NCBI GenBank assembly: GCA_020445605.1 | Contig: JAGRGH010000040.1 | Location: 62,001 to 126,000 of the forward strand | Direction of reading: 5' to 3' | Length of the DNA: 64,000 nucleotides | Source: Chromatiales bacterium | GTDB taxonomy: Bacteria > Pseudomonadota > Gammaproteobacteria > JAGRGH01 | Part shown: in pieces, positions 1 through 64,000 of the stretch | Layout of the letters: every line of letters starts with the position of its first letter | Numbering within the stretch: the first letter of the stretch is position 1 | Notes under the pieces: model-generated | Told to the model about the DNA's origin: nothing | The model's input: the letters and a program-made list of their open reading frames with translations, nothing else | Databases searched by the model: none | Made by a program: the position numbers and the translations under genes

Positions 1-1
1 G

Positions 2-31
2 GCGGTCGCCGCCGCCGCGCTCGAGGACTGA
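2..31 (+). CDS. 3' end of an upstream gene, probably LPS related (partial)
   Basis: The first 31 bases read as an open frame ending AVAAAALED and a TGA, 13 bases before the GTG start of the heptosyltransferase gene. The tight spacing suggests an operon. In many gammaproteobacteria the gene in front of waaC is waaF, but nine residues cannot show that. The frame choice rests only on the stop codon position and the high-GC codon style. Confidence 0.35.
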   Translation, partial: AVAAAALED

Positions 32-44
32 GGAATCACGTCCG

Positions 45-1088
45 GTGAAGGTCCTGCTGGTCAAAACCTCCTCGCTCGGCGATCTCGTGCACACCCTGCC
101 GGCCGTCACGGAAGCCGCACGCGCGATTCCGGATCTGACGCTGGACTGGGTCGCCGAAGAGGCGCTTGCGCCGATCCCGGGCTGGCACCCGGCCGTGCGC
201 AGGGTCATCCCGATCGCCTATCGGCGCTGGCGGCTCGAAGGCCTGTGGCGATCCAGTGCACGTCGCGAGATGCGCGCGTTCGCACGCACTCTGCGCGAGG
301 AACGCTACGACTGTGTGATCGACGCCCAGGGTTTGCTGATCAAGAGCGCCTTCGTCGCCACGCTGGCGCGCGGGCGAGTCTGCGGCTGGCCAGCGGGCAT
401 TTCGCGCGAGCGCGCGGCGACCTGGCTGTATTCGCGCGGCGTGGATATCGGCGAGGAGCGCCATATCATCGAGCGCATCCGGCTGCTGTTCGCCGGCTGC
501 CTCGGCTATACCAGCGGCGAGCGTGGCGCGTTCGACTACGGCCTGCGCCCGCCGACGACGCCACGCCTCGACGAACGCCGGCTGGTGTTCCTGCACGGCA
601 CGACCTGGGCCAGCAAGCTCTGGCCCGAGGCGTACTGGATCGACCTGGCCCGGCGCGCGATCGCGGCCGGATTCGACGTGCGCCTGCCCTGGGGCAGCGA
701 TGCCGAGAAGGCCGCGGCCGAACGCATCGCGGTGGCGAGCGGCGCGCGCGTGCTGCCGCGTCTCACGCTCGATGGCGCCGCGCGGGAGATCTGCTCGGCG
801 CAGGCCTACGTCGGCGTCGACACCGGGCTCGCACACCTGGGCGCGGCGTTCGATGCGCCCGGCGTGATCCTGTTCGGCTCCACGGCGCCGGACCGCGCCG
901 GGGCGCTCGGCGTGCGCCAGGTGAACCTCAAGGCGAACTTTGCGTGTGCACCCTGCCTGCGCCGCGACTGTACCTACCCGGGCGTACGCGACGTCGATCC
1001 ACCGTGCTTCGGCAGCGTCGATCCCGGCCGGGTCTGGGGTGCGCTGCAGGCGGTCCTGCGCGAAGCCGAGGCCCATGCGCAGGGTTGA
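45..1088 (+). CDS. waaC: lipopolysaccharide heptosyltransferase I (WaaC/RfaC)
   Basis: This 347-residue GT9 enzyme adds the first L-glycero-D-manno-heptose from ADP-heptose to Kdo2-lipid A on the cytoplasmic face of the inner membrane. The N-terminus MKVLLVKTSSLGDLVHTLPA is the classic WaaC Rossmann start. The C-terminal half carries the DTGLAHLGAAF nucleotide-sugar loop of the family, followed by a Cys-containing segment (CAPCLRRDC). Length is close to the usual 320-350. A GTG start is chosen because MKVLLVK is the conserved beginning and it directly follows the upstream stop. It probably belongs to an LPS-core operon entering from the left edge; the carbamoyltransferase follows after 120 bases. 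Confidence 0.93.
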   Translation: MKVLLVKTSSLGDLVHTLPAVTEAARAIPDLTLDWVAEEALAPIPGWHPAVRRVIPIAYRRWRLEGLWRSSARREMRAFARTLREERYDCVIDAQGLLIKSAFVATLARGRVCGWPAGISRERAATWLYSRGVDIGEERHIIERIRLLFAGCLGYTSGERGAFDYGLRPPTTPRLDERRLVFLHGTTWASKLWPEAYWIDLARRAIAAGFDVRLPWGSDAEKAAAERIAVASGARVLPRLTLDGAAREICSAQAYVGVDTGLAHLGAAFDAPGVILFGSTAPDRAGALGVRQVNLKANFACAPCLRRDCTYPGVRDVDPPCFGSVDPGRVWGALQAVLREAEAHAQG

Positions 1089-1208
1089 ACCGCAGTGGCC
1101 AGCCGGCCGCGCGCACTGGTCGCTTGCGGAGCTTTCTGGCAGTCTGTCGCGCGTTCCGCAAATCGCAACTGACTTCCGCATGTTTCGCCGCCACCAACTG
1201 CCGACGCC

Positions 1209-2936
1209 GTGATCGTCCTGGGACTCTCCGGCGCGGTCAGCCATGATCCGTCCGCGGCGCTGTTCGTCGACGGCGAACTGGTCGCCGCGGTCGAGGAAGA
1301 GCGCTTCCTCCGCGACAAGCACGCGAAGGGAAAATTCCCGTATGAGTCGGCACGGTTCTGTCTGGAGTTCGCCGGCATCCAGCCGCAGCAGGTCGACGTC
1401 GTCGCGTTTCCGTACGCTCACATCGGCCTGTTCAACTCACTCGCGCGCTGGCATTTCGCGCGGCGCTACTGGTATGCGCCGGATCGCGCGCTGACGGCGC
1501 TCTTCAACGGCAACCGCCGTTACCGGCGCAATCTCGCGCGACTGCGCCAGCTCTGCGACGACCTGGGCATCGGCGCGAACCGCGTGCGCATCGAGATGGT
1601 CGAGCACCATCTCGCGCATGCATCGAGCGCCTATCACCTGAGCGGCTTCAAGGAAAAGACCGCGATCGTCGGCATCGATGGCAAGGGTGAATACGCGACG
1701 ACGTTCTTCGGTGTCGGCGAGAACGGCCGCATCACCCAGCGCAAGGCGTTTTACGATCCGGACTCGCTCGGCGGTTTCTATGCCGCGATGACTGAATACC
1801 TCGGCTTCGAGATGTTCGACGGCGAGTTCAAGGTCATGGGCATGGCGCCGTATGGCGACCCGACCCGTCACGACCTGTCGCGCCTGCTCAGACACGGTCC
1901 GCGCGGTTTCAGCGTCAACACGCGCCTGATCAATGTCATCGGCATGCGCCGCCACAAGGAAGACGGCCGCAACTTCTACTTCAGCCCGAAGCTGATCGAG
2001 TGGCTTGGTCCGCGCCGCGTCGGCGACGAGATCGATGATCCGTACGTGGACTATGCCGCCTCGGTGCAGAAGCTGCTCGAGGACGCCGCGCTCGAACTCA
2101 TTGAGCATCACGTCGGCGACGTGCTGCGGGAGACCGGCCGCATCGTGTTCGCGGGTGGCGTCGCCTTGAACGTGAAGCTGAACCAGCGCATCGTTGCCAT
2201 GCCCGGGGTGCGCGAGCTGTTCGTGCAGCCGGCGGCGAACGACGCGGGCACCGCGATCGGTGCGGCCTCGTATGTCGCCGCGCGGGCCGGCGCTCGCATC
2301 GCCCCCATGCGCCACGCATATCTCGGGCCGCGCTACAGCAACGAGCAGTGCATCGCGGCCTGCGAAGCGCACGGCTCACAACCCGAATGGGAACGCCTGG
2401 CCGACACCACCCGCGTGGCCAGCGAACTGCTGACCGCCGGCCACCCGCTGGCCTGGTTTCAGGGCCGCATGGAGTTCGGCCCGCGCGCGCTCGGCAACCG
2501 CTCGATCCTCGGCGTGCCGTCGGTGCCTGGCATCGCCGACCGCATCAACGCGCAGATCAAATACCGCGAACGCTGGCGGCCGTTCTGCCCCAGTGTGCTG
2601 GACCGCGTCGCACCGCAGATGCTCGGTACCGATCACCCGGCGCCGTTCATGACCATCACCTTCGACGTGGCCGATGGCTGGGCCGAGCGCGTGCCCGAGG
2701 TCGTGCACGAGGACGGCACGGCGCGCGCGCAGGTCGTCACGCGCGACACCAACCCGCGCTACTACGAACTGCTCGAACGCATCGAGGCCGCGACCGGCAA
2801 CGGCGTGCTCCTGAACACCTCGCTGAACCGGCGCGGCGAACCCATGGTGTGCTCGCCGACCGACGCGCTGAACATGTTCTTCGGCTCCGATCTCCAGTAT
2901 CTGATCATGGAGGACATCCTCGTTCGCAAGCCGTGA
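1209..2936 (+). CDS. carbamoyltransferase, NodU/CmcH family
   Basis: This 575-residue protein is expected to move a carbamoyl group from carbamoyl phosphate, via carbamoyl-adenylate, to a sugar hydroxyl. The N-terminal Kae1-like domain begins with IVLGLSGAVSHDPSAALFVD. It contains the histidine cluster HHLAHASSAYHLSGF that binds metal and ATP in this family, then FAGGVALNVKLNQ. The C-terminal domain has the signature EFGPRALGNRSIL. Length matches NodU, TobZ and CmcH. Position beside waaC suggests the acceptor is an LPS-core or other envelope sugar, as with the core carbamoyltransferase of Pseudomonas; that link is inference. The GTG start gives the conserved N-terminus. A small RNA candidate lies immediately downstream. 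Confidence 0.9.
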   Translation: MIVLGLSGAVSHDPSAALFVDGELVAAVEEERFLRDKHAKGKFPYESARFCLEFAGIQPQQVDVVAFPYAHIGLFNSLARWHFARRYWYAPDRALTALFNGNRRYRRNLARLRQLCDDLGIGANRVRIEMVEHHLAHASSAYHLSGFKEKTAIVGIDGKGEYATTFFGVGENGRITQRKAFYDPDSLGGFYAAMTEYLGFEMFDGEFKVMGMAPYGDPTRHDLSRLLRHGPRGFSVNTRLINVIGMRRHKEDGRNFYFSPKLIEWLGPRRVGDEIDDPYVDYAASVQKLLEDAALELIEHHVGDVLRETGRIVFAGGVALNVKLNQRIVAMPGVRELFVQPAANDAGTAIGAASYVAARAGARIAPMRHAYLGPRYSNEQCIAACEAHGSQPEWERLADTTRVASELLTAGHPLAWFQGRMEFGPRALGNRSILGVPSVPGIADRINAQIKYRERWRPFCPSVLDRVAPQMLGTDHPAPFMTITFDVADGWAERVPEVVHEDGTARAQVVTRDTNPRYYELLERIEAATGNGVLLNTSLNRRGEPMVCSPTDALNMFFGSDLQYLIMEDILVRKP

Positions 2937-2962
2937 TGCTGCCGCGAGCGAGGCAGGCCGGT

Positions 2963-2980
2963 TGTAAGCCTTTGCCTACA
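2963..2980 (+). promoter_or_regulatory. GacA-type upstream activating site
   Basis: The bases TGTAAG-CCTTTG-CCTACA match the known GacA/UvrY palindrome TGTAAG-N6-CTTACA at 11 of 12 fixed positions. The site centre lies about 70 bases before the transcription start inferred from a TCTAAC -10 box at 3030-3035. That is the spacing seen in front of rsmY and rsmZ genes in pseudomonads. Regulation by a GacS/GacA system encoded elsewhere is inference. Confidence 0.65.
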
Positions 2981-3041
2981 CGATCTCGGGGTGTTTGCCG
3001 CTGTCGTACGGGGCGTCGGAAAACCAAACTCTAACCGTCGC

Positions 3042-3147
3042 CACCGAACGGACGCAGGGATGCGACACGGTGCAGGAAGCGCCCCCAACGGACCCCTCCA
3101 ACCAAGCCCGGCGACCAACCCCGGTGGACGGATTCACCGGGGTTTTT
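3042..3147 (+). ncRNA. candidate Rsm/Csr-family small RNA (CsrA sponge)
   Basis: An RNA of about 105 nt starting near 3042 would carry six GGA triplets, beginning at 3050, 3058, 3075, 3090, 3126 and 3130. One lies in the loop of a perfect hairpin CGCA-GGGA-TGCG (3053-3064). Two lie in the loop of the terminator stem. GGA in hairpin loops is the binding signature of CsrA/RsmA, and RsmY/RsmZ/CsrB RNAs of this size act by titrating that protein. A GacA-like site and a -10 box precede it and a strong intrinsic terminator ends it. The RNA overlaps the last 14 bases of the oppositely oriented thioredoxin-fusion gene. The start point is inferred, not seen. Confidence 0.65.
3119..3147 (+). terminator. 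intrinsic terminator of the small RNA
   Basis: Perfect 8-bp stem CCCCGGTG / CACCGGGG (3119-3126 and 3135-3142) with an 8-base loop, followed by TTTTT at 3143-3147. The loop contains two GGA triplets. The T run is on the plus strand only, so it serves rightward transcription; the stem overlaps the stop codon of the leftward gene. Confidence 0.85.
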
Positions 3148-4387
3148 CATTGCCGACGGATTTGTCGAGCAGCGCCTCGATCGGCCCCATGTTCTCGGCG
3201 CGTTCCCAGTCCAGCGCGCCGACGATCCCGTAGCGGATGCGCCCGTCGCGATCGATGACAAAGCTGGTCGGAAACGCGTGCACGTTCCAGCGCGCCGCCG
3301 CGCTCGCCTCGACATCGAGCAGGTTCGGGAACGCCACATCGACCCGCTTCAGAAACGCACGCATCTGTGCGGCGGTTTCACCGACGTCGACGCCCACGAC
3401 CCGCAGCCCGCGTTCGTAGAGCCGCGCGCGCAGGCGATTCATCGACGGCAGCTCCTCGACACAGGGTGGACACCAGGTCGCCCAGAAGCTGAGCAGCACG
3501 ACCTCGCCGCGAAACTCGTCCAGACTCAGCGGCCTGCCGTCCACATCCGCGAGCGCCAGCCCCGGCGCCTCGCGCGGCGGCTCGATGGCGGTCAGCGCCG
3601 TGTCGAATTTCGAGCGTGGTGGCAAGGCCAGCGGCGCGCCGTCATCGGCCGCGTGCGGCGCGTCCATCCAGCCGGCGTGGCGTCCGAGCATCTGGACCGC
3701 ACGCAGCAATACGTTCGAACGGTCCGGACCACGGCCTGACTCGCCGTAGATCAGCTCGGCGCCGTCATCGAGCGCCCAGCGATACGCCGCGCTGCCACCC
3801 GCACGCAGCCGCTCGGCCAGCTGCTCGAACTGGTCCAGGCGCGCCGAGTGGGCCTGAACGATCACGACCGGCAGCCGGGTGACATCGACGACCGGGTCGA
3901 ACTCGATCGGGCGGCCGATCTCGGGACGGTCCGCGGTCAGGTTCGGGCTGAACAGGATCGCGCCGGCCAGCGGCCGCGCCGGATCGCCGCGCAGGGTCCA
4001 CTCGCGCGCGACGCGCAGCGCGAAGGCCGCGCCGCGACCGGCGGCGACGATGAACACCCGGCGGCCGTCACGCGCGGCGAGATCGACGAGTCCCGCGACC
4101 GCGCCGGCATCGAACTGGTGCAGGGAGCCGCGTCCCGGGGTCGCGAAGGCGCCGGCATGCAGGTCCACGCGCCAAACGGACAACCCGCGTGCATGCACTG
4201 AGCGAATGGTCTCGCGTTCGCGGCCGTGAAAGCCGTTTTCGCCGGGCAGCCACAACAGGACACCCGTCGCGCCCGGCAGGTCCAGGCGTTCCACGCCCAG
4301 TGACTCGAGCAGGGTCTCGTCAACCGCGCCGGCCGGCCCGGCGAGGACCATCGCCAGCAGGCCCGCAATCCACTTCAAACCGCGCAT
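3134..4387 (-). CDS. secreted alpha/beta-hydrolase-like domain fused to a TlpA-type thioredoxin
   Basis: This 417-residue protein begins with a signal peptide (MRGLKWIAGLLAMVLAGPAGA). Residues about 25-230 resemble an alpha/beta hydrolase: LLWLPGENGFHGRE near the start and a segment IVAAGRGAAFALRVA where a nucleophile elbow would sit, but without a clear GxSxG serine. From about 265 to the end it is a TlpA/ResA-like thioredoxin with WATWCPPC and the cis-Pro region HAFPTSFVIDRDGRIRY. The periplasmic redox half is confident; the hydrolase half may be a non-catalytic binding domain. It is the last gene of the seven-gene leftward run, 18 bases after the YdcF-like gene. The fusion is unusual. Confidence 0.8.
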   Translation of the reverse strand: MRGLKWIAGLLAMVLAGPAGAVDETLLESLGVERLDLPGATGVLLWLPGENGFHGRERETIRSVHARGLSVWRVDLHAGAFATPGRGSLHQFDAGAVAGLVDLAARDGRRVFIVAAGRGAAFALRVAREWTLRGDPARPLAGAILFSPNLTADRPEIGRPIEFDPVVDVTRLPVVIVQAHSARLDQFEQLAERLRAGGSAAYRWALDDGAELIYGESGRGPDRSNVLLRAVQMLGRHAGWMDAPHAADDGAPLALPPRSKFDTALTAIEPPREAPGLALADVDGRPLSLDEFRGEVVLLSFWATWCPPCVEELPSMNRLRARLYERGLRVVGVDVGETAAQMRAFLKRVDVAFPNLLDVEASAAARWNVHAFPTSFVIDRDGRIRYGIVGALDWERAENMGPIEALLDKSVGNEKPR

Positions 4388-4405
4388 CTCGTGTGCATCG
4401 CTCGT

Positions 4406-5089
4406 TCAGTCGTTCAAACCACGCCACAGCAGGGACAGCCAGCCGCCGTACTCGGCCATGACCCAGCGAATCTGACGCGCGTCGGCCCACCAGTGTTCCG
4501 GGTCGAACGGGTCTTCTTTTGCGGCCACCGGAATGATCTCGGTCTGCGCGCCGATGCGCTCGCGCCAGATGGTCGCCGCGCGATGCGTGTGGAACCGGCT
4601 CGTCACCAGCAGGATCCGCCGCGGCAGCGGGCCCTCGGCCTGCAGGGCGGCGGTGAGTCCCTGCGCCTCCGACACGGTATCGAACGCCTGCGGCAATGCG
4701 ACGGCCGTGAGCGCCGGCGCCGGGACGCCGAGAAAGCCGTAAAGCCCGGTGATCTCCAGCGGCCAGGGCGCGAGCGGTCGATAGCCCTGCGCCTCCAGCG
4801 CCTGAAGCGCCGGCGTCCTGCGATCTCCGTTGACGATGACCCGCGGCGCGTGGCCGAGTCCGTGCAGCCGCGCCGCCTCGATCGCGCGCGGGTAGTACTC
4901 CTCGCCGGTCGCAAGCACCACGATGGCGTCGGCCGACGTCGGCGTCTGATCCTCCACCAGCCAGCGCCCCATCGCCGGCAGCAGCCAGTAACGCGCGGCG
5001 AGCGCGAGCGCGGCGACGATCAGAACGGTCAGGAGCAAACGGTGCCTAATCCCGCGGCGACGCCGCGCATGCAGGCTGCGCGAGAACAC
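4406..5089 (-). CDS. YdcF/SanA/ElyC-like membrane-anchored DUF218 protein
   Basis: A 227-residue protein with a short basic N-terminus, one transmembrane segment (HRLLLTVLIVAALALAARYW), then a DUF218 domain. Landmarks are ADAIVVLATGEEYYPRAIEAA, a segment IVNGDRR and TSRFHTHRAATIWRERIG. Members of this family (ElyC, SanA, YdcF) affect envelope polysaccharide or peptidoglycan lipid-carrier homeostasis, but the reaction is not established. A longer reading frame exists upstream but runs over the hydroxylase gene. The GTG at 5089 is preferred because it leaves 4 bases after the upstream stop and starts just before the membrane segment. Confidence 0.82.
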   Translation of the reverse strand: MFSRSLHARRRRGIRHRLLLTVLIVAALALAARYWLLPAMGRWLVEDQTPTSADAIVVLATGEEYYPRAIEAARLHGLGHAPRVIVNGDRRTPALQALEAQGYRPLAPWPLEITGLYGFLGVPAPALTAVALPQAFDTVSEAQGLTAALQAEGPLPRRILLVTSRFHTHRAATIWRERIGAQTEIIPVAAKEDPFDPEHWWADARQIRWVMAEYGGWLSLLWRGLND

Positions 5090-5093
5090 GCGG

Positions 5094-5582
5094 TCAGTCC
5101 GCGCGCGGGATATCGACCAGCAGCACGATGCGATCGCTGGACGTGCGGTTCCAGGCCTCGTGCTCGACGGTGTCGTCGAACAGCAGGCATTCGCCCTCGC
5201 GCCAGTTCCGCACCTCCGGGCCGACCCGCAGCCCGAGATCGCCATCCGGAATCACGATGCCCAGATGGCAGCGCAGTTCCTGCTTCGGCCGGCCGCAGTG
5301 TGGCTGGATGTGCGTGTTCGGCGCGAGCCGCGAAAACCCCGCGGCCCGGATCGGGCCGATTTCTGCGAGTACCGCGGCGGTCTGCGGGCAAAAGCCGCAG
5401 CCGTGCTCAATGGGGCGGTGCTCGAAGTACAGGCCGAACACGGTCCAGCCTTCCCCATACAGGTAGCGCTCGGGCCAGGGCACGAACTCGCGATCGTGCA
5501 GCGCCCGGAATTCATCGCGGATGGTGCCGAACGCGGCTTCCAGCCGGGCCACGGCGGGGTGGCTGTGCGGATCCCGGAACAC
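5094..5582 (-). CDS. aspartyl/asparaginyl beta-hydroxylase (2-oxoglutarate/Fe(II) oxygenase)
   Basis: A 162-residue single-domain protein of the Asp/Asn beta-hydroxylase family. The first iron-ligand region is NTHIQPHCGRPKQELRCHLG and the second is LLFDDTVEHEAWN, with the downstream Arg (SSDRIVLLVDIPR) that binds 2-oxoglutarate. As in human AspH there is no obvious carboxylate as third ligand. Members hydroxylate Asp/Asn side chains in proteins or peptides, or act on lipids (LpxO). The GTG start at 5582 lies 7 bases after the stop of the phosphodiesterase-TPR-sulfotransferase gene. The substrate is unknown; the operon suggests an envelope component. Confidence 0.85.
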   Translation of the reverse strand: MFRDPHSHPAVARLEAAFGTIRDEFRALHDREFVPWPERYLYGEGWTVFGLYFEHRPIEHGCGFCPQTAAVLAEIGPIRAAGFSRLAPNTHIQPHCGRPKQELRCHLGIVIPDGDLGLRVGPEVRNWREGECLLFDDTVEHEAWNRTSSDRIVLLVDIPRAD

Positions 5583-5589
5583 GGTCGGC

Positions 5590-8289
5590 TCAGGACGCGA
5601 GCAGGTAGGCCGGCTCGCGCAGCGGTGCCGGCACGCGCGCGGAATCCGCGCGCGCATGGCGTCGTGATGGAACCACTGCCGCGCACATCGCGGCGAGATC
5701 GGGCAGTTCGTCGACGCCGAAGAATTCCTGGATGCGCAGCAGCTGGGCCTCGGGTTCGTCGCAAAGCGCCGGATAGTCGATTTCGAGCAGCTCCACATGC
5801 GGCGCGTTGCGCAGCGCGGCGAGCACGCCGTCACGATGTCTCAGCAACATGCGCGCGGCCTCCCGCAGCGGCAGCCCGGCGATCAGTTCATCGCGGCCGG
5901 CGCGCTGTTGCGAGATCAGGATCTCGGCAATGGGCCGGCGAATGAACAGGATCTTGTAGTGGTGAATCCGCGGCAGATAGCCGAGCAGCGTGGACGGCAT
6001 GCCGATCAGCCGCCCGCGCGCGGCATCCAGCAGGCGCGGATTCACCGGCAGGTCGTTGATCGAGCCGGGTCCGTCGGCCCCCGGCGCCGTCGCCGGATCG
6101 AACCGCGCAAAGCCACCGGCCGCCAGAATGCCGGCTACGGCTTCAACGCCAGCATGCGGCAGCCCGCTGACCACGAACTGGTTCATCGCCAGTGCCGGCG
6201 CCAGCGCTGGCGGTTCGAGCGTCACGCCGTCGGCCACCCACTGCGCCCGCAGGCGGGCCTTCTCGGCAGCCCGGGCCCGGGCGCGTTCGGCCATGTCGCG
6301 GCGCAGCCCGTCGCGCAGCGCATCCTGGTGGCCCGCCGCCTGGATCACCGCACGATGCAGCTTCAGATCGGCTTCAGTCGCGCCGTTGCGCCGCTTGATC
6401 CGCAGCAGCTGGATATGCGGCTTTGCCCAGCCCGGCGCGAGACGCGCGGCCGTGCGCAGCGCCACGACGGCCTCGAAATCACGCTTTTGCGACAGCAGCG
6501 CGACGCCCAGCAGATAGTGCGAGGGTGCGTGCTGGTAGTCGAGTCCGATCGCCTTCAGCGCGTCGGCCGCGGCCTCGTCGAAACGCCGCAGACCCAGCAG
6601 TGCGCGGGCACGGCCACGCAGCGCGTGCACGTTGGTCGGGTTGCGATCGACGACGCGGTCGAAGGTCTGGATGGCCTCGGCCCAGCGACGCAGCCGCAGC
6701 TGAGCGACACCCACGAAACGGTCGACGCCAGGAGCCGGCCCGCCATCCTCGGCGTTCAGCGTTTGCAGCAATTCTAGGCTCTCCGCGTAACGCCCGGAGG
6801 CCTGTTCGATCCGCGCCAGCACCAGCGTCACGTTCGGCGACTCGGGGCTGAGTTCGCGCAGGATCTCGGCGTTGTCGCGCGCCTCGCGCAACAGACCGAG
6901 CGAGAGCTGCAGGTCGATCAGTTCGACCAGGTAACGGGTCTGCTCCGGGGCGGCTTCGCACAGGCGCTCCAGGTCTCCCAGCGCCTCCGCCGGCTGGCCC
7001 GCGTCGCGCAGCGCCCGCGCGCGGTTCCAGTACCAGCGCTCGTCGATCTTTGCGAGCGGCGTCGCCGCCGGCTGCGATTCGGCCGCGACGCCGGCGCCCA
7101 TGGCGGCGAAAACCCCGCCGAGCGACGCGGTCTCGTCCGATGGCGCCTCGACTGCGGCATAGGCGGCCGGTGCCGCGATGCTGGCTGCGGGTGCGCGCTC
7201 GGTGGCCGGTGTCGCGGCGAGGATTTCGCCCAGCACGCGGCCCGGTAGGTCGTCGGTCACGGGCAGGGACAGCAGTTGCAGTACCGTCGGCGCGACGTCC
7301 AGCACGCGCGCCCCGTGCAGCAGCGCATCGGCGCGGATGGCCGGGCCGGCGGCGATCAGAACGCCATGTCCGTGGCGGTGCGCCTCGCGCGGCTCGCGCA
7401 CCCAGCGCGCGATCGCGGGCCCGGTCGGCTTGCGCGCGCCGTGGGTCGACGTGACGAAAACGGTTGCTGATGCCCCGGCGACCTCCAGGAGCCGGCCGAG
7501 CAGCAGGTCCAGCAGGCGGCAGGCCCGGTCCAGCACCGCCCCGAAGAGTCCGGCGTTGTGCTGCCGCCCGAGCACATGGCTGGGCATGAACGCGTGCAAC
7601 AGGTCATCCAGGAGCGCGTAGCTCGCCATCGTGAAGTCGGGCCGCCGGTGTTCGAGGAGCCAAAGCAGCGCGGCATGGCGCGAGAAGGTCTGCGCGAGCG
7701 CCGCGCCGATGATGGCCAGGCGTGGATCGCGCTCCTGGTTGACGCTGCCCAGCCCCGGCTCGAAGAACGCGAGCATTTCCCAGTCGACTTCTTCGGGGCG
7801 CATCCAGCATTCGGCCAGTGGCTCGCGAAGCTCCGCGGGGGAGATGCAGCCATCGACAAGTGCATCGGTCTTCGGCGCGGTCGGCGAACCGAGGTACTCC
7901 GAAACGACATCTACACCCTTGGTGATTTCGCCGTGCGTGACGGCGCCGCCGACGACACCGGCGCGGCGACCGCAAGCCGCGACCCGCTGCCAGAGCATGG
8001 AGACCTGTCGATCGCGCGCGGTCAGTACATGCGGTGCCGCATCGCCGGGGTTCTGGCGCACCCGCGCAAACACGCCGTGGCGGGCCGCGGGCTGGCCGCT
8101 CGCAAGGCTGTTCCAGAGCAGGGCGCTGACCTGGGGGCGGGGTGCGGTGAGCGTGCCGGAACAGCCGGCCTCGACCAGCCGCGCGAGATTCGGCAGCTCG
8201 CCGGCGTCGATCAGCGGATGCAGCAGCGCCCAGTCGAGACCGGGCAGGTCGATCAGCAGGAGTGGGCCTCCTGCCGCGGCTTCGCTCAC
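5590..8289 (-). CDS. tri-domain protein: alkaline-phosphatase-superfamily, TPR and sulfotransferase-like domains
   Basis: An 899-residue protein without signal peptide or membrane segment. Residues about 8-350 resemble type I phosphodiesterases: LIDLPGLDW, VSALLWNSLASGQPAARHGV, LLDDLLHAF and HGHGVLIAAGPAIR. The usual SDHG metal-binding motif is STHGA here, so one aspartate ligand is missing. Residues about 410-640 are TPR repeats. From about 690 a sulfotransferase fold follows, with a divergent PAPS loop (VSGLPHAGVEAVAGIL instead of LPRSGTS) and a 3'-phosphate segment KILFIRRPIAEILISQQR. Both enzymatic domains look drifted, so a scaffold or altered-specificity role is possible. It overlaps the preceding surface-protein gene by 4 bases. 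Confidence 0.8.
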   Translation of the reverse strand: MSEAAAGGPLLLIDLPGLDWALLHPLIDAGELPNLARLVEAGCSGTLTAPRPQVSALLWNSLASGQPAARHGVFARVRQNPGDAAPHVLTARDRQVSMLWQRVAACGRRAGVVGGAVTHGEITKGVDVVSEYLGSPTAPKTDALVDGCISPAELREPLAECWMRPEEVDWEMLAFFEPGLGSVNQERDPRLAIIGAALAQTFSRHAALLWLLEHRRPDFTMASYALLDDLLHAFMPSHVLGRQHNAGLFGAVLDRACRLLDLLLGRLLEVAGASATVFVTSTHGARKPTGPAIARWVREPREAHRHGHGVLIAAGPAIRADALLHGARVLDVAPTVLQLLSLPVTDDLPGRVLGEILAATPATERAPAASIAAPAAYAAVEAPSDETASLGGVFAAMGAGVAAESQPAATPLAKIDERWYWNRARALRDAGQPAEALGDLERLCEAAPEQTRYLVELIDLQLSLGLLREARDNAEILRELSPESPNVTLVLARIEQASGRYAESLELLQTLNAEDGGPAPGVDRFVGVAQLRLRRWAEAIQTFDRVVDRNPTNVHALRGRARALLGLRRFDEAAADALKAIGLDYQHAPSHYLLGVALLSQKRDFEAVVALRTAARLAPGWAKPHIQLLRIKRRNGATEADLKLHRAVIQAAGHQDALRDGLRRDMAERARARAAEKARLRAQWVADGVTLEPPALAPALAMNQFVVSGLPHAGVEAVAGILAAGGFARFDPATAPGADGPGSINDLPVNPRLLDAARGRLIGMPSTLLGYLPRIHHYKILFIRRPIAEILISQQRAGRDELIAGLPLREAARMLLRHRDGVLAALRNAPHVELLEIDYPALCDEPEAQLLRIQEFFGVDELPDLAAMCAAVVPSRRHARADSARVPAPLREPAYLLAS

Positions 8290-9047
8290 TTAGCGGCGGG
8301 TTTGCGTCTGCGCCGCAATGCCGCCAGCCCGGCGGCGCCGGTCGCGAGCAGCGTCAGCGGCGCGGCGAATGGCAGCGGTACTTCCCTGGGTCCGCCCGGA
8401 ACCACCGCGGGGACGTTCGGCACATCCTGCATGAACAGCTCGTGCGCGTCGATCGATCCGTACTGGTAACGCAGCCAGCCGTAGTAGATCTGGCCGCCAC
8501 CGGCGTCGCGCCGAAGGCCGATATAGTGATCCTGCCCCGTGGACTTGAAGCCTTTGCCCTTCAGCGCTAGAAAGCTCCCGCGCTGCCAAGGCAGGGTTCC
8601 GTCGATCACCGTGCCCGGAGGCAGGTTGCCGCCCTTCGCGACGGTGACGTTCGGGCCGCCGACCGCAAGTCCCGGACCGGTCTTGGTGGAGGCGATCTTT
8701 TCTCCCTTGTTCGCCTTGAACGTGTCGCCCGGAATCAGGTACAGCGAGTTCTGCGGCAGATTGAGTTTGACGTCGGGCGGGGTGCCGGACTTCATGGACA
8801 GTACGCCGGGCGGAGGACCGGAAACCGAACCGGTACCCAGCGCGATATCCAGATCCACGCCCTGGTGCTTGCTCAGCCCCACGGCGTCAAGGCCAAGGAA
8901 CGTATCGGTATCCACTGCCGACAGCGGCGGGCCCCATTCGACATGCAGGGCGGAGGCCGGCAGCGCGCCACCGGCAAAGCCGGCGCCGACGAGATAGCTC
9001 AGCAGCTGTTTGCGATCGGATCCGATCGCGTCGATGGTCAAGCCCAT
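8286..9047 (-). CDS. exported protein with VPLP-type C-terminal sorting tail
   Basis: A 253-residue protein. The end reads VPLPFAAPLTLLATGAAGLA followed by ALRRRRKPAAK. That is a VPLP motif, a hydrophobic helix and a basic tail, the layout of PEP-CTERM and VPLPA-CTERM sorting signals cut by exosortase-like enzymes. The middle is Gly-rich and contains a YYGWLRYQYGS segment typical of PEP-CTERM proteins. The N-terminal part (SYLVGAGFAGGALPASA) may be an unusual signal peptide after a 20-residue lead. The start is placed at the ATG after a G-rich ribosome site (CCGGGGGGGGACGAC). It is 125 bases after the sulfotransferase gene and overlaps the next gene by 4. Function unknown. Confidence 0.72.
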   Translation of the reverse strand: MGLTIDAIGSDRKQLLSYLVGAGFAGGALPASALHVEWGPPLSAVDTDTFLGLDAVGLSKHQGVDLDIALGTGSVSGPPPGVLSMKSGTPPDVKLNLPQNSLYLIPGDTFKANKGEKIASTKTGPGLAVGGPNVTVAKGGNLPPGTVIDGTLPWQRGSFLALKGKGFKSTGQDHYIGLRRDAGGGQIYYGWLRYQYGSIDAHELFMQDVPNVPAVVPGGPREVPLPFAAPLTLLATGAAGLAALRRRRKPAAK

Positions 9048-9172
9048 GTCGTCCCCCCCCGGAGTATGGTCTGGTGCGCCTGATTCAAAACTCGGCGCTG
9101 CCGCGATTCTAGGCCCAGTGTTCGCGCACGCGCAATCGCGGTCAGCGGACGGCCAATCCCGCGAACGCCCGT

Positions 9173-10030
9173 TCACGCATCCAGCCGCAGGGCCTCCGGC
9201 GTCCACGATTCGGCCTCCGCCGCATCGACCGGATAGCCCAGATGCGCGAGCAACGGACCGGCGAGCTTCTCGACCAGGGCCTTCTGCGGTCGGGAAAGCT
9301 GTTCGCGCCAGCCGCCCCAGCCACCCTTGCCCGTATGGTTCGGCTGCTGGTTCTGCATCGCCGGCAGGTTCGTCGCACCGGCCACGCCCGCGAGTGCGGC
9401 GTCATCGAGTTGCAGCCCGAGAAAATCCGCAATCCGGCGCAGTTCGCCGATCGGATCGCTGAGCATGCGCTCGTAGAAGATCACGTGGCCGTGATACTCG
9501 GGCCGGTAGGCGAGGTGCGACTGGATGTGTGTGACCCAGGCGTGGATCGACTCGCGCAGACCGTGATCGAGGTACTGCGCAGGCCGGTCGAATCCGTGCG
9601 GGCGCATGCGCAGATTGAACGGCGTGAACGCGAAACGCGCGAGCGACAGCGCGACGTCGCGTGGATCGCGAACCACATACAGGACATGGGAGAAGCGCCG
9701 GTAGATGTCCGCCGACAGCGTGGTCCACGACGAGTGCGAAGCCGCCTGCGTCGTCGAAGCGACGTAGGCGTCGATATCGTCGATCGGCCACTTATAGACG
9801 TCGAGGATCGAATAGAAAAGCTTCAGCGTGCCGATGTTGATGAAATCCACCTCGGCTACATGGCGCACGCCCAGATCGCGCTCGCGCAGGGCCAGCGCGA
9901 CCGGGTCCGAATCCACGTTCTGGCGAACCTCCACCCCGGCCTCGACCAGACACCGGCGCACCTGGTTGTACAGCCAGACATTGCCGCTGCGCGGCACGCC
10001 GTTCTGGAGGATGTGCAGCTCTGGCCTCAT
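9173..10030 (-). CDS. PAPS-dependent sulfotransferase
   Basis: A 285-residue cytosolic sulfotransferase. The 5'-phosphosulfate loop is NGVPRSGNVWLYNQV near residue 9. The 3'-phosphate site is VLYVVRDPRDVALSLARFAF. Near the C-terminus TGKGGWGGWREQLS matches the RKGxxGxW motif that closes over PAPS. All landmarks are intact, unlike in the tri-domain protein of the same operon. The acceptor is not recognisable; a surface glycan, lipid or protein is plausible. Its start overlaps the stop of the acyltransferase-like gene by 4 bases. Confidence 0.88.
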   Translation of the reverse strand: MRPELHILQNGVPRSGNVWLYNQVRRCLVEAGVEVRQNVDSDPVALALRERDLGVRHVAEVDFINIGTLKLFYSILDVYKWPIDDIDAYVASTTQAASHSSWTTLSADIYRRFSHVLYVVRDPRDVALSLARFAFTPFNLRMRPHGFDRPAQYLDHGLRESIHAWVTHIQSHLAYRPEYHGHVIFYERMLSDPIGELRRIADFLGLQLDDAALAGVAGATNLPAMQNQQPNHTGKGGWGGWREQLSRPQKALVEKLAGPLLAHLGYPVDAAEAESWTPEALRLDA

Positions 10031-10926
10031 TGCGACTCCCGCGCATAGCGAATCAGACGACGCACCGGTTCGCCGCCGAGCCGGATGGCGAGCCGCGCGG
10101 TTTCCTGGTGCCGCTTCTGGCTGGCCACGAAGCGCACGAATTCGAGCCCCAGCGGCACGCCCTGGCGGACCGAGTTGTAGATGAGTTCCGCGTTGACCCA
10201 GCCGTTGCGATAGCCCGGGTCGACCCAGCGACCGGACACGACATAACCACGTTCGCCCGCGACCGGGCTGACCGCCATCAGGCCGACCAGCTCGTCGTTC
10301 ACGACGATCGCCGTGCTGCGCTCGAGATCGACGCGTTCGGCGTTCTCGCCGCCTACGCGCGCGTCGAACTCCGCCGTGTTCATGATGTGATCGTTGTGCA
10401 ACGCGGTCCGGATCGCCGGCAGCAGGCCGGGCTCGAAGGACAGCACCCGGCCACCGGCCGGCACGCCACCGTGACGCTCGAGCCGCTCATGAATCCGGCG
10501 GCAGCGTGACCACACCTCGTCGAACCCGGCCTGGTATTCGTCGATCGTCTCCAGCTGCGCGAACCCGTGGGCTGCGAGCAGCTGCGCGCGCGGGCAGTCC
10601 GCGCTTTCGAGCAGGTCCTGCGTGACCAGCGGCAGCGCACGGACGCTAGCGACGTCGACAAGGCCCCGCTCGAGCAGCTCGGCGCGAACCGGGCCATCCT
10701 CGTAACCGGGCAGCAGGCGCCAGACGAAATAGCAGCGCTCGCGCCCGTCGCCACCGGCCAGCGCTGGCGTCGCGCAGGACACAAAGCAGCCGACCACGCG
10801 CTCGCGCGGCTCGGTCGCGCTGGCAACGAAAATGCGCAGATGCGGCCCGCTGCGAAACGGCACACGGAACAGGCGCAGCACGAGCGCGGTTTCGTCGGGC
10901 CAGGCAGGCCGGTACTCGATCGGCAC
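10027..10926 (-). CDS. GNAT-like acyltransferase, possibly a tandem domain protein
   Basis: A 299-residue protein. The C-terminal half (ERSTAIVVNDELVGLMAVSP, then GRWVDPGYRNGWVNAELIYN and IRLGGEPVRRLIRYA) reads like a GNAT fold with the V/G-rich beta strand and acetyl-CoA loop. The N-terminal half (YRPAWPDETALVLRLFR, ERVVGCFVSCATPAL) may be a second, degenerate copy. The open frame continues upstream, but that part is antisense to the P450 gene. The GTG at 10926 is the best start, just before IEYRPAWPDE. It is the first gene of the leftward seven-gene run and is divergent from the P450 gene. Substrate unknown. Confidence 0.6.
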   Translation of the reverse strand: MPIEYRPAWPDETALVLRLFRVPFRSGPHLRIFVASATEPRERVVGCFVSCATPALAGGDGRERCYFVWRLLPGYEDGPVRAELLERGLVDVASVRALPLVTQDLLESADCPRAQLLAAHGFAQLETIDEYQAGFDEVWSRCRRIHERLERHGGVPAGGRVLSFEPGLLPAIRTALHNDHIMNTAEFDARVGGENAERVDLERSTAIVVNDELVGLMAVSPVAGERGYVVSGRWVDPGYRNGWVNAELIYNSVRQGVPLGLEFVRFVASQKRHQETARLAIRLGGEPVRRLIRYARESQ

Positions 10927-11035
10927 GGGGATCGCAGGGAACTGTCGTGGAGAGTGGCAGGCAGTATCATAGCCCGCGCCAGCTGCCGCGCTGCCACCGG
11001 CTGCCGCGCAACGCGTCAATCCAGCACCATCCGCA

Positions 11036-12253
11036 ATGTACCCTCTGGACCCGGCCGACGCCGCCTTCATCGCCGACCCGTTCCCGGTGTTCGCACGCAT
11101 GCGCGAAGCGGGCGCGGCACTGCGCGTGCGTGCGTCGGACAACGTGCTGGAGTGGTACGTCACGCGCTTTCGCGACGTCGATGCGCTGCTGCGCGACAGC
11201 GACCGCATCGCCAAGGACGAATGGCGGCTTCGGACCGGGCCGGGACGCGCACACGTCCCGCCGGTGGTCGAGTATGTCAACCGTCACGTGCTGTTTCGCG
11301 ATCCACCGGATCACACCCGTCTGCGCGCACTGGTCAACAAGGCGTTTGCGCGCCGCGAGGTCGAGGGGCTGGCCGGTCCCATCCAGACCATCGCCGACAC
11401 CCTGATCGACCGCGTGATCGGGCGCGGCGAGATGGACCTCGTGCAGGACTTCGCCTACCAGTTGCCGCAGATCGTCATCGCGCGACTGCTCGGTGTCCCC
11501 GAACGCGACTACGGTGCGCTGCGTGTGTGGATCCAGGCGCTGGTCGACCTGACCAATGCCAATGCACCGTACGCCTCGCTCGCCGGGCGCCTGCACGAGT
11601 TCGTGCACTATCTCGGCGGGCTGTTCAGCGCGCGGCGCAGCAAACCCGAGGCGGACCTGATCACCGCGCTGGTCGAGGTGCATGAGCAGGGCGACCGGCT
11701 CGACGGGCCGGAGCTGTACAACATGGTGGTCGTGCTGATCGCCGCCGGGTTCGAAACCGTCGCGAACTTCATCAGCAACGCGATGCTGGCCCTGCTGCGC
11801 AATCCCGAGCAGTTCGACCGCCTGCGCGCCGAACCGGCGCTGATGGAGTCCGCCGTCAATGAACTGCTGCGCTACGACGGCCCGGTGCGCACCTCGACGC
11901 GGCGCTGGGCGGCCGTGGACTTCGAACTCGATGGCCAGCGCATCCGTCGCGGCGAGACGATCCGTCTGGTGCTGTCATCGGCGAACCGCGACGCGAACGT
12001 GTTCAGCGACCCGGATCGCCTGGACCTGAATCGCGACGGGCCGCGCAATCTGGCGTTCGGCGGCGGCATCCACTATTGCCTCGGCGCCTCGCTGGCGAAG
12101 CTCGAGGCGCGCATCGCGCTCTCGACCCTGCTCGAACGCCTGCCGAACCTTCGCCTGGCCGCAGATCCGGCTGCGCTGCCGTGGCGGTCGAGCATCCTGA
12201 TCCGCGGGCTGTGGAAACTGCCGATCGCCTGGGAAACCTCGCACAAGCCCTGA
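11036..12253 (+). CDS. cytochrome P450 (soluble bacterial class I type)
   Basis: A 405-residue monooxygenase of the CYP107-like soluble group. It has the I-helix oxygen motif AAGFETVANF, the K-helix ExxR in NELLRYDGPVRTSTR and the heme loop FGGGIHYCLGASLAKLEAR with its cysteine ligand. Length and the absence of a membrane anchor fit an enzyme served by ferredoxin and ferredoxin reductase, neither of which is encoded nearby. The substrate cannot be read from sequence. It is transcribed away from the sulfotransferase operon with a 109-base gap and is followed by the 262-bp repeat element. Confidence 0.93.
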   Translation: MYPLDPADAAFIADPFPVFARMREAGAALRVRASDNVLEWYVTRFRDVDALLRDSDRIAKDEWRLRTGPGRAHVPPVVEYVNRHVLFRDPPDHTRLRALVNKAFARREVEGLAGPIQTIADTLIDRVIGRGEMDLVQDFAYQLPQIVIARLLGVPERDYGALRVWIQALVDLTNANAPYASLAGRLHEFVHYLGGLFSARRSKPEADLITALVEVHEQGDRLDGPELYNMVVVLIAAGFETVANFISNAMLALLRNPEQFDRLRAEPALMESAVNELLRYDGPVRTSTRRWAAVDFELDGQRIRRGETIRLVLSSANRDANVFSDPDRLDLNRDGPRNLAFGGGIHYCLGASLAKLEARIALSTLLERLPNLRLAADPAALPWRSSILIRGLWKLPIAWETSHKP

Positions 12254-12270
12254 TCAAGCCATCCGGGCTG

Positions 12271-12532
12271 GTGTCCTGTCCCACAATGATCTATCGCTTC
12301 TGCGTGGCTGAGCCGGGCTGAATCAAGGCGGCGATGCGCAGCCATAGCGGGCTATGGTCAGGATCGCCAACGCCGAGTCAGCCCTGCTCAGCCGCGCCCG
12401 CAGGGAGGGCCCCTACGGTTCGAGGGCTGTGTTGCGCCGCTTGCCAATGGAATGACCATTGCCTTCACGACGCGCCTTGCGCTCGAACCGTAGGAACCCT
12501 CAGAAATGACAGATCATTGTGGGACAGGACAC
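12271..12532. mobile_element. 262-bp structured inverted-repeat element, copy 1 (MITE candidate)
   Basis: The element begins GTGTCCTGTCCC and ends in its complement; the 22-base ends (12271-12292 and 12511-12532) are perfect inverted repeats. Inside are two nested arms. One is capped by the palindrome CCATAGCGGGCTATGG. The other is built on CCTACGGTTCGAG / CTCGAACCGTAGG with an inner CAATGG-CCATTG hairpin. No reading frame with coding character is present. The right flank is TA and the left flank TG, so a TA target duplication is possible. A same-length copy lies at 29184-29445 and fragments at 58840 and 37221. It fills the gap between the convergent P450 and esterase genes. Confidence 0.75.
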
Positions 12533-12583
12533 TAGCCGGCGCGGCACTTCGCGTTGCCGCAATGCGCCGCGGTATGAGCCGCG

Positions 12584-13618
12584 TCAGTCCTTGCGCTTGC
12601 GCTCGCGCAGAAACGCCCAGGCGAGTTCGGCGCCCTCGGCATCGCGGCACTGCGGGCCGAGAAGCCGCGCAAGGGCCTTGCGGTTTTTCACGGCATGCCC
12701 GATCGACGGCATCCAGTGACCGCCGCCGGTCAGGCGGTAGAACCACACCGGCGCGCCGTCGCTCCCGGCCGGATGGCGCGTCAGTTCGATCCGGCACTTG
12801 TCCTCGGGATCGACGTCCGGCAGTGCCTCGGTCTGCTTGGCGCTGGCATCTGCACGGTTGGCCTTTACCCACCACTCCAGGGTGTCGGCGGCCGACAGGA
12901 CATTTCCACGCATGCGCCCGACCTGGCCGCCTTCGAACGGCATGATGCGGTCGAGCGTGCCGTTGGCAATCATCAGCGCACGCGGATTGGCGGGCGGGCG
13001 CACGCGGGTACTCTGCTTCGGCAGGTTCGCGACGAACGCCGCGCCGGCGGCGAAGCGATCGGACTGCTCGATGAGCAGTCGATAGGTCATTACGCCGCCG
13101 TTCGACGCACCCGACACATACAGCCGGTCCGGGTCGTAGGCGTAGCGCTCGCGCGCCCAGTCCGTGAGCCGGCGCATGAAGCCGAGATCGTCGACCTCGG
13201 CCTTGGCCAGCGGCCCGTCGGCGCGCAGATCGTCCCAGTTCTGCCGGTCGCCGGCCGCATCGCCGCTGCGCGCGGCGGTGCCGTTCGGCACCAGCAGCAA
13301 CAAGCCCTCGCGATCGGCGATGGTCTGCCAGGCCTGGCTGCCGCCGGCGTCCGGCTCGAACAACTTGCGCATGCTCTGCGTGCCGCCGTGCAGGAGCACC
13401 AGGGCAGGCGAGCCAGGTTTGAACGTCTGCGGAACATAGACCCGCAGATGGCGATAGCGGCCGCTGACATCGAGCTGGATGTCGTGCCAGCCTGTTGCGG
13501 GCGGACTGGACCCCGGCTGGCTGACAACCGGCGTCGATTCGGCAGCAGCCGTGATCACGCCCGGCACGAACAGAAGCAGCGCAGCGCAGAGCGATCGGTA
13601 CGAACGCAAAATCATCAT
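12584..13618 (-). CDS. secreted polyhydroxybutyrate-depolymerase-like esterase (LpqC family)
   Basis: A 344-residue alpha/beta hydrolase with a signal peptide (RSLCAALLLFVPGVITAAAE). The nucleophile elbow is VSGASNGGVM (GxSxG), preceded by LVLLHGGTQS for the oxyanion hole. The likely acid is the Asp in NGTLDRIMPFEGG and the base the His in TGGGHWMPS. The family includes extracellular PHB depolymerases, feruloyl esterases and LpqC; no substrate-binding domain is attached, so specificity is open. The start is the first of two adjacent ATGs with a GGGAG ribosome site; the in-frame extension upstream lacks a signal-like start. Confidence 0.83.
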   Translation of the reverse strand: MMILRSYRSLCAALLLFVPGVITAAAESTPVVSQPGSSPPATGWHDIQLDVSGRYRHLRVYVPQTFKPGSPALVLLHGGTQSMRKLFEPDAGGSQAWQTIADREGLLLLVPNGTAARSGDAAGDRQNWDDLRADGPLAKAEVDDLGFMRRLTDWARERYAYDPDRLYVSGASNGGVMTYRLLIEQSDRFAAGAAFVANLPKQSTRVRPPANPRALMIANGTLDRIMPFEGGQVGRMRGNVLSAADTLEWWVKANRADASAKQTEALPDVDPEDKCRIELTRHPAGSDGAPVWFYRLTGGGHWMPSIGHAVKNRKALARLLGPQCRDAEGAELAWAFLRERKRKD

Positions 13619-13788
13619 GGGACTGGGTTTACTCCCGGGCGGAAGGGGCAAGCCGGCGCGAGTCTGGCGGCGGGGGCCATCATAGGCGTACGTCACCGTG
13701 CGACGCGACCCGTTTCGGCCGAGTTTCGGCACAACGCAGGTTCGTGCTCATCGCGCTTTTCAAACCGGACAATCCAGGGAAGCTCGGA

Positions 13789-13862
13789 TCAATCCATCCT
13801 GGATTGCCAGAGCAGCGAACTTCCATGTGCCGCGGGATACTCTAGATTTGTTCAGTGTTTCT
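13789..13862. repeat. three-hairpin dispersed repeat, copy A
   Basis: A 74-base segment about 80 percent identical to 53107-53180. It opens with AATCCA-TCC-TGGATT, a 6-bp hairpin, then two further stems that are imperfect in this copy. It sits in the 445-base gap between the divergent esterase and propeller genes, about 200 bases before the latter. The rest of the gap shows no coding signal and no clear promoter boxes. Confidence 0.6.
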
Positions 13863-14063
13863 CTGGTGTCCGTTCCGCGCTGACCACGGGTTGCAGGACT
13901 GCCCCTGGCGGCAGAGAAAAACAGTGCCCGTCTGTGGATCGATCGTGCAATACTTCGCCCGCGGCAAGCGCAGGATGCTCACAAGAAGCGGAGACCTCGT
14001 TCCGCGAGCTTGCCGTAAAAAAACACCGCCGAAACGCACATCACGCCAGTTTCTGAAGGGGGA

Positions 14064-16262
14064 ATGATGGTGAGATCAACTCGTGTTGCTGTCAGCCTCT
14101 TCGCGGCATGCGCACTGCTCCCGTGCGCATCACGGGCCATGACCGGGGAGCCCGGCTTTATCGAGAACCGCGGCCAGTGGAACCCGGCCGCGTTGTATCG
14201 GCTGGAGACCACCGGGGACCAGGGCGCGCAGCTCAGCGTCTGGCTGGATCGCGGTGGCTTCGTCTACGACGCGTCGGCACTCGGTGCCAGCGCGGTGGAG
14301 GATGTCGCTCCGACGACGACGCGACACAGCGTGGCCGTCGAATTCGTGGGCGCGGCAGCAGCGTCCGTTTCCGCACAGTCGCAATTGCCCGGCACTTACA
14401 ACTGGCTCGGCACAGGCGCGACATCCGCGCCCGCACATGCCTGGCGGCGGGTGGCCTACCGCGGTGTCTACACCGGGATCGACGCCCGCTTTGACGTGGT
14501 CGGGGGCGGCACGCTCGAGACGACCTTCGAGGTCGCACCCGGCGCGGATCCCGACCGAATCGGCCTTCGCTACACCGGTGCCTCGGACCTGCAACTGGAC
14601 GCCGACGGCAACCTGGTGATCACAACAACCGCCGGCGACATCGTCGAGAGCCGGCCGCTGGCCTGGCAGGTGAACGCCGACGGTCAGCACCTGCCCATTG
14701 CCGCGGCATTCGAACTTCGTGGCACGGAAATCCGTTTCGCGCTCGGCACGCTCGACCCGACACTGCCGCTGGTGATCGACCCCGTGGTGACGTTCTCGCG
14801 GCACATCGGTGGTTCAAGCAGTGAGTATGTCGCCTCGGTGCACGAAGACGCCTCGGGCCGCTACATCACGGGCTGGAGCGGCTCGAGCGACTACCCGGCG
14901 ACGGCGGGTGTGGTGCAACCGGGCAATGCGGGCGGCGCCAACGATTTCTTTGCGGCGAAATTCAATCTTGCGAACGATACGCTGCTGTGGGCCACCTACG
15001 TCGGCACCACGGCGACCGAGTACCTGGGTCGTTCGGTGCTGGCCGCAGATGGCTCGCTGTACGTCGCCGGCTCCGTCCTCAGCGGAAGTGTGGGCCTGAT
15101 CCAGGGCACGGGCGGCTCGTACGACCTCGAGGTGTTTCATCTGGCCGCGAACGGCCAGAGCCTGCTGGCGTCGGCCCGCCTCGGTGGGTCAGCGTCCGAC
15201 TACCTCGGCGACATGCGCTTTGGCACCGGCGGCGACCTGGTGCTGACCGGGCAGACCGGGTCCGACCTGGTGAGCTGGGGTTCGCCGACAGGATACGACA
15301 CGGCACCGTCGGGCACCGACGCGTTCGTCCTCAGGCTCAACGCCGCGCTGACGGCCATGACGGACTTCACCTACTTCGGCGGCAGCAGTTCATCCGAGGG
15401 CGCCCTGGGCGTCGCCGTGGATGCCGGCAACAACGTGTATATCACCGGATCGACGTTTTCGACCGACAGCCCGCTCAATACGCTGTTCGGCACCGGCGGC
15501 GGTTCCGACCAGTTTGTCGCGAAGTTCGATGCCGGGCTCAACAACCTGATCTATGCCCTGCGGTTTGGTGGTTCCGGTTCGGAACTGACCACATCACTGA
15601 CCTATACCGGCGGCCTGTTGGGGACGGCAGGGGCCAATCCCCTGGTCGTCGACACGCTGGGACGGGCCTGGGTGGTGGCCAGCACCGCGTCACCGAATTT
15701 CCCGGTAAGCGGCGGCGCCTACCAGACTTCGCAGCCGGGTAGCTACTCGGCCTTCATCGCGGTCGTGAACACGGCCGGCACCGCCCTTGACGCATCAACC
15801 CTGCTGGGCGGGGACTCCACCGATCTCGGCCGGGCGATTCAGCTCAGCGGATCGCGGGTTGTCGTGACCGGCGGCACCGCATCTTCCAATTTTCCGACGA
15901 CCGCGGGCGCGGTTCAGACGATCAACGGCGGAAACTACGACTTCTTCCTGTCGGTGCTGTCGACCGACCTCACCACGCTGCACTACTCCACCCTCTGGGG
16001 CGGCGACAGCACGGACATTGGCAGTGCATTGATTGCCGATGGCCCGCGCATGCTGATTGCGGGAGATACGTTCAGTCCGATTCCCGCTGTGCCGACGGGC
16101 GCTCTGCCGTTCGGACCGGGCGGCTCCTACGACACGGGACTGGTCGAGATCACGCCCACCCCGGCCGCGCCCGTGCCCGCGCTAGGCCCCCTGGGACTGG
16201 GGCTGTTCATGCTGATCCTGACCGGGTTTGGACTTCGCGTCGCGCGCAGGCGGCCGACCTGA
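14064..16262 (+). CDS. large exported SBBP beta-propeller protein with C-terminal sorting tail
   Basis: A 732-residue exported protein. After a signal peptide (VAVSLFAACALLPCASRAMT) comes the GFIENRGQW motif of the DUF7948 N-terminal domain, spanning about residues 30-235. From about 240 to 690 there are SBBP beta-propeller repeats, recognised by recurring GGSSSEY, YITGWSGSSDYPAT and NDFFAAKFN units. The end is VPALGPLGLGLFMLILTGFG plus RVARRRPT, an IPTL/PEP-CTERM-like sorting tail. It is probably displayed on the cell surface or in an extracellular matrix. The start is the first of two ATGs behind GAAGGGGG. Function beyond structure is unknown. Confidence 0.85.
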   Translation: MMVRSTRVAVSLFAACALLPCASRAMTGEPGFIENRGQWNPAALYRLETTGDQGAQLSVWLDRGGFVYDASALGASAVEDVAPTTTRHSVAVEFVGAAAASVSAQSQLPGTYNWLGTGATSAPAHAWRRVAYRGVYTGIDARFDVVGGGTLETTFEVAPGADPDRIGLRYTGASDLQLDADGNLVITTTAGDIVESRPLAWQVNADGQHLPIAAAFELRGTEIRFALGTLDPTLPLVIDPVVTFSRHIGGSSSEYVASVHEDASGRYITGWSGSSDYPATAGVVQPGNAGGANDFFAAKFNLANDTLLWATYVGTTATEYLGRSVLAADGSLYVAGSVLSGSVGLIQGTGGSYDLEVFHLAANGQSLLASARLGGSASDYLGDMRFGTGGDLVLTGQTGSDLVSWGSPTGYDTAPSGTDAFVLRLNAALTAMTDFTYFGGSSSSEGALGVAVDAGNNVYITGSTFSTDSPLNTLFGTGGGSDQFVAKFDAGLNNLIYALRFGGSGSELTTSLTYTGGLLGTAGANPLVVDTLGRAWVVASTASPNFPVSGGAYQTSQPGSYSAFIAVVNTAGTALDASTLLGGDSTDLGRAIQLSGSRVVVTGGTASSNFPTTAGAVQTINGGNYDFFLSVLSTDLTTLHYSTLWGGDSTDIGSALIADGPRMLIAGDTFSPIPAVPTGALPFGPGGSYDTGLVEITPTPAAPVPALGPLGLGLFMLILTGFGLRVARRRPT

Positions 16263-16275
16263 GGTGCCCGAAACG

Positions 16276-16296
16276 CCGGGGCGCGTCGCGCCCCGG
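16276..16296. terminator. GC-rich hairpin between convergent genes
   Basis: CCGGGGCGC / GCGCCCCGG stem around a GTC loop, 14 bases after the propeller gene stop and 12 before the sucrose synthase stop. There is no T run on either strand, so terminator function in both directions is plausible but unproven. Confidence 0.45.
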
Positions 16297-16307
16297 ACAT
16301 TCCGGGT

Positions 16308-18710
16308 TCAGCCGATCGCCTGCGCGAGCGGACGGAACTGCAGGCCGTAGAACATTTCCAGATACCGACGCGTCTCGGTGCGTTCCAAGTCGCTGACGAA
16401 CTTCCAGAAGCCGTAGACGCGTGACAGCGTCATGAGCCGCTCGGCGTAGCGCGCCCAGGTGTAGCGTGCGGCGACGCGCTCGATGCCGCCGCGCGCGATG
16501 CGATCCCAGTGGTCGGCGTCGGCCTCGCATTGCACGAAGAACGCTTCCATCCGTTGCGCGGCCGTGTCGCCGTGGTTCGGGTCGATGTGAAAACCGGATT
16601 CGCCGTCGACGATGATTTCCGACGGACCGCCGAAGCGTGTCGCAAACGTGGGTAGCCCCGTGGCCATCGCCTCCACGACGGTGAGACCAAACGCCTCGAA
16701 CAGCGCGGGCTGCACGAACGCGCCGCGGCGGTCGGCAATCGAGCGATACAGTTCGCCGCACAGCGACTTGTCCAGATGTTTGCCGAGCCAGCGCACGCTG
16801 CCATCCAGCCCGTATTCGTTCATGAGCGCATGCATGCGTTCGATCTGCGCGCGCTCCTCGGCGTCGCCCGAGCGGTTCACGTCCACATGCCCGGAAACCA
16901 CAAGCAGATTCGCTCGCTCGCGCAACGCATCATTGCGCGCATACCACTCGACCAGCCCGGTGATGTTCTTGATGCGATCCATGCGTGCCATGGTGAACAA
17001 CAGTGGTTTCGTGGTGTCCTCGAACACGCCACGGATGTCGTGGGCGGTCTCGCGCCCGTCGATCAGATCGTCGACTTCCGGCGCCAGGTGCACGAGGCGG
17101 CGCTCGTGTTCGGCGGCCGGGAAATACACCTCGGCATCGGCGCCGGGCGACACGATGTTGAATTTCGGATCGTAGACATCGATGCCATGCACCACCCGAT
17201 ACAGGCCCGGCATCGTGAACGCGCCGTGCGCCTCGTACTGACCGACGCTGTCGTCGGTGCCGGCGATTTCCTGATAGGTCGAGGTGATGATGAAATCGGC
17301 CGCGTTCATCGCAATGAGATCGGCGGTGAACTGGCAGGAAAAGTGATATTGCGCGTCGGTCTCGCGCCAGTACAGATCCGAGTACAGGTACTTGGTCTTC
17401 TCCAGCGCATGCGCGATGTTGCACTGCGTGACGCCGAGCGACTGCGACAGCAGTGTCGCCACCAGGTTGCCGTCGGAGTAGTTGCCGACAATCAGGTCCG
17501 GGCGTCCGCCCAGATCGACCAGCAGTTCGCGCTCGACATCGGCCGCATAGCGTTCCAGAAACGGCCAGATCTCGAAACGCGAGATCCACTGCGGCACGAC
17601 GGTGCCGTCCGCCGTGCGAAACGGCACCCGCAGGATGCGCGCATGTTCGGTGCCGGCGACCGGCTCCAGCCGCTGATCGGAAGTCGTGCCCTCCGCGTTC
17701 GGGATCAGGCGCGTGACAATGACGACCTGCGGTTCGATGTCCAGCCCGTGCGCGGCGATGCGTTCGCGCATCTCGCGCTCCAGCGCGCGCACCTGGTCGA
17801 GAATGTAGACGACTTGGCCGCCGGTGTCCGGCCGACCCAGCACGCCGGACTGCCCGAACCAACCATGCGGCGAGACGATTGCGACCGAAAAGATCATCGG
17901 TACGCGGGCCAGGAATCGCTCGAGTCCGTCGGGTGTCGGCGCCTCCAGCATCTCGAGCAACAGCTGCATGGTCTGACGCATGTCCGCCGCCGTGCGACCC
18001 CAGCCGGGCTCGAAACCAAGGCCGCGCAGCCGTGCGCCAAGCACGTGCCAGTCCGCGCCCGCGTCCTCGCCGGCCAGCCAGTCTTCCGCCGCGCGCAACG
18101 CTGCGCGAAGTTCACGCACGTTGTTGATGCTGTCGTTCAGCATCAGCTGCTGCTCGCGCCAGCGATGCACGCGCAGAAATTCCAGCAGGCCACCGTCGCC
18201 CTTGCCGAGTTCCTCGAACAGGCTCGATGACAGGCGCCGGTTCAGAAACTCCACGCCGCGCCCGATCGAGCGCGCCTCACGCATGCGCGGGAACGAACGC
18301 GCGAACGGTTCGAGGTCCACGGTCAGGGTCCATTCCGGGGGCTTTCCTGAGGCTACAAGCCGTTCCTTGAACGCCAGGAACTCGTCGACCGGCACGGCCG
18401 CGACACTGCCGGTGTCGGTCTCCACGCGCAGGTACATCCAGCGTGCGACCTTGGAGCGCAATGCGAAATACAGCCAGGTCTCGTGCAGCACGGCCTCCTG
18501 CGCCCAGCGCACGAGCTGCCCGAGCGGCGTGTCGACCAGTCGTTCGCACTGTGGCGACTCGCACACGCCGGCGAAACTGTCCTGCAGATCCGAACGCAGG
18601 AACAGCGCACGGTCGCGACTGCGCAGCTCGTGCCAGAAACGGTGCGCAAGCTGCGGCTCGGTCTGTAAAAAGTCGTGCAGTTCGCGATCGATCGATTCGC
18701 GCAGGCTCAT
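16308..18710 (-). CDS. sus: sucrose synthase (UDP/ADP-glucose + fructose <-> sucrose + NDP)
   Basis: An 800-residue GT4 enzyme that reversibly cleaves sucrose with a nucleoside diphosphate. The N-terminal regulatory region (1-270) is followed by the GT-B core: [52 protein letters not shown]. The catalytic E-x7-E sits in [16 protein letters not shown] near residue 672. Length and motifs match the sucrose synthases of Nitrosomonas, Acidithiobacillus and cyanobacteria. It is the last gene of the operon and its start overlaps the fructokinase stop by 4 bases. With fructokinase next to it, sucrose can be returned to sugar nucleotides and fructose 6-phosphate. Confidence 0.93.
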
Positions 18711-19594
18711 GAATCACCCCAGGCTTCAAGAAACGGTTGGTAGAAGCGGCGCTCGCTGGTCGTTGCGCCACGCAGGCCGACGACGGCCGAGGCAAACCCC
18801 TGCGCGCGCTCGAGCGTTCGCTCCAGCGGCCAGTCGCGTGCCAGCCCGAGCAGGAGAACGGCCGCAAACGCATCGCCGGCACCAACGGTATCGACCACGG
18901 CACCGGTGGATGCGGGCGCGATGCCGACGCTGTCACCGCCGGCGCTGAACGCGACCGCGCCACGCTCGCCCTGCGTCAGGTACAGACGTTCCAGCCCATG
19001 CCGCTCGATCAGATGCCGGGCGCGACGTGCCGTGCCGTCGTGATCCGGCGCAAGCAGGGCCAGTTCGTCTTCGTTGAGCTTGCCCCAGCGCGCGGCATGC
19101 AGGGCCGCGTGTACGGATTCGCCGGTCCACCACGGTGCGCGCAGGTTGACGTCGACGAAACGGCCCGGCCCGTTGGCAGCCAGCGCGGCGAGCGCCGCCC
19201 GATTCCCGACATCGCGCAGCGCGAGTGTGCCGTGGTAGAGAATCGCGTCCGCAGCGGTTGCCGCGAGCCCCCGCGCATGGATCGCGTCCCAGGCGCGGTC
19301 CCCGACGATCTCGTATTGCGGCTGCCCGTCAACGATCCGCACATCGACCACGCCGGTTGCACGATCGGGGTCGACCTGCAGGCCGGTGTCGTCGAGTCCC
19401 CACTCGCGCATGCGCATGCGGATCTCGCGGCCGAGGTCGTCATCGCCCACGCGCGACACAAACGCCGGCTGCGCACCGAACGCCGCGAGATGCCAGGCGA
19501 GATTGAACGGCGCGCCACCGAGCACGGCGCGGCCGTCCTCGAATCGGTCGAACAGGACCTCGCCAAATACACACAGCGTCCGTTCAGTCGGCAT
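18707..19594 (-). CDS. PfkB-family fructokinase
   Basis: A 295-residue ribokinase-fold sugar kinase. It opens with [20 protein letters not shown] and [15 protein letters not shown], the fructokinase version of the substrate site. It carries the ATP/anion-hole motif [16 protein letters not shown] near residue 235. The context (sps, spp, sus) indicates fructose as substrate, feeding fructose 6-phosphate to sucrose-phosphate synthase or capturing fructose from sucrose cleavage. It overlaps the phosphatase gene by 11 bases and the sucrose synthase gene by 4, so translation is probably coupled. Confidence 0.92.
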
Positions 19595-20438
19595 CCGCTG
19601 AACCCTCGCATGCCTCGATCATGTGCGGCATGAAGTGTGCGATGCCTTCCAGAATCCCGGCGCTGTAGTTGCCGTTCATCCGGCACCAGCCGCGCGCGAG
19701 ATACAGCCGGTCGGGATGACCGTCTCGATGCGCGAGCGCTTGGGCTGCCTGGCGGATTTCGTCACTTGCATTGGCGACCAGCACGGACGGCAGGCCGCTT
19801 GTTAGCACTTCCAGATCATTGCCGCTGTCACCGGCGAACAGCACTTCGGCCTCCCCGAATCCGGTGCGCGCACGCAGAAACTGAATTGCATGCAATTTGG
19901 ATGCCCGCTCGGGAAGCACATCGAGCAGGCCGATACCGGCCGGTTCGTCGAGACTCCAGATCAGCCGCGAATGCAGGCCCGCGGCCTGCAGGCGTTGCCC
20001 GATTTCCGCTGCGATGGGTTCGCGCCGCAGTTTCGCCGGCACGTAATAGCTGAGTTTGTGGCGTCCCTGGCGCGCGCGCTCCTGCAGTCGCAACGACTTC
20101 GTGCCGGCCAGCACGGCGCGCACATCGTTGCCGGTGCGGCCGCTCCAGTCCTGGCCGATTTCCCGCTCCCAGTCTGGCCAGGGCTGCCAGCGGTCGTCGT
20201 GCCACGAAAAGATGCTCGTGCCGACGTCGGCGATGATGAACGCGGGCTTTGGCAGGCTGTAGGTTGCAATCGCGCGTTCCACGAGTTTCAGGTGCCGTCC
20301 CGAGACGTACACCAGTGTCACGTCCGCGCGTGCGGCACAACGTGCGAAGCTCTGCCGCGACTCGGGCGACTCCGGTGCGGGCCCGTTCGGGATCAGCGTG
20401 CGATCCAGATCGGTGCACAGCAGCATGCGCGCACTCAT
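19584..20438 (-). CDS. spp: sucrose-6-phosphate phosphatase (HAD superfamily)
   Basis: A 284-residue HAD phosphatase that hydrolyses sucrose 6-phosphate to sucrose. HAD motif I is CTDLDRTLIPNG with both catalytic aspartates, motif II is VYVSGR, the Lys region is ERASKLHAIQF and motif IV is FAGDSGNDLEVL. All catalytic residues are present, in contrast to the HAD-like tail of the adjoining synthase. The start overlaps the sps stop by 4 bases. Confidence 0.9.
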   Translation of the reverse strand: MSARMLLCTDLDRTLIPNGPAPESPESRQSFARCAARADVTLVYVSGRHLKLVERAIATYSLPKPAFIIADVGTSIFSWHDDRWQPWPDWEREIGQDWSGRTGNDVRAVLAGTKSLRLQERARQGRHKLSYYVPAKLRREPIAAEIGQRLQAAGLHSRLIWSLDEPAGIGLLDVLPERASKLHAIQFLRARTGFGEAEVLFAGDSGNDLEVLTSGLPSVLVANASDEIRQAAQALAHRDGHPDRLYLARGWCRMNGNYSAGILEGIAHFMPHMIEACEGSADAD

Positions 20439-22585
20439 CCGGCGCGATCCGCTGCTTCTTCCGGCACGGTGCAGCTGCGAAAAAAGTCGTAGTGCTCGAT
20501 CGCCTCGCAGATGCCGGCCGCAAACGGCCGCTCGGCGAAGTACACACGATCGATGTCGACCAGTCGCGACAATTCTTCGTGATGGCGGTTCTTCACCACC
20601 ACGGCGAGCGTGTTGCCACGCATCATGTCTTCGTCCGCACCCGAGCCGCCGGCCACCAGCATGTGTTCGAGCGGTATCTCCCAGCGCGCCGCGAAATAGC
20701 GCAGCGCAAGACCCTTGGACGCTCGGATCGGCAGGATGTCCAGAAACTGTCCGAACGAGATGAACACGTTGACCGATTGCAGTTCCTGATGCAGCAGGGC
20801 GGTCAGTTCTTCGGCCGACGGCGCGCTGGCCGGGTCGATGTAATAGCTGATCTTGAACCGGTGCTGCTCGCCGCGCGGCTGTGGCTTGATGCCGGGCAGT
20901 CCACGCAGCACGCGGTGCACGACATTCGGGGTCCAGCCATGATCAATGTGATCGGCCCAGTACGCGTCGGCGGTGAGTTTCGGTGCGTAATGAATCTCCG
21001 CGCCACCGCTGGTGATCAGCACGTCGGGTTCCGGAATGCCGTGGCGCTTGATCATCGCGAGCGCGGAATCCAGGCGCCGGCCGGTGGCAATCCCAAACGA
21101 CGCACACTTGCGATGCGCAACCAGCAGCTCGGCGAACGCCGGGATCGTGCTGGGATCGCCCAGCAGATTCTGATCGAGATCGGTGAACAGCGCACGATCG
21201 TGGTAGAGCATTGCGCGTCGGCGGTTCAGTGGCGGACGGCTGAGCACCTCGTCGCGCCCGAGCACCGGCCGCACGATGTCCAAGTACTTCTGCGCATGCG
21301 CGGGCCACGCGTAGTGTTCGCGCACGCCGCGCAGACCGCTTGCCGCACGTTGATCCCAGCGCTCGGCATCGCCCAGCACGGCAATGATCGAATGCGCCAT
21401 CGCCTCGGCGTCGAGCGGATCGACCAGCAGGCCGTTGTCGCAGTTGGCGATGATGTCCTGCGGACCGCCGTCCTCGGTCGCAACCACGGGCAGTCCGCTG
21501 GCCGCGGCCTCGATCAGGGTCAGCCCGAATGGCTCGGTCAGCGCCGGATTCACGAAAACACCGCGCGTCGCAGCGGCGAGCCGATACAACTCCGGGACAT
21601 CGGCGGCGGAATGGTGCTTGGGATAGGCGATATGGCCGTAGAGATCATGACGGTCGATCGCCAGCAGCAGATCGCCGAGCACCGCTGCGGCGCCTTCATC
21701 CAGATCGCGGATATCGTCGCGATTGCCGGCAACGATCACGAGGTTCGCCATGCGCCGCAGTTTGCTGGACGCGCCGTAGGCGTTTACCAGCGTCGCGATG
21801 TTCTTGCGTGCGTCGGCGCGCGAGAGCGCCAGTACGATCGGCTTTTCGGGCTTGCGCAGAAACCGTCCCACGGCGCGCGCGATCTCGCTGTCGCGCTCGT
21901 GTCCGTCCGGAGGATGAAACCGCTTGAGGTCCGTGCCCGGTGGCACGACCGCCATGCGTTCCGGCTGGTAGTGATCGTATAGGCCGTACTGGGATTCGAT
22001 CTCCTGATGCGTGGAGGTGATCACGCGACGCGCGGATGCGAGCGTGAACTCCTCGGCCTCGATGCGCCGCGCCATGTGATAGCGGCTTTCGATCTCCGCG
22101 GCGCTGAGCCCGGATGCAAGCAGGCGTTGGCGTTTGACGCGACCGAGTGAGTGGCCGGTATGCACGAGCGGTACGCCGGAGAGATTCGCGAGCCGCGCGC
22201 CCACATAGCCGCCATCGGCGTAGTGACTGTGGATCAGATCGGGCAGGCCCCCGTTGTCGCGAAACCAGTCGAGCAGGTTGTCCGCGAACGCGTCGAGGTG
22301 ATCCCAGAGCAGTTCCTTGCGCAGATAACCGGGCGGTCCGGCCGCGATGCGCACGATGCGCGCACGTGGTCCGAGGGGTTCGATCGGCTCGCGGTAGTCG
22401 GCATCGACCGCGGCATCGGCCACGAGTCGTGTGATCAGGTCGACCTGCCGGATGCCCTCGCACTCGGCGAGTGCACGCGCGAGTTCGACGACATACTTGG
22501 TCTGATCGCCGGTATCCGCGTCGCGACCGAGTTCGAGGTTGTCGCCACGGATCAGCCCGTGGACGCTGATCAGCGCAATTCGCAT
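20435..22585 (-). CDS. sps: sucrose-phosphate synthase with an inactive HAD-like C-terminal domain
   Basis: A 716-residue two-domain enzyme joining UDP/ADP-glucose and fructose 6-phosphate. Residues 1-450 form the GT4 domain: MRIALISVHGLIRG, GDQTKYVVELARAL, HSHYADGGYVGARLANLSGV and the E-x7-E in EPFGLTLIEAAASGLP near residue 352. Residues about 463-716 form a phosphatase-like domain. Motif I is FTDLDQNLLGD, but motif IV is AGGSGADEDMM instead of GDSGNDEDM, so a catalytic Asp is lost; such non-catalytic tails are known in cyanobacterial and plant SPS. The ATG at 22585 is chosen over an in-frame ATG 36 bases upstream because the conserved N-terminus starts here. First gene of the operon. Confidence 0.92.
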   Translation of the reverse strand: MRIALISVHGLIRGDNLELGRDADTGDQTKYVVELARALAECEGIRQVDLITRLVADAAVDADYREPIEPLGPRARIVRIAAGPPGYLRKELLWDHLDAFADNLLDWFRDNGGLPDLIHSHYADGGYVGARLANLSGVPLVHTGHSLGRVKRQRLLASGLSAAEIESRYHMARRIEAEEFTLASARRVITSTHQEIESQYGLYDHYQPERMAVVPPGTDLKRFHPPDGHERDSEIARAVGRFLRKPEKPIVLALSRADARKNIATLVNAYGASSKLRRMANLVIVAGNRDDIRDLDEGAAAVLGDLLLAIDRHDLYGHIAYPKHHSAADVPELYRLAAATRGVFVNPALTEPFGLTLIEAAASGLPVVATEDGGPQDIIANCDNGLLVDPLDAEAMAHSIIAVLGDAERWDQRAASGLRGVREHYAWPAHAQKYLDIVRPVLGRDEVLSRPPLNRRRAMLYHDRALFTDLDQNLLGDPSTIPAFAELLVAHRKCASFGIATGRRLDSALAMIKRHGIPEPDVLITSGGAEIHYAPKLTADAYWADHIDHGWTPNVVHRVLRGLPGIKPQPRGEQHRFKISYYIDPASAPSAEELTALLHQELQSVNVFISFGQFLDILPIRASKGLALRYFAARWEIPLEHMLVAGGSGADEDMMRGNTLAVVVKNRHHEELSRLVDIDRVYFAERPFAAGICEAIEHYDFFRSCTVPEEAADRAG

Positions 22586-22876
22586 GCACTCACCCGTGTC
22601 CACCGCAAGGCAGCGCCGCAACCGCCCGCCTCATGACGCTGGTGACGCGGCCGTCCGCTGCGGCGCAAGCCGCACCGGCACGCGGCCGACATTTCGTGAT
22701 TGAATCAGTGATAAGTCTGCAACGTCAGTCGAATCAACCAAGGGAGAATAAAGAACCGGCCCCAGCATTTCCAATGACGGACCTGCTTCAAATCAAGCGA
22801 ACATTGCATTGCGGCCCTGATCAGGCGTAGAAGTGCGCGGCAGTCCGCATGCATGCGCCCGCAGCGCGATTCCGCC

Positions 22877-23512
22877 ATGAGCCACGACGAAAACCTCATC
22901 GACAATCGCCGCCCGATCGCGGCGCGTTCCAGCGCCTGGGCGCAGCGCACGGCGGCCTGGCTGGCCCGCTCGCGCGTGACACCCAATCAGATCTCGGTGC
23001 TCAGCGTCGCATTCGCCGCCGCCGGCGCGGCGCTGCTGGCGCGCAACCCCGGCGCCTGGGCGCTCGTCGGCTGCGCGCTTGCGATCCAGGCGCGACTCAT
23101 CTGCAACCTGCTCGACGGCATGGTCGCGGTCGAGGGCGGTCGCAAGTCCGCGCTCGGACAGATCTACAACGAGTTCCCGGATCGTATCGCCGATTCGCTG
23201 CTGATCGTCGCGCTCGGCTACGGCATCGGCCTGCCGTGGCTGGGCTGGTTCGGCGCACTGGCCGCGGCACTCACCGCCTATGTGCGGGTGTTCGGCGGAT
23301 CGCTGGGCTTCGCGCAGGACTTTCGCGGCCCGATGGCCAAGCAGCACCGCATGGCGGTGCTTACGGTGGCCTGCATCCTGGGAGCAATCGAGCTGCCCTG
23401 GCTCGGCAGCCGCCACACGCTGACGGCGGCGGCGATTGCGATTGCGGTCGGCGCGGTGCTGACCTGCGTCACGCGCACGCTGGCCATCGCACGGCAACTC
23501 GGGCACGCCTGA
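22877..23512 (+). CDS. CDP-alcohol phosphatidyltransferase family protein (YnbA-like)
   Basis: A polytopic membrane enzyme of about 211 residues that transfers a phosphatidyl-type group from a CDP-linked donor to an alcohol. The active-site stretch starts LLDGMVAVEGGRKSALG and continues IYNEFPDRIAD. It keeps DG, G and the last Asp, but the usual AR is AV and the third Asp is Asn (NExxD). The Asn-Glu form resembles the YnbA subgroup, so it may be native rather than damage. An in-frame ATG at 22853 is an alternative start. The PlsC-like gene follows after 2 bases and CdsA-like after that, so the three act together in making one phospholipid. The 267 bases upstream, to the sps start, hold nothing recognisable. 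Confidence 0.82.
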   Translation: MSHDENLIDNRRPIAARSSAWAQRTAAWLARSRVTPNQISVLSVAFAAAGAALLARNPGAWALVGCALAIQARLICNLLDGMVAVEGGRKSALGQIYNEFPDRIADSLLIVALGYGIGLPWLGWFGALAAALTAYVRVFGGSLGFAQDFRGPMAKQHRMAVLTVACILGAIELPWLGSRHTLTAAAIAIAVGAVLTCVTRTLAIARQLGHA

Positions 23513-23514
23513 TC

Positions 23515-24114
23515 ATGTGGCTTTCGCGCGTTCTGATCGGTGTGGTTCGCGCGCTCGTGGGCGCGGCACCGCGCTGGGTCGGCGGCGAACCGAGGGCGGC
23601 GCAGTGCATCTACTTTGCGAATCATTCGAGCCACATCGACACGCTCGCGCTGTGGTCGGCACTGCCCGAGCCACTGCGCGTTCGCACCCGGCCGGTCGCC
23701 GCGGCCGATTACTGGAACCGCGGCGGCATTCGCGAATACATCGCCGTGCATGCGCTGAACGCGGTGTTCATCGAACGCGTGCGCGGCGAGACGCACGGCG
23801 ACCCGCTAGAACCGCTGAACGCGGCGCTCGAAAACGGTGGTTCGCTGATCCTGTTTCCCGAGGGCACGCGCAACCGCGACGCCCTGCCGGGGCCCTTCAA
23901 ATCCGGGCTGTTCCATCTTGCGGAACGCTTCCCCGACGTGAACCTCGTGCCCGTGTATCTTGAGAACCTGCACCGGACCATGCCGAAGGGGACCTTCGTG
24001 CCGATTCCACTGATCTGTACCGTGCGTTTCGGCGCGCCGCTCGCGCGGATTGCGCAAGAACCCAAATCCGAATTCCTCGAACGTGCCCGCGCTGCGGTGA
24101 CCGCACTCAAATGA
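23515..24114 (+). CDS. 1-acylglycerol-3-phosphate acyltransferase-like protein (PlsC family)
   Basis: A 199-residue membrane-associated acyltransferase. The catalytic Hx4D motif is NHSSHIDTL. The glycerophosphate-binding motif is LFPEGTRNRD and a third block reads VNLVPVYLENLHR. It transfers an acyl group from acyl-ACP or acyl-CoA to lysophosphatidate or a related lysolipid. The ATG at 23515 follows the preceding stop by 2 bases, and the 3' end overlaps the next start by 4. Context suggests it supplies phosphatidate to the cytidylyltransferase. Confidence 0.88.
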   Translation: MWLSRVLIGVVRALVGAAPRWVGGEPRAAQCIYFANHSSHIDTLALWSALPEPLRVRTRPVAAADYWNRGGIREYIAVHALNAVFIERVRGETHGDPLEPLNAALENGGSLILFPEGTRNRDALPGPFKSGLFHLAERFPDVNLVPVYLENLHRTMPKGTFVPIPLICTVRFGAPLARIAQEPKSEFLERARAAVTALK

Positions 24115-25055
24115 ACGCACAGCAGAAGTTCTACTGGCTGATCGGCGGCATCGTCGCACTGCTCGCGATCGCGTCGATCGCCGGGCGGGTGATCCGCGCG
24201 CGCATGCAGACCGACGACGGCCGCGCCGTGGTCGACAACCTGATCCAGCGCACGCGCGCCTGGTGGGTCATGGTCGGCGTGTTCGCGGTGGCCTTCCTGC
24301 TCGGCAAGATCGCGACCATCGTGCTGTTCGCGCTGATCTCGTTTGCGGCGCTGCGCGAGTTCCTCACGCTGACACCCACGCGGGCCGGTGACTATCGCGC
24401 GCTGTCGGTCGCGTTCTTCGTGCTGGTGCCGGTGCAGTACTACCTGATCGCAATCGAGTGGTATGCGCTGTTCAGCATCTTCATTCCGGTATACGGATTC
24501 CTGCTGCTGCCATCGCTGTCGGCGCTCGCCGAGGACACAGAATCATTTCTGGAGCGCGCCGCGAAGATCCAGTGGGGCGTGATGATCGCGGTCTACTGCA
24601 TCAGTCATGTGCCGGCGATCCTGCTGCTGGAGATCCCAGGCTACGAGGGTCACAACGCGCTTTTGCTGTTCTACCTGCTGCTGGTCGTGCAGATCAGCGA
24701 CGTGTTTCAGTACGTATTCGGCAAGCTGTTCGGCAAGACGCGCATTGCGCCCGTCGTGAGCCCGTCGAAGACGGTCGAGGGGTTCGTCGGCGGTGCCGCG
24801 AGCGCGACCGCACTCGGCGCCACGATGTGGTGGATCACACCGTTCACGCCGCTGCAGGCGGCCGGCATGTCACTGGCGATCGTGCTGATGGGTTTCCTCG
24901 GCGGGCTGGTGCTCTCGGCCGTCAAGCGCAGTCTCGGCGCGAAGGACTGGGGCAGCATGATCAAGGGCCATGGCGGCATGATGGACCGCATGGATTCGGT
25001 CAGCTTCGCCGCACCGATTTTCTTTCATCTGACGCGATATTTCTTCACGCCCTGA
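24111..25055 (+). CDS. phosphatidate cytidylyltransferase (CdsA/YnbB family)
   Basis: A 314-residue polytopic inner-membrane protein converting phosphatidate and CTP into CDP-diacylglycerol. The family signature is at the C-terminus: SPSKTVEGFVGG, then VKRSLGAKDWGSMIKGHGGM and MDRMDSVSFAAP, with the cation-binding Asp residues retained. It forms a translationally coupled unit with the acyltransferase (ATGA overlap). The arrangement with a CDP-alcohol transferase resembles the ynbA-ynbB pair of enterobacteria. A housekeeping cdsA is presumably elsewhere. Confidence 0.9.
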   Translation: MNAQQKFYWLIGGIVALLAIASIAGRVIRARMQTDDGRAVVDNLIQRTRAWWVMVGVFAVAFLLGKIATIVLFALISFAALREFLTLTPTRAGDYRALSVAFFVLVPVQYYLIAIEWYALFSIFIPVYGFLLLPSLSALAEDTESFLERAAKIQWGVMIAVYCISHVPAILLLEIPGYEGHNALLLFYLLLVVQISDVFQYVFGKLFGKTRIAPVVSPSKTVEGFVGGAASATALGATMWWITPFTPLQAAGMSLAIVLMGFLGGLVLSAVKRSLGAKDWGSMIKGHGGMMDRMDSVSFAAPIFFHLTRYFFTP

Positions 25056-25229
25056 GCCGTAGAACGGCCCATTCGGTGCGTGATGCGCACCGCGCACCAT
25101 TCGCCACGGCCGGACTCGCACCCGCACGCCGGTTGCCCGGCTGCCGCTCGAACCGCCGGGGTGCGACGCGCTCTACAATCGTGGCCAACCCGTTCGCCAC
25201 GGCTAACCCGCGCCGCCGAGAATCCCTGC

Positions 25230-26048
25230 ATGACACGCAAACGAACCTGGGAAATGCTTTCCGCCGCCAGCGCTGGTGATCGGCCCAGCCGCTTTGTGGA
25301 CATGGCGATCATCGCGCTGATCGTCGCGAATGTCGCGGCGGTGATCGTCGGCAGCATTCCGGATGTCGAAGCGGCCTGGGCCGGGCCGCTCTGGGCGTTC
25401 GAGGTCTTCTCCGTCACGGTCTTCACGCTGGAGTATCTGCTGCGGCTGTGGTCATGCGCGGAAGACCCGCGATTCGCCGGTCCGCGGGGACGCTGGCGTT
25501 TTGCCGCGCGACCGATGCAGATCATCGACCTGCTGGCGATCGTGCCGTTCTATCTGCCCTTCCTCGGCGTGGATGCGCGCGTTGCCCGAATTTTCCGGCT
25601 GTTCCGCCTGATTCGCATCCTGAAGATTGCGCGCTACTCGCGGGCGTTTCGCATGATCGGTCGTGTGTTCGTCTCGCGGCGCGAAGAACTGGTGCTGACG
25701 AGCATCACGCTGGTGTTCCTGTTGCTGATCTCCGCGACCCTGATGTACTACGCGGAACACGATGCCCAGCCCGAGGCGTTCTCGAGCATTCCGGCAACAC
25801 TCTGGTGGGCGGTCGTGACGCTGACGACAGTGGGCTACGGCGATACCTACCCGATCACGCTGCTCGGCAAGGTCTTTGGCGGACTGATCGCCAGCATTGG
25901 CATCGGCATGGTCGCGCTGCCGGCCGGCATCATCAGTTCAGGATTTGTCGAACAGATCGAACGCCGGCGCGAATCACCGTACACGCAAACCTGCCCGCAC
26001 TGCGGCAAGTCACTCGCCGAGGCGACCGAATCGCCCGACTACCGGTGA
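25230..26048 (+). CDS. voltage-gated potassium channel (six-TM Kv type)
   Basis: A 272-residue channel subunit. S1-S3 are followed by an arginine-rich S4 (RVARIFRLFRLIRILKIARY), S5, a pore helix ending in the K+ selectivity filter TLTTVGYGD, and S6 (ASIGIGMVALPAGIISSGF). A short cytoplasmic tail holds one CPHCGK pair, possibly a metal or redox site. The start is set at MTRKRTW; the frame extends upstream but without a membrane protein start. Expected to work as a tetramer in the inner membrane. The 174 bases before it include a GC-rich repeat fragment (about 25068-25092) like that at 37119. Confidence 0.9.
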   Translation: MTRKRTWEMLSAASAGDRPSRFVDMAIIALIVANVAAVIVGSIPDVEAAWAGPLWAFEVFSVTVFTLEYLLRLWSCAEDPRFAGPRGRWRFAARPMQIIDLLAIVPFYLPFLGVDARVARIFRLFRLIRILKIARYSRAFRMIGRVFVSRREELVLTSITLVFLLLISATLMYYAEHDAQPEAFSSIPATLWWAVVTLTTVGYGDTYPITLLGKVFGGLIASIGIGMVALPAGIISSGFVEQIERRRESPYTQTCPHCGKSLAEATESPDYR

Positions 26049-26086
26049 GCGTCGCGCTCGGCCTGAAGGTTCTCCGTCGCTGGGAG

Positions 26087-26638
26087 TCATGAAGCGAACC
26101 GCCGGGTGACCTCGCCCAGGGTCTGTTCAATCAGACGATGGTGGCCCCCACTGAAGGCATCGACGCGGTAGCGCACATAGTCTGGCCCCGCATAACGCTG
26201 ACAGGCCAGCGCGCTGTACTGCTCCCAGTGCTCGCGCGTCAGCCCACGCCCCGTGGTCGCCTCACGCGATTCAAAGGACTTGAGACATTCCGCCGCACCC
26301 CCGTGGAGGATAACGGTCGCAAAGCCTCCCAGTTCCGCGGCATGGATTTGCTCCGGCGCGAGCAGCATATGGCTGGGCAGGCAGATCACCGCGCCCGCTT
26401 TGCCGGCAATCATCGCGCGGCGTCGCAGTTCCAGCGCCAGGTGTGCGGCATTGCCCCCGGCGTAAAACGTATTCCACTGTGCGGCCGGCACACCCGAATG
26501 GCGCGTCGCACGGGAGTAGGGGTCCAGTTCGTAATGCTGCCAGCGGCGGGTCGCGGCAAGAATTCGCGCGACGGTGGTCTTGCCCGCACCGGACGGACCG
26601 GCGAGCAACAGCAACGGAACGGCGAAAGTCGAACTCAA
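26087..26638 (-). CDS. P-loop ATP-binding protein (AAA/kinase-like), function unknown
   Basis: About 183 residues starting from a TTG at 26638, just before the beta strand and Walker A loop LLLLAGPSGAGKTTVARILA. A conserved Asp follows in HYELDPYSRATRH. The size and single P-loop near the N-terminus resemble small-molecule kinases or zeta-toxin-like folds rather than transport ATPases. The open frame runs to 26857 upstream, but that part has no coding look. The gene is convergent with the K+ channel gene and 526 bases from the Fic gene. Confidence 0.55.
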   Translation of the reverse strand: MSSTFAVPLLLLAGPSGAGKTTVARILAATRRWQHYELDPYSRATRHSGVPAAQWNTFYAGGNAAHLALELRRRAMIAGKAGAVICLPSHMLLAPEQIHAAELGGFATVILHGGAAECLKSFESREATTGRGLTREHWEQYSALACQRYAGPDYVRYRVDAFSGGHHRLIEQTLGEVTRRFAS

Positions 26639-27085
26639 GGCCCACTCTACCGCCGTTGTCGGCGGCCCCCATGCAATCCGGAGTATGAAGGATAGAAGCT
26701 GGCTGAAAACCCTGCGCGAGTTTGCTGCCCTGCCTGACGCACCCAGCTGCCAGGGGAACCGACGTCCCGCGGGGTGTGCACCAAGCACCGCCCGGGAACA
26801 TCTCGCGACGGGGCGTGATATGCAACCCTGCATCTGCGCGGGCCTCGTGGGCGTCATGGCAACAGGGAAACTCGCCTGTCCTGCTGCATTTTCGGCTACC
26901 CGCCTTAGGCAGTTACGGGGACGGATGCGTACCCCGGGGTGGCCTCACCCCCCTTGGCTCGCCATCCAAGCGACATCGGCTCACCCGGTTTTGCACCGGA
27001 CAGTCAGCCCGGATCGGGCGATCTCCCCATAACTAACTGAAATATATATTAATTTATGAAGTCTTTGCCGGAACCGCCAATGAAC
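26639..27085. other. unassigned gap in front of the Fic operator region
   Basis: About 450 bases without a convincing gene. It contains several short GC palindromes (CCCCGGGGTGG near 26932, CCGGTTTTGCACCGG near 26989) and ends in a sharp switch to AT-rich sequence at about 27031. No tRNA cloverleaf, integrase or direct repeat was recognised, although the abrupt composition change suggests a junction of an acquired segment. Confidence 0.4.
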
Positions 27086-27155
27086 TACTAAATTGACCAA
27101 ATTTAGTAATTAAGACTAAGCTGTCAGTGAAATGCTAATTCGACAAAATTTAGTA
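27086..27155 (+). promoter_or_regulatory. operator-like palindromes before the Fic gene
   Basis: A perfect inverted repeat TACTAAATT-GACCA-AATTTAGTA spans 27086-27108. A second, imperfect copy sharing AAATTTAGTA lies at 27146-27155 and reaches to 8 bases before the start codon. AT-rich promoter-like sequence (ATATATATT) lies just upstream. The layout suggests autoregulation of the Fic gene by its own winged-helix tail or by an unlinked repressor. Confidence 0.55.
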
Positions 27156-27163
27156 GTTAAGCG

Positions 27164-28510
27164 ATGCAAATTCCGCTGATACCGCCGCCCTTTTTGCGCG
27201 TGATTCAGGAGATGGACAACCCGTCACCCCTGTTCGGCATGGGGCCGCTCGTGGGTGACCGCTACCTGCACTGGGACGAGTTGCGCCATAGGCAGCCGCC
27301 CGAAGGCCTGTCGCATGAAACCTGGTGGGCTGGTGTCCGGCTCGCACGGCAGACGCAGCTTCGCAGCCTGCCGTTTGTTGACAAGACCGGAAACTCGGTG
27401 CAGTTCGGCACGCCGGACCCTGTGCTTGCGCGCCTGCATTCGATCGACCGCCAGGCCGCCGGTCATGTCGCGATGGATCTGCCTGTCGCGACCTTCGATG
27501 ACCGTGATCGTTATCTGGTGAGTTCGCTGATCGAGGAAGCGATCACATCCAGCCAACTCGAAGGCGCTGCCACCACGCGCGAGGAAGCCAAGGCGATGCT
27601 GCGAAGCGGTCGTGTTCCACGCGACCGCTCCGAGCGAATGATTATGAACAACTACAACGCCATGGAGGCCGTGAGGCAATTTCGCGACAGGGCGCTCACG
27701 CCGGAGATTGTCCTGGCGCTGCATCGTGTGATTACAGAAGGGACGCTTGAAAATCCGAGCGCCGTCGGCCGCCTGCGACGGCCAGACGAACGCATTAACG
27801 TCGTTTCCGTGGACCACGTCACGGTGCTACACGAGCCACCGGCAGCCGAATCACTGCCAAACCGCCTGGAACGTCTGTGCGCGTTTGCAAACGCGTCCGC
27901 AGACAGCGGCAAGTTCGTACACCCGGTGCTTCGCGCCATATTGCTGCACTACATGCTTGGCTACGACCACCCGTTCGTTGATGGCAATGGGCGCACTGCG
28001 CGTGCCATCTTCTACTGGAGCATGGCGCGGTCAGGCTACTGGCTGATCGAATACGTCTCGATCTCTCGCCTGCTCCACAAGGCGCCGGCACAATATGCAC
28101 GCGCCTTTCTGCATACGGAAACCGATGCGAACGACACGACTTATTTCATCGTTCACCAACTGGAAGTGATTGAGAAGGCCATTCAGGCGCTGCATGACTA
28201 CCTGAAGCACAAGATGACCGAACAAAACGCAGCGGAAAAACTGTTGCGTACGGCTCCGCGTCTGGCGAATCAACTGAACCATCGGCAGGTTGCGCTGCTG
28301 ACCCATGCGTTGCGCCATGCCAGTCACGGCTATACAACCATGAGCCACAAACGCTCACACCGCATCACCCAGCAGACCGCGCGGACGGACCTCGAACAGC
28401 TGGTTACGCTTGGCCTGCTGGACAAGGGCAAACAGGGACGCGCATTCATCTTTCATGCGCCCGCGGATCTCCGCCAACGCATTGAGCACGCCGCAACTCG
28501 AAAGCGCTGA
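27164..28510 (+). CDS. Fic-domain protein (AMP-transferase family) with N-terminal inhibitory helix and C-terminal wHTH
   Basis: A 448-residue Fic enzyme expected to transfer AMP or another nucleotide part to target hydroxyls. An inhibitory motif SSQLEG lies around residue 125, before the Fic core, which makes it a class II, self-inhibited protein. The active site HPFVDGNGRTAR is complete near residue 269. The C-terminus (NHRQVALLTHALRHASHGYTT, then ITQQTARTDLEQLVTLGLLD) is a winged-helix domain. No ribosome site is obvious (TTAAGCG), and the operator-like repeat nearly touches the start. Lower GC upstream suggests acquisition. Confidence 0.9.
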   Translation: MQIPLIPPPFLRVIQEMDNPSPLFGMGPLVGDRYLHWDELRHRQPPEGLSHETWWAGVRLARQTQLRSLPFVDKTGNSVQFGTPDPVLARLHSIDRQAAGHVAMDLPVATFDDRDRYLVSSLIEEAITSSQLEGAATTREEAKAMLRSGRVPRDRSERMIMNNYNAMEAVRQFRDRALTPEIVLALHRVITEGTLENPSAVGRLRRPDERINVVSVDHVTVLHEPPAAESLPNRLERLCAFANASADSGKFVHPVLRAILLHYMLGYDHPFVDGNGRTARAIFYWSMARSGYWLIEYVSISRLLHKAPAQYARAFLHTETDANDTTYFIVHQLEVIEKAIQALHDYLKHKMTEQNAAEKLLRTAPRLANQLNHRQVALLTHALRHASHGYTTMSHKRSHRITQQTARTDLEQLVTLGLLDKGKQGRAFIFHAPADLRQRIEHAATRKR

Positions 28511-28596
28511 CCCACGTTACAGGCGCGGGGTGCCATCTACCGCCCGCGGTGGTCTGCGACAAGCGTCGCCGGCACGGCCAAGCCACCCGCCTCGAA

Positions 28597-28625
28597 TTGC
28601 CCGATGCCAGCGGCCAAGCTATAGT
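28597..28625 (+). promoter_or_regulatory. sigma-70 promoter of the VPTL-tail protein gene
   Basis: TTGCCC (28597-28602), a 17-base spacer and TATAGT (28620-28625). Transcription would start near 28632, giving a leader of about 25 bases that carries the G-rich ribosome site of the gene at 28657. Confidence 0.6.
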
Positions 28626-28656
28626 CTGCGGCACCGAGTTTTCGCCTTGGGGGGCG

Positions 28657-29184
28657 ATGATGGGCAAGAACGACCACAGCGCCGGCGCTAAGGCGAAGAA
28701 ACCCGCAGGCAGCCCGAAGGCGGGGCTGCGCGTCGCCGGGCCGAAGCTGCTGGCAGGGCTGGGCGTCCTGGCCGCCGCCGCACCGGGCACAAGCTCGGCG
28801 CTGCTCGGCTCGCCGACCGATGCCATTGATGACCACTACGTCATTCGGCAGGGCCAGTCGATCACCGCCGAGAACGTCACGGACAACGACTTCTGGAATT
28901 CCGCCGGTATTGCGGTTACGCAAACCGTGCCCGCGATGCACGGCGCATCGGCCATCTCGCCGAGCGGTGTGCTGAGCTACACCCCTGCCCCCGGATTCGC
29001 GGGTACGGACACGGTCAGCTACCTACTCAACGCGTCCTCAGGCGTGGACAACGCACTGGTCACGATCGTGGTCACGCCGCCACCACATGTGCCGACGCTC
29101 GGCACCGCGGCGGTCGCGGCGCTTTCCGGCGCACTCGGCTGGATGGGCCTGCGTCGCCGTCGCAAGGACGAAGACGAAAACTAG
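28657..29184 (+). CDS. exported Ig-like domain protein with VPTL-type sorting tail
   Basis: A 175-residue protein. It has a long basic N-terminus and a hydrophobic stretch (KLLAGLGVLAAAAPGTSSAL) as signal. One bacterial Ig/cadherin-like domain follows (about residues 50-145: AIDDHYVIRQGQSITAENV, SPSGVLSYTPAPGFAGTDTV). The end is VPTLGTAAVAALSGALGWMG plus LRRRRKDEDEN. The tail fits the IPTL/PEP-CTERM sorting layout. The first of two ATGs follows TTGGGGGGCG. The TAG stop is made of a TA plus the first G of the 262-bp element, so the element may have set or trimmed the C-terminus. Confidence 0.75.
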   Translation: MMGKNDHSAGAKAKKPAGSPKAGLRVAGPKLLAGLGVLAAAAPGTSSALLGSPTDAIDDHYVIRQGQSITAENVTDNDFWNSAGIAVTQTVPAMHGASAISPSGVLSYTPAPGFAGTDTVSYLLNASSGVDNALVTIVVTPPPHVPTLGTAAVAALSGALGWMGLRRRRKDEDEN

Positions 29185-29445
29185 TGTCCTGTCCCGCAAT
29201 TATCTATCGTTTCTGCGTGGCTGAGCTGGGCTGAATCAAGGCGGCGATGCGCAGCCATAGCGGGCTATGGACAGGATCGCCAACGCCGAGTCAGCCCTGC
29301 TCAGCCGCGCCCGCAGGGAGGGCTTCTACGGTTCGAGGGCGGTGTTGCGCCGCTTGCCAATGCAATGACCATTGCCTTCACGACGCGCCTTGCCCTCGAA
29401 CCGTAGGAACCCTCAGAAATGCCAGATAATTGCGGGACAGGACAC
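29184..29445. mobile_element. 262-bp structured inverted-repeat element, copy 2 (MITE candidate)
   Basis: Exactly the same length as the element at 12271-12532 and about 94 percent identical. Its 22-base ends are again perfect inverted repeats although they differ from copy 1 at two positions: both changes are matched on the other arm. Flanks are TA on both sides, consistent with a TA target. The inner stem CTACGGTTCGAGGGC / GCCCTCGAACCGTAG is longer and perfect here. There is no coding frame. It fills most of the 315-base gap before the glycosyltransferase gene. Confidence 0.78.
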
Positions 29446-29499
29446 TAGCGGTCGCTAGCAGGTCCGCGACCGGCGCGGGCCCGAACCGGGAGCCAGACC

Positions 29500-30696
29500 T
29501 TGTCCGCCGGTATTCGCTACTGCTCGTTCCTGGAGGCCACTGGCTACGGTCTGGCCGGCATCGCCTATGTGCGCGGGCTGGTCAACGCCGGCGTGCCGGT
29601 GCACTGGGTGCCGGTGGTTTCCAACGGCGATGCCGTCCTTCGGGTCCAGCCCGGCGAGTCAGTCCCATTTCTGGACACGCTTGCCGAAGATGCGGCGCTG
29701 CGTGATCTGCCGGCCCTGATCGCCGCGACTGCGCGCCCGGTCGAATGCGACACCGTCGTCGCGCACACGGTCCCCGAACACTGGCCCCGGCTGTTCCAGC
29801 CTGACCACCGCAATATCGGCTACACGACCTGGGAGGCCGACGCGCTGCCGCCGCACTGGCTGCCGTTGCTGGAACGCGCCGATGGCGTGTGCGTGCCCTC
29901 CAGCCTGAACGCGCAGGTGTTTCGTGCCTCCGGCATCCGCGTGCCCGTGCACACGGTGCCGCATCTATACCGCTATGCGTGGAATGAGTTCGCGCCTGCC
30001 GAGCTCAGCGAGTTCCGCGAACAGCTCGGCATTCCCGAATCGCACTTCGTGTTCTACACGATCGGGCAGTGGACGCCACGCAAGGCGCTGGACGACCTGC
30101 TGTTCGCGTTTGCGAGCGCCTTCAGCGCGGACGACCCGGTAACCCTCGTCGTCAAGACCGGCGCGAAGGGTTTCGGCGCCGCACCGTACTACCCGGAAGT
30201 CGCCGTGGAAGGGCTGGCCGAATCGGTGATGGAAACAGCAGTCGAGCGCAGCGGGCACGAGGCGCCAGCAGTCTGCCTGATGCCGTTCGAACTCAACGGC
30301 CGAGGCATCGACCTGCTGCACGAAATCGGCGACTGCTACGTTTCACTCGCACATGGCGAGGGCTGGTCGCTTGGTGCGTTCGATGCCGCCACGCGTGGCA
30401 CGCCGGTCGTGATGACGGGCTGGGGCGGCCATGCGGATTTCCTCGGCAGCGACTGGCCGGGCGCCGTGCGCGGCGGCCTGACCAACGTGCCGGTGTTCCC
30501 GCCGCATCGGCCGTCCCTGTGGCCACCACAGCGCTGGGCGGTCGCGAACCTTGATCATGCGATCGAACAGATGCGGCTGGCCGTCACCATGCCTGAGGAA
30601 TGGCGCACCGCGGCGGCGCGCATCGCACAAGACATCACGAACCGTTTCGCCGAACCGCAGGTCACCCGCGGTTTTCTCGCCGCGATTCGTGGCTGA
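29500..30696 (+). CDS. glycosyltransferase, GT4-like (GT-B fold)
   Basis: A 398-residue cytosolic glycosyltransferase. The N-terminal domain includes ATGYGLAGIAYVRGLVNAG and CVPSSLNAQVFRASGI. The C-terminal donor domain starts FYTIGQWTPRKALDDLLFAF and has the segment ISLAHGEGWSLGAFDAATRG-like (seen as VSLAHGEGWSLGAFDAATRG), where E-G-W-S replaces the usual E-G-F-G. The start is a TTG at 29500 with GGGAG seven bases upstream. The next gene overlaps by 8 bases. Donor and acceptor are unknown. Confidence 0.85.
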   Translation: MSAGIRYCSFLEATGYGLAGIAYVRGLVNAGVPVHWVPVVSNGDAVLRVQPGESVPFLDTLAEDAALRDLPALIAATARPVECDTVVAHTVPEHWPRLFQPDHRNIGYTTWEADALPPHWLPLLERADGVCVPSSLNAQVFRASGIRVPVHTVPHLYRYAWNEFAPAELSEFREQLGIPESHFVFYTIGQWTPRKALDDLLFAFASAFSADDPVTLVVKTGAKGFGAAPYYPEVAVEGLAESVMETAVERSGHEAPAVCLMPFELNGRGIDLLHEIGDCYVSLAHGEGWSLGAFDAATRGTPVVMTGWGGHADFLGSDWPGAVRGGLTNVPVFPPHRPSLWPPQRWAVANLDHAIEQMRLAVTMPEEWRTAAARIAQDITNRFAEPQVTRGFLAAIRG

Positions 30697-31528
30697 GATT
30701 CCGCGCATCTTCCATTTCGTGTTCGGCCTGCGCCCGCAGGCCGGGCCGTTTCACATCGCCCACTGGCTGTGCCTGGAATCCTGCCGACAGGTCAACCAGC
30801 CGGCACGCATGCGCCTGTATTACCGGCATCTGCCGTATGGGCCGTGGTGGGATCGCATCGCGCCACATCTCGAGCTCGTGCCCGTCACGGAACCGCCGTC
30901 CGGATTCGCGCCCGAACGCTATCGCGCGCACGAGGTCGGGCGACTGATCGAACGTGAAGGCTGGTCATATGCGCACGAGGCCGATTTCATCCGCCTGGAT
31001 GCATTGATCGAACATGGCGGCGTGTATGCGGACATCGATACGCTGTTCGTCGCTCCATATCCTGACGCGCTTTTTCAGCACCGCTGCGTGCTTGGCGAGG
31101 AGCCGCCGATCCTCTGGCACAACGACATCATTCGTCCTTCGCTGTGCAATGCCGTGATCCTTGCCGAACCCGGCGCGAGCTTTCTCGGGGGTTGGCGTGA
31201 TCTTGCCGCGAAGGTATTCGACGGCAGCTGGAGCCGGCATTCCTGCCAGACGGCCTCCGAACTCTGGTACGCGGGCCATGCCGGGATCCACGTCGCGCCA
31301 CGGCGGATGTTCTATCGCTTTGGCGTGGACCGCGCGAGCTTCGCAAGCCTGTTCGAACAGAACGTCGGCAACCTGCGCGATGTATGCAGCATCCACCTGT
31401 GGTCGCATCTGTGGTGGAGCGAGGGACGCCGCGACTTCACGAATTTTCACGCCGGGCTTCTGACTGAAGACTATGTGCGCAACGCGGATACGAGTTATGC
31501 GCGCATCGCCCGCTGGTTCCTGCCGTAA
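30689..31528 (+). CDS. DXD-motif glycosyltransferase (GT32/Och1-like)
   Basis: A 279-residue protein starting IPRIFHFVFGLRPQAGPFHI, the usual entry strand of capsular and Och1-like GT32 enzymes. The conserved block is ADFIRLDALIEHGGVYADID, whose DxD binds the nucleotide sugar and metal. The GTG start at 30689 overlaps the preceding gene by 8 bases, so the two are probably co-translated. It is convergent with the next gene, 10 bases away. A glycan or surface-protein acceptor is likely. Confidence 0.82.
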   Translation: MAEIPRIFHFVFGLRPQAGPFHIAHWLCLESCRQVNQPARMRLYYRHLPYGPWWDRIAPHLELVPVTEPPSGFAPERYRAHEVGRLIEREGWSYAHEADFIRLDALIEHGGVYADIDTLFVAPYPDALFQHRCVLGEEPPILWHNDIIRPSLCNAVILAEPGASFLGGWRDLAAKVFDGSWSRHSCQTASELWYAGHAGIHVAPRRMFYRFGVDRASFASLFEQNVGNLRDVCSIHLWSHLWWSEGRRDFTNFHAGLLTEDYVRNADTSYARIARWFLP

Positions 31529-31538
31529 ACCGGACGTC

Positions 31539-32297
31539 TCACGGTAACTCGATTTTTCCACCCTTGTAGAACAGCGTCGCGGGTCCGATCGGTGGTTCGT
31601 ACCCGGCAATCCGTTCGCGCAACACCCGTTCGGCCGCAAGAACGCGCGCCGCGCTCATCGCCTTCATGCGCGAGATCGCCGCATGGTGTGCGTGATCGAA
31701 GGCGTTGCGGCCATGACAGACATAGACATAACACCAGCCCACACCGCGCAGCCGCGTGATGGAACGCCCGGCCTCGAACAGCGCGTACACCAGCCCCGTG
31801 TCTTCGCCGCGCGGCAGCTCCGGGTAACGGGGCAGCCGGTCGCGTCGCGCGAGCAGGGTGCCCTGCACGAAGTTCATCGGATAGGCCTCGGTGTGCCAGT
31901 CATCCCAGGCAAGTTCGCGCGTGTCCGCAAACCAGTGCAACTGATCGGACAGGAAGCAGACGTCCGATCCTGCCGATTCGAGTGCCGCAAGCTGGGATTC
32001 GAGGCGCAGCGGATGGAAGCGATCGTCGTCGTCCCACTGACAGACGAGTTCGCCTCGCGCGCGCTCGACGGCGAAATTGCGCAGGGCCCCGAGCGTGCGT
32101 CGTTCGGGGGTTCCAGCCACGCGAACGCGGGCATCCACCGCCGCCATGGCGCGCAGCCGTGCGTCGAACGCCGCCCCGCCGTCGTGGATGATCAGCAGCT
32201 CCCGCCTAGAGTGGGTCTGCCGCAGAAAATCGCTGATCGCGAGTTGCAACAACGCCTCGCGGCCGGGCTGGGTGACGGTGATACAGCTGACGAGCAT
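31539..32297 (-). CDS. family 2 glycosyltransferase (GT-A)
   Basis: A 252-residue GT2 enzyme: VSCITVTQPGREALLQLAIS at the start, the base-binding ELLIIHDGG, and CQWDDDDRFHPLRL carrying the metal-binding DxD. A later acidic segment RGEDTGLVYALF is a candidate for the catalytic base. The ATG at 32297 gives the conserved first strand; an ATG 99 bases further upstream is unlikely. It is transcribed against the flanking glycosyltransferases and divergent from the next by 82 bases. Confidence 0.85.
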   Translation of the reverse strand: MLVSCITVTQPGREALLQLAISDFLRQTHSRRELLIIHDGGAAFDARLRAMAAVDARVRVAGTPERRTLGALRNFAVERARGELVCQWDDDDRFHPLRLESQLAALESAGSDVCFLSDQLHWFADTRELAWDDWHTEAYPMNFVQGTLLARRDRLPRYPELPRGEDTGLVYALFEAGRSITRLRGVGWCYVYVCHGRNAFDHAHHAAISRMKAMSAARVLAAERVLRERIAGYEPPIGPATLFYKGGKIELP

Positions 32298-32379
32298 CGC
32301 GTGGCGGGAGGGGTGAATAATCACGAAATCGTGGGCAATCCTGTACGCTAGCGGGAACTCCGAAAACGCGAATCGCCCG

Positions 32380-33177
32380 ATGCGCGCGACCATCATCCTA
32401 ACCTATCGCGACGGCGCCACGGACGACCGCCGCCGCAACCTGGAAGCCGTCACCGGCTGGCTCGCGCAATGGCCTGACCAGCCGCTGATCGTGGTCGAGC
32501 AGGACACCTTTCCCCGGCTCACCGAACCGCTGCAGCACCCGAACGGACGCATCGTGTTCGCCTACAACCCCGGGCCGTTCAACAAGGCCTGGGGGCTCAA
32601 CGTCGGCGCGCGCCGGGCCGACACCTCGCTGCTGATATTCAGCGACGCGGATCTCGTGGCCGGCGACATGCTCCCGGCAATGATCGCGGCGGCTGAACGC
32701 GGCTTCGAGGTGGTCAAGCCGTATCGCCGGCTGATCGATCTGACGCCTGAGGAAACCGCCCGGGTGCGAGACGGGAAACATGCGTTCGTCCCCGAGCGGG
32801 GTACCGATATCAAACCCAACCGCGAGGGTATCGCCGAGCGCATCGTGCTGTGCGGCGGCATGTTCCTGATCCGCGCGGCCGCGTTCGCACGAATCGGCGC
32901 CTGGGACGAACGGTTTCGTGGCTGGGGTGGCGAGGACGATGCAATGACCCTGAAAATCCAGCGCGCGCGGCTGGCCACGGTGGAACTGGACGAACGCCCG
33001 GCCGTGCATCTGTGGCATCCCCGGCCGCACGGCAGCACTTACGATCATCCGCACTACGCGGAGAACCACGGGCTCGTGCAGCGATATCTGCGCTATTCGG
33101 ACGCCGAGCTCTCGCGCCTCGGCGAGCTGAACCGCCAGACCATGGGCCATCGCGAAAAATACCGGCCCTTCGCATGA
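32380..33177 (+). CDS. galactosyltransferase-like GT2/GT27 family glycosyltransferase
   Basis: A 265-residue GT-A enzyme. It begins MRATIILTYRDGATDDRRRN and has the donor-site DxD in LLIFSDADLVAGDMLPAM. The block FRGWGGEDDAMTLKIQR matches the GWGGED motif of beta-1,4-galactosyltransferase and GalNAc-transferase-like proteins, with the Glu/Asp serving acceptor binding and catalysis. A later His (HLWHPRPHG) could bind metal. It overlaps the next gene by 4 bases. Confidence 0.85.
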   Translation: MRATIILTYRDGATDDRRRNLEAVTGWLAQWPDQPLIVVEQDTFPRLTEPLQHPNGRIVFAYNPGPFNKAWGLNVGARRADTSLLIFSDADLVAGDMLPAMIAAAERGFEVVKPYRRLIDLTPEETARVRDGKHAFVPERGTDIKPNREGIAERIVLCGGMFLIRAAAFARIGAWDERFRGWGGEDDAMTLKIQRARLATVELDERPAVHLWHPRPHGSTYDHPHYAENHGLVQRYLRYSDAELSRLGELNRQTMGHREKYRPFA

Positions 33178-33824
33178 AGCATCCCGACGCGAACGTGATG
33201 ATCGGCACGCCGGCCTACGGCGGCATGGTGCACATGAACTTCACGCAAACGCTGCTCGGCTACCAGCGCGCGGGCATTGCGTTCAGCCTGGTGAGCATCG
33301 GCAACGAAAGCCTGATCACGCGTGCGCGCAATACCCTGCTCGCACTGTTTCATGCCCGCCCGGAATTCACACATCTGCTGTTTCTGGATGCCGATGTCGA
33401 GCTGCCGGCGACAGGACTCGTAAAGCTGCTCGAACACGATCGCGACGTGATCGGCGCGCCGGTTGCCCTGAAGGGTCGCGATGCGAACGGTGCACGAATC
33501 TTCAATGTCGGTCGCGCGGTCGGGGAAGACGGCGTGCTGAGTCTGCACGAACGCATCGGCACGGCCGCACTGATGCTCTCGCGACGCGCCGTGGACGCGC
33601 TGATCACCGATGCAAAGAACGACGGTCGGGTCTATTCACCACCCGACTCGCAGCGCGGCGAAGGTGGCCCCACCGTGCACTACGATGTATTCCAGGTCGG
33701 CGTGGTGGACGGTGATTACCTGTCCGAGGATTTCTGGGTCTGTCGAACGTTGCGACGGCTTGGTTTCGACATCCACGTCGACGCCGAGATCGTCACGCAG
33801 CACTTTGGCACCGTGGCGACCTGA
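33174..33824 (+). CDS. GT-A glycosyltransferase-like protein
   Basis: A 216-residue protein with MIGTPAYGGMVHMNFTQTLL at the start, LITRARNTLLALF and the metal-site segment FLDADVELPATGLVKLLEHD. The family is common in phage and capsule loci and is distinct from classic GT2 in its GTPAYGG beginning. A conserved SEDFWVCRTLRRLGFDIHVD follows near the end. It is translationally coupled to the upstream enzyme (ATGA). Acceptor unknown. Confidence 0.75.
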   Translation: MKHPDANVMIGTPAYGGMVHMNFTQTLLGYQRAGIAFSLVSIGNESLITRARNTLLALFHARPEFTHLLFLDADVELPATGLVKLLEHDRDVIGAPVALKGRDANGARIFNVGRAVGEDGVLSLHERIGTAALMLSRRAVDALITDAKNDGRVYSPPDSQRGEGGPTVHYDVFQVGVVDGDYLSEDFWVCRTLRRLGFDIHVDAEIVTQHFGTVAT

Positions 33825-33948
33825 AACGGGCCGACGATCGCCCGTCCCGCAGACACCGCAACGGGGCCCAATCGGCCTATACTCCGATGCACGCGGCCGG
33901 GCACGGTCGCGAAACGTTCTCGAGTTTGGGGTTCCGGAGGCTCAGCCG

Positions 33949-34833
33949 ATGCATTCATTCCACCCGGATTCAGGTTTCCGTCTCGCGGGCTTTGTTTCGC
34001 TCCTTCTAGTCGCGTCCTGCGCACTGACGAAGGTCTACGCATCCAACGGAGTCCTTGAGATCAGTCAGTCCTGTGTCGCGGCCGGCTGTCTCCCGGGCGA
34101 CGCCCCGGGATTCCCTGTCGAAATCACTGCGAGCGGCAGCTACGTGCTGACCTCCAACATCGCCGTGGCGGACGAGAACACGACTGCGATCTACTCCAGC
34201 GCGGATTCGGTCTCGATCGACCTGGGCGGCTTCACGATTTCGGGCGTGACAACTTGCAGCGGCACCAGTCCGCTGGTCTGCACGCAGACGGGGACCGGGA
34301 ACGGCGTAGAGATTCAGGCCGGCAAAACCGGCTCGATATTGAATGGCACCGTTCGGAACATGGGCGATACCGGCATCCGGTCATTCGAGGGGCTTATCGA
34401 GAACGTGGTCGTGAAACACAACGGCGGTTCCGGGATCATCAACAGCTTCGGTGTGGTGCAGAACAATGTTGCGCGCGAGAACGGCGAAGCTGGCATCGAG
34501 TGCTTTACATGCCTCATGCAATTCAATGTCGTTACAAACAACGGCGCCTATGGGATAGTCGGCGCTGGACTGTCGAGAATCCGGATCAATCAGGTGGAGT
34601 CGAACGGGATCGGCGGTGGCATGACCGGCCCGGGCATCATCGCGGACGGCTTCATCGAGAACAACTCTGTTTCGAGCAATCGTGGCGCCGGCCTGGTGGG
34701 AACAAGCGTGACCATTTACGGCGGCAATGTGTTTCAGGCCAATGAACAATCCGGAACGCCGGACCCCACAAACCAGGTCACGGGTGGGGACCAGTTCGGA
34801 GCGAATTACTGCCACGGGGTTCTCTGCCCATAA
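33949..34833 (+). CDS. exported right-handed parallel beta-helix protein
   Basis: A 294-residue protein with a signal peptide (RLAGFVSLLLVASCALTKVYA) and short Asn/Gly-rich coils of a parallel beta-helix: NGVEIQAGKTGSILNGTV, IENVVVKHNGGSGIINSFG, IENNSVSSNRGAGLVGTSV. Such folds occur in NosD-like and polysaccharide-binding or lyase proteins, but no catalytic residues stand out. A CCGGAGG ribosome site lies 8 bases before the ATG, and a -10-like TATACT is at 33878-33883. Two cysteine pairs may form disulphides. Position after the glycosyltransferases suggests glycan contact; this is inference. Confidence 0.72.
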   Translation: MHSFHPDSGFRLAGFVSLLLVASCALTKVYASNGVLEISQSCVAAGCLPGDAPGFPVEITASGSYVLTSNIAVADENTTAIYSSADSVSIDLGGFTISGVTTCSGTSPLVCTQTGTGNGVEIQAGKTGSILNGTVRNMGDTGIRSFEGLIENVVVKHNGGSGIINSFGVVQNNVARENGEAGIECFTCLMQFNVVTNNGAYGIVGAGLSRIRINQVESNGIGGGMTGPGIIADGFIENNSVSSNRGAGLVGTSVTIYGGNVFQANEQSGTPDPTNQVTGGDQFGANYCHGVLCP

Positions 34834-34853
34834 CACCCGGGCGTCGGCAGGGC

Positions 34854-35357
34854 CTATTGACCCGGTTCCGGCGCGTTGACTATCGCGCGCAGGATGCTGG
34901 CCATGTCCGAGGCGCGACGCACCGCATCGCGCACGCGTTCGGTTTCGTCCGCGCCCCGCACACGGTCGAAGAACTCGCAGCCCAGGATCACGCCACGTGC
35001 GGCTTCAAGGCCGGACGACCGCGCCGGAATCAGCCGGAAGGAAATCGGCATCAGACCGGTCGGGTTCAGCATCATCCACAGGCCGCCGTGTTCGCCCTGG
35101 ATGTCGCGCATTTCGAAGACCCGTGCCTGCGCGTCGATCACCCGCATTTGCTCGGGCATGTGGGTGTAATGCCCCATGTGCATCAGCGCCAGGTCCTGTG
35201 CGTTGACGTTGATCTGCGCTTCGGTATCGCCAAACACGAGCACGACCGGAAACCGCAGCTCGCTGACCGGGACCTCGCGCGGCGGACGCTCGCAGCCGAC
35301 CAGCGAGGCGAGCAGGGCGCCGAGCACGGCGAAAGACCGACGCGACCTGTGAAACAT
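34854..35357 (-). CDS. lipoprotein of unknown function
   Basis: A 167-residue protein with a lipoprotein signal ending LLASLVGC, where Cys would be lipidated. The mature part (VVLVFGDTEAQINVNAQDLA, MRVIDAQARVFEMRDIQGE) is soluble and of mixed alpha/beta character without a family I can name. It is divergent from the next gene by 53 bases. Confidence 0.65.
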   Translation of the reverse strand: MFHRSRRSFAVLGALLASLVGCERPPREVPVSELRFPVVLVFGDTEAQINVNAQDLALMHMGHYTHMPEQMRVIDAQARVFEMRDIQGEHGGLWMMLNPTGLMPISFRLIPARSSGLEAARGVILGCEFFDRVRGADETERVRDAVRRASDMASILRAIVNAPEPGQ

Positions 35358-35410
35358 GAGGGTGGCTACAATAGCACCCCCGTCGTCGACAGTACCTCAA
35401 AGACTCCATC

Positions 35411-35800
35411 ATGAACGTTCGCAAATCTTTTATGACTGGCTCCCTGATCGTGATGCTGGCGGGCGCGCCGCCCGCGCAGGCGGCCGAGGTGGTCGTCAGC
35501 CGCGACGGCTGGGTGGCGGGGATGCAGGACCTGCTGCCGCGGGTGTTCTGCGAGGACGGGAGCTATTTTCGCTCCTGCTTCTCGATCACGGCGGACGCCT
35601 GCCACGCCAAGGCGTCGGCGACGACCGAGACCTGCCTTAAACAGGTCGCCCCGAAACTCCCGGATGAACTCAGGCAGCCCGAGGATGGCAGGACCTGGGG
35701 CCAGCAGGTCGGCCGCTGCGCGGGTGGCAACTTCGAGCGGGAACTGCTGCCGAAGCGGCTCAACAGTCCGAAATGCAACGATCCGTCACAATGGCAATGA
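35411..35800 (+). CDS. small secreted Cys-containing protein, unknown
   Basis: A 129-residue protein with signal peptide (MTGSLIVMLAGAPPAQA) and six cysteines in the mature part (FCEDGSYFRSCF, ADACHAKA, TCLKQVA, RCAGGNF, KCND), which suggests disulphides in the periplasm. No family recognised. Its end overlaps the start region of the cytochrome c'-like gene, so the two are probably co-expressed. Confidence 0.65.
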   Translation: MNVRKSFMTGSLIVMLAGAPPAQAAEVVVSRDGWVAGMQDLLPRVFCEDGSYFRSCFSITADACHAKASATTETCLKQVAPKLPDELRQPEDGRTWGQQVGRCAGGNFERELLPKRLNSPKCNDPSQWQ

Positions 35801-36228
35801 CGCGGTTCCACGGGCTTGCGGCCACGTTGCTGTGGCTGGTGATCGGGGCCGGTTCGGCCCATGCGGAAAACGACTCGCGGCAGCTCGTCGAGTTTCCCGC
35901 GATGATGCAGAACCACATGATGGCGAACATGCGTGATCATCTCGCGGCGCTCGACGAAATCCTCCACGCCATGGCCGCAGGAGAACACGATCAGGCGGCG
36001 GCGATTGCCGAGGCGCGGCTGGGCATGAGTTCACTGGATGCGCACGGCGCGCACCACATGGCCGGGCTGATGCCGCAGGCGATGCGGGAAACCGGAACGC
36101 AGATGCACCGCGCGGCGAGCCGGTTTGCGCTCAGAGTCCAGGAAGGCGATGCACAGGCGGCCCAGGGCGCGTTGGCGGAAGTGACCGCCGCGTGCGTCGC
36201 GTGTCACACCGCATACCGGGTTCGCTAG
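35773..36228 (+). CDS. cytochrome c'-like heme protein
   Basis: About 143-151 residues: a signal peptide (ATLLWLVIGAGSAHAE), four helices rich in Met and His, and a heme site CVACHTAYRVR at the extreme C-terminus. CxxCH followed by a Tyr-Arg is the hallmark of cytochrome c' and cytochrome c556-like four-helix proteins, which bind NO or carry electrons in the periplasm. ATGs at 35773, 35791 and 35797 are all possible; the last overlaps the previous stop as ATGA and puts the signal peptide closest. Confidence 0.75.
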   Translation: MQRSVTMAMTRFHGLAATLLWLVIGAGSAHAENDSRQLVEFPAMMQNHMMANMRDHLAALDEILHAMAAGEHDQAAAIAEARLGMSSLDAHGAHHMAGLMPQAMRETGTQMHRAASRFALRVQEGDAQAAQGALAEVTAACVACHTAYRVR

Positions 36229-36806
36229 CGTCGCGCGCCGTATGTAGCGCGCTGTGGTTTCTGATCGTTGTCTCGGATGGCGCCGCCGCGAGCGACCGGA
36301 CGCCGCCGCAAACCCTGGTCGAAGACGGCGCCTGTCCATTCGAGTGCTGCGCATACCGCGAATGGTCCACGCTCGCGGAAACGACCTTGTTGGCTGATCC
36401 CGACGATGCCGCTGCGGTTGTCGCGGTCGTACTGCCCGGCACCCGCGTCGCAGGACTCACGGGAAAACTCATCGTGACGCGGCCAGGCCGGATCGAGGTG
36501 CTACACGACTACCGCAGCCTCGATTCCGGTCACGACTATCGCAAGGGCGACATCGTTCGCGTATATGCGGAACGGGGCGAAGGATTCTTTCAGGTCTGGC
36601 ACGACGGCGAATTGTTCGACGAAGAGGCCACGTTCATGTACCAGGGGCACGGCGGCTGGGATCGCTGCGTGACTGACGGAACCTGCTGGGGCAAACGCAT
36701 GGCGTTTCCCGAGTCCACCTGGTGGGTCAAGGTGAAGACCCCGGACGGCAGGGTCGGCTGGTCCCGCAAGCCGGAGAACTTCGGCGACAAGGATGCCTGC
36801 GGTTGA
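36192..36806 (+). CDS. exported protein with possible SH3-like domain, unknown
   Basis: About 204 residues from a GTG, overlapping the preceding gene by 37 bases. A hydrophobic signal segment (AVCSALWFLIVVSDGAAAS) is followed by CPFECCAYREW, a Cys-rich patch, and later by PDGRVGWSRKPENFGDKDAC. A Gly-Trp near a turn is typical of SH3_3-like domains. A later in-frame start is possible. No enzymatic motifs are visible. It probably ends the operon of the two genes before it. Confidence 0.55.
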   Translation: MRRVSHRIPGSLASRAVCSALWFLIVVSDGAAASDRTPPQTLVEDGACPFECCAYREWSTLAETTLLADPDDAAAVVAVVLPGTRVAGLTGKLIVTRPGRIEVLHDYRSLDSGHDYRKGDIVRVYAERGEGFFQVWHDGELFDEEATFMYQGHGGWDRCVTDGTCWGKRMAFPESTWWVKVKTPDGRVGWSRKPENFGDKDACG

Positions 36807-36860
36807 TGCCGCCGCCACTTCCATTAAACAGCGATCATCTCGCAGGGCCGAGGATACAAA

Positions 36861-36916
36861 CGGTGCGCGGCGCGCACCCTACTCACACCGCACATGTAGG
36901 GTGCGTACCACGCACC
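36861..36916. repeat. GC-rich dispersed repeat, unit 1
   Basis: 56 bases containing GCGCACCCTAC and, in reverse, GTAGGGTGCG, forming a hairpin. 53 of 56 bases match 37119-37174. A partial unit is at about 37078-37098. Between the units (36974-37065) lies a stretch with CCTCTGCG/TTTCTGCG runs, the kind of extragenic repeat found around many gammaproteobacterial genes. The 425-base gap 36807-37231 contains only these repeats. Confidence 0.65.
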
Positions 36917-37118
36917 ATTTCCGGCGCGTGATCATTGAACACGTTACGCCGTGCGCAGCCTCGTTCCCTGAAACTCTCTGTGCCCTCTGCGTTTCTGCGT
37001 TTCTGCGGTTCAAAGGCCGTTGGCACCAAGCCGCACAGACGCGGAGCACGCAGAAAGATTTCATTGCAACTCGGCAGGGTGCATACCACGCACCGCGTAC
37101 GGCATTTCAATCGCCTTC

Positions 37119-37174
37119 CGGTGCGCGGTGCGCACCCTACTCACGCCGCACATGTAGGGTGCGTATCACGCACC
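37119..37174. repeat. GC-rich dispersed repeat, unit 2
   Basis: Second near-identical unit of the repeat at 36861-36916, in the same orientation, again with inverted GCGCACCCTAC and GTAGGGTGCG halves. A related fragment is also seen near 25068-25092. Confidence 0.65.
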
Positions 37175-37220
37175 GTCATGCGAATCGATGCGTGGCGATC
37201 GATTCGCGCCGCGCCCTGGC

Positions 37221-37232
37221 GGGATAGGACAC
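37221..37232. mobile_element. remnant end of the 262-bp element
   Basis: GGGATAGGACAC followed by TA matches the right end of the 262-bp element with one change. With its outward bases the match extends to 16 of 17 when compared with copy 2. Read leftward, the TA and terminal base form the TAG stop of the radical SAM gene, as at copy 2. Only the tip of the element is left, so the call is tentative. Confidence 0.35.
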
Positions 37233-39004
37233 TAATGCGCGCGACTGGCCGCCAGGCGCGCCTTCGCGTGTCGCGCGGCGGTGACTTCACGCTGCCGGGT
37301 TTCAAGCGCCGTCAGACCGTCCACTGCTGACTGATCATCGGCCTGCAACGCCCGATCGGTATAGCCGGCCACCCCGGGCTCTGCGAGGATGCGCCGCAGG
37401 GTGCGCCGCAGAGCGAGGTAATACAGCGTTCCGCGCGTGTAGGTGGTTGCAAACTCACGCACCCGCCGCGGATAAAACGACCATACGCTCTCGCGTGCAA
37501 AGCCGGGCCGACGCTGTCTGCGATTCTTGCGCCGCAGAAACCCGCCCTGCAGCGGATGCACGTTCTCGAAAATCATCATGCCGTAGAACTGGAACACCAT
37601 GCTCAGGATGCGCTTGGGCTTCACGCCGCTGGCCGCGGCTCGACGGAACAGCGTTTCGATGTGCTCCTGGGTGTAGTACTCGTCCCACACGCGGCGATAG
37701 ATGCCCTGCCATTCGTCGGCTGACATGCGCGGGTGACGGCTGGCGACATGCTCAAGGTCATACTTGTTCATGTCGGGATCGGTCCATTCGCCCTTCAGAA
37801 CCAGGTTCTTGTGGTCCTGCGAGCCCGGCAGCGGCGTCAGGATGAAGAACTCCAGCATGTCCGCCGGCAGTTCGCGCTTGATCAGCGCGAGGTCGGAAAG
37901 TATGGATTCCGGCGTGTCGTCCGGAAAGCCGAGAATGTAGCCGCAGTAGGTGACGACGCCATGGCTGCGCCAGGCGTTGAGCATGTCGCGGTATTCACCA
38001 ATGCGGTTCTGCCCCTTGCGTGCGGAAACGAGGTTTTCCGGCTTGATGTTCTCCAGCCCGATGAACGCCTTCTTGCAGCCGGCGCGCGCGGCCTTTTCAA
38101 CAAATCCCTCGATCTTGTGGCACATGGTGTCCACCTGCACGAGGAAGTTGAAATCGAACCCCTCACGCTCTCGCAACTGGATGAGACGGTCGAAGATCGC
38201 CTCCCAGTTCTTGTTGCGGGCGAAGTTGTCATCGGTTATGAAATAACGGTTGATGCCGACCTCGGCATTCGCGCGGATCAGCCGCTCGACGTCATCCGCG
38301 TCGCGGTAGCGCGATTTGCGCCCCTGGACATTGATGATGGTGCAGAAGCTGCACAGATACGGACAGCCGCGGCCGGCATCGAAGGTCGAAAGCGAACCCG
38401 CGTAACGTCGAACCAGGCTGCGCGGCAGCGACGGTGTCGGCTGCCCGTTCATCGCGGGCGCCGAATCGAGATAGTTGTAGACCGGCGGCAGGCGCCTTTC
38501 CCAAGCATCTCGCAGCACCTGATCGATGCGGCCCTCGGCCTCGCCGGCGAACAGCGTGACCCCCAGTGCCTGTGCCTCGACGAGGTCCGGCGGCGTCTCC
38601 GGCAGCATGGCCAGGCAGCCGCTGACGTGGAAACCGCCGACGATGACATCGATCCCGGCGGCGCGGAATTCCCGCGCAAGGTCCATCGCGCGCGGGAACT
38701 GGTTGGTCTGCACGCCGACCAGGCAGACCAAGCCGCGACCGCCGGCCTGGCGGATGCGTCGAACGATGCGCGCGACCGGGATGCGGGTGTGGCATTCGTC
38801 GTAGGCGCGCAGTTCGATATCGACCGCGTCGCCCAGCACCCGCTGCTCGGCCGCCTGACCGATCAGCGCATGCAGCACGCCCAGGGAATTGGACGGAATC
38901 CAGGCGCGCCACCACTGGATGACGTAGCCGTCGTCGTCGTAGTGCGACGGCTTGATCAGCTCGACGTGAAAGGTCGACCGGTTGCGCTGCGCTGGTGCGC
39001 TCAT
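37232..39004 (-). CDS. B12-binding-domain radical SAM protein
   Basis: A 590-residue protein. The N-terminal 150 residues resemble a cobalamin-binding Rossmann domain (RGLVCLVGVQTNQFPRAMDL, IDVIVGGFHVSG), without an obvious DxHxxG. The radical SAM core has the cluster motif GRGCPYLCSFCTI (Cx3Cx2C) near residue 220. It continues with ITDDNFARNKNWEAIFDRLI, the usual fourth-strand region of the B12-dependent radical SAM group. Such enzymes perform methylations or rearrangements; the product is not predictable here. The ATG at 39004 has a strong GGGGGG ribosome site. The last residues before TAG may be defined by a mobile-element remnant. Confidence 0.87.
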   Translation of the reverse strand: MSAPAQRNRSTFHVELIKPSHYDDDGYVIQWWRAWIPSNSLGVLHALIGQAAEQRVLGDAVDIELRAYDECHTRIPVARIVRRIRQAGGRGLVCLVGVQTNQFPRAMDLAREFRAAGIDVIVGGFHVSGCLAMLPETPPDLVEAQALGVTLFAGEAEGRIDQVLRDAWERRLPPVYNYLDSAPAMNGQPTPSLPRSLVRRYAGSLSTFDAGRGCPYLCSFCTIINVQGRKSRYRDADDVERLIRANAEVGINRYFITDDNFARNKNWEAIFDRLIQLREREGFDFNFLVQVDTMCHKIEGFVEKAARAGCKKAFIGLENIKPENLVSARKGQNRIGEYRDMLNAWRSHGVVTYCGYILGFPDDTPESILSDLALIKRELPADMLEFFILTPLPGSQDHKNLVLKGEWTDPDMNKYDLEHVASRHPRMSADEWQGIYRRVWDEYYTQEHIETLFRRAAASGVKPKRILSMVFQFYGMMIFENVHPLQGGFLRRKNRRQRRPGFARESVWSFYPRRVREFATTYTRGTLYYLALRRTLRRILAEPGVAGYTDRALQADDQSAVDGLTALETRQREVTAARHAKARLAASRAH

Positions 39005-39089
39005 GTTCACGTAACCCCCCGTTAAGACAGAATAATCTAGCAGAACCCGCGGGGCGCGTGGACGCTGGAGACCCGGATCGCCGGTGTCC

Positions 39090-40541
39090 TCATGGGGCAG
39101 CCCGCCAGGCGGCGGCCCTGGCGCGGACCAGACAGTAGAACGCAAACAGCATGGCCAGCAGCGAGACGAACCAGCCGGCATAGACGCTGAACGCATAGGC
39201 GGCGTCGTGGGTTGGCGAAATCGACAGCCCGGGTTTGGCAACATCGTGCACGGCCGCCTCCAGGCGCCCGACCTGCCAGATCCGCGAGTGGTTCATCAAC
39301 TCGGCAAACATGAGCGGAAGCGCCGCCAGTACCGCCGGTTTCCAGATCGCTGGAGATGACCGGAACAGCGGATCCAGTCCTGCCATGGCGACTACGAAAA
39401 TCAGCACGAGCGGCAGCAGGATGAAACGCGACGAAACGCGCTCGACTCCCGCAAAAGGCAGCGGCGAGTTGGCGACTACGGCAAACACATCACCCATAGA
39501 CAGCAGCGCCATCGCACAGGCTGCGGCAATCAACGGTGCCCGAAACCTGATTCTGTGACTGCGAAAGCCCGCGTATCCCGCCACCGCGACAGCGAACAGG
39601 GCCACGTATCCGACAAAGACGTCGTACTCCCACCAACCCAGCCGCCCAAACAGGCCGCCGATCGCCGGGTGGTCGTGCTCCCGCATCAGTACGAGGGCGT
39701 CAAACAGCACGCTGAATCCCGGATATCCGGACAGAAACGACCGTTGATCAGGAAACCACAGCGCCGCCGGCAATACACGGCCGAATCCCAACAGGACGCC
39801 GATGGCAATCGACCAGAGCGCGCCCTTGAACAGCGAACGATTCCACAGCGCCGCGATCAGCATGAACATGCAAGCCCAGATTGCGAAGTGAAATGAGCCG
39901 TTCAGAAACCACAGACCCAGAAGCAACCCCATAGCCAGCATCGGGAATCGCTCAAATACCGGGGTTTCACGGGTATCGGCCGCGATACGGAACAGCAGGG
40001 CGAAAAACAACGGCAGCAGATAGTAGCCCGCCCACTGCAGATGACCGACCGCGAGATGCGCTGTGATGCTTCCGTTGAAATTGAACACCAGCCAGAAGAA
40101 CGCAAAGGCGACAAGGCTCGCATTCGCTCGCCTGGCCAGCGACAGACTGCCCAGAAATCCGATTGTGTAGAACAACAGGATATGAATGATCACGAAGATG
40201 CTGTTTGGCACCCAGCGCAGCAGAATGATGTCGGGTGTCAGGATGATTTCCGGGTTCGCCAGAAGTCGCGGCGTCGAATGGTAGAACGCCTCGCTCCAGG
40301 TCCACGGTGGTACGCCTGTCGTTTGCGCATCGCGTAGGGCATTGAGGTAGGCGTCCTCCTTGATCCAGTCGTAGGCCACCAGCGCCAGGTCGCCGCCGTT
40401 GAAAAACAGGATCAAATGTGCGGCGCCAATGAGATACAAGGCCAGAACCAGCAGCCCCCGCACCCCCCGTTCGGCGACGGTCTGCGGAGCGCCAAAAGCG
40501 ATGCGGTCCGCAACCGCAAAAACAGCCGGCAGGTTCTTCAT
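39090..40541 (-). CDS. polytopic membrane protein, GT-C glycosyltransferase-like
   Basis: A 483-residue integral membrane protein with about eleven hydrophobic helices and one large loop (residues about 50-110) that includes DWIKEDAYLNAL and a HSTPRLLANPEIIL segment. The size, topology and charged first loop resemble GT-C family or O-antigen-associated membrane proteins, but no decisive motif is seen. It lies upstream of the radical SAM gene on the same strand, 85 bases apart, so co-transcription is possible. Confidence 0.6.
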   Translation of the reverse strand: MKNLPAVFAVADRIAFGAPQTVAERGVRGLLVLALYLIGAAHLILFFNGGDLALVAYDWIKEDAYLNALRDAQTTGVPPWTWSEAFYHSTPRLLANPEIILTPDIILLRWVPNSIFVIIHILLFYTIGFLGSLSLARRANASLVAFAFFWLVFNFNGSITAHLAVGHLQWAGYYLLPLFFALLFRIAADTRETPVFERFPMLAMGLLLGLWFLNGSFHFAIWACMFMLIAALWNRSLFKGALWSIAIGVLLGFGRVLPAALWFPDQRSFLSGYPGFSVLFDALVLMREHDHPAIGGLFGRLGWWEYDVFVGYVALFAVAVAGYAGFRSHRIRFRAPLIAAACAMALLSMGDVFAVVANSPLPFAGVERVSSRFILLPLVLIFVVAMAGLDPLFRSSPAIWKPAVLAALPLMFAELMNHSRIWQVGRLEAAVHDVAKPGLSISPTHDAAYAFSVYAGWFVSLLAMLFAFYCLVRARAAAWRAAP

Positions 40542-40722
40542 TCATCACTCACGATTGACGGACGCGCAGGCTGGCACCCGTTGGGTCGCCTGGCGCCCTG
40601 GAAAACCCGGCGTCATGTCCGCCCCTGTGCGTGGAAGGCACAGTACGGCGACCCGGGGCATTCGCCAAGCCCTCGCCGGACCTCCGAAAGTCTGAGGCTA
40701 TCGACCAATTTGAAAATAAGTA

Positions 40723-42971
<2,249 letters not shown>

Positions 42972-43002
42972 CACGCTGAGTCGTTCCTGACTCGGGCATC
43001 CC

Positions 43003-43039
43003 GGGGCGTCCGCCGCGACCGTGGCGGACGCCCCTTTTT
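43003..43039 (+). terminator. intrinsic terminator of katG
   Basis: Perfect 12-bp stem GGGGCGTCCGCC / GGCGGACGCCCC (43003-43014 and 43023-43034) with an 8-base loop and a TTTTT tail, 31 bases after the katG stop. A smaller GAGTC/GACTC hairpin lies between. Confidence 0.92.
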
Positions 43040-43564
43040 CTTTGCCCCCATCTCACTGCCCCGCGCGTGTCGAGTTGTCGCTACAAGGGGCGCCTTCACG
43101 TTGCGCTGCGCCGAACCGCATTTGCCGTAGGTCCGAGGGGCGCAATGACGCCGGCGAACGGTTCAACTGCAAGTCCAAGTCCTCGCGACCGGGCGAGTCC
43201 GGCCTCTGGAAGTGTTGCGACCCGCTCGCGTGGCGACGGCACCGAACTGCTCGACATGGTGGTGTGGATCGTCGTACTGATGATTCAGTCCCTGCCATAC
43301 GCGACGAGCGTATTCATGGCGGGCGTCAGTGCCCTGCCTGCGTCCAAGCCGGCCGGCGCGGTGCCACCGGCGGTCGGCACGGCGGCCTCCACCGCGCGTT
43401 GAGGCAACGCTGGCCAGTTCGGAGTTGCCTTCAGCGACTGCGCCCACCGGAGATTCGGGCTACGATTGTCTTGCGCGCAAGCCGCCCGTAATCGCGCGCC
43501 CGCCGCGATCATGGCTGCGCACAGGCAGCGTGGTAGCCCGGTGCATTCCTGAAGGATCAACCAA
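43040..43564. other. gap between katG and the DUF2075 gene
   Basis: About 525 bases with no convincing gene. A frame from 43258 to 43402 could encode a 47-residue hydrophobic peptide (MVVWIVVLMIQSLPYATSVF...), but it has no clear ribosome site. The composition falls from GC-rich to AT-richer near 43565, where the acquired-looking gene begins. Confidence 0.4.
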
Positions 43565-45576
43565 ATGCGTTCTCCACACCCAGGCCTCGCTCGTGAGTAC
43601 TACTCCGCCACACTCCCTGCTTTTCTCGCGGCGACCGAGGAATCCATACTTGGCTGCCTCGCAAGAAATAGCGATTTCGCCATTGAGCAAGCGCAAACAC
43701 ATGCTTGGCGGGAGCAAATCCGCATACTGAAGGAGGTCTTGGTCGACCTCCGCTTGCAAACGATACGAGCGCAAGGCGCAGTGTACTTTGAATACGCAAT
43801 TCCTCGCATGGGCAAGCGGGTGGATGTGGTGCTACTGCTGGGTTCCACGATCTTTGTGCTGGAATTCAAGGTGGGGGAGCGCGCACATGCCGCCCATGCG
43901 GTTGATCAAGTGGTGGACTATGCCCTAGACCTCAAGAACTTTCATGACGTCAGCCATGCGGCGACTGTGGCTCCAATATTGATTGCCACTCGCGCCGATT
44001 GCTCATTCAGAATGGTTGCCCAGAGCAAGGATGATCACATTCTTAAGCCGATCTTGACTAATGGCGAGGGACTTGGCGAAGTCTTGTGCGGAGTGTTGGC
44101 GTTCGCCGATACGCCAGCCTTGAGTGCCGATGCTTGGCGCGCTGGCCGTTATTGCCCAACCCCAACAATCGTGGAGGCCGCAATGGCGCTATACAGCGGC
44201 CATTCCGTTGAAGCGATCTCGCGTAGTGATGCTGACGCGACCAATTTGTCTGTTACTTCGGCTGCTTTGGACAAGATCATCGCCGAAGCGAAGCACAAGA
44301 AACGCAAGGTTATTTGCTTTGTTACTGGCGTGCCTGGCGCTGGAAAAACGCTGGTAGGGCTGGATATTGCTACAAAGCACATCGATCCTGCCGAATCGTT
44401 GTACAGCGTATTCCTTTCTGGAAACGGCCCGCTGGTTAAAATACTGCACGAGGCCCTGGCGCGCGATACCGTCAGTCGTGCCAAACAGCAGGGCGGACGT
44501 ATGAGAAAGGGCGAAGCGCTCAGCAAGGTGAAAGCGTTCATCCAGAATGTCCACCATTTCCGAGACGACTGTCTCCGTGACGAAGACCCACCTGCCGAGC
44601 ATGTGGCGCTATTCGACGAGGCGCAGCGAGCCTGGAATATTGCGCAAACTTCCAAGTTTATGGCGACCAAGAAGGGGCTTTATGGGTTCCAGCAGTCCGA
44701 GCCTGAGTTCCTGATTTCCTGTATGGATCGCCACCCAGATTGGGCTGTTGTCGTGTGTTTGGTTGGCGGCGGACAGGAAATCAATACAGGGGAGGCCGGT
44801 ATTGGGGGGTGGATTGATGCCATTCTTCGCAGCTATCCCAATTGGGATGTACATCTTTCTTCTAACTTAACGGATGCGAATACAGTGCCCAAGGTGCGCT
44901 CGAAAAGCTTGTAAGTCATCCAAGGGTTAACCACAGGCCAGAATTGCACCTGGGGGTTTCAATGCGCTCTTTTCGTGCCGAGAATCTAGCGCTGTGGGTT
45001 AAGCAGTTGCTGGACTGCGACTCCGATCTGGCAAAGCAGACCTTGTCGCAATTGCATGGGAAATATCCCATTGCGCTGACCCGTGATGTGAGCGTTGCTA
45101 AGGCCTGGTTGCGTGAGCAGGCGCGCGGTAGTGAGCGCTATGGCATTGTGGTTTCCTCGCAGGCCCAGCGGCTTAAACCCTACGCGATGGACGTAAAGAC
45201 ACCGGTTGATCCAGTGCACTGGTTCTTAGATGGCAAAGAGGACGTCCGCTCGTCCTACTACCTGGAAGACGTAGCAACTGAATTCCATATTCAGGGGCTG
45301 GAACTCGACTGGGCCTGCGTTACTTGGGATGCCGACTTTCGTTACTCTCAGGTCGGCTGGCAACACAGATCGTTCATAGGAAACCGCTGGAATCAAATCA
45401 ACAAACCAGAGCGCAAGATGTATCAGAAGAATGCTTACCGAGTGCTACTTACGCGAGCACGTCAAGGAATGGTCATCGTGGTGCCTCCCGGCGACCCCGA
45501 GGATCACACGCGGTTGCCACGATTCTACGATGAAACTTTCAGGTACCTAAAGGGAGTGGGGTTGGTAGAAATATGA
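43565..45576 (+). pseudogene. DUF2075 (Schlafen/helicase-like) ATPase gene interrupted by one frameshift
   Basis: Two frames together encode one DUF2075 protein of about 670 residues. Frame 1 (43565-44914) has an N-terminal nuclease-like region ([20 protein letters not shown]), Walker [14 protein letters not shown] and Walker [13 protein letters not shown]. Frame 2 continues with LHLGVSMRSFRAENLALWV and helicase-like VLLTRARQGMVIVVP. At about 44876-44880 the text GATGCGAATAC would need one more base (GATGCGGAATAC) to read [13 protein letters not shown] and join the halves. GC is clearly lower than in neighbours, indicating transfer. The family is found near defence and DNA-metabolism genes. 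A sequencing error is possible. Confidence 0.75.
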
Positions 45577-45683
45577 ACTGACGAGGCCCGAGGGTAGGTC
45601 ACGTTTGTTTTGTCCCAAAAGCCGCACATAATGAGTCGCCAATACGCTCGAGATCGACTCGGCGCCGGAGAGGATCGACCTAG

Positions 45684-46946
45684 ATGAGCTGGATTGTGAC
45701 GATCGTCGTCGCACTGTTGAGCGGCGCCCTGGGGCTCGCGGTCGCGGGCTATGTCGCCGCGGCCTGGGCGAACTGGTACCACGTCTCGAACTTTGAGGGC
45801 GCCTCGGGCTATCTGGTCGTCGGCATCGGTTTGCTCGGCGGTGTCGCCGGCATCGTCATCGGGGTGCTCGTAAGCCGTTATCTCGGCGGCCCCGGCTCGG
45901 CGGGGTTCCTCAAGGCCGGCCTGATTTCGCTCGCCTGCATCGCATCGATCGGCGGAATCGCCGCCGTGATCGGACGCATGGGCGCGGACATTGCACCCGA
46001 GCAGGACGGCCAGACGCTGACGCTCGAGGTCGAGCTTCGTTTCCCGGCCGGTGAGCGCCCGGACGCCGACGCCGACTGGCGTTTCGAACTCGCCTCGGTC
46101 GAAGGCGGCCGCCAGCGCGCGAAGCAGGAAGGCGGCGTGCGAATGGACGCGGTCCGTGAAGAAGCCGGACGCTGGATCATGCCCGCCGGCGTTTACCTGT
46201 TCACGCAGCGCGGCCAGCGCGTCATCCGGTTGGCCAAGGGGCTCGAAGGCTATGCCGCCTTTGGCATGCCGACAACGAGCGGTCCGGTGCGGGCCGGCGA
46301 CGCCTGGAGCGAGTGGTTGCCGCCACGCCAGCAGGACGGCAGCGCCTGGCCCGACAGCAAGATGTCGTACCGCTATCGCTATCAACTGAATGCGCCGCCG
46401 AAGCCGGCGCCCGACCCGCGCATTGCCGAGGCCGACGCGTTCGTGGCGCTGAGACCCGACGACCCCGTCGAGCAGTGGATCGCACACATGCCCTACAGCG
46501 CCCCGTTCAAGCGCGTGCAGGCGGTGATGAAGGTCGTCGAGGCCCGCCAGCCCGAGGTCGCGCAACTGATTCGCGCGCCGGACGGGAAACTTCGCGCCGC
46601 CGGTCTGCGCGTGGTCGTCAGTCTGGAGCAGGTCCAGCCCGAGATACGCGACGCAGTCGCGGCCGAGGGTGAAGCGCTCGCGGATGCGCTGCGCGCATTC
46701 AATGCCATGGACGCCAATGACACCGGCTTCATGGATACACAGGTGGCGCTGCGCAGCCGGTTCAATGAGTGGAAGACCGCCTGGTGGGTCGTGATTCACC
46801 GCTTTGAGATTGACGGACGCACACCACTGCAAACCATGCGCGACCTCGCTGAAAAACGCGCAGCCGACACCACGATGGGCGAGATCGTCACCAACGCGCA
46901 GGTTTTGCTCGACGAAATGGACAAGCGCAACAAGCCCGCGAACTGA
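45684..46946 (+). CDS. membrane-anchored protein of unknown function
   Basis: A 420-residue protein with three N-terminal transmembrane segments (IVTIVVALLSGALGLAVAGY, YLVVGIGLLGGVAGIVIGVL, LISLACIASIGGIAAVIG) and a large soluble part after residue 95. The soluble part has a beta-rich section (TLTLEVELRFPAGERPDADA) and a helical C-terminus. No family recognised. GGAGAGG ribosome site. It is followed after 18 bases by another unknown gene and then modABC, all on the same strand. Confidence 0.65.
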   Translation: MSWIVTIVVALLSGALGLAVAGYVAAAWANWYHVSNFEGASGYLVVGIGLLGGVAGIVIGVLVSRYLGGPGSAGFLKAGLISLACIASIGGIAAVIGRMGADIAPEQDGQTLTLEVELRFPAGERPDADADWRFELASVEGGRQRAKQEGGVRMDAVREEAGRWIMPAGVYLFTQRGQRVIRLAKGLEGYAAFGMPTTSGPVRAGDAWSEWLPPRQQDGSAWPDSKMSYRYRYQLNAPPKPAPDPRIAEADAFVALRPDDPVEQWIAHMPYSAPFKRVQAVMKVVEARQPEVAQLIRAPDGKLRAAGLRVVVSLEQVQPEIRDAVAAEGEALADALRAFNAMDANDTGFMDTQVALRSRFNEWKTAWWVVIHRFEIDGRTPLQTMRDLAEKRAADTTMGEIVTNAQVLLDEMDKRNKPAN

Positions 46947-46964
46947 CGCGAATCGAAACGCATC

Positions 46965-47591
46965 ATGCATAACCCCGGCGACCCGCTGGTCGAACGCTTT
47001 GTGCAGAGCATGCGGATCGACTACGAGAAGTGGCACGACGGCACCGGCTATGACATCGGCGCGATCCATGCGGCGACGCCGGTGCAGCGTGCGACGATCG
47101 AGTCCATTCTGCTCGCGCGCGGTGTGAGCGACTGGCGCGATGTCGAGGCGCTGGCCGCAATCGGCAGCGAGCCGGCGCTGACACGGCTGCGCGAGACGCT
47201 CGCGCACGGCGATGACAGCGAACTCGCCACGGCCGTGCTGCGCCATGCGCCGCAACTGGCCGACTCCGACACCCGCACGCGGACGCTGGTTGACGCGCTC
47301 GAGCGCGCGGAGTTCTACGGCGGTCTGAGTCAGGCGCTCGATGAAGTCGAGGTATTTCACCCACAGGCGATACTGAGCGCACTGCTGCGCGGCGCACTTG
47401 ATCGCACGGGCGAGGTGGCCGTGCACTTCGCCGCCATGCTGATGTATCTGCACGGCAAGGCCGAGTCGTCGTTCGACATGGATCAACGGCCATTCTTTCT
47501 GCGCTTCAACACGCCGGAGCGCGCGGCGCGCGAGGCGGTGTTTCGTGAGCTATGCGTGCGGCTGGGAATCGATCCGGCGGCTTACCTGTAG
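46965..47591 (+). CDS. helical protein of unknown function (HEAT-like)
   Basis: A 208-residue cytosolic protein of alternating helices (ATIESILLARGVSDWRDVEA, LAAIGSEPALTRLRETLAHG, PQLADSDTRTRTLVDALERA) that resembles HEAT-type repeats. No catalytic motif. It lies between the membrane protein and modA with short gaps, so all may share a transcript. Confidence 0.6.
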   Translation: MHNPGDPLVERFVQSMRIDYEKWHDGTGYDIGAIHAATPVQRATIESILLARGVSDWRDVEALAAIGSEPALTRLRETLAHGDDSELATAVLRHAPQLADSDTRTRTLVDALERAEFYGGLSQALDEVEVFHPQAILSALLRGALDRTGEVAVHFAAMLMYLHGKAESSFDMDQRPFFLRFNTPERAAREAVFRELCVRLGIDPAAYL

Positions 47592-47614
47592 CGAACGCGG
47601 CGCGCAACGGCACG

Positions 47615-48406
47615 ATGACTGAACAGCGATTGCACAACCTGACGGGGCGCCGCGGCCGGATTCGGTATGTTGCGCTGTGGTTCGCGCTCGTCGGCTTTGT
47701 ATCGGCACCGGGCGGCGCGCAGGCTGCGCAGCTTTTCGTAGCCGTCGCGACGAACTTCAGTGAGCCTGCAAAGGAACTCGGCGCACAATTCGAGCGCGAG
47801 ACCGGTCACACGGTGCGCCTGAGCTTCGGCTCCACCGGTCAGCTCTATGCGCAGATCCGCCAGGGCGCGCCGTTCGAGGTGTACCTCGCCGCCGATCAGG
47901 CGCGTCCACGCCAGGCCATCGCCGACGGTCTTGCCGTCGCCGGCAGCCAGTTCACCTATGCCACCGGTCGGCTGGTGCTGTTCAGCCGCGAGGCCGACCG
48001 CGTTGCGGGCGCATCCAGCCTGCGGGCTGGCGGGTTTCACAGGCTCGCGATCGCGAACCCGCAGACCGCGCCTTACGGTGCCGCGGCGGTTGCAACGCTG
48101 CACGCGCTGGGCGTGTATGACGCCGTCGCACCGCGCATCGTGCAGGGGGCGAACATCGCGCAGGCGTTTCAGTTCGTCGCAACCGGCAATGCCGAACTCG
48201 GCTTCGTGGCGTTGTCGCAGGTCATCCAGCGCACGGATGGATCACGCTGGATCGTGCCGGACTCGCTGCACCCGCCGATCGCGCAGGACGCAGTGCTGTT
48301 GAGTCGCGGCGCAACCAACCCTGCGGCAGGCAGGTTCCTGGATTTTCTGCGCAGTGCGGCCGCCGACGGGATCAAGGCACGCTATGGTTATGACCGTGGC
48401 GACTGA
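47615..48406 (+). CDS. modA: molybdate ABC transporter substrate-binding protein ModA
   Basis: A 263-residue periplasmic protein with a signal peptide ([20 protein letters not shown]) and a class II binding-protein fold. The ligand region starts [20 protein letters not shown] and continues [20 protein letters not shown], where Ser and backbone groups bind the oxyanion. The block [12 protein letters not shown] and later [12 protein letters not shown] are typical of ModA. The ATG at 47615 is chosen because it directly precedes the signal peptide. The next gene, ModB, follows after 14 bases. Confidence 0.92.
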
Positions 48407-48420
48407 AGCACACAACCGGC

Positions 48421-49104
48421 ATGGCTGATTCTGGCGCGATCTGGAGCGCCGTCCGGCTGACGATCGCGCTGGCGTCCATCACGACGCTGATCCTGCTCGT
48501 GATCGGCACGCCGATCGCCTGGTGGCTCGCGCGTTCCCGCGCGCGGTGGAAGGAACTGGTGGCAACCATTGTCGCGCTGCCGCTGGTGCTGCCGCCGACC
48601 GTGCTCGGCTTTTATCTGCTGATTGCACTCGGGCCCGACGGACCCGGCGGCTGGATCGCGGGCCTGTTCGGCGGGCGGTCGCTCGCGTTCAGTTTCACCG
48701 GGCTCGTGATCGGCTCGGTGATCTATTCCATGCCCTTCGTCGTGCAGCCGATCCGCAATGCGTTTGAATCCATCGGCGATCGTCCACTCGAAGTGGCGGC
48801 GACGCTGCGCGCGTCACCCTGGGATGCGTTCTGGTCGGTCGCCGTACCGATTGCACGACCGGGATTCCTGACCGCATCGGTACTCGGCTTTGCACACACA
48901 GTTGGCGAATTTGGCGTGGTGCTGATGATCGGCGGCAACATCCCGGGCGAAACACGGGTGCTGTCGATTGCGGTCTTCGATGCCGTCGAGACCCTGCGAT
49001 GGTCGCAGGCCCATTGGCTCGCCGGCGGCATGTTGGTGTTTGCGTTCGTCGTGGTGCTCGCGATGTTCCTGCTCAACAGGCGCGGCGCGCGCATCACACC
49101 ATGA
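48421..49104 (+). CDS. modB: molybdate ABC transporter permease ModB
   Basis: A 227-residue inner-membrane permease with about five helices. The cytoplasmic EAA loop that contacts the ATPase is [20 protein letters not shown]. The family block [20 protein letters not shown] is present (as [20 protein letters not shown]), and [18 protein letters not shown] follows the loop. Overlaps the modC start by 4 bases. Confidence 0.95.
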
Positions 49105-50180
49105 ACGGCGCGCAGGCAATCCGTCTGCGTTTCGCCGGAAGCATCGGCAGCTTCAGGCTGGATGCCGAATTCAGCGCACCGATGCACGGCATCACCGCGC
49201 TGTTCGGTCCGTCCGGATGCGGCAAGACCACCGTGCTGCGCTGTATCGCCGGTCTGGCGCGCCTGGGTGGACAACTGCACGTCGGCGGGGAGGTCTGGCA
49301 GGACGACTCCGCCGGCGTGTTTCTGGCAGCGCATCGGCGCCCGATCGGCTACGTGTTTCAGGAAGCAAGCCTGTTCGCGCATCTTCGCGTGCGCGACAAC
49401 CTGGAGTACGGCCTGCGACGCATCGCCGCCGCGGATCGGCGCGTGAGCCTCGGCGACGCCGCGACCCTGCTTGGAATCGACCGGTTGCTCGATCGTGCGC
49501 CGACCGATCTGTCCGGCGGTGAACGCCAGCGCGTGGGGATTGCACGCGCGTTGCTGACCAGTCCGCGACTGTTGCTGATGGATGAGCCCCTTGCCTCGCT
49601 GGATCAGCGCAGCAAGGCCGAGATCCTGCCGTATCTGGAACGACTGCACGCGGAACTCGCGATGCCGGTCATCTACGTGAGTCACGCACCCGACGAGGTC
49701 GCGAGACTGGCCGATCATCTGGTGCTGATGGAAACGGGTCGCGTACGCGCCAGCGGTGCTCTGCGCGAGCTGCGCACCCGACTCGACCTTGCGCGTGACC
49801 TGGGGGCGGAGGCCGACACTGTTATCGAGGCGCAGGTCACCGCGCATGACGAGAGGTTTCATCTGACGCTGCTGGATTTCGCCGGCGGACGCTTCAGCAT
49901 CGCGCGTAACGAACTGCCCGTCGGTCAGCGTGCACGACTGCGGGTGCTGGCGCGCGACGTGAGTCTGACGCTGGAACATCAGACCGGCACGAGCATCCTG
50001 AACATCTTCCCGGCAACCGTCTCCGAACTCGCCGACGATGGTCCGGCGCAGTTGCTCGTACGGCTCGATCTGTGCGGATCGCCCCTGTTGGCGCGGATCA
50101 CACGCAAATCCGCGCATGCGCTCAGTCTGCGCGAAGGCGCCCGCGTCTACGCCCAGGTCAAGACCGCGGCGCTGGTCTGA
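49101..50180 (+). CDS. modC: molybdate ABC transporter ATP-binding protein ModC
   Basis: A 359-residue ATPase: Walker [15 protein letters not shown]-loop [12 protein letters not shown], signature [16 protein letters not shown] and Walker [14 protein letters not shown]. The C-terminal 100 residues form a Mop/TOBE domain ([13 protein letters not shown]) that senses molybdate. The start overlaps modB as ATGA. No modE regulator gene is nearby. Confidence 0.95.
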
Positions 50181-50189
50181 CGGCGCGGT

Positions 50190-52625
50190 TCAGCTCAACC
50201 GCTTTCTGCTCCGAAGTGCCACAAGGCCGACGACTGCGAGCGTCAGCAGCGAGAGCCAGAGCGTCATAGTGCTCGTCGTGGGCACATCCTTTGGATCAAT
50301 GGTCACGCACTGACCGAGCCGCACGCTCGCTTCAAACGAGAATAGCGCCAGGGCGCCACCCTCGATATAGGCCACCTTGTCGCCCGCCGCATCGATGGAC
50401 GGGGATGATCGGGACGTGTCGCCCGGCGACGAGTACTGGCGAAAAACGCCGGTCGCGAGGTCGTAGCGGATCACGTCATTCTCCGTGCCATGCACGATTC
50501 CAGGCAGATCCGCGTTCGAAAGAAACGCGATCCGGCTTCCGTCCCCATTGATGACCGGGCCGGTATTCTCGCCGCTGGTCGTCTGGGTGATCTGGGTGAC
50601 ACCCGGTCCCGGCACGTTGAAGACGAACACCTCGCGGTTGCCGTCGGCGTTCTGTCCCGTCAGGTCGTCAATGGACGTGGACGCGACCCGGCTGCCATCG
50701 GCATTGATCGCGAGGTCCTGGATATCCGTCGGGTTGCTGGTCAGCTGGGTAAAGGTCGTCGATGCGATGTCGTAGACGAAGATCTCCATGCTGAGGTCCG
50801 GGTTCGTTCCGGACGGGTTGGTGTTGGAGATCATCGCAATGCGTGAACCGTCCCGGCTGATGAACGCCGGCGAGGTGCCGAGTCCGGCCGAGCCGCTGGT
50901 GATCTGTGTGAGGGTGTTGGTGCCGCGATCGAACAGGAACAGCTCAACGCTGTTGTCGGCGTTGAAGCCGGTGAGATCCGCGCTCGACAGGATTGTGATG
51001 CGCATGCCGTCGCCACTGATCGAGGTCGGCGCGGCGAATTGATCGGTCACGGCGCCGGCATCCGTAAGCTGAATGAAGGTCGGCCCGGTCGCGTCGTAGA
51101 CAAACGCCTCCAGACTGCCGTCCGCATTGTTGCCGGCTGGGTCGCCGGTGGATGCAAACATCACCTGGGAACCATCGGTGCTGTTGGCCGCGGCCTGCGG
51201 GACGAAGAATATGAACGATGCTCCATCGGTGACGATGCGCTGCGAAGTCGACAGGCTCGCCACAGGACCCTCATAGAGCTGCAGCCGATTGACCGGCGGC
51301 GGGAACATCTCCAGCACACCGTCAAACGCCAGCCGTAATCCGTCCCCGCTCAGCGACACGGCCGCGAGCAGGTTGGTTGGCGTGTCCGTCAGTGCGACGA
51401 TGCCGCCGCCCATGTGATCGAAGCGCAGTATCTCGGCATTCTGAATCGAACCAAAAAGAAACACGCCCATCGGTGGCATGGCGCTGAAGTCCGCGTCACT
51501 TGCGAAAACGATGTGTTCTCCATCGCCCGAGTATGCGGGGAAATCGTTGCCGAGCAGCAGGTCGCCGGCTGAATCCGTGGCCTGACCGGTCGCGCCCGAG
51601 ATGCTGCTCCAGTAAAAGATCTCCTGGTTCCCGTCGGCGTTGCTGCCGACGAGGTCGCGATCCGAAACAAAGCCCACCCGCGTGCCATCGCCGCTGATGG
51701 TCGGCGCATCGGTTTCGCCGCCCGTGGTCGCGGTGACTTGGGTGAAACCCACGCCGTTCTCCCACAGGAAGATTTCGGTGTTGCCGTCGATGTTGCCGGG
51801 CGGCACCAGGTTGGCGCTGGAGGTAAACACGACGGTGTTGCCCAGGTCGTCCATCTGTGGCGAATCGTTGCTCTCGAAACCGACGGTGCTGGTGACCTGG
51901 GTCGTCAACAGCGTCGCCGTGTGCTGGAAAAACAGTTCCGTGTTGCCGTCCGGATTGCCTCCGGTCAGGTCCGCGGACGAGGTAAACGCGATCGCGGTGC
52001 CGGCCGCGTTGATCGTTGGCGCGCTCGACAGATGGGAACCGGCGACATTCGTGGCCTGTTTGATCGTCCCGGCCCCGATCGCAAGTATGAATATCTCTGC
52101 GTTGCCGTCTGCGTTGGTGCCCAGAAAATCGCCGGTGGAGAAGAACGCGACCGTTGTACCGTCGTCACTGAGCGCCGGGAACCCGTTGATCGATCCCGTG
52201 GTGCTCGTCAGCTGCGTGTGCGATTCGAGCACCGTGTTGTACAGAAAGATCTCGGTGTTACCATCCGGATTGCCACCAGTCGGATTCGCATTCGATGCAT
52301 AGGCCAGGAGCGTGCCATCGGCGGTGAAGGCGTTCTGGGTGCTCGGTGCGGCGATCACGGGCACGACGCCGCCCGTCAGCTGCACGATCTGCGCGGTCAC
52401 GGTGTTATGGAAGAACGCCTGGAAGTCACCGTTCGGATTCCCGCCGGTGAAATCAGCCGTGGAATAGAACACCGTCAGCGTACCGTCCTCGTTGGTGGAC
52501 GGAATGAAACTGAACGGCGTGCTGGCCCTCAGGAGTTCGGTGGAACCGCATTGCTCGAACGGCTCGGCCGCAGGGGCGATGCCGGAAAAGAAAACCAATG
52601 CCGCCGTGGCTAGCGATCGGATCAT
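50190..52625 (-). CDS. exported TolB-like PD40 beta-propeller protein with VPTT-type sorting tail
   Basis: An 811-residue protein with a signal peptide (LATAALVFFSGIAPAAE). More than ten repeats follow, built around NPDGNTEIFLYN, SDDGTTVAFFSTGDF and ISGDGTRVGFVSDRDL, the PD40/WD40-like units of TolB. The end is VPTTSTMTLWLSLLTLAVVG plus LVALRSRKRLS, a CTERM-like sorting tail. It is probably a surface or matrix protein. It is convergent with modC, separated by 9 bases. The 285 bases upstream hold no further gene. Confidence 0.82.
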   Translation of the reverse strand: MIRSLATAALVFFSGIAPAAEPFEQCGSTELLRASTPFSFIPSTNEDGTLTVFYSTADFTGGNPNGDFQAFFHNTVTAQIVQLTGGVVPVIAAPSTQNAFTADGTLLAYASNANPTGGNPDGNTEIFLYNTVLESHTQLTSTTGSINGFPALSDDGTTVAFFSTGDFLGTNADGNAEIFILAIGAGTIKQATNVAGSHLSSAPTINAAGTAIAFTSSADLTGGNPDGNTELFFQHTATLLTTQVTSTVGFESNDSPQMDDLGNTVVFTSSANLVPPGNIDGNTEIFLWENGVGFTQVTATTGGETDAPTISGDGTRVGFVSDRDLVGSNADGNQEIFYWSSISGATGQATDSAGDLLLGNDFPAYSGDGEHIVFASDADFSAMPPMGVFLFGSIQNAEILRFDHMGGGIVALTDTPTNLLAAVSLSGDGLRLAFDGVLEMFPPPVNRLQLYEGPVASLSTSQRIVTDGASFIFFVPQAAANSTDGSQVMFASTGDPAGNNADGSLEAFVYDATGPTFIQLTDAGAVTDQFAAPTSISGDGMRITILSSADLTGFNADNSVELFLFDRGTNTLTQITSGSAGLGTSPAFISRDGSRIAMISNTNPSGTNPDLSMEIFVYDIASTTFTQLTSNPTDIQDLAINADGSRVASTSIDDLTGQNADGNREVFVFNVPGPGVTQITQTTSGENTGPVINGDGSRIAFLSNADLPGIVHGTENDVIRYDLATGVFRQYSSPGDTSRSSPSIDAAGDKVAYIEGGALALFSFEASVRLGQCVTIDPKDVPTTSTMTLWLSLLTLAVVGLVALRSRKRLS

Positions 52626-52910
52626 GTAGCTGACTCCCTGAGCGGTTGACGCTCGTTCTGAATTCCGGTGTGCCGGCTTTTGAGATTATGTCCGGGTCCT
52701 GCGTGCCAAGGCCCGGCAGTCACTGCCCTTGCGTTATATCAGAAAATATCCGGGTTTACGGCGATGAACCCGCCGGTACGGCCTGCTCCACGCCAGGCGA
52801 GGCGGGGACGCCTTCCGGTTCCGGGTGCGGGCGGAGCGAGCTACGATTGCCCCGGCAGGCCGGCGCGTGCCGGACAACGACTCCAGTCCAACCACAAAGA
52901 GCACACGACC

Positions 52911-53045
52911 ATGTCCCTGAATGTCCAGATCGCCCCTCTGCTCGCGCTGGTCGCGGGCATCCTGATTCTCGTGAAACCGCGCCTGCTGAACTATGTGGTC
53001 GCCATCTATCTGATCGCGATCGGAGTGCTCGGTCTGGTGCGTTGA
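52911..53045 (+). CDS. DUF3096-like small membrane protein
   Basis: A 44-residue protein, MSLNVQIAPLLALVAGILIL followed by a PRLLNYVVAIYLIAIG segment, which matches the very short DUF3096 family: two hydrophobic helices around a KPRLLNY turn. Function unknown. Small inner-membrane protein. A hairpin follows right after the stop. Confidence 0.8.
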   Translation: MSLNVQIAPLLALVAGILILVKPRLLNYVVAIYLIAIGVLGLVR

Positions 53046-53046
53046 T

Positions 53047-53081
53047 CGGCCTGCGGTCGGTGCGCGGCCGACCGCAGGCCG
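53047..53081. terminator. long GC hairpin after the small membrane protein gene
   Basis: Perfect 14-bp stem CGGCCTGCGGTCGG / CCGACCGCAGGCCG with a 7-base loop, starting two bases after the stop codon. There is no T run, so it may stabilise or stop transcripts, or act as a boundary. Confidence 0.5.
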
Positions 53082-53106
53082 GTGTCGGCCCATGGGGAAG
53101 GTCTGG

Positions 53107-53180
53107 TCAATCCGTCCCGGATTGCCAGAACAGCAGCACGTTCCTGTGCTGCGGGAAACTCTGAATTGTTCAGAGTCTCC
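53107..53180. repeat. three-hairpin dispersed repeat, copy B
   Basis: About 80 percent identical to 13789-13862 and fully paired here: AATCCG-TCC-CGGATT, GCAGCAC / GTGCTGC and ACTCTGAA-TTG-TTCAGAGT. It directly abuts the stop codon of the small exported-protein gene at 53181. Confidence 0.65.
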
Positions 53181-53432
53181 TTAGCGGAACGAGCAGGCGA
53201 TCGCCGGCGAGGGTGCTGCGCTCGTGCCGGGTTCCCTTGGTTCGCGCGCCACCACGCAGCGTGTGCCATCGGAAAACTGCACCATGCAGACCTGTGCGTC
53301 GCCCTCGAGCTTGGTGCACTCAGAGGTCACCTTGGCGTAGCTGCCGGGCAGGGAGACCTCGGCCGATGCCGGGTGCACCGGCAACGCAGCCAGGGCCATC
53401 GGCAGAAACCGCAGGACGGTTCGTGTTTTCAT
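53181..53432 (-). CDS. small exported protein of unknown function
   Basis: An 83-residue protein with signal peptide (VLRFLPMALAALPVHPASAE) and a short mature part with four Cys (SECTKLEGDAQVCMVQFSDG, TRCVVARE, IACSFR), probably two disulphides. The ATG at 53432 is the only start close to the signal. The P-type ATPase gene lies 29 bases upstream on the same strand. No family recognised. Confidence 0.6.
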   Translation of the reverse strand: MKTRTVLRFLPMALAALPVHPASAEVSLPGSYAKVTSECTKLEGDAQVCMVQFSDGTRCVVAREPREPGTSAAPSPAIACSFR

Positions 53433-53461
53433 CGTGTTGGACCTCGACCGGATGGTCAGTA

Positions 53462-56197
53462 TCAGGTGATGCGGTGCGTTGCGCGTTTTGCCGCGCCGTA
53501 CAGCCAGCCACGGCGAACCAGCGCCTTCTCGATTTCCACGGCCACGAACACGACCGATGATAGTGCCAGACAAAGGGCCAGTTCGGTCGGCGCCAGCGGC
53601 TGTGTTCGCAGCACCGAATTAAACCACGGCAGATAGATCGCCGCGAGCTGGAGCGCGAATGTCGCCAGCACCGCGGCGAGCACCGCAGGGTTCGTAAGAA
53701 TGCCCAGGCTGAACAGCGACTCGCGATCGGAACGGATCGCCAGTACATGTCCCATCTGCGCGAGCGTAATGACGGCGAACACCATGGTCTGCGCGTGTTC
53801 GCTGGCATTTCGAATCGCCCATGCCTGGACCAGCAGACAAAGGCCCGCAATCAGCAGGCCGACCCAGACGATGTGCTGCCACATGCCGTGCGCAAAGATG
53901 TTCTCGCGCGGCGGCCGCGGGGGTCTGCGCATGATGTTGCGTTCCTCCGGCTCGACCGCCAGCGCCAGCCCCGGCAGCCCGTCGGTGACCAGGTTCACCC
54001 AGAGGATGTGAATGGGCAGCAGCGGAATCGGCATGCCGAGAAACGGTGCGAGAAACAGCGTGAACAGCTCGCCCGAGTTGCCGGTCATGATGAACTTGAT
54101 GAACCGGCGGATGTTGTCATAGATGCGCCGCCCTTCGCGTACGGCGGCGACGATGCTGGAGAAGTTGTCATCGAGCAGGATCATGTCGCTGGCCTCGCGC
54201 GCGACATCGGTCCCGCTGCGACCCATGGCGATGCCGATGTCGGCGCGTTTCAGCGCCGGGGCATCGTTGACACCGTCCCCGGTCATCGCGACGAACTCGC
54301 CGCGATCCTGCAGGGCTTCGACGATGCGGATCTTCTGCGCCGGCGCGAGTCGCGCATAGGCATGAACCCGCTCGACCTCGCGTTCGAAACTCGCGCCATC
54401 CATCTGCGCGAGTTCGTGCCCGGTGAGCACGATTGCCTTGTCGTCGATCATGCCCAGACGTTGCGCGATGGCCCTGGCGGTGCCCGGATGGTCGCCGGTG
54501 ATCATGACCGGCGTGATGCCGGCGCTCATGCACAGGCGCACGGCGTCGGCGGCCTCGGCGCGTGGCGGGTCCAGCAGGCCGATCAGCCCCAGAAAGCTCA
54601 GCTCACGTTCGACGTCTTCCGCGGTCAGGTTCTCAACGCGGTCCGCAAACCGCCGACAGGCGATCGCAAGCACGCGCAGGCCATCGTTCGCCATGTGCCG
54701 TGCCACCCGCTCGGCGCCGGAGCGATCGAACGGCTGCTCGCCCCGATCCGTGATCTGCTGACCGCACAGGGCAAACAGCGTCTCGGGTGCACCCTTCGTG
54801 TAGGCGATGGTGCCATCCCGGCCGGCATGCAGCGTGGTCATGCGCCCGCGTTCCGATTCAAACGGGATCTCCCCGGTACGGGGTGTCTCGCGCGACAAGG
54901 TCTCCTTGTGGAATCCGGCATCCTCGGCGGCGCGATACAGCGCGGTCTCGGTCGGATCACCGATCAGCGCGTCGCCGTCGCCGCGCCGGGCATCGTTGTT
55001 CAGCGCCAGCGCATGAAACAGCAGGTCGGTCGCCCGACCGAAACGGGGCTGCGAAAGCGATGCGCCGGTGCGTAATTCGCCGTCCGTGTAGATGGCCTCC
55101 ACGCGCATGCGGTTTTCGGTCAGCGTGCCGGTCTTGTCCGAGCAGATGAAGGTCACCGAGCCGAGCGTTTCGACGGCGGGCAAACGGCGGATCAGTACAT
55201 TGCGGCGAACGAGACGATAGGCGCCCAGCGCGAGCGTCACGGTCACGACCGTCGGCAGCGCCTCCGGTATCGCCGCCACGGCGAGGCTGATCGCCGTCAG
55301 CGCCATGAGTTCGATCGGTTCGCCGCGCAGCACGCCGACCGCGAACATCAGCACGCACAACGCCAGCACCGCCACGGCGATGACGTGGCCGAATCGTGTA
55401 ATGCGTTTCTGCAACGGGGTGAGCGCATCCTGCCCGGTTTCCAGCAGGTTCGCGATGGCGCCGAGTTCGGTTCTCATGCCGGTCGCGACGACCATGCCGC
55501 GCGCACGTCCGTAGGTCACGACCGTACCCTTGAACGCCAGCGAACTGCGTTCGCCAAGCGGCAGTTTCGCTGCCGCGAGCGCCCGTGTGTGCTTTTCCAC
55601 CGGTAGCGACTCGCCGGTCAGCGCGGATTCATCGACCTTGAGCGCGACGGTTTCCACCAGTCGCAGATCCGCCGGAACGATGTTGCCGGCCTCGAGCAGG
55701 ACGACATCGCCGGGCACCAGGTCCGCGGCGGCGACGGTGGCAACACGGTCACTGCGCACGACATTCGCCACCGGGGCCGCGAGCCGCCTGAGCGCGGCCA
55801 CGGCGCGCTCGACGCGATATTCCTGCACGAAGCCGATCACGGCGTTCAGCACCACGAGTGCGAGGATGACGACGGTATCGACCAGATCGCCGATCAGGCC
55901 GGAGACGATCGCCGCCGCGATCAGGATCAGAATCAGCAGATCGGCGAACTGTGCCCCGAGGATGCGCAACGGACCGCGACGGCGGCCTTCACGCAGCGTG
56001 TTGGGTCCGACCTGCGCCAGGCGCAGCCGCGCCTCGTCGACGCCAAGGCCGGATTGCGGGTCCGACCCAAGGTGCCGCGCCACGGCTTCCGCCGTGAGTG
56101 TGGCCCATTCGGCTTCATGGGGTGCACGACCGGCCGCAGCGCGTGTTCGACGCAGCGATGGGTCGTCGCCCGCAGGCGAATGGCTTGGTGCAACCAT
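53462..56197 (-). CDS. P-type cation ATPase (P2-type, Ca2+-like)
   Basis: A 911-residue ATP-driven pump. In order: N-terminal cation ATPase domain, actuator loop with [15 protein letters not shown] (TGES), M4 site [19 protein letters not shown], phosphorylation site [14 protein letters not shown] and nucleotide domain with KGAPETLF. The hinge is [20 protein letters not shown] and about ten TM helices are predicted. IPEALP in M4 and the C-terminal cation domain match SERCA/PMR1-like pumps, so Ca2+ (or Mn2+) is the likely cargo. Genes with this layout protect cells from excess calcium in saline or carbonate-rich settings (inference). Confidence 0.9.
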
Positions 56198-56510
56198 GGC
56201 GGTCTGGCCGGCGGCATGTTGGCTGTCGATGTCCGAACGCCCGGGTCACCGCGCCGCCGCGGAACCGGGGATCGGGCGTAATCCATGCTAGCGCACGAAG
56301 CCCGGATTTATGGAAGCGCAATGGCGTTTACGTGACCCGCGTCAGGCCGGGGTTCGATCCACGCTCTGCACGCAGTCGGCAATCGTGAGCATCCGGTGGC
56401 CGGTTTTTCCCGCGGATCACAGTGACGGCCCGGTTCAGGCCATTGCAGATCGCGAAAACGGCACGTCCCTGTGCCGTCGAGACCAATCATCTGATTCGCG
56501 TGGTGCCGGA
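56198..56510. other. gap between the haloperoxidase and P-type ATPase genes
   Basis: 313 bases without a gene. It should hold the ATPase promoter (minus strand). No sigma-70 box pair stands out, and no intrinsic terminator follows the haloperoxidase stop. Confidence 0.4.
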
Positions 56511-58349
56511 TCAGATGCGGTAGGCGCCGCCGTCGTACAGCGGCACGGTCATGGAGAAGTTCTCGCCGTAGGTGAGTTTCTGCTCTTCGAGAATGCCGAT
56601 GGCGATCTGCTCGCCCATGCGCAGCGACTCGATGTAGTCCGTGAAGTAATGCACGCCGGCCCAGTCGCGTCCGATGGCGATGTTCGAGGCCAGCTTGTTG
56701 AGCTCGCCCTCGACCGTCAGTCGCCCGTTGGTGACCGGCACGGTCACGAGCTTGCAGCCATCCTTGTCCGGCACGAAGGCCGTGGTGTCATTGCCGGCAA
56801 TCGTCAACGGATGTTTGTGATCGAAGAACGCCTTGAGGATCGTCACGCAGGCGCCGGCGACCGTCGCATGCCCGGCGCCATACGCCGGATGCATCGGCGA
56901 GCCCTCGCAGAACGCCATCGGCAGAAGATGGTTCTTGGCGCCGAGTTTCGGGTCGCTGCCGTTCTTCTTTGCGACGAGCTTCAGGATTTCCTTCATTCCG
57001 CTCGTCGTCGCCATCTGGTCGATGAGCGGTTCGTTCAGTTTCGAGCGGTTTGCAATGCGCGCCGCGAGCACTTCGGGACGCGCCCGTCGATGCACGTTGA
57101 ACTTTTGGTAGCGCACGGCCTTCAGTGCACGGGTCGCGACCTCGGTCACCAGCGACAGGATGTGCGGGCCGCCGAAGTGCGCGAAACCCTGCTGATGATC
57201 CGCGCAGTCCGGCCCCTGGAACGGGATGTCCGGATCGAACGGCGTCTTGTTTCCGAGCAGGATCAGGCAGGCGTTCAGATAGGCCTCGTAGAGCGCGTCG
57301 TAATGCACATAGGTCGCGAGATCACGCGGCGTGGTGATGAAGCGGCGCGTGACCGTGTCCTTGTCGCATTTCAGCGTGGCATAGGCCTCCATGCCGCGCA
57401 GATCAGCGCCGTTCTGCACGTCGAACCACTCGTCCCAGCGGGTCATGTGGTCGTCGCATGGGCGGGCGTAACGCACGCGCTGGTCGATGTTCGCGGCGCC
57501 ATAGGCGATCAGGCCGTCGGCGGCGGTCCGTTCCTTGTCAGCGCCGTTGAGTCCGGTGTTGCCGGCCAGCAGGAACTGCGAGATGTAGGGGCCGATCTCG
57601 TCGCCCGCGGTGATGCCGCGGAACGCATTCTGGCCGTTCAGCCCGAACGTGGAACCAACCTGTTTGCGCTTGCGGCTGACTTCTGCCGCGCTCAGGCCGC
57701 AGCATTGCGGATCCTTGAACCACTTGAGCTTGTTCAGAAGCTTGAGAACGTCTTCAACCGTGGTGTCCGGCGTGGGGTCTGTCTTGCAATTGAAAAAGAC
57801 CTTGCCCTTCTCGCTGACGATGTCGGCGAACGCCACGTCGCGCAGCAGGGCCTGCGCATAGACCTCGGCCATCTCGGCGGTCAGTTCGTCGCTGCCGATC
57901 GCCGGTGCCGGCGGCATGGTGACGGCCTGCGCGTCCGGCCCTTCCAGATCGAAGGTGCGTCCGGCGCTCTGGCTCTCCCAGGCGCGCACCGCGGCACCCT
58001 TCTTGTCGCCCGCGTTCTTGGCCTTCGCCGATTCCCAGGGGCCGTGACAACCCGGCGGGCCGGACACGCCTGCGTCGGGGCCGAGTGGGGTCTCGATGAA
58101 GTCGCGCGGATCGCCGCTGTCGATCGCCTTGACGAACTTCTGAAAGTCCGTTGGCGATTTCACCAGTCCGGTGTCGATGTCGTGCGGCATGCCCTTGGTG
58201 AAGCTGGCAAGGTAGCTGGGTTCCCCGCTTTCATGCCGGAATTTCTGTTCGTCGCCGTTGGCGATGTGCCGCGGGTGTGGTCGGCTTGCGGCCAGTTCGG
58301 CGGCCGCGATGCGAACCTTCAATGCGTCTTGTCTACGATCAGTGCTCAT
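56511..58349 (-). CDS. vanadium-dependent haloperoxidase-like protein (PAP2 fold)
   Basis: A 612-residue protein related to vanadium bromoperoxidases, which oxidise halides with hydrogen peroxide. Vanadate-site blocks are KFNVHRRARPE near residue 418, MHPAYGAGHATVAGA near 490 and AIGRDWAGVHYFTDY near 570; these hold the expected Lys, Arg, His, Arg and the vanadium-ligand His. No signal peptide is visible, which is unusual for the exported members. A KatG in the same window would compete for hydrogen peroxide. The start at 58349 is the first ATG (MSTDRRQDALKV). Confidence 0.85.
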   Translation of the reverse strand: MSTDRRQDALKVRIAAAELAASRPHPRHIANGDEQKFRHESGEPSYLASFTKGMPHDIDTGLVKSPTDFQKFVKAIDSGDPRDFIETPLGPDAGVSGPPGCHGPWESAKAKNAGDKKGAAVRAWESQSAGRTFDLEGPDAQAVTMPPAPAIGSDELTAEMAEVYAQALLRDVAFADIVSEKGKVFFNCKTDPTPDTTVEDVLKLLNKLKWFKDPQCCGLSAAEVSRKRKQVGSTFGLNGQNAFRGITAGDEIGPYISQFLLAGNTGLNGADKERTAADGLIAYGAANIDQRVRYARPCDDHMTRWDEWFDVQNGADLRGMEAYATLKCDKDTVTRRFITTPRDLATYVHYDALYEAYLNACLILLGNKTPFDPDIPFQGPDCADHQQGFAHFGGPHILSLVTEVATRALKAVRYQKFNVHRRARPEVLAARIANRSKLNEPLIDQMATTSGMKEILKLVAKKNGSDPKLGAKNHLLPMAFCEGSPMHPAYGAGHATVAGACVTILKAFFDHKHPLTIAGNDTTAFVPDKDGCKLVTVPVTNGRLTVEGELNKLASNIAIGRDWAGVHYFTDYIESLRMGEQIAIGILEEQKLTYGENFSMTVPLYDGGAYRI

Positions 58350-58839
58350 GGAGCGAAGCCTCCCTGTGGGGTTTCATGTCAGCAAGAATTGCCGCCGGAT
58401 CGGCGGCGTGTGAATCCGCGTGCAAGGCGCGGAAGTCCTGTCGGGAGACTCGAGCGGTCGTGCAGAACGATCCGTGAACCGGGGCGGTCGACAGATCAAA
58501 AAGACGGAAACTTCGGGCAGAGTCCGGCTCGACGCCGATCGGCGTGGCCATTGCCCGGGCGGCTCGTCCTGGCACCATGTGTTCCGGTGGCTCCCTGATA
58601 CCCTTGCCCCGCATCTCAAGCGGGGCGTAAGCCTGCTTTCGATCCAATCATTGGCCGGGGCCGATCGCAGGCAGCCCTACTATAGCGATCCGGTGCGACA
58701 ATACAAACCGCCGGTTTCACGGTCCCGGGAAAATGTCACGCTGGCGGCCGCCCGACTTGCCCTACCTGATCTGCCCGGGTAGCCTTTCGGGCATCGCGGG
58801 GTGCGCAAGGTGGTTGTTACCGCAAGACGAAGGGTGCAA
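58350..58839. other. divergent intergenic region before the lectin-like gene
   Basis: About 490 bases between the haloperoxidase start and the element fragment. It should carry promoters for both directions. CCCCGCATCTCAAGCGGGGCG near 58607 forms a GC hairpin, and AAACCGCCGGTTT near 58705 is a small palindrome. No gene is seen. Confidence 0.4.
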
Positions 58840-58873
58840 CGCAGAAACGATAGATAATTGTGGGACAGGACAC
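58840..58873. mobile_element. fragment of the 262-bp element (left end, inverted)
   Basis: 34 bases, ending GGGACAGGACAC, are the reverse complement of the left end of the element at 12271 and 29184, including the ATCTATCG and TTTCTGCG bases inside the terminal repeat. The other 228 bases are missing. The fragment stops 16 bases before the start codon at 58890, so it lies in the leader of that gene. Confidence 0.7.
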
Positions 58874-58889
58874 TAAGGGTAGAGCAATC

Positions 58890-59453
58890 ATGAATGGCAA
58901 ACTCATTTCGGGCGTCGGCGTCACCATGACTGTTGGCATGGGCACGGCCATCGCCGGACCGAGCGTGACCGGTCCAAACGGCCACGTCTATGAATACGTT
59001 GACGCCAACGAGACCTGCTGGACCGGCGCCCAGGCCGGGGCGCTGGCGCGCGGCGGGTATCTGGTCACGATCACCAGTGCCCAGGAACAGGCCACCGTCC
59101 AGAGCCTGATTCAGCTGCACGGCGGAAGTTTTAACGCGTGGATCGGCGGGCGCAATGATCTCGGCGGCGGCTGGCAATGGGTCAGCGGCGAACCCTACGG
59201 CGCCTACACTAACTGGCCGATCGCCGAAGAAACTCTGGATTTCATGGTGATCAACTCCGACACCGGCGACGCTAATTTCGGAAAGTGGATGGCCGTCGAC
59301 TGCCCGTTCATCACCACGGACATCGGCGAGGACTATATCGTCGAATACGATTCAGCGCGGTCGGTCCCAGCCATCGGCCCTTGGCTGCTCGGCCTGCTCT
59401 CGAGCCTGCTCGGGGGCCTTGGTGTCTGGCGCACGCGCCGCGCGAACGCCTGA
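58890..59453 (+). CDS. exported C-type-lectin-like protein with VPAI-type sorting tail
   Basis: A 187-residue protein with a signal peptide (MNGKLISGVGVTMTVGMGTA) and a C-type lectin-like domain: GHVYEYVDANETCWTGAQAG at the start, GGYLVTITSAQEQATVQSLI, WIGGRNDLGGGWQWVSGEPY and CPFITTDIGEDYIVEYD. The end is VPAIGPWLLGLLSSLLGGLG plus VWRTRRANA, a CTERM-like sorting tail. Probably surface-exposed and glycan-binding. GGGTAGAG may be the ribosome site. A perfect terminator follows. Confidence 0.82.
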   Translation: MNGKLISGVGVTMTVGMGTAIAGPSVTGPNGHVYEYVDANETCWTGAQAGALARGGYLVTITSAQEQATVQSLIQLHGGSFNAWIGGRNDLGGGWQWVSGEPYGAYTNWPIAEETLDFMVINSDTGDANFGKWMAVDCPFITTDIGEDYIVEYDSARSVPAIGPWLLGLLSSLLGGLGVWRTRRANA

Positions 59454-59477
59454 GCGGACGCGCCGGGCCGTTTCCGA

Positions 59478-59501
59478 CGGGGCTCGTGCGAGCCCCGTTT
59501 T
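59478..59501 (+). terminator. intrinsic terminator after the lectin-like gene
   Basis: Perfect 9-bp stem CGGGGCTCG / CGAGCCCCG with a 2-base loop (or a slightly shorter stem and 4-6-base loop), followed by TTTTCGTTT. It is 24 bases after the stop. Confidence 0.85.
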
Positions 59502-59573
59502 CGTTTGCGACTCCGGCAAGTCCGCCGCGGTTGCCCCTCGGCCCCGCCACGCGGTTCACCCTGCATTTCCCGC

Positions 59574-60398
59574 ATGAGTTCGACACCGGACGTCTGGCAA
59601 CGCCATTCCAGTCAGTGGCAGCAGATCGGCCCGCCCCTGCGGCCCGGACCGGAAGACGCCCGGATCATGATGGAGGCCCTGGCTCCGGCACTCGCAGGCG
59701 CAAACTCCCGCCCAGTGATCGGCGTGCTTGGCGTTACACCGGAGCTTGTCCAGTTGCCATGGCAGGGCACCGTTGATCTGCGTGCGTTCGACCAGAGCGC
59801 GGAAATGATCGCGCGGGTGTGGACGCCCAACCCGAACATCGCCAGCGAGGTTCAAGTCGCGCGCTGGCAGGAACTTCCCGCCGCCGACCAAAGTCTGGAC
59901 GCCGTCATCGGCGACGGATCGCTGTACGTGCTGGAGTCGCTGGACGAATACGTCAGCGTACTGACCCAGGTGCACCGCGTCCTGCGGCCCGGCGGCCTCC
60001 TGGCATTGCGCTGCTTCGTGCGGCCCGATCGCGTGGAGACACCACAGGAAATCAAGCGCGCCGTCCATGCAGGCGAGATCGGCAGTTTCCATGCGCTGAA
60101 ACTGCGACTGTCCATGTCGCTTGCCGGGCCACCGGATTACGGCATCGCGGTGGCCGATGTGCATGCGCTGTTCGAACAGGTGTTTGACGATCGCAACGCG
60201 CTTGCCGCACGCACGGGCTGGACGCGCGATACGATCGACACAATCGATGCCTATTCGAACAGTGCGACGCGCTACACTTGCCCGACGTTTCCCGTTCTGC
60301 TCGATCTTCTCGCACCCTGCTTTACGGATGTCGTCCGTCGTCACGGACACTATGAGCTGGCTGGGCGTTGCCCCACGGTCGCAACGCGGGCGAAGTGA
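59574..60398 (+). CDS. class I SAM-dependent methyltransferase
   Basis: A 274-residue Rossmann-fold methyltransferase. The SAM site is somewhat divergent: PVIGVLGVTPELVQLPWQG replaces a GxGxG loop and is followed by DLRAFDQSAEMIARVW (acidic loop). Motif DAVIGDGSLYVLESLDEYVS and HRVLRPGGLLALRCFV are conserved. Small-molecule or amino-acid methyl transfer is likely; the gene lies 4 bases before the ATP-grasp gene, so both probably act on one product. ATG at 59574. Confidence 0.8.
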   Translation: MSSTPDVWQRHSSQWQQIGPPLRPGPEDARIMMEALAPALAGANSRPVIGVLGVTPELVQLPWQGTVDLRAFDQSAEMIARVWTPNPNIASEVQVARWQELPAADQSLDAVIGDGSLYVLESLDEYVSVLTQVHRVLRPGGLLALRCFVRPDRVETPQEIKRAVHAGEIGSFHALKLRLSMSLAGPPDYGIAVADVHALFEQVFDDRNALAARTGWTRDTIDTIDAYSNSATRYTCPTFPVLLDLLAPCFTDVVRRHGHYELAGRCPTVATRAK

Positions 60399-60402
60399 AG
60401 TC

Positions 60403-62391
60403 ATGATCTTTCGCCGCGCCAAAGCATCGAAAAAGTCGCCAACTCCGTTCCTTGCGCGCAAACCCAGGCAGACTCGCGGCTACCTGCATGGGCTGCGTCA
60501 GCCCTGCGTGCTTGCTCGTGTTGAACTGCCGGCGGCCGTTCCGGCGAATATTGCGCAGCGGTTCGACGAACGCGTCATGCAATTCCTGCAGGCCGCGGGA
60601 TTGCGTGTTGAACCCTTACCGCTGGATCACCGCGAGGACCACCGAGATGCTGTGCACGAGTCGCTGCTGCACTGGCTGTTTGAGATGCAACGGACAACCG
60701 GCGTGTCCATCCTCGAACGGGGACGCATTGTCGGGCAGCATGCGGGCGACGCCGCTCGAAGCCTGGCAATCCCCGCCCCACGGGACTCGCTCGCCGCCAC
60801 GAACGATGCGTTGCGCTGGCTGCTGCAACAACTCGCGGCCCTGATTGAGGATGGTGACGACAGGCGAACGGACTCGATCCCTGCGCACGTGCTGGAATCG
60901 TTGCGTGGAGCTGCGTCCAGAACACACAACGTCGTACCCATGATGCAGGCGGCGCACAAGCTCGGCATTCCCCACGAGACACTGCCTGGTGGCGTGGTCC
61001 AGTACGGATACGGCGCAAAGGCCCGCTGGCTCGACAGCACGTTCACCGACGCAACCGGCCATCTCGCGGCCCGCTATGTACAGAACAAGCTGCTGGCCGT
61101 CGAAATGTTGCGTCAGGCCGGAATCCCCGTGCCGCCGAATCTCCCTGTAAACGATGTAAACGAGGCGCTGACGGCCGCGGACCGGTTGGGGTACCCGGTT
61201 GTGGTCAAGCCCCTGAATCGCGATGGCGGGATCGGCGTGGCGGCAGACCTGCGCGATCCGCACGCAGTGAAAACCGCTTTTGCCGAGGCGGTCCGACACT
61301 CACGGCCCGTGCTGGTGGAAAGACACATTCAGGGCCGGGATTACCGGCTGACTGTTTTTGGCAGCGAACTGATTGCCGCCACCGAGCGCGTTCCCGGCGG
61401 CGTCACCGGCGACGGCAAGCACAGTGTGCGCGAGCTGATTGAACTGACCAACGCCCGGCCATGGCGCAGCGATGGCCGGCCCGGACAACTGAAGCCAATC
61501 GAACTCGATGCCGAAGCGCGCTCCATGCTCGCGCAGGCCGATCTTACGCCCGATGCCATTCCGGCCACGAACCGGTTCGTGCGCCTGCGCCGCACGGCCA
61601 ACATCTCCCGCGGCGGCGAACCGGTGAACGTGTTCGGCAAGGTCCATGCGGATAACCGGCAACTGGCGGTGCGCGCAGCCAATGCGCTGCGGCTCGATCT
61701 CGCCGGGGTTGATCTCATCATCCCGGATATCGAACGTTCCTGGCTTGAAACGGGCGCTGCAATCTGCGAGGTGAACGCCCGCCCGCATATTGGCGTGCTT
61801 ACCAACTCGCATGTGTATCCCGCGATTCTGCGAAGACTTGTGCCTGGCAACGGACGCATCCCGATCGCAATCATCCTCGGCGCCGGCCCGGATCCGAAAC
61901 TTGTCACGGCGATCGCCGACGCGAGTGCATGCGCCGGCATCACCGTTGGCATTGCGAACACGAGTGGTGCCGGGATCGGTGCGCGCCAGATCGCTGTTGG
62001 CCCGCTGGACGCCTACAGAGGCGGGCGGGTGCTGCTGCGCGAGCAGAGCGTCGACAGTATCGTGATTTTTGTGAATGACGTGGGCGTTCTGGAAACGGGC
62101 CTGCCCTTCGACCGGTTTGACCTGTTGGTGCTGGCCGGGGCTTTTGTTGCAGACCAGACCAGTGCAAAAGGCCTTGCCACTGCATCAACAATCGAGCAGC
62201 TGCTGGCCGCAATGTTGCCGGGCTGTACTGGTGAAGTGCTGACCGTCGCCGGATGTGCTGCCGCATCCAACGAACTGCGCAAGCTGACCACGGCTGTGTG
62301 GCTGGATGAACGCGTAGCCCCGGCCTGCGTGCCGGATCGGGTGGTCAGTGCAATCGCCGCAGGCGCGAAGCGGTCATCCATGGGCCTCTGA
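60403..62391 (+). CDS. ATP-grasp ligase related to cyanophycin synthetase, with degenerate Mur-ligase-like tail
   Basis: A 662-residue protein similar to CphA. Residues about 195-460 form the ATP-grasp domain: LGYPVVVKPLNRDGGIGV near 264, GRDYRLTVFGSELIAATERV, GVTGDGKHSVRELIELTNA and ICEVNARPHIGVLTNSH. The tail (about 475-650) aligns with the CphA Mur-ligase domain by order of blocks, but the P-loop GTNGKTT is replaced by ILGAGPDPKL and the ETARGG block is absent, so that half has no visible ATPase site. Genuine CphA is about 870-900 residues. This is probably a ligase for an amino-acid or peptide product other than cyanophycin. Partner: the methyltransferase 4 bases upstream. Confidence 0.72.
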   Translation: MIFRRAKASKKSPTPFLARKPRQTRGYLHGLRQPCVLARVELPAAVPANIAQRFDERVMQFLQAAGLRVEPLPLDHREDHRDAVHESLLHWLFEMQRTTGVSILERGRIVGQHAGDAARSLAIPAPRDSLAATNDALRWLLQQLAALIEDGDDRRTDSIPAHVLESLRGAASRTHNVVPMMQAAHKLGIPHETLPGGVVQYGYGAKARWLDSTFTDATGHLAARYVQNKLLAVEMLRQAGIPVPPNLPVNDVNEALTAADRLGYPVVVKPLNRDGGIGVAADLRDPHAVKTAFAEAVRHSRPVLVERHIQGRDYRLTVFGSELIAATERVPGGVTGDGKHSVRELIELTNARPWRSDGRPGQLKPIELDAEARSMLAQADLTPDAIPATNRFVRLRRTANISRGGEPVNVFGKVHADNRQLAVRAANALRLDLAGVDLIIPDIERSWLETGAAICEVNARPHIGVLTNSHVYPAILRRLVPGNGRIPIAIILGAGPDPKLVTAIADASACAGITVGIANTSGAGIGARQIAVGPLDAYRGGRVLLREQSVDSIVIFVNDVGVLETGLPFDRFDLLVLAGAFVADQTSAKGLATASTIEQLLAAMLPGCTGEVLTVAGCAAASNELRKLTTAVWLDERVAPACVPDRVVSAIAAGAKRSSMGL

Positions 62392-62847
62392 ATCCGCCGG
62401 TCTGGAAGTTTCAAAACCCGCGCGCAGCCCCGGTGATGTCGTCAGTACGCGAGGCTGCGATCAGTGTCGTGGATCGCTATTGTGGTGCCATGTCGCGCGG
62501 CGCTGTACGCCTGTCGTCGAGTGCGCCTGGCTTGGACAGTCTGCGCCCATCTCGCAAAGTTCACGCTGAAAGTATCCAGGGTTTCAGGCGTGTCGCTTCC
62601 TTGGAAAGACCATCGTCGGCGGATTCTGTTACATCAGCCCAAGCCTGCAGGCCCTGATCATGTCGAGCCACAGTATCCTTCGTTCAGGTTCCGTCATCGC
62701 ACCGCCCGGTTGCTACTCGCGCTGCGCCGGCCACTCCGCCCACCGAGGGAGGCGATGATCCACGCAGTGCGCTCCGGATTCGACTTCGGGCATCAGAGCA
62801 TTGACCACGGCAGACCACTTCGCGAGAAGGATCAACGTGAGCGCAGC
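62392..62847. other. gap between the ATP-grasp gene and the M28 peptidase gene
   Basis: 456 bases between convergent genes with no gene I can support. Small frames run through it but none has a ribosome site plus a coding look. No intrinsic terminator is obvious on either side. Confidence 0.4.
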
Positions 62848-64000
62848 TCAATGCTTCTGCGGAACAACCCGCCTGTGGGCGGCGAAGCCACCGGCCAGGA
62901 CAAGCAGCGACGCCAGCAATGCCAGACCCGCGATTGGAAGGGCGGTTACGGTTGGCACCTCACGAATGACCTCCGCAAGTTTGTAGATCGCATACGCGGC
63001 GGCGTCGGAATTGGTGTCGAGCGCGACCATGCTATGGTTTGCCAACGTGTCACAGGCGAGATGAAAACACGGATCGTACTGCTCGCCGGCGACGCCACCC
63101 CAAAGCGCCGCTTCCGGCGCTGACTTCACGACCTCCGCACCCGCGAAAATTCCACCGATCGGAATGCCTGCCGACCCGAAAAAGAAGTAGTCGGACCTTG
63201 CCGTCAGGTCTTCGCCAGTGAACGGAAGGCCACGCCCCGTGTAGAACGATTCGAACAGCGCCTCGATTGCCGCGGAGCCCGGCGGGCCGGCGGGGAAGCC
63301 CACGCCATCCGAATCGTCGCCGTCCAGAATGAAAAATACGTAGTTCGGCGAGGCGATCATGTGAAAATCGAGATACAGCGCAATCTTCGAAAGCGCTTCC
63401 GGACTCAGGTTGTCGAGGTAGTACTTCGATCCCTGTAGGCCCACTTCCTCAGCACCCCACCAGGCGAAGCGCACCTTGTTGGTGACCTGCACCTTGGCAA
63501 GTTGCAGCGCGACCTCCAGAATCGCCGCGCTGCCTGAGCCATTGTCCTGAATGCCCGGACTCCCTCTGACCGAGTCGAGGTGCGCGCCCACCATGATGAC
63601 CTTCTCGGGGTCGCCTCCCGGGGTTTCGGCCAAAACGTTGGCAGTCGTGAAGGGGCCACGATCGGTCTCGGTCTTCAGCCGCATGATCAGCCCGACCTCC
63701 GCGGCCAGCTGCTGACCGATCGACTGCGTCACACCGGTCACCGGGAGGTCAGGTGTGAAATCGGCGCCAAGCGTTGCATTGATGTCGCCGGCCTCGTCGT
63801 TATAGAAAATCACCCCCGTTGCCCCGGCCGCGCTGGCATTCACTGCTTTTACGGCGAAGGTGCAGCCTCCGCGTTCGATCAGCGCGATATGTCCCGGCGT
63901 GAATCCCGCGAAGTCCGCCGCGTCACATCCGGGTGACGGATCCGCGGGTGCGGCCGGCAGATGGGTGACCGCAGCCGTCACGTCGCCACTGCCGGAAAAA
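62848..64000 (-). CDS. M28-family exported aminopeptidase with PA domain and sorting tail (5' end outside window)
   Basis: The frame is open to the right window edge, so the beginning is missing; a GTG at 63981 is internal. What is seen: a PA domain (FTPGHIALIERGGCTFAVKA, AAGATGVIFYNDEA), then a zinc peptidase with VGAHLDSVRGSPGIQDNGSG and WGAEEVGLQGSKYYL. These hold the metal ligands His, Asp, Glu and the catalytic Glu of aminopeptidase Y/S-like M28 enzymes; YLDFHMIASPNY follows. The end is VPTVTALPIAGLALLASLLV, then LAGGFAAHRRVVPQKH, a CTERM-like sorting tail. A secreted or surface-held exopeptidase. Confidence 0.85.
   Translation of the reverse strand, partial: FSGSGDVTAAVTHLPAAPADPSPGCDAADFAGFTPGHIALIERGGCTFAVKAVNASAAGATGVIFYNDEAGDINATLGADFTPDLPVTGVTQSIGQQLAAEVGLIMRLKTETDRGPFTTANVLAETPGGDPEKVIMVGAHLDSVRGSPGIQDNGSGSAAILEVALQLAKVQVTNKVRFAWWGAEEVGLQGSKYYLDNLSPEALSKIALYLDFHMIASPNYVFFILDGDDSDGVGFPAGPPGSAAIEALFESFYTGRGLPFTGEDLTARSDYFFFGSAGIPIGGIFAGAEVVKSAPEAALWGGVAGEQYDPCFHLACDTLANHSMVALDTNSDAAAYAIYKLAEVIREVPTVTALPIAGLALLASLLVLAGGFAAHRRVVPQKH

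Follow-up and report, generated by a model that had tools for sequence, protein, structure and literature searches.

A predicted GacA-activated, CsrA-sequestering small RNA gene behind a carbamoyltransferase gene in a Chromatiales bacterium

Introduction

A short spacer in a Chromatiales genome raises the question of whether it encodes a regulatory small RNA of the Rsm/Csr type or is only the tail of the gene before it. The spacer was found within a window of 64,000 nucleotides (64 kb, the whole stretch of DNA analysed), between a NodU-like carbamoyltransferase gene on the plus strand (1209-2936; Pfam PF02543/PF16861) and a convergent minus-strand gene (3134-4387) for a protein with a C-terminal TlpA/ResA-type thioredoxin-like domain (Pfam AhpC-TSA/Redoxin). 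Its reading frames are all overlapping ones and look spurious, so that no coding function is apparent.

An earlier note on this DNA proposed a Gac/Rsm-type small RNA locus at this place. That proposal is supported by a GacA box, promoter spacing, GGA content and a terminator that match those of other box-linked RNAs, a bona fide RsmY among them, and by the presence of csrA and gacA in the genome. On the strength of these sequence features, the interval very probably encodes a GacA-activated small RNA that would sequester CsrA.

The GacA box

The GacA/UvrY box TGTAAGcctttgCCTACA is located at 2963-2980 on the plus strand. It is an asymmetric variant, TGTAAG-N6-CCTACA, with 11 of the 12 fixed bases, as had been claimed. 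While GGA density was assessed within the 64-kb window, box matches were sought in the whole 3.36-Mb genome, where TGTAAGCCTTTGCCTACA at 2963-2980 is the sole site with at most one mismatch to the GacA consensus and the one perfect match to the relaxed pattern TGTARGN6CYTACA. The single box fits the known pattern, in which a genome carries one or two GacA sites; in P. aeruginosa, for instance, GacA sites are found only at rsmY and rsmZ (PMC9159945).

Weaker box sites (1-2 mismatches) also occur elsewhere in the source genome. None of the approximately 25 inspected on both strands has a GGA cluster together with a terminator, and no second Rsm RNA was found among them. One locus considered for this role, L036 on the minus strand, was rejected: it has GGA motifs without a terminator and runs into an apparent tRNA gene.

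A genome of this size should contain about 1.5 one-mismatch boxes on base composition alone. On its own, the box is therefore no proof, and the context carries the case. The same expectation favours a plainer reading, in which the interval is merely where the carbamoyltransferase transcript ends: a strong terminator would serve the two convergent genes, and both the GacA-like palindrome and the enrichment of GGA in a G+C-rich spacer would have arisen by chance. The terminator is flanked by convergent genes and follows the stop codon of the co-directional one by 180 nt, a position that would suit this reading, as would the ordinary folding energy of the whole RNA (z = -1.2). However, the genome's best box and the window's densest plus-strand A(N)GGA cluster lie within the same stretch of about 185 bp, correctly ordered, oriented and spaced, and L198, a locus laid out alike, is RsmY. 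A mere transcript end is hence an unlikely explanation, and a dedicated small RNA gene is the preferred one.

Predicted promoter and transcription start

An ungapped alignment of other box-linked loci, anchored on the box, revealed conserved positions downstream of it, with G at +10 in 19/22 loci and C at +18 in 17/22. The source locus has the same bases at the aligned positions (G at 2990, C at 2998), within a box-downstream element at 2981-3004 on the plus strand. This element and its equivalents may represent a possible weak second GacA contact, approximately 22 bp downstream.

In the same alignment the -10 position falls at +45 to +50 after the box, where the RsmY of L198 has TAGTCT and the source locus has CAAACT (3025-3030, plus strand). 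Comparison with L198, L249 and L291 makes this hexamer the more likely -10. The TCTAAC favoured in the earlier note is indeed present at 3030-3035, but it lies 5 nt downstream and is better regarded as the alternative. The predicted start shifts accordingly from the proposed 3042 to near 3037, and the box, previously placed about 70 bases before the start, would be centred near -65. The -10 of the source locus is weak and a -35 is not evident, which is usual in activated promoters, though not proof of one.

A position matrix built without the source locus scored it above 99.4% of shuffles (P = 0.006). With a promoter model made from 19 sequences, the source locus again excluded, the match at 2963-3004 reached 13.4 bits in the direction of the RNA versus 7.5 in the opposite orientation. 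It also ranked first in the 64-kb window, in a scan made with filters off and with a model low in information. The loci used to train this model were picked largely by the same GGA and terminator criteria, and the source locus was not among them.

GGA motifs and structure of the predicted RNA

The predicted small RNA (3037-3147, plus strand, from the inferred start) is approximately 110 nt long. The six GGA triplets earlier reported within about 105 nt were all recovered in this interval, at 3050, 3058, 3075, 3090, 3126 and 3130. Five of them have the form A(N)GGA, versus a mean of 0.99 in dinucleotide shuffles (P(>=5) = 0.0012). This makes 3037-3147 the densest plus-strand A(N)GGA cluster of the window, as no other plus-strand stretch of 111 nt reaches five; on the minus strand of the window, two short stretches reach five A(N)GGA in 111 nt.

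Two of the putative CsrA motifs are ACGGA sequences at 3048-3052 and 3088-3092, and three GGA-loop hairpins are possible, two of which are part of the minimum-energy fold. The hairpin at 3053-3064, CGC-AGGGAU-GCG, is a near-SELEX CsrA site that contains an exact CARGGAUG, the core of the SELEX consensus RUACARGGAUGU (PMC7652899). Described in the earlier note as CGCA-GGGA-TGCG, it is real when folded alone, but it is weak, at a predicted -3.5 kcal/mol, and absent from the full-length minimum-energy fold, in which its GGGA pairs with CCCU. A better hairpin had been overlooked at 3069-3083: GGUGC-AGGAA-GCGCC shares its loop with hairpin 1 of RsmY and is retained in the minimum-energy fold. Several GGA are paired in the full-length minimum-energy fold, and likewise in the real RsmY of L198.

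The intrinsic terminator at 3117-3147 was confirmed, with a stem-loop at 3117-3144, a 12-bp stem and a T-run. Two GGA had been assigned to its loop; only one is found there (loop CGGA, or the ANGGAN hexaloop ACGGAU), and the other belongs to the uppermost part of the stem. The terminator shares sequence with the final codons of the convergent TlpA-like gene, whose stop codon lies at 3134-3136. Just before the terminator, GGCGAC (3110-3115) is able to pair with the predicted 5' end of the RNA, GUCGCC (3037-3042).

3'-UTR-derived small RNAs are a known type, and identical GGA sites and the same terminator would also be found if the tail of the carbamoyltransferase mRNA were processed into a CsrA sponge independently of GacA. 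Such an origin is highly improbable, given that the GGA cluster is separated from the stop codon by a GacA box of its own and by promoter-like sequence, neither of which a processed 3' UTR would need.

For the preferred reading, a GacA-activated small RNA, the following mechanism can be proposed. Phosphorylated GacA would bind the box at 2963-2980 and bring about sigma-70 transcription from around 3037, which the terminator would stop at 3147. In the resulting RNA of approximately 110 nt, hairpin loops (AGGGAU, AGGAA, ACGGAU) and linkers would together expose about five A(N)GGA sites. By binding perhaps two or three CsrA dimers, the RNA would lift CsrA repression of its presumed physiological targets.

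Protein partners in the genome

The BarA-UvrY system is reported to be typical of Gammaproteobacteria and to be largely devoted to small RNAs that antagonise CsrA (PMC4682653). The source genome has one csrA gene, above both NCBIfam cut-offs and followed by tRNA-Ser and tRNA-Arg, and one GacA/UvrY above the curated cut-off (294 vs 280 bits). The third partner named earlier, gacS, is less clear: the best hybrid kinase, for which BarA is the top NCBIfam match and LetS the second, reaches 453 bits against a cut-off of 890, and Pfam detects no Hpt domain in it. A BarA/GacS-like kinase is thus present only below its cut-off.

The usual neighbour of gacA/uvrY is uvrC. In the source genome, the gacA/uvrY gene (L214, C59:7000-12500) is apparently not beside uvrC; genes for an alpha/beta hydrolase and an ABC transporter are nearby.

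Box-linked RNAs across Gammaproteobacteria

The genome set searched contains no genome of the same order besides the source. Conservation of the spacer and its surroundings was therefore sought further afield. A DNA search of 56 class members returned short chance-level matches only, plus the box itself in G034. The TlpA-like neighbour was not found at 80 carbamoyltransferase loci of other genomes in a synteny check whose best relatives shared at most 75% identity, and the TlpA-like protein itself occurs in 49 of 274 genomes, at no more than 40% identity throughout.

The GacA box was then used as an anchor in 274 gammaproteobacterial genomes. The exact box is present in 34 of them, versus 18 for a reversed control, and the CCTACA variant in 45. 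Downstream of each box, a scan required at least four A(N)GGA in 110 nt together with a terminator. This combination was found in 16 of 124 box directions for the CCTACA variant, a set that includes the source locus, in 5/76 for the exact box and in 0/36 for the reversed control. The difference between variant and reversed control (Fisher P = 0.013) comes from a class comparison of modest size with a small control set. The link between box, GGA motifs and terminator is seen across the class.

By eye, nine loci carry convincing Rsm/Csr-like RNAs (L249, L250, L256, L261, L276, L291, L248, L198 and L192). L198, recovered with the exact box, is an Rfam RsmY at 81.5 bits with the same layout as the source locus, and this recovery of a true RsmY validates the box-anchored approach. 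GGA-rich RNAs, mostly terminated, were observed right after TGTAAGN6CCTACA boxes at L249, L250, L256, L261, L264, L275, L276, L283, L291, L248, L254 and L258. None of those scanned reached an Rfam gathering score, and these RNAs resemble Rsm/Csr RNAs that no known family covers. At some loci (L248, L258, L293) a second CCTACA half is located downstream of the box.

Some of these RNAs contain a further element. The sequence CAAUCACCUC is found in L256, L249, L250 and L283, which share TCAATCACCTC(C/T/A)AGCCA just before the terminator (L249:1674, L250:1674, L256 minus 1679, L283:829). The sequence AUCACCUCC is identical to the anti-Shine-Dalgarno stretch at the 3' terminus of 16S rRNA. The source locus has CCCCTCCAACC at a similar place (3093-3103), with weak similarity only and with CCCCUCC at 3093-3099. 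It is a distinctly long shot that the source RNA forms an undescribed GacA-controlled group with several box-linked RNAs from other families of Gammaproteobacteria, defined by CsrA-trapping GGA sites together with a CCUC(C) element that precedes the terminator. If such a group exists, pairing of the element with Shine-Dalgarno sequences, or with GGA sites in the same RNA, might provide a second, switch-like activity.

Comparison with known systems

The Rfam models RsmY, RsmX, PrrB/RsmZ, CsrB and CsrC, proposed earlier as a check, do not match the source locus. A scan of the locus gave no match at gathering, these five families were absent even at E <= 10, and the other matches at E <= 10 were implausible. 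Rfam recognises only 1 of 19 loci scanned, the source locus included; the missing match means little, because other box-linked loci are missed too. The predicted RNA adds a new member, from a new lineage, to a known functional class and fits none of the RsmX/Y/Z families of Rfam. It would be the probable Gac/Csr output RNA of a gammaproteobacterium whose order lacks other genomes in the searched set. This also highlights that Rfam misses most such candidates, and that they are recovered when a search starts from the GacA box and accepts the CCTACA variant.

One of the closest known systems is RsmY (RF00195), as known from P. aeruginosa and P. fluorescens and as found at L198. RsmY and the predicted RNA share an upstream GacA box, a -10 at +45 to +50 and a start approximately 55-60 nt after the box, followed by a 5' ACGGA, hairpins bearing GGA (in one of them the loop is AGGAA, as in hairpin 1 of RsmY) and a terminator, within about 110-120 nt. 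Unlike RsmY, the source RNA has no Rfam score, a different order of hairpins, a GGA in the terminator loop and CCTACA in place of CTTACA.

With CsrB/CsrC of E. coli and CsrB1/B2 of Shewanella, the source locus shares a UvrY box and, putatively, the titration of CsrA by repeated A(N)GGA. CsrB and CsrC of E. coli are longer and carry many more GGA. The box of E. coli csrB is centred near -183 (PMC4682653), in contrast to a position near -65 at the source locus. In size, the predicted RNA resembles RsmX and RsmX-2 of fluorescent pseudomonads: RsmX-2 is a confirmed RNA of 110 nt with six GGA (PMC7911923), and the source RNA also has about 110 nt and six GGA, although its genomic place differs and the Rfam scan detects no similarity between them. 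In summary, the source RNA is not RsmX/Y/Z or CsrB/C as Rfam models them, but probably works like RsmX/Y/Z.
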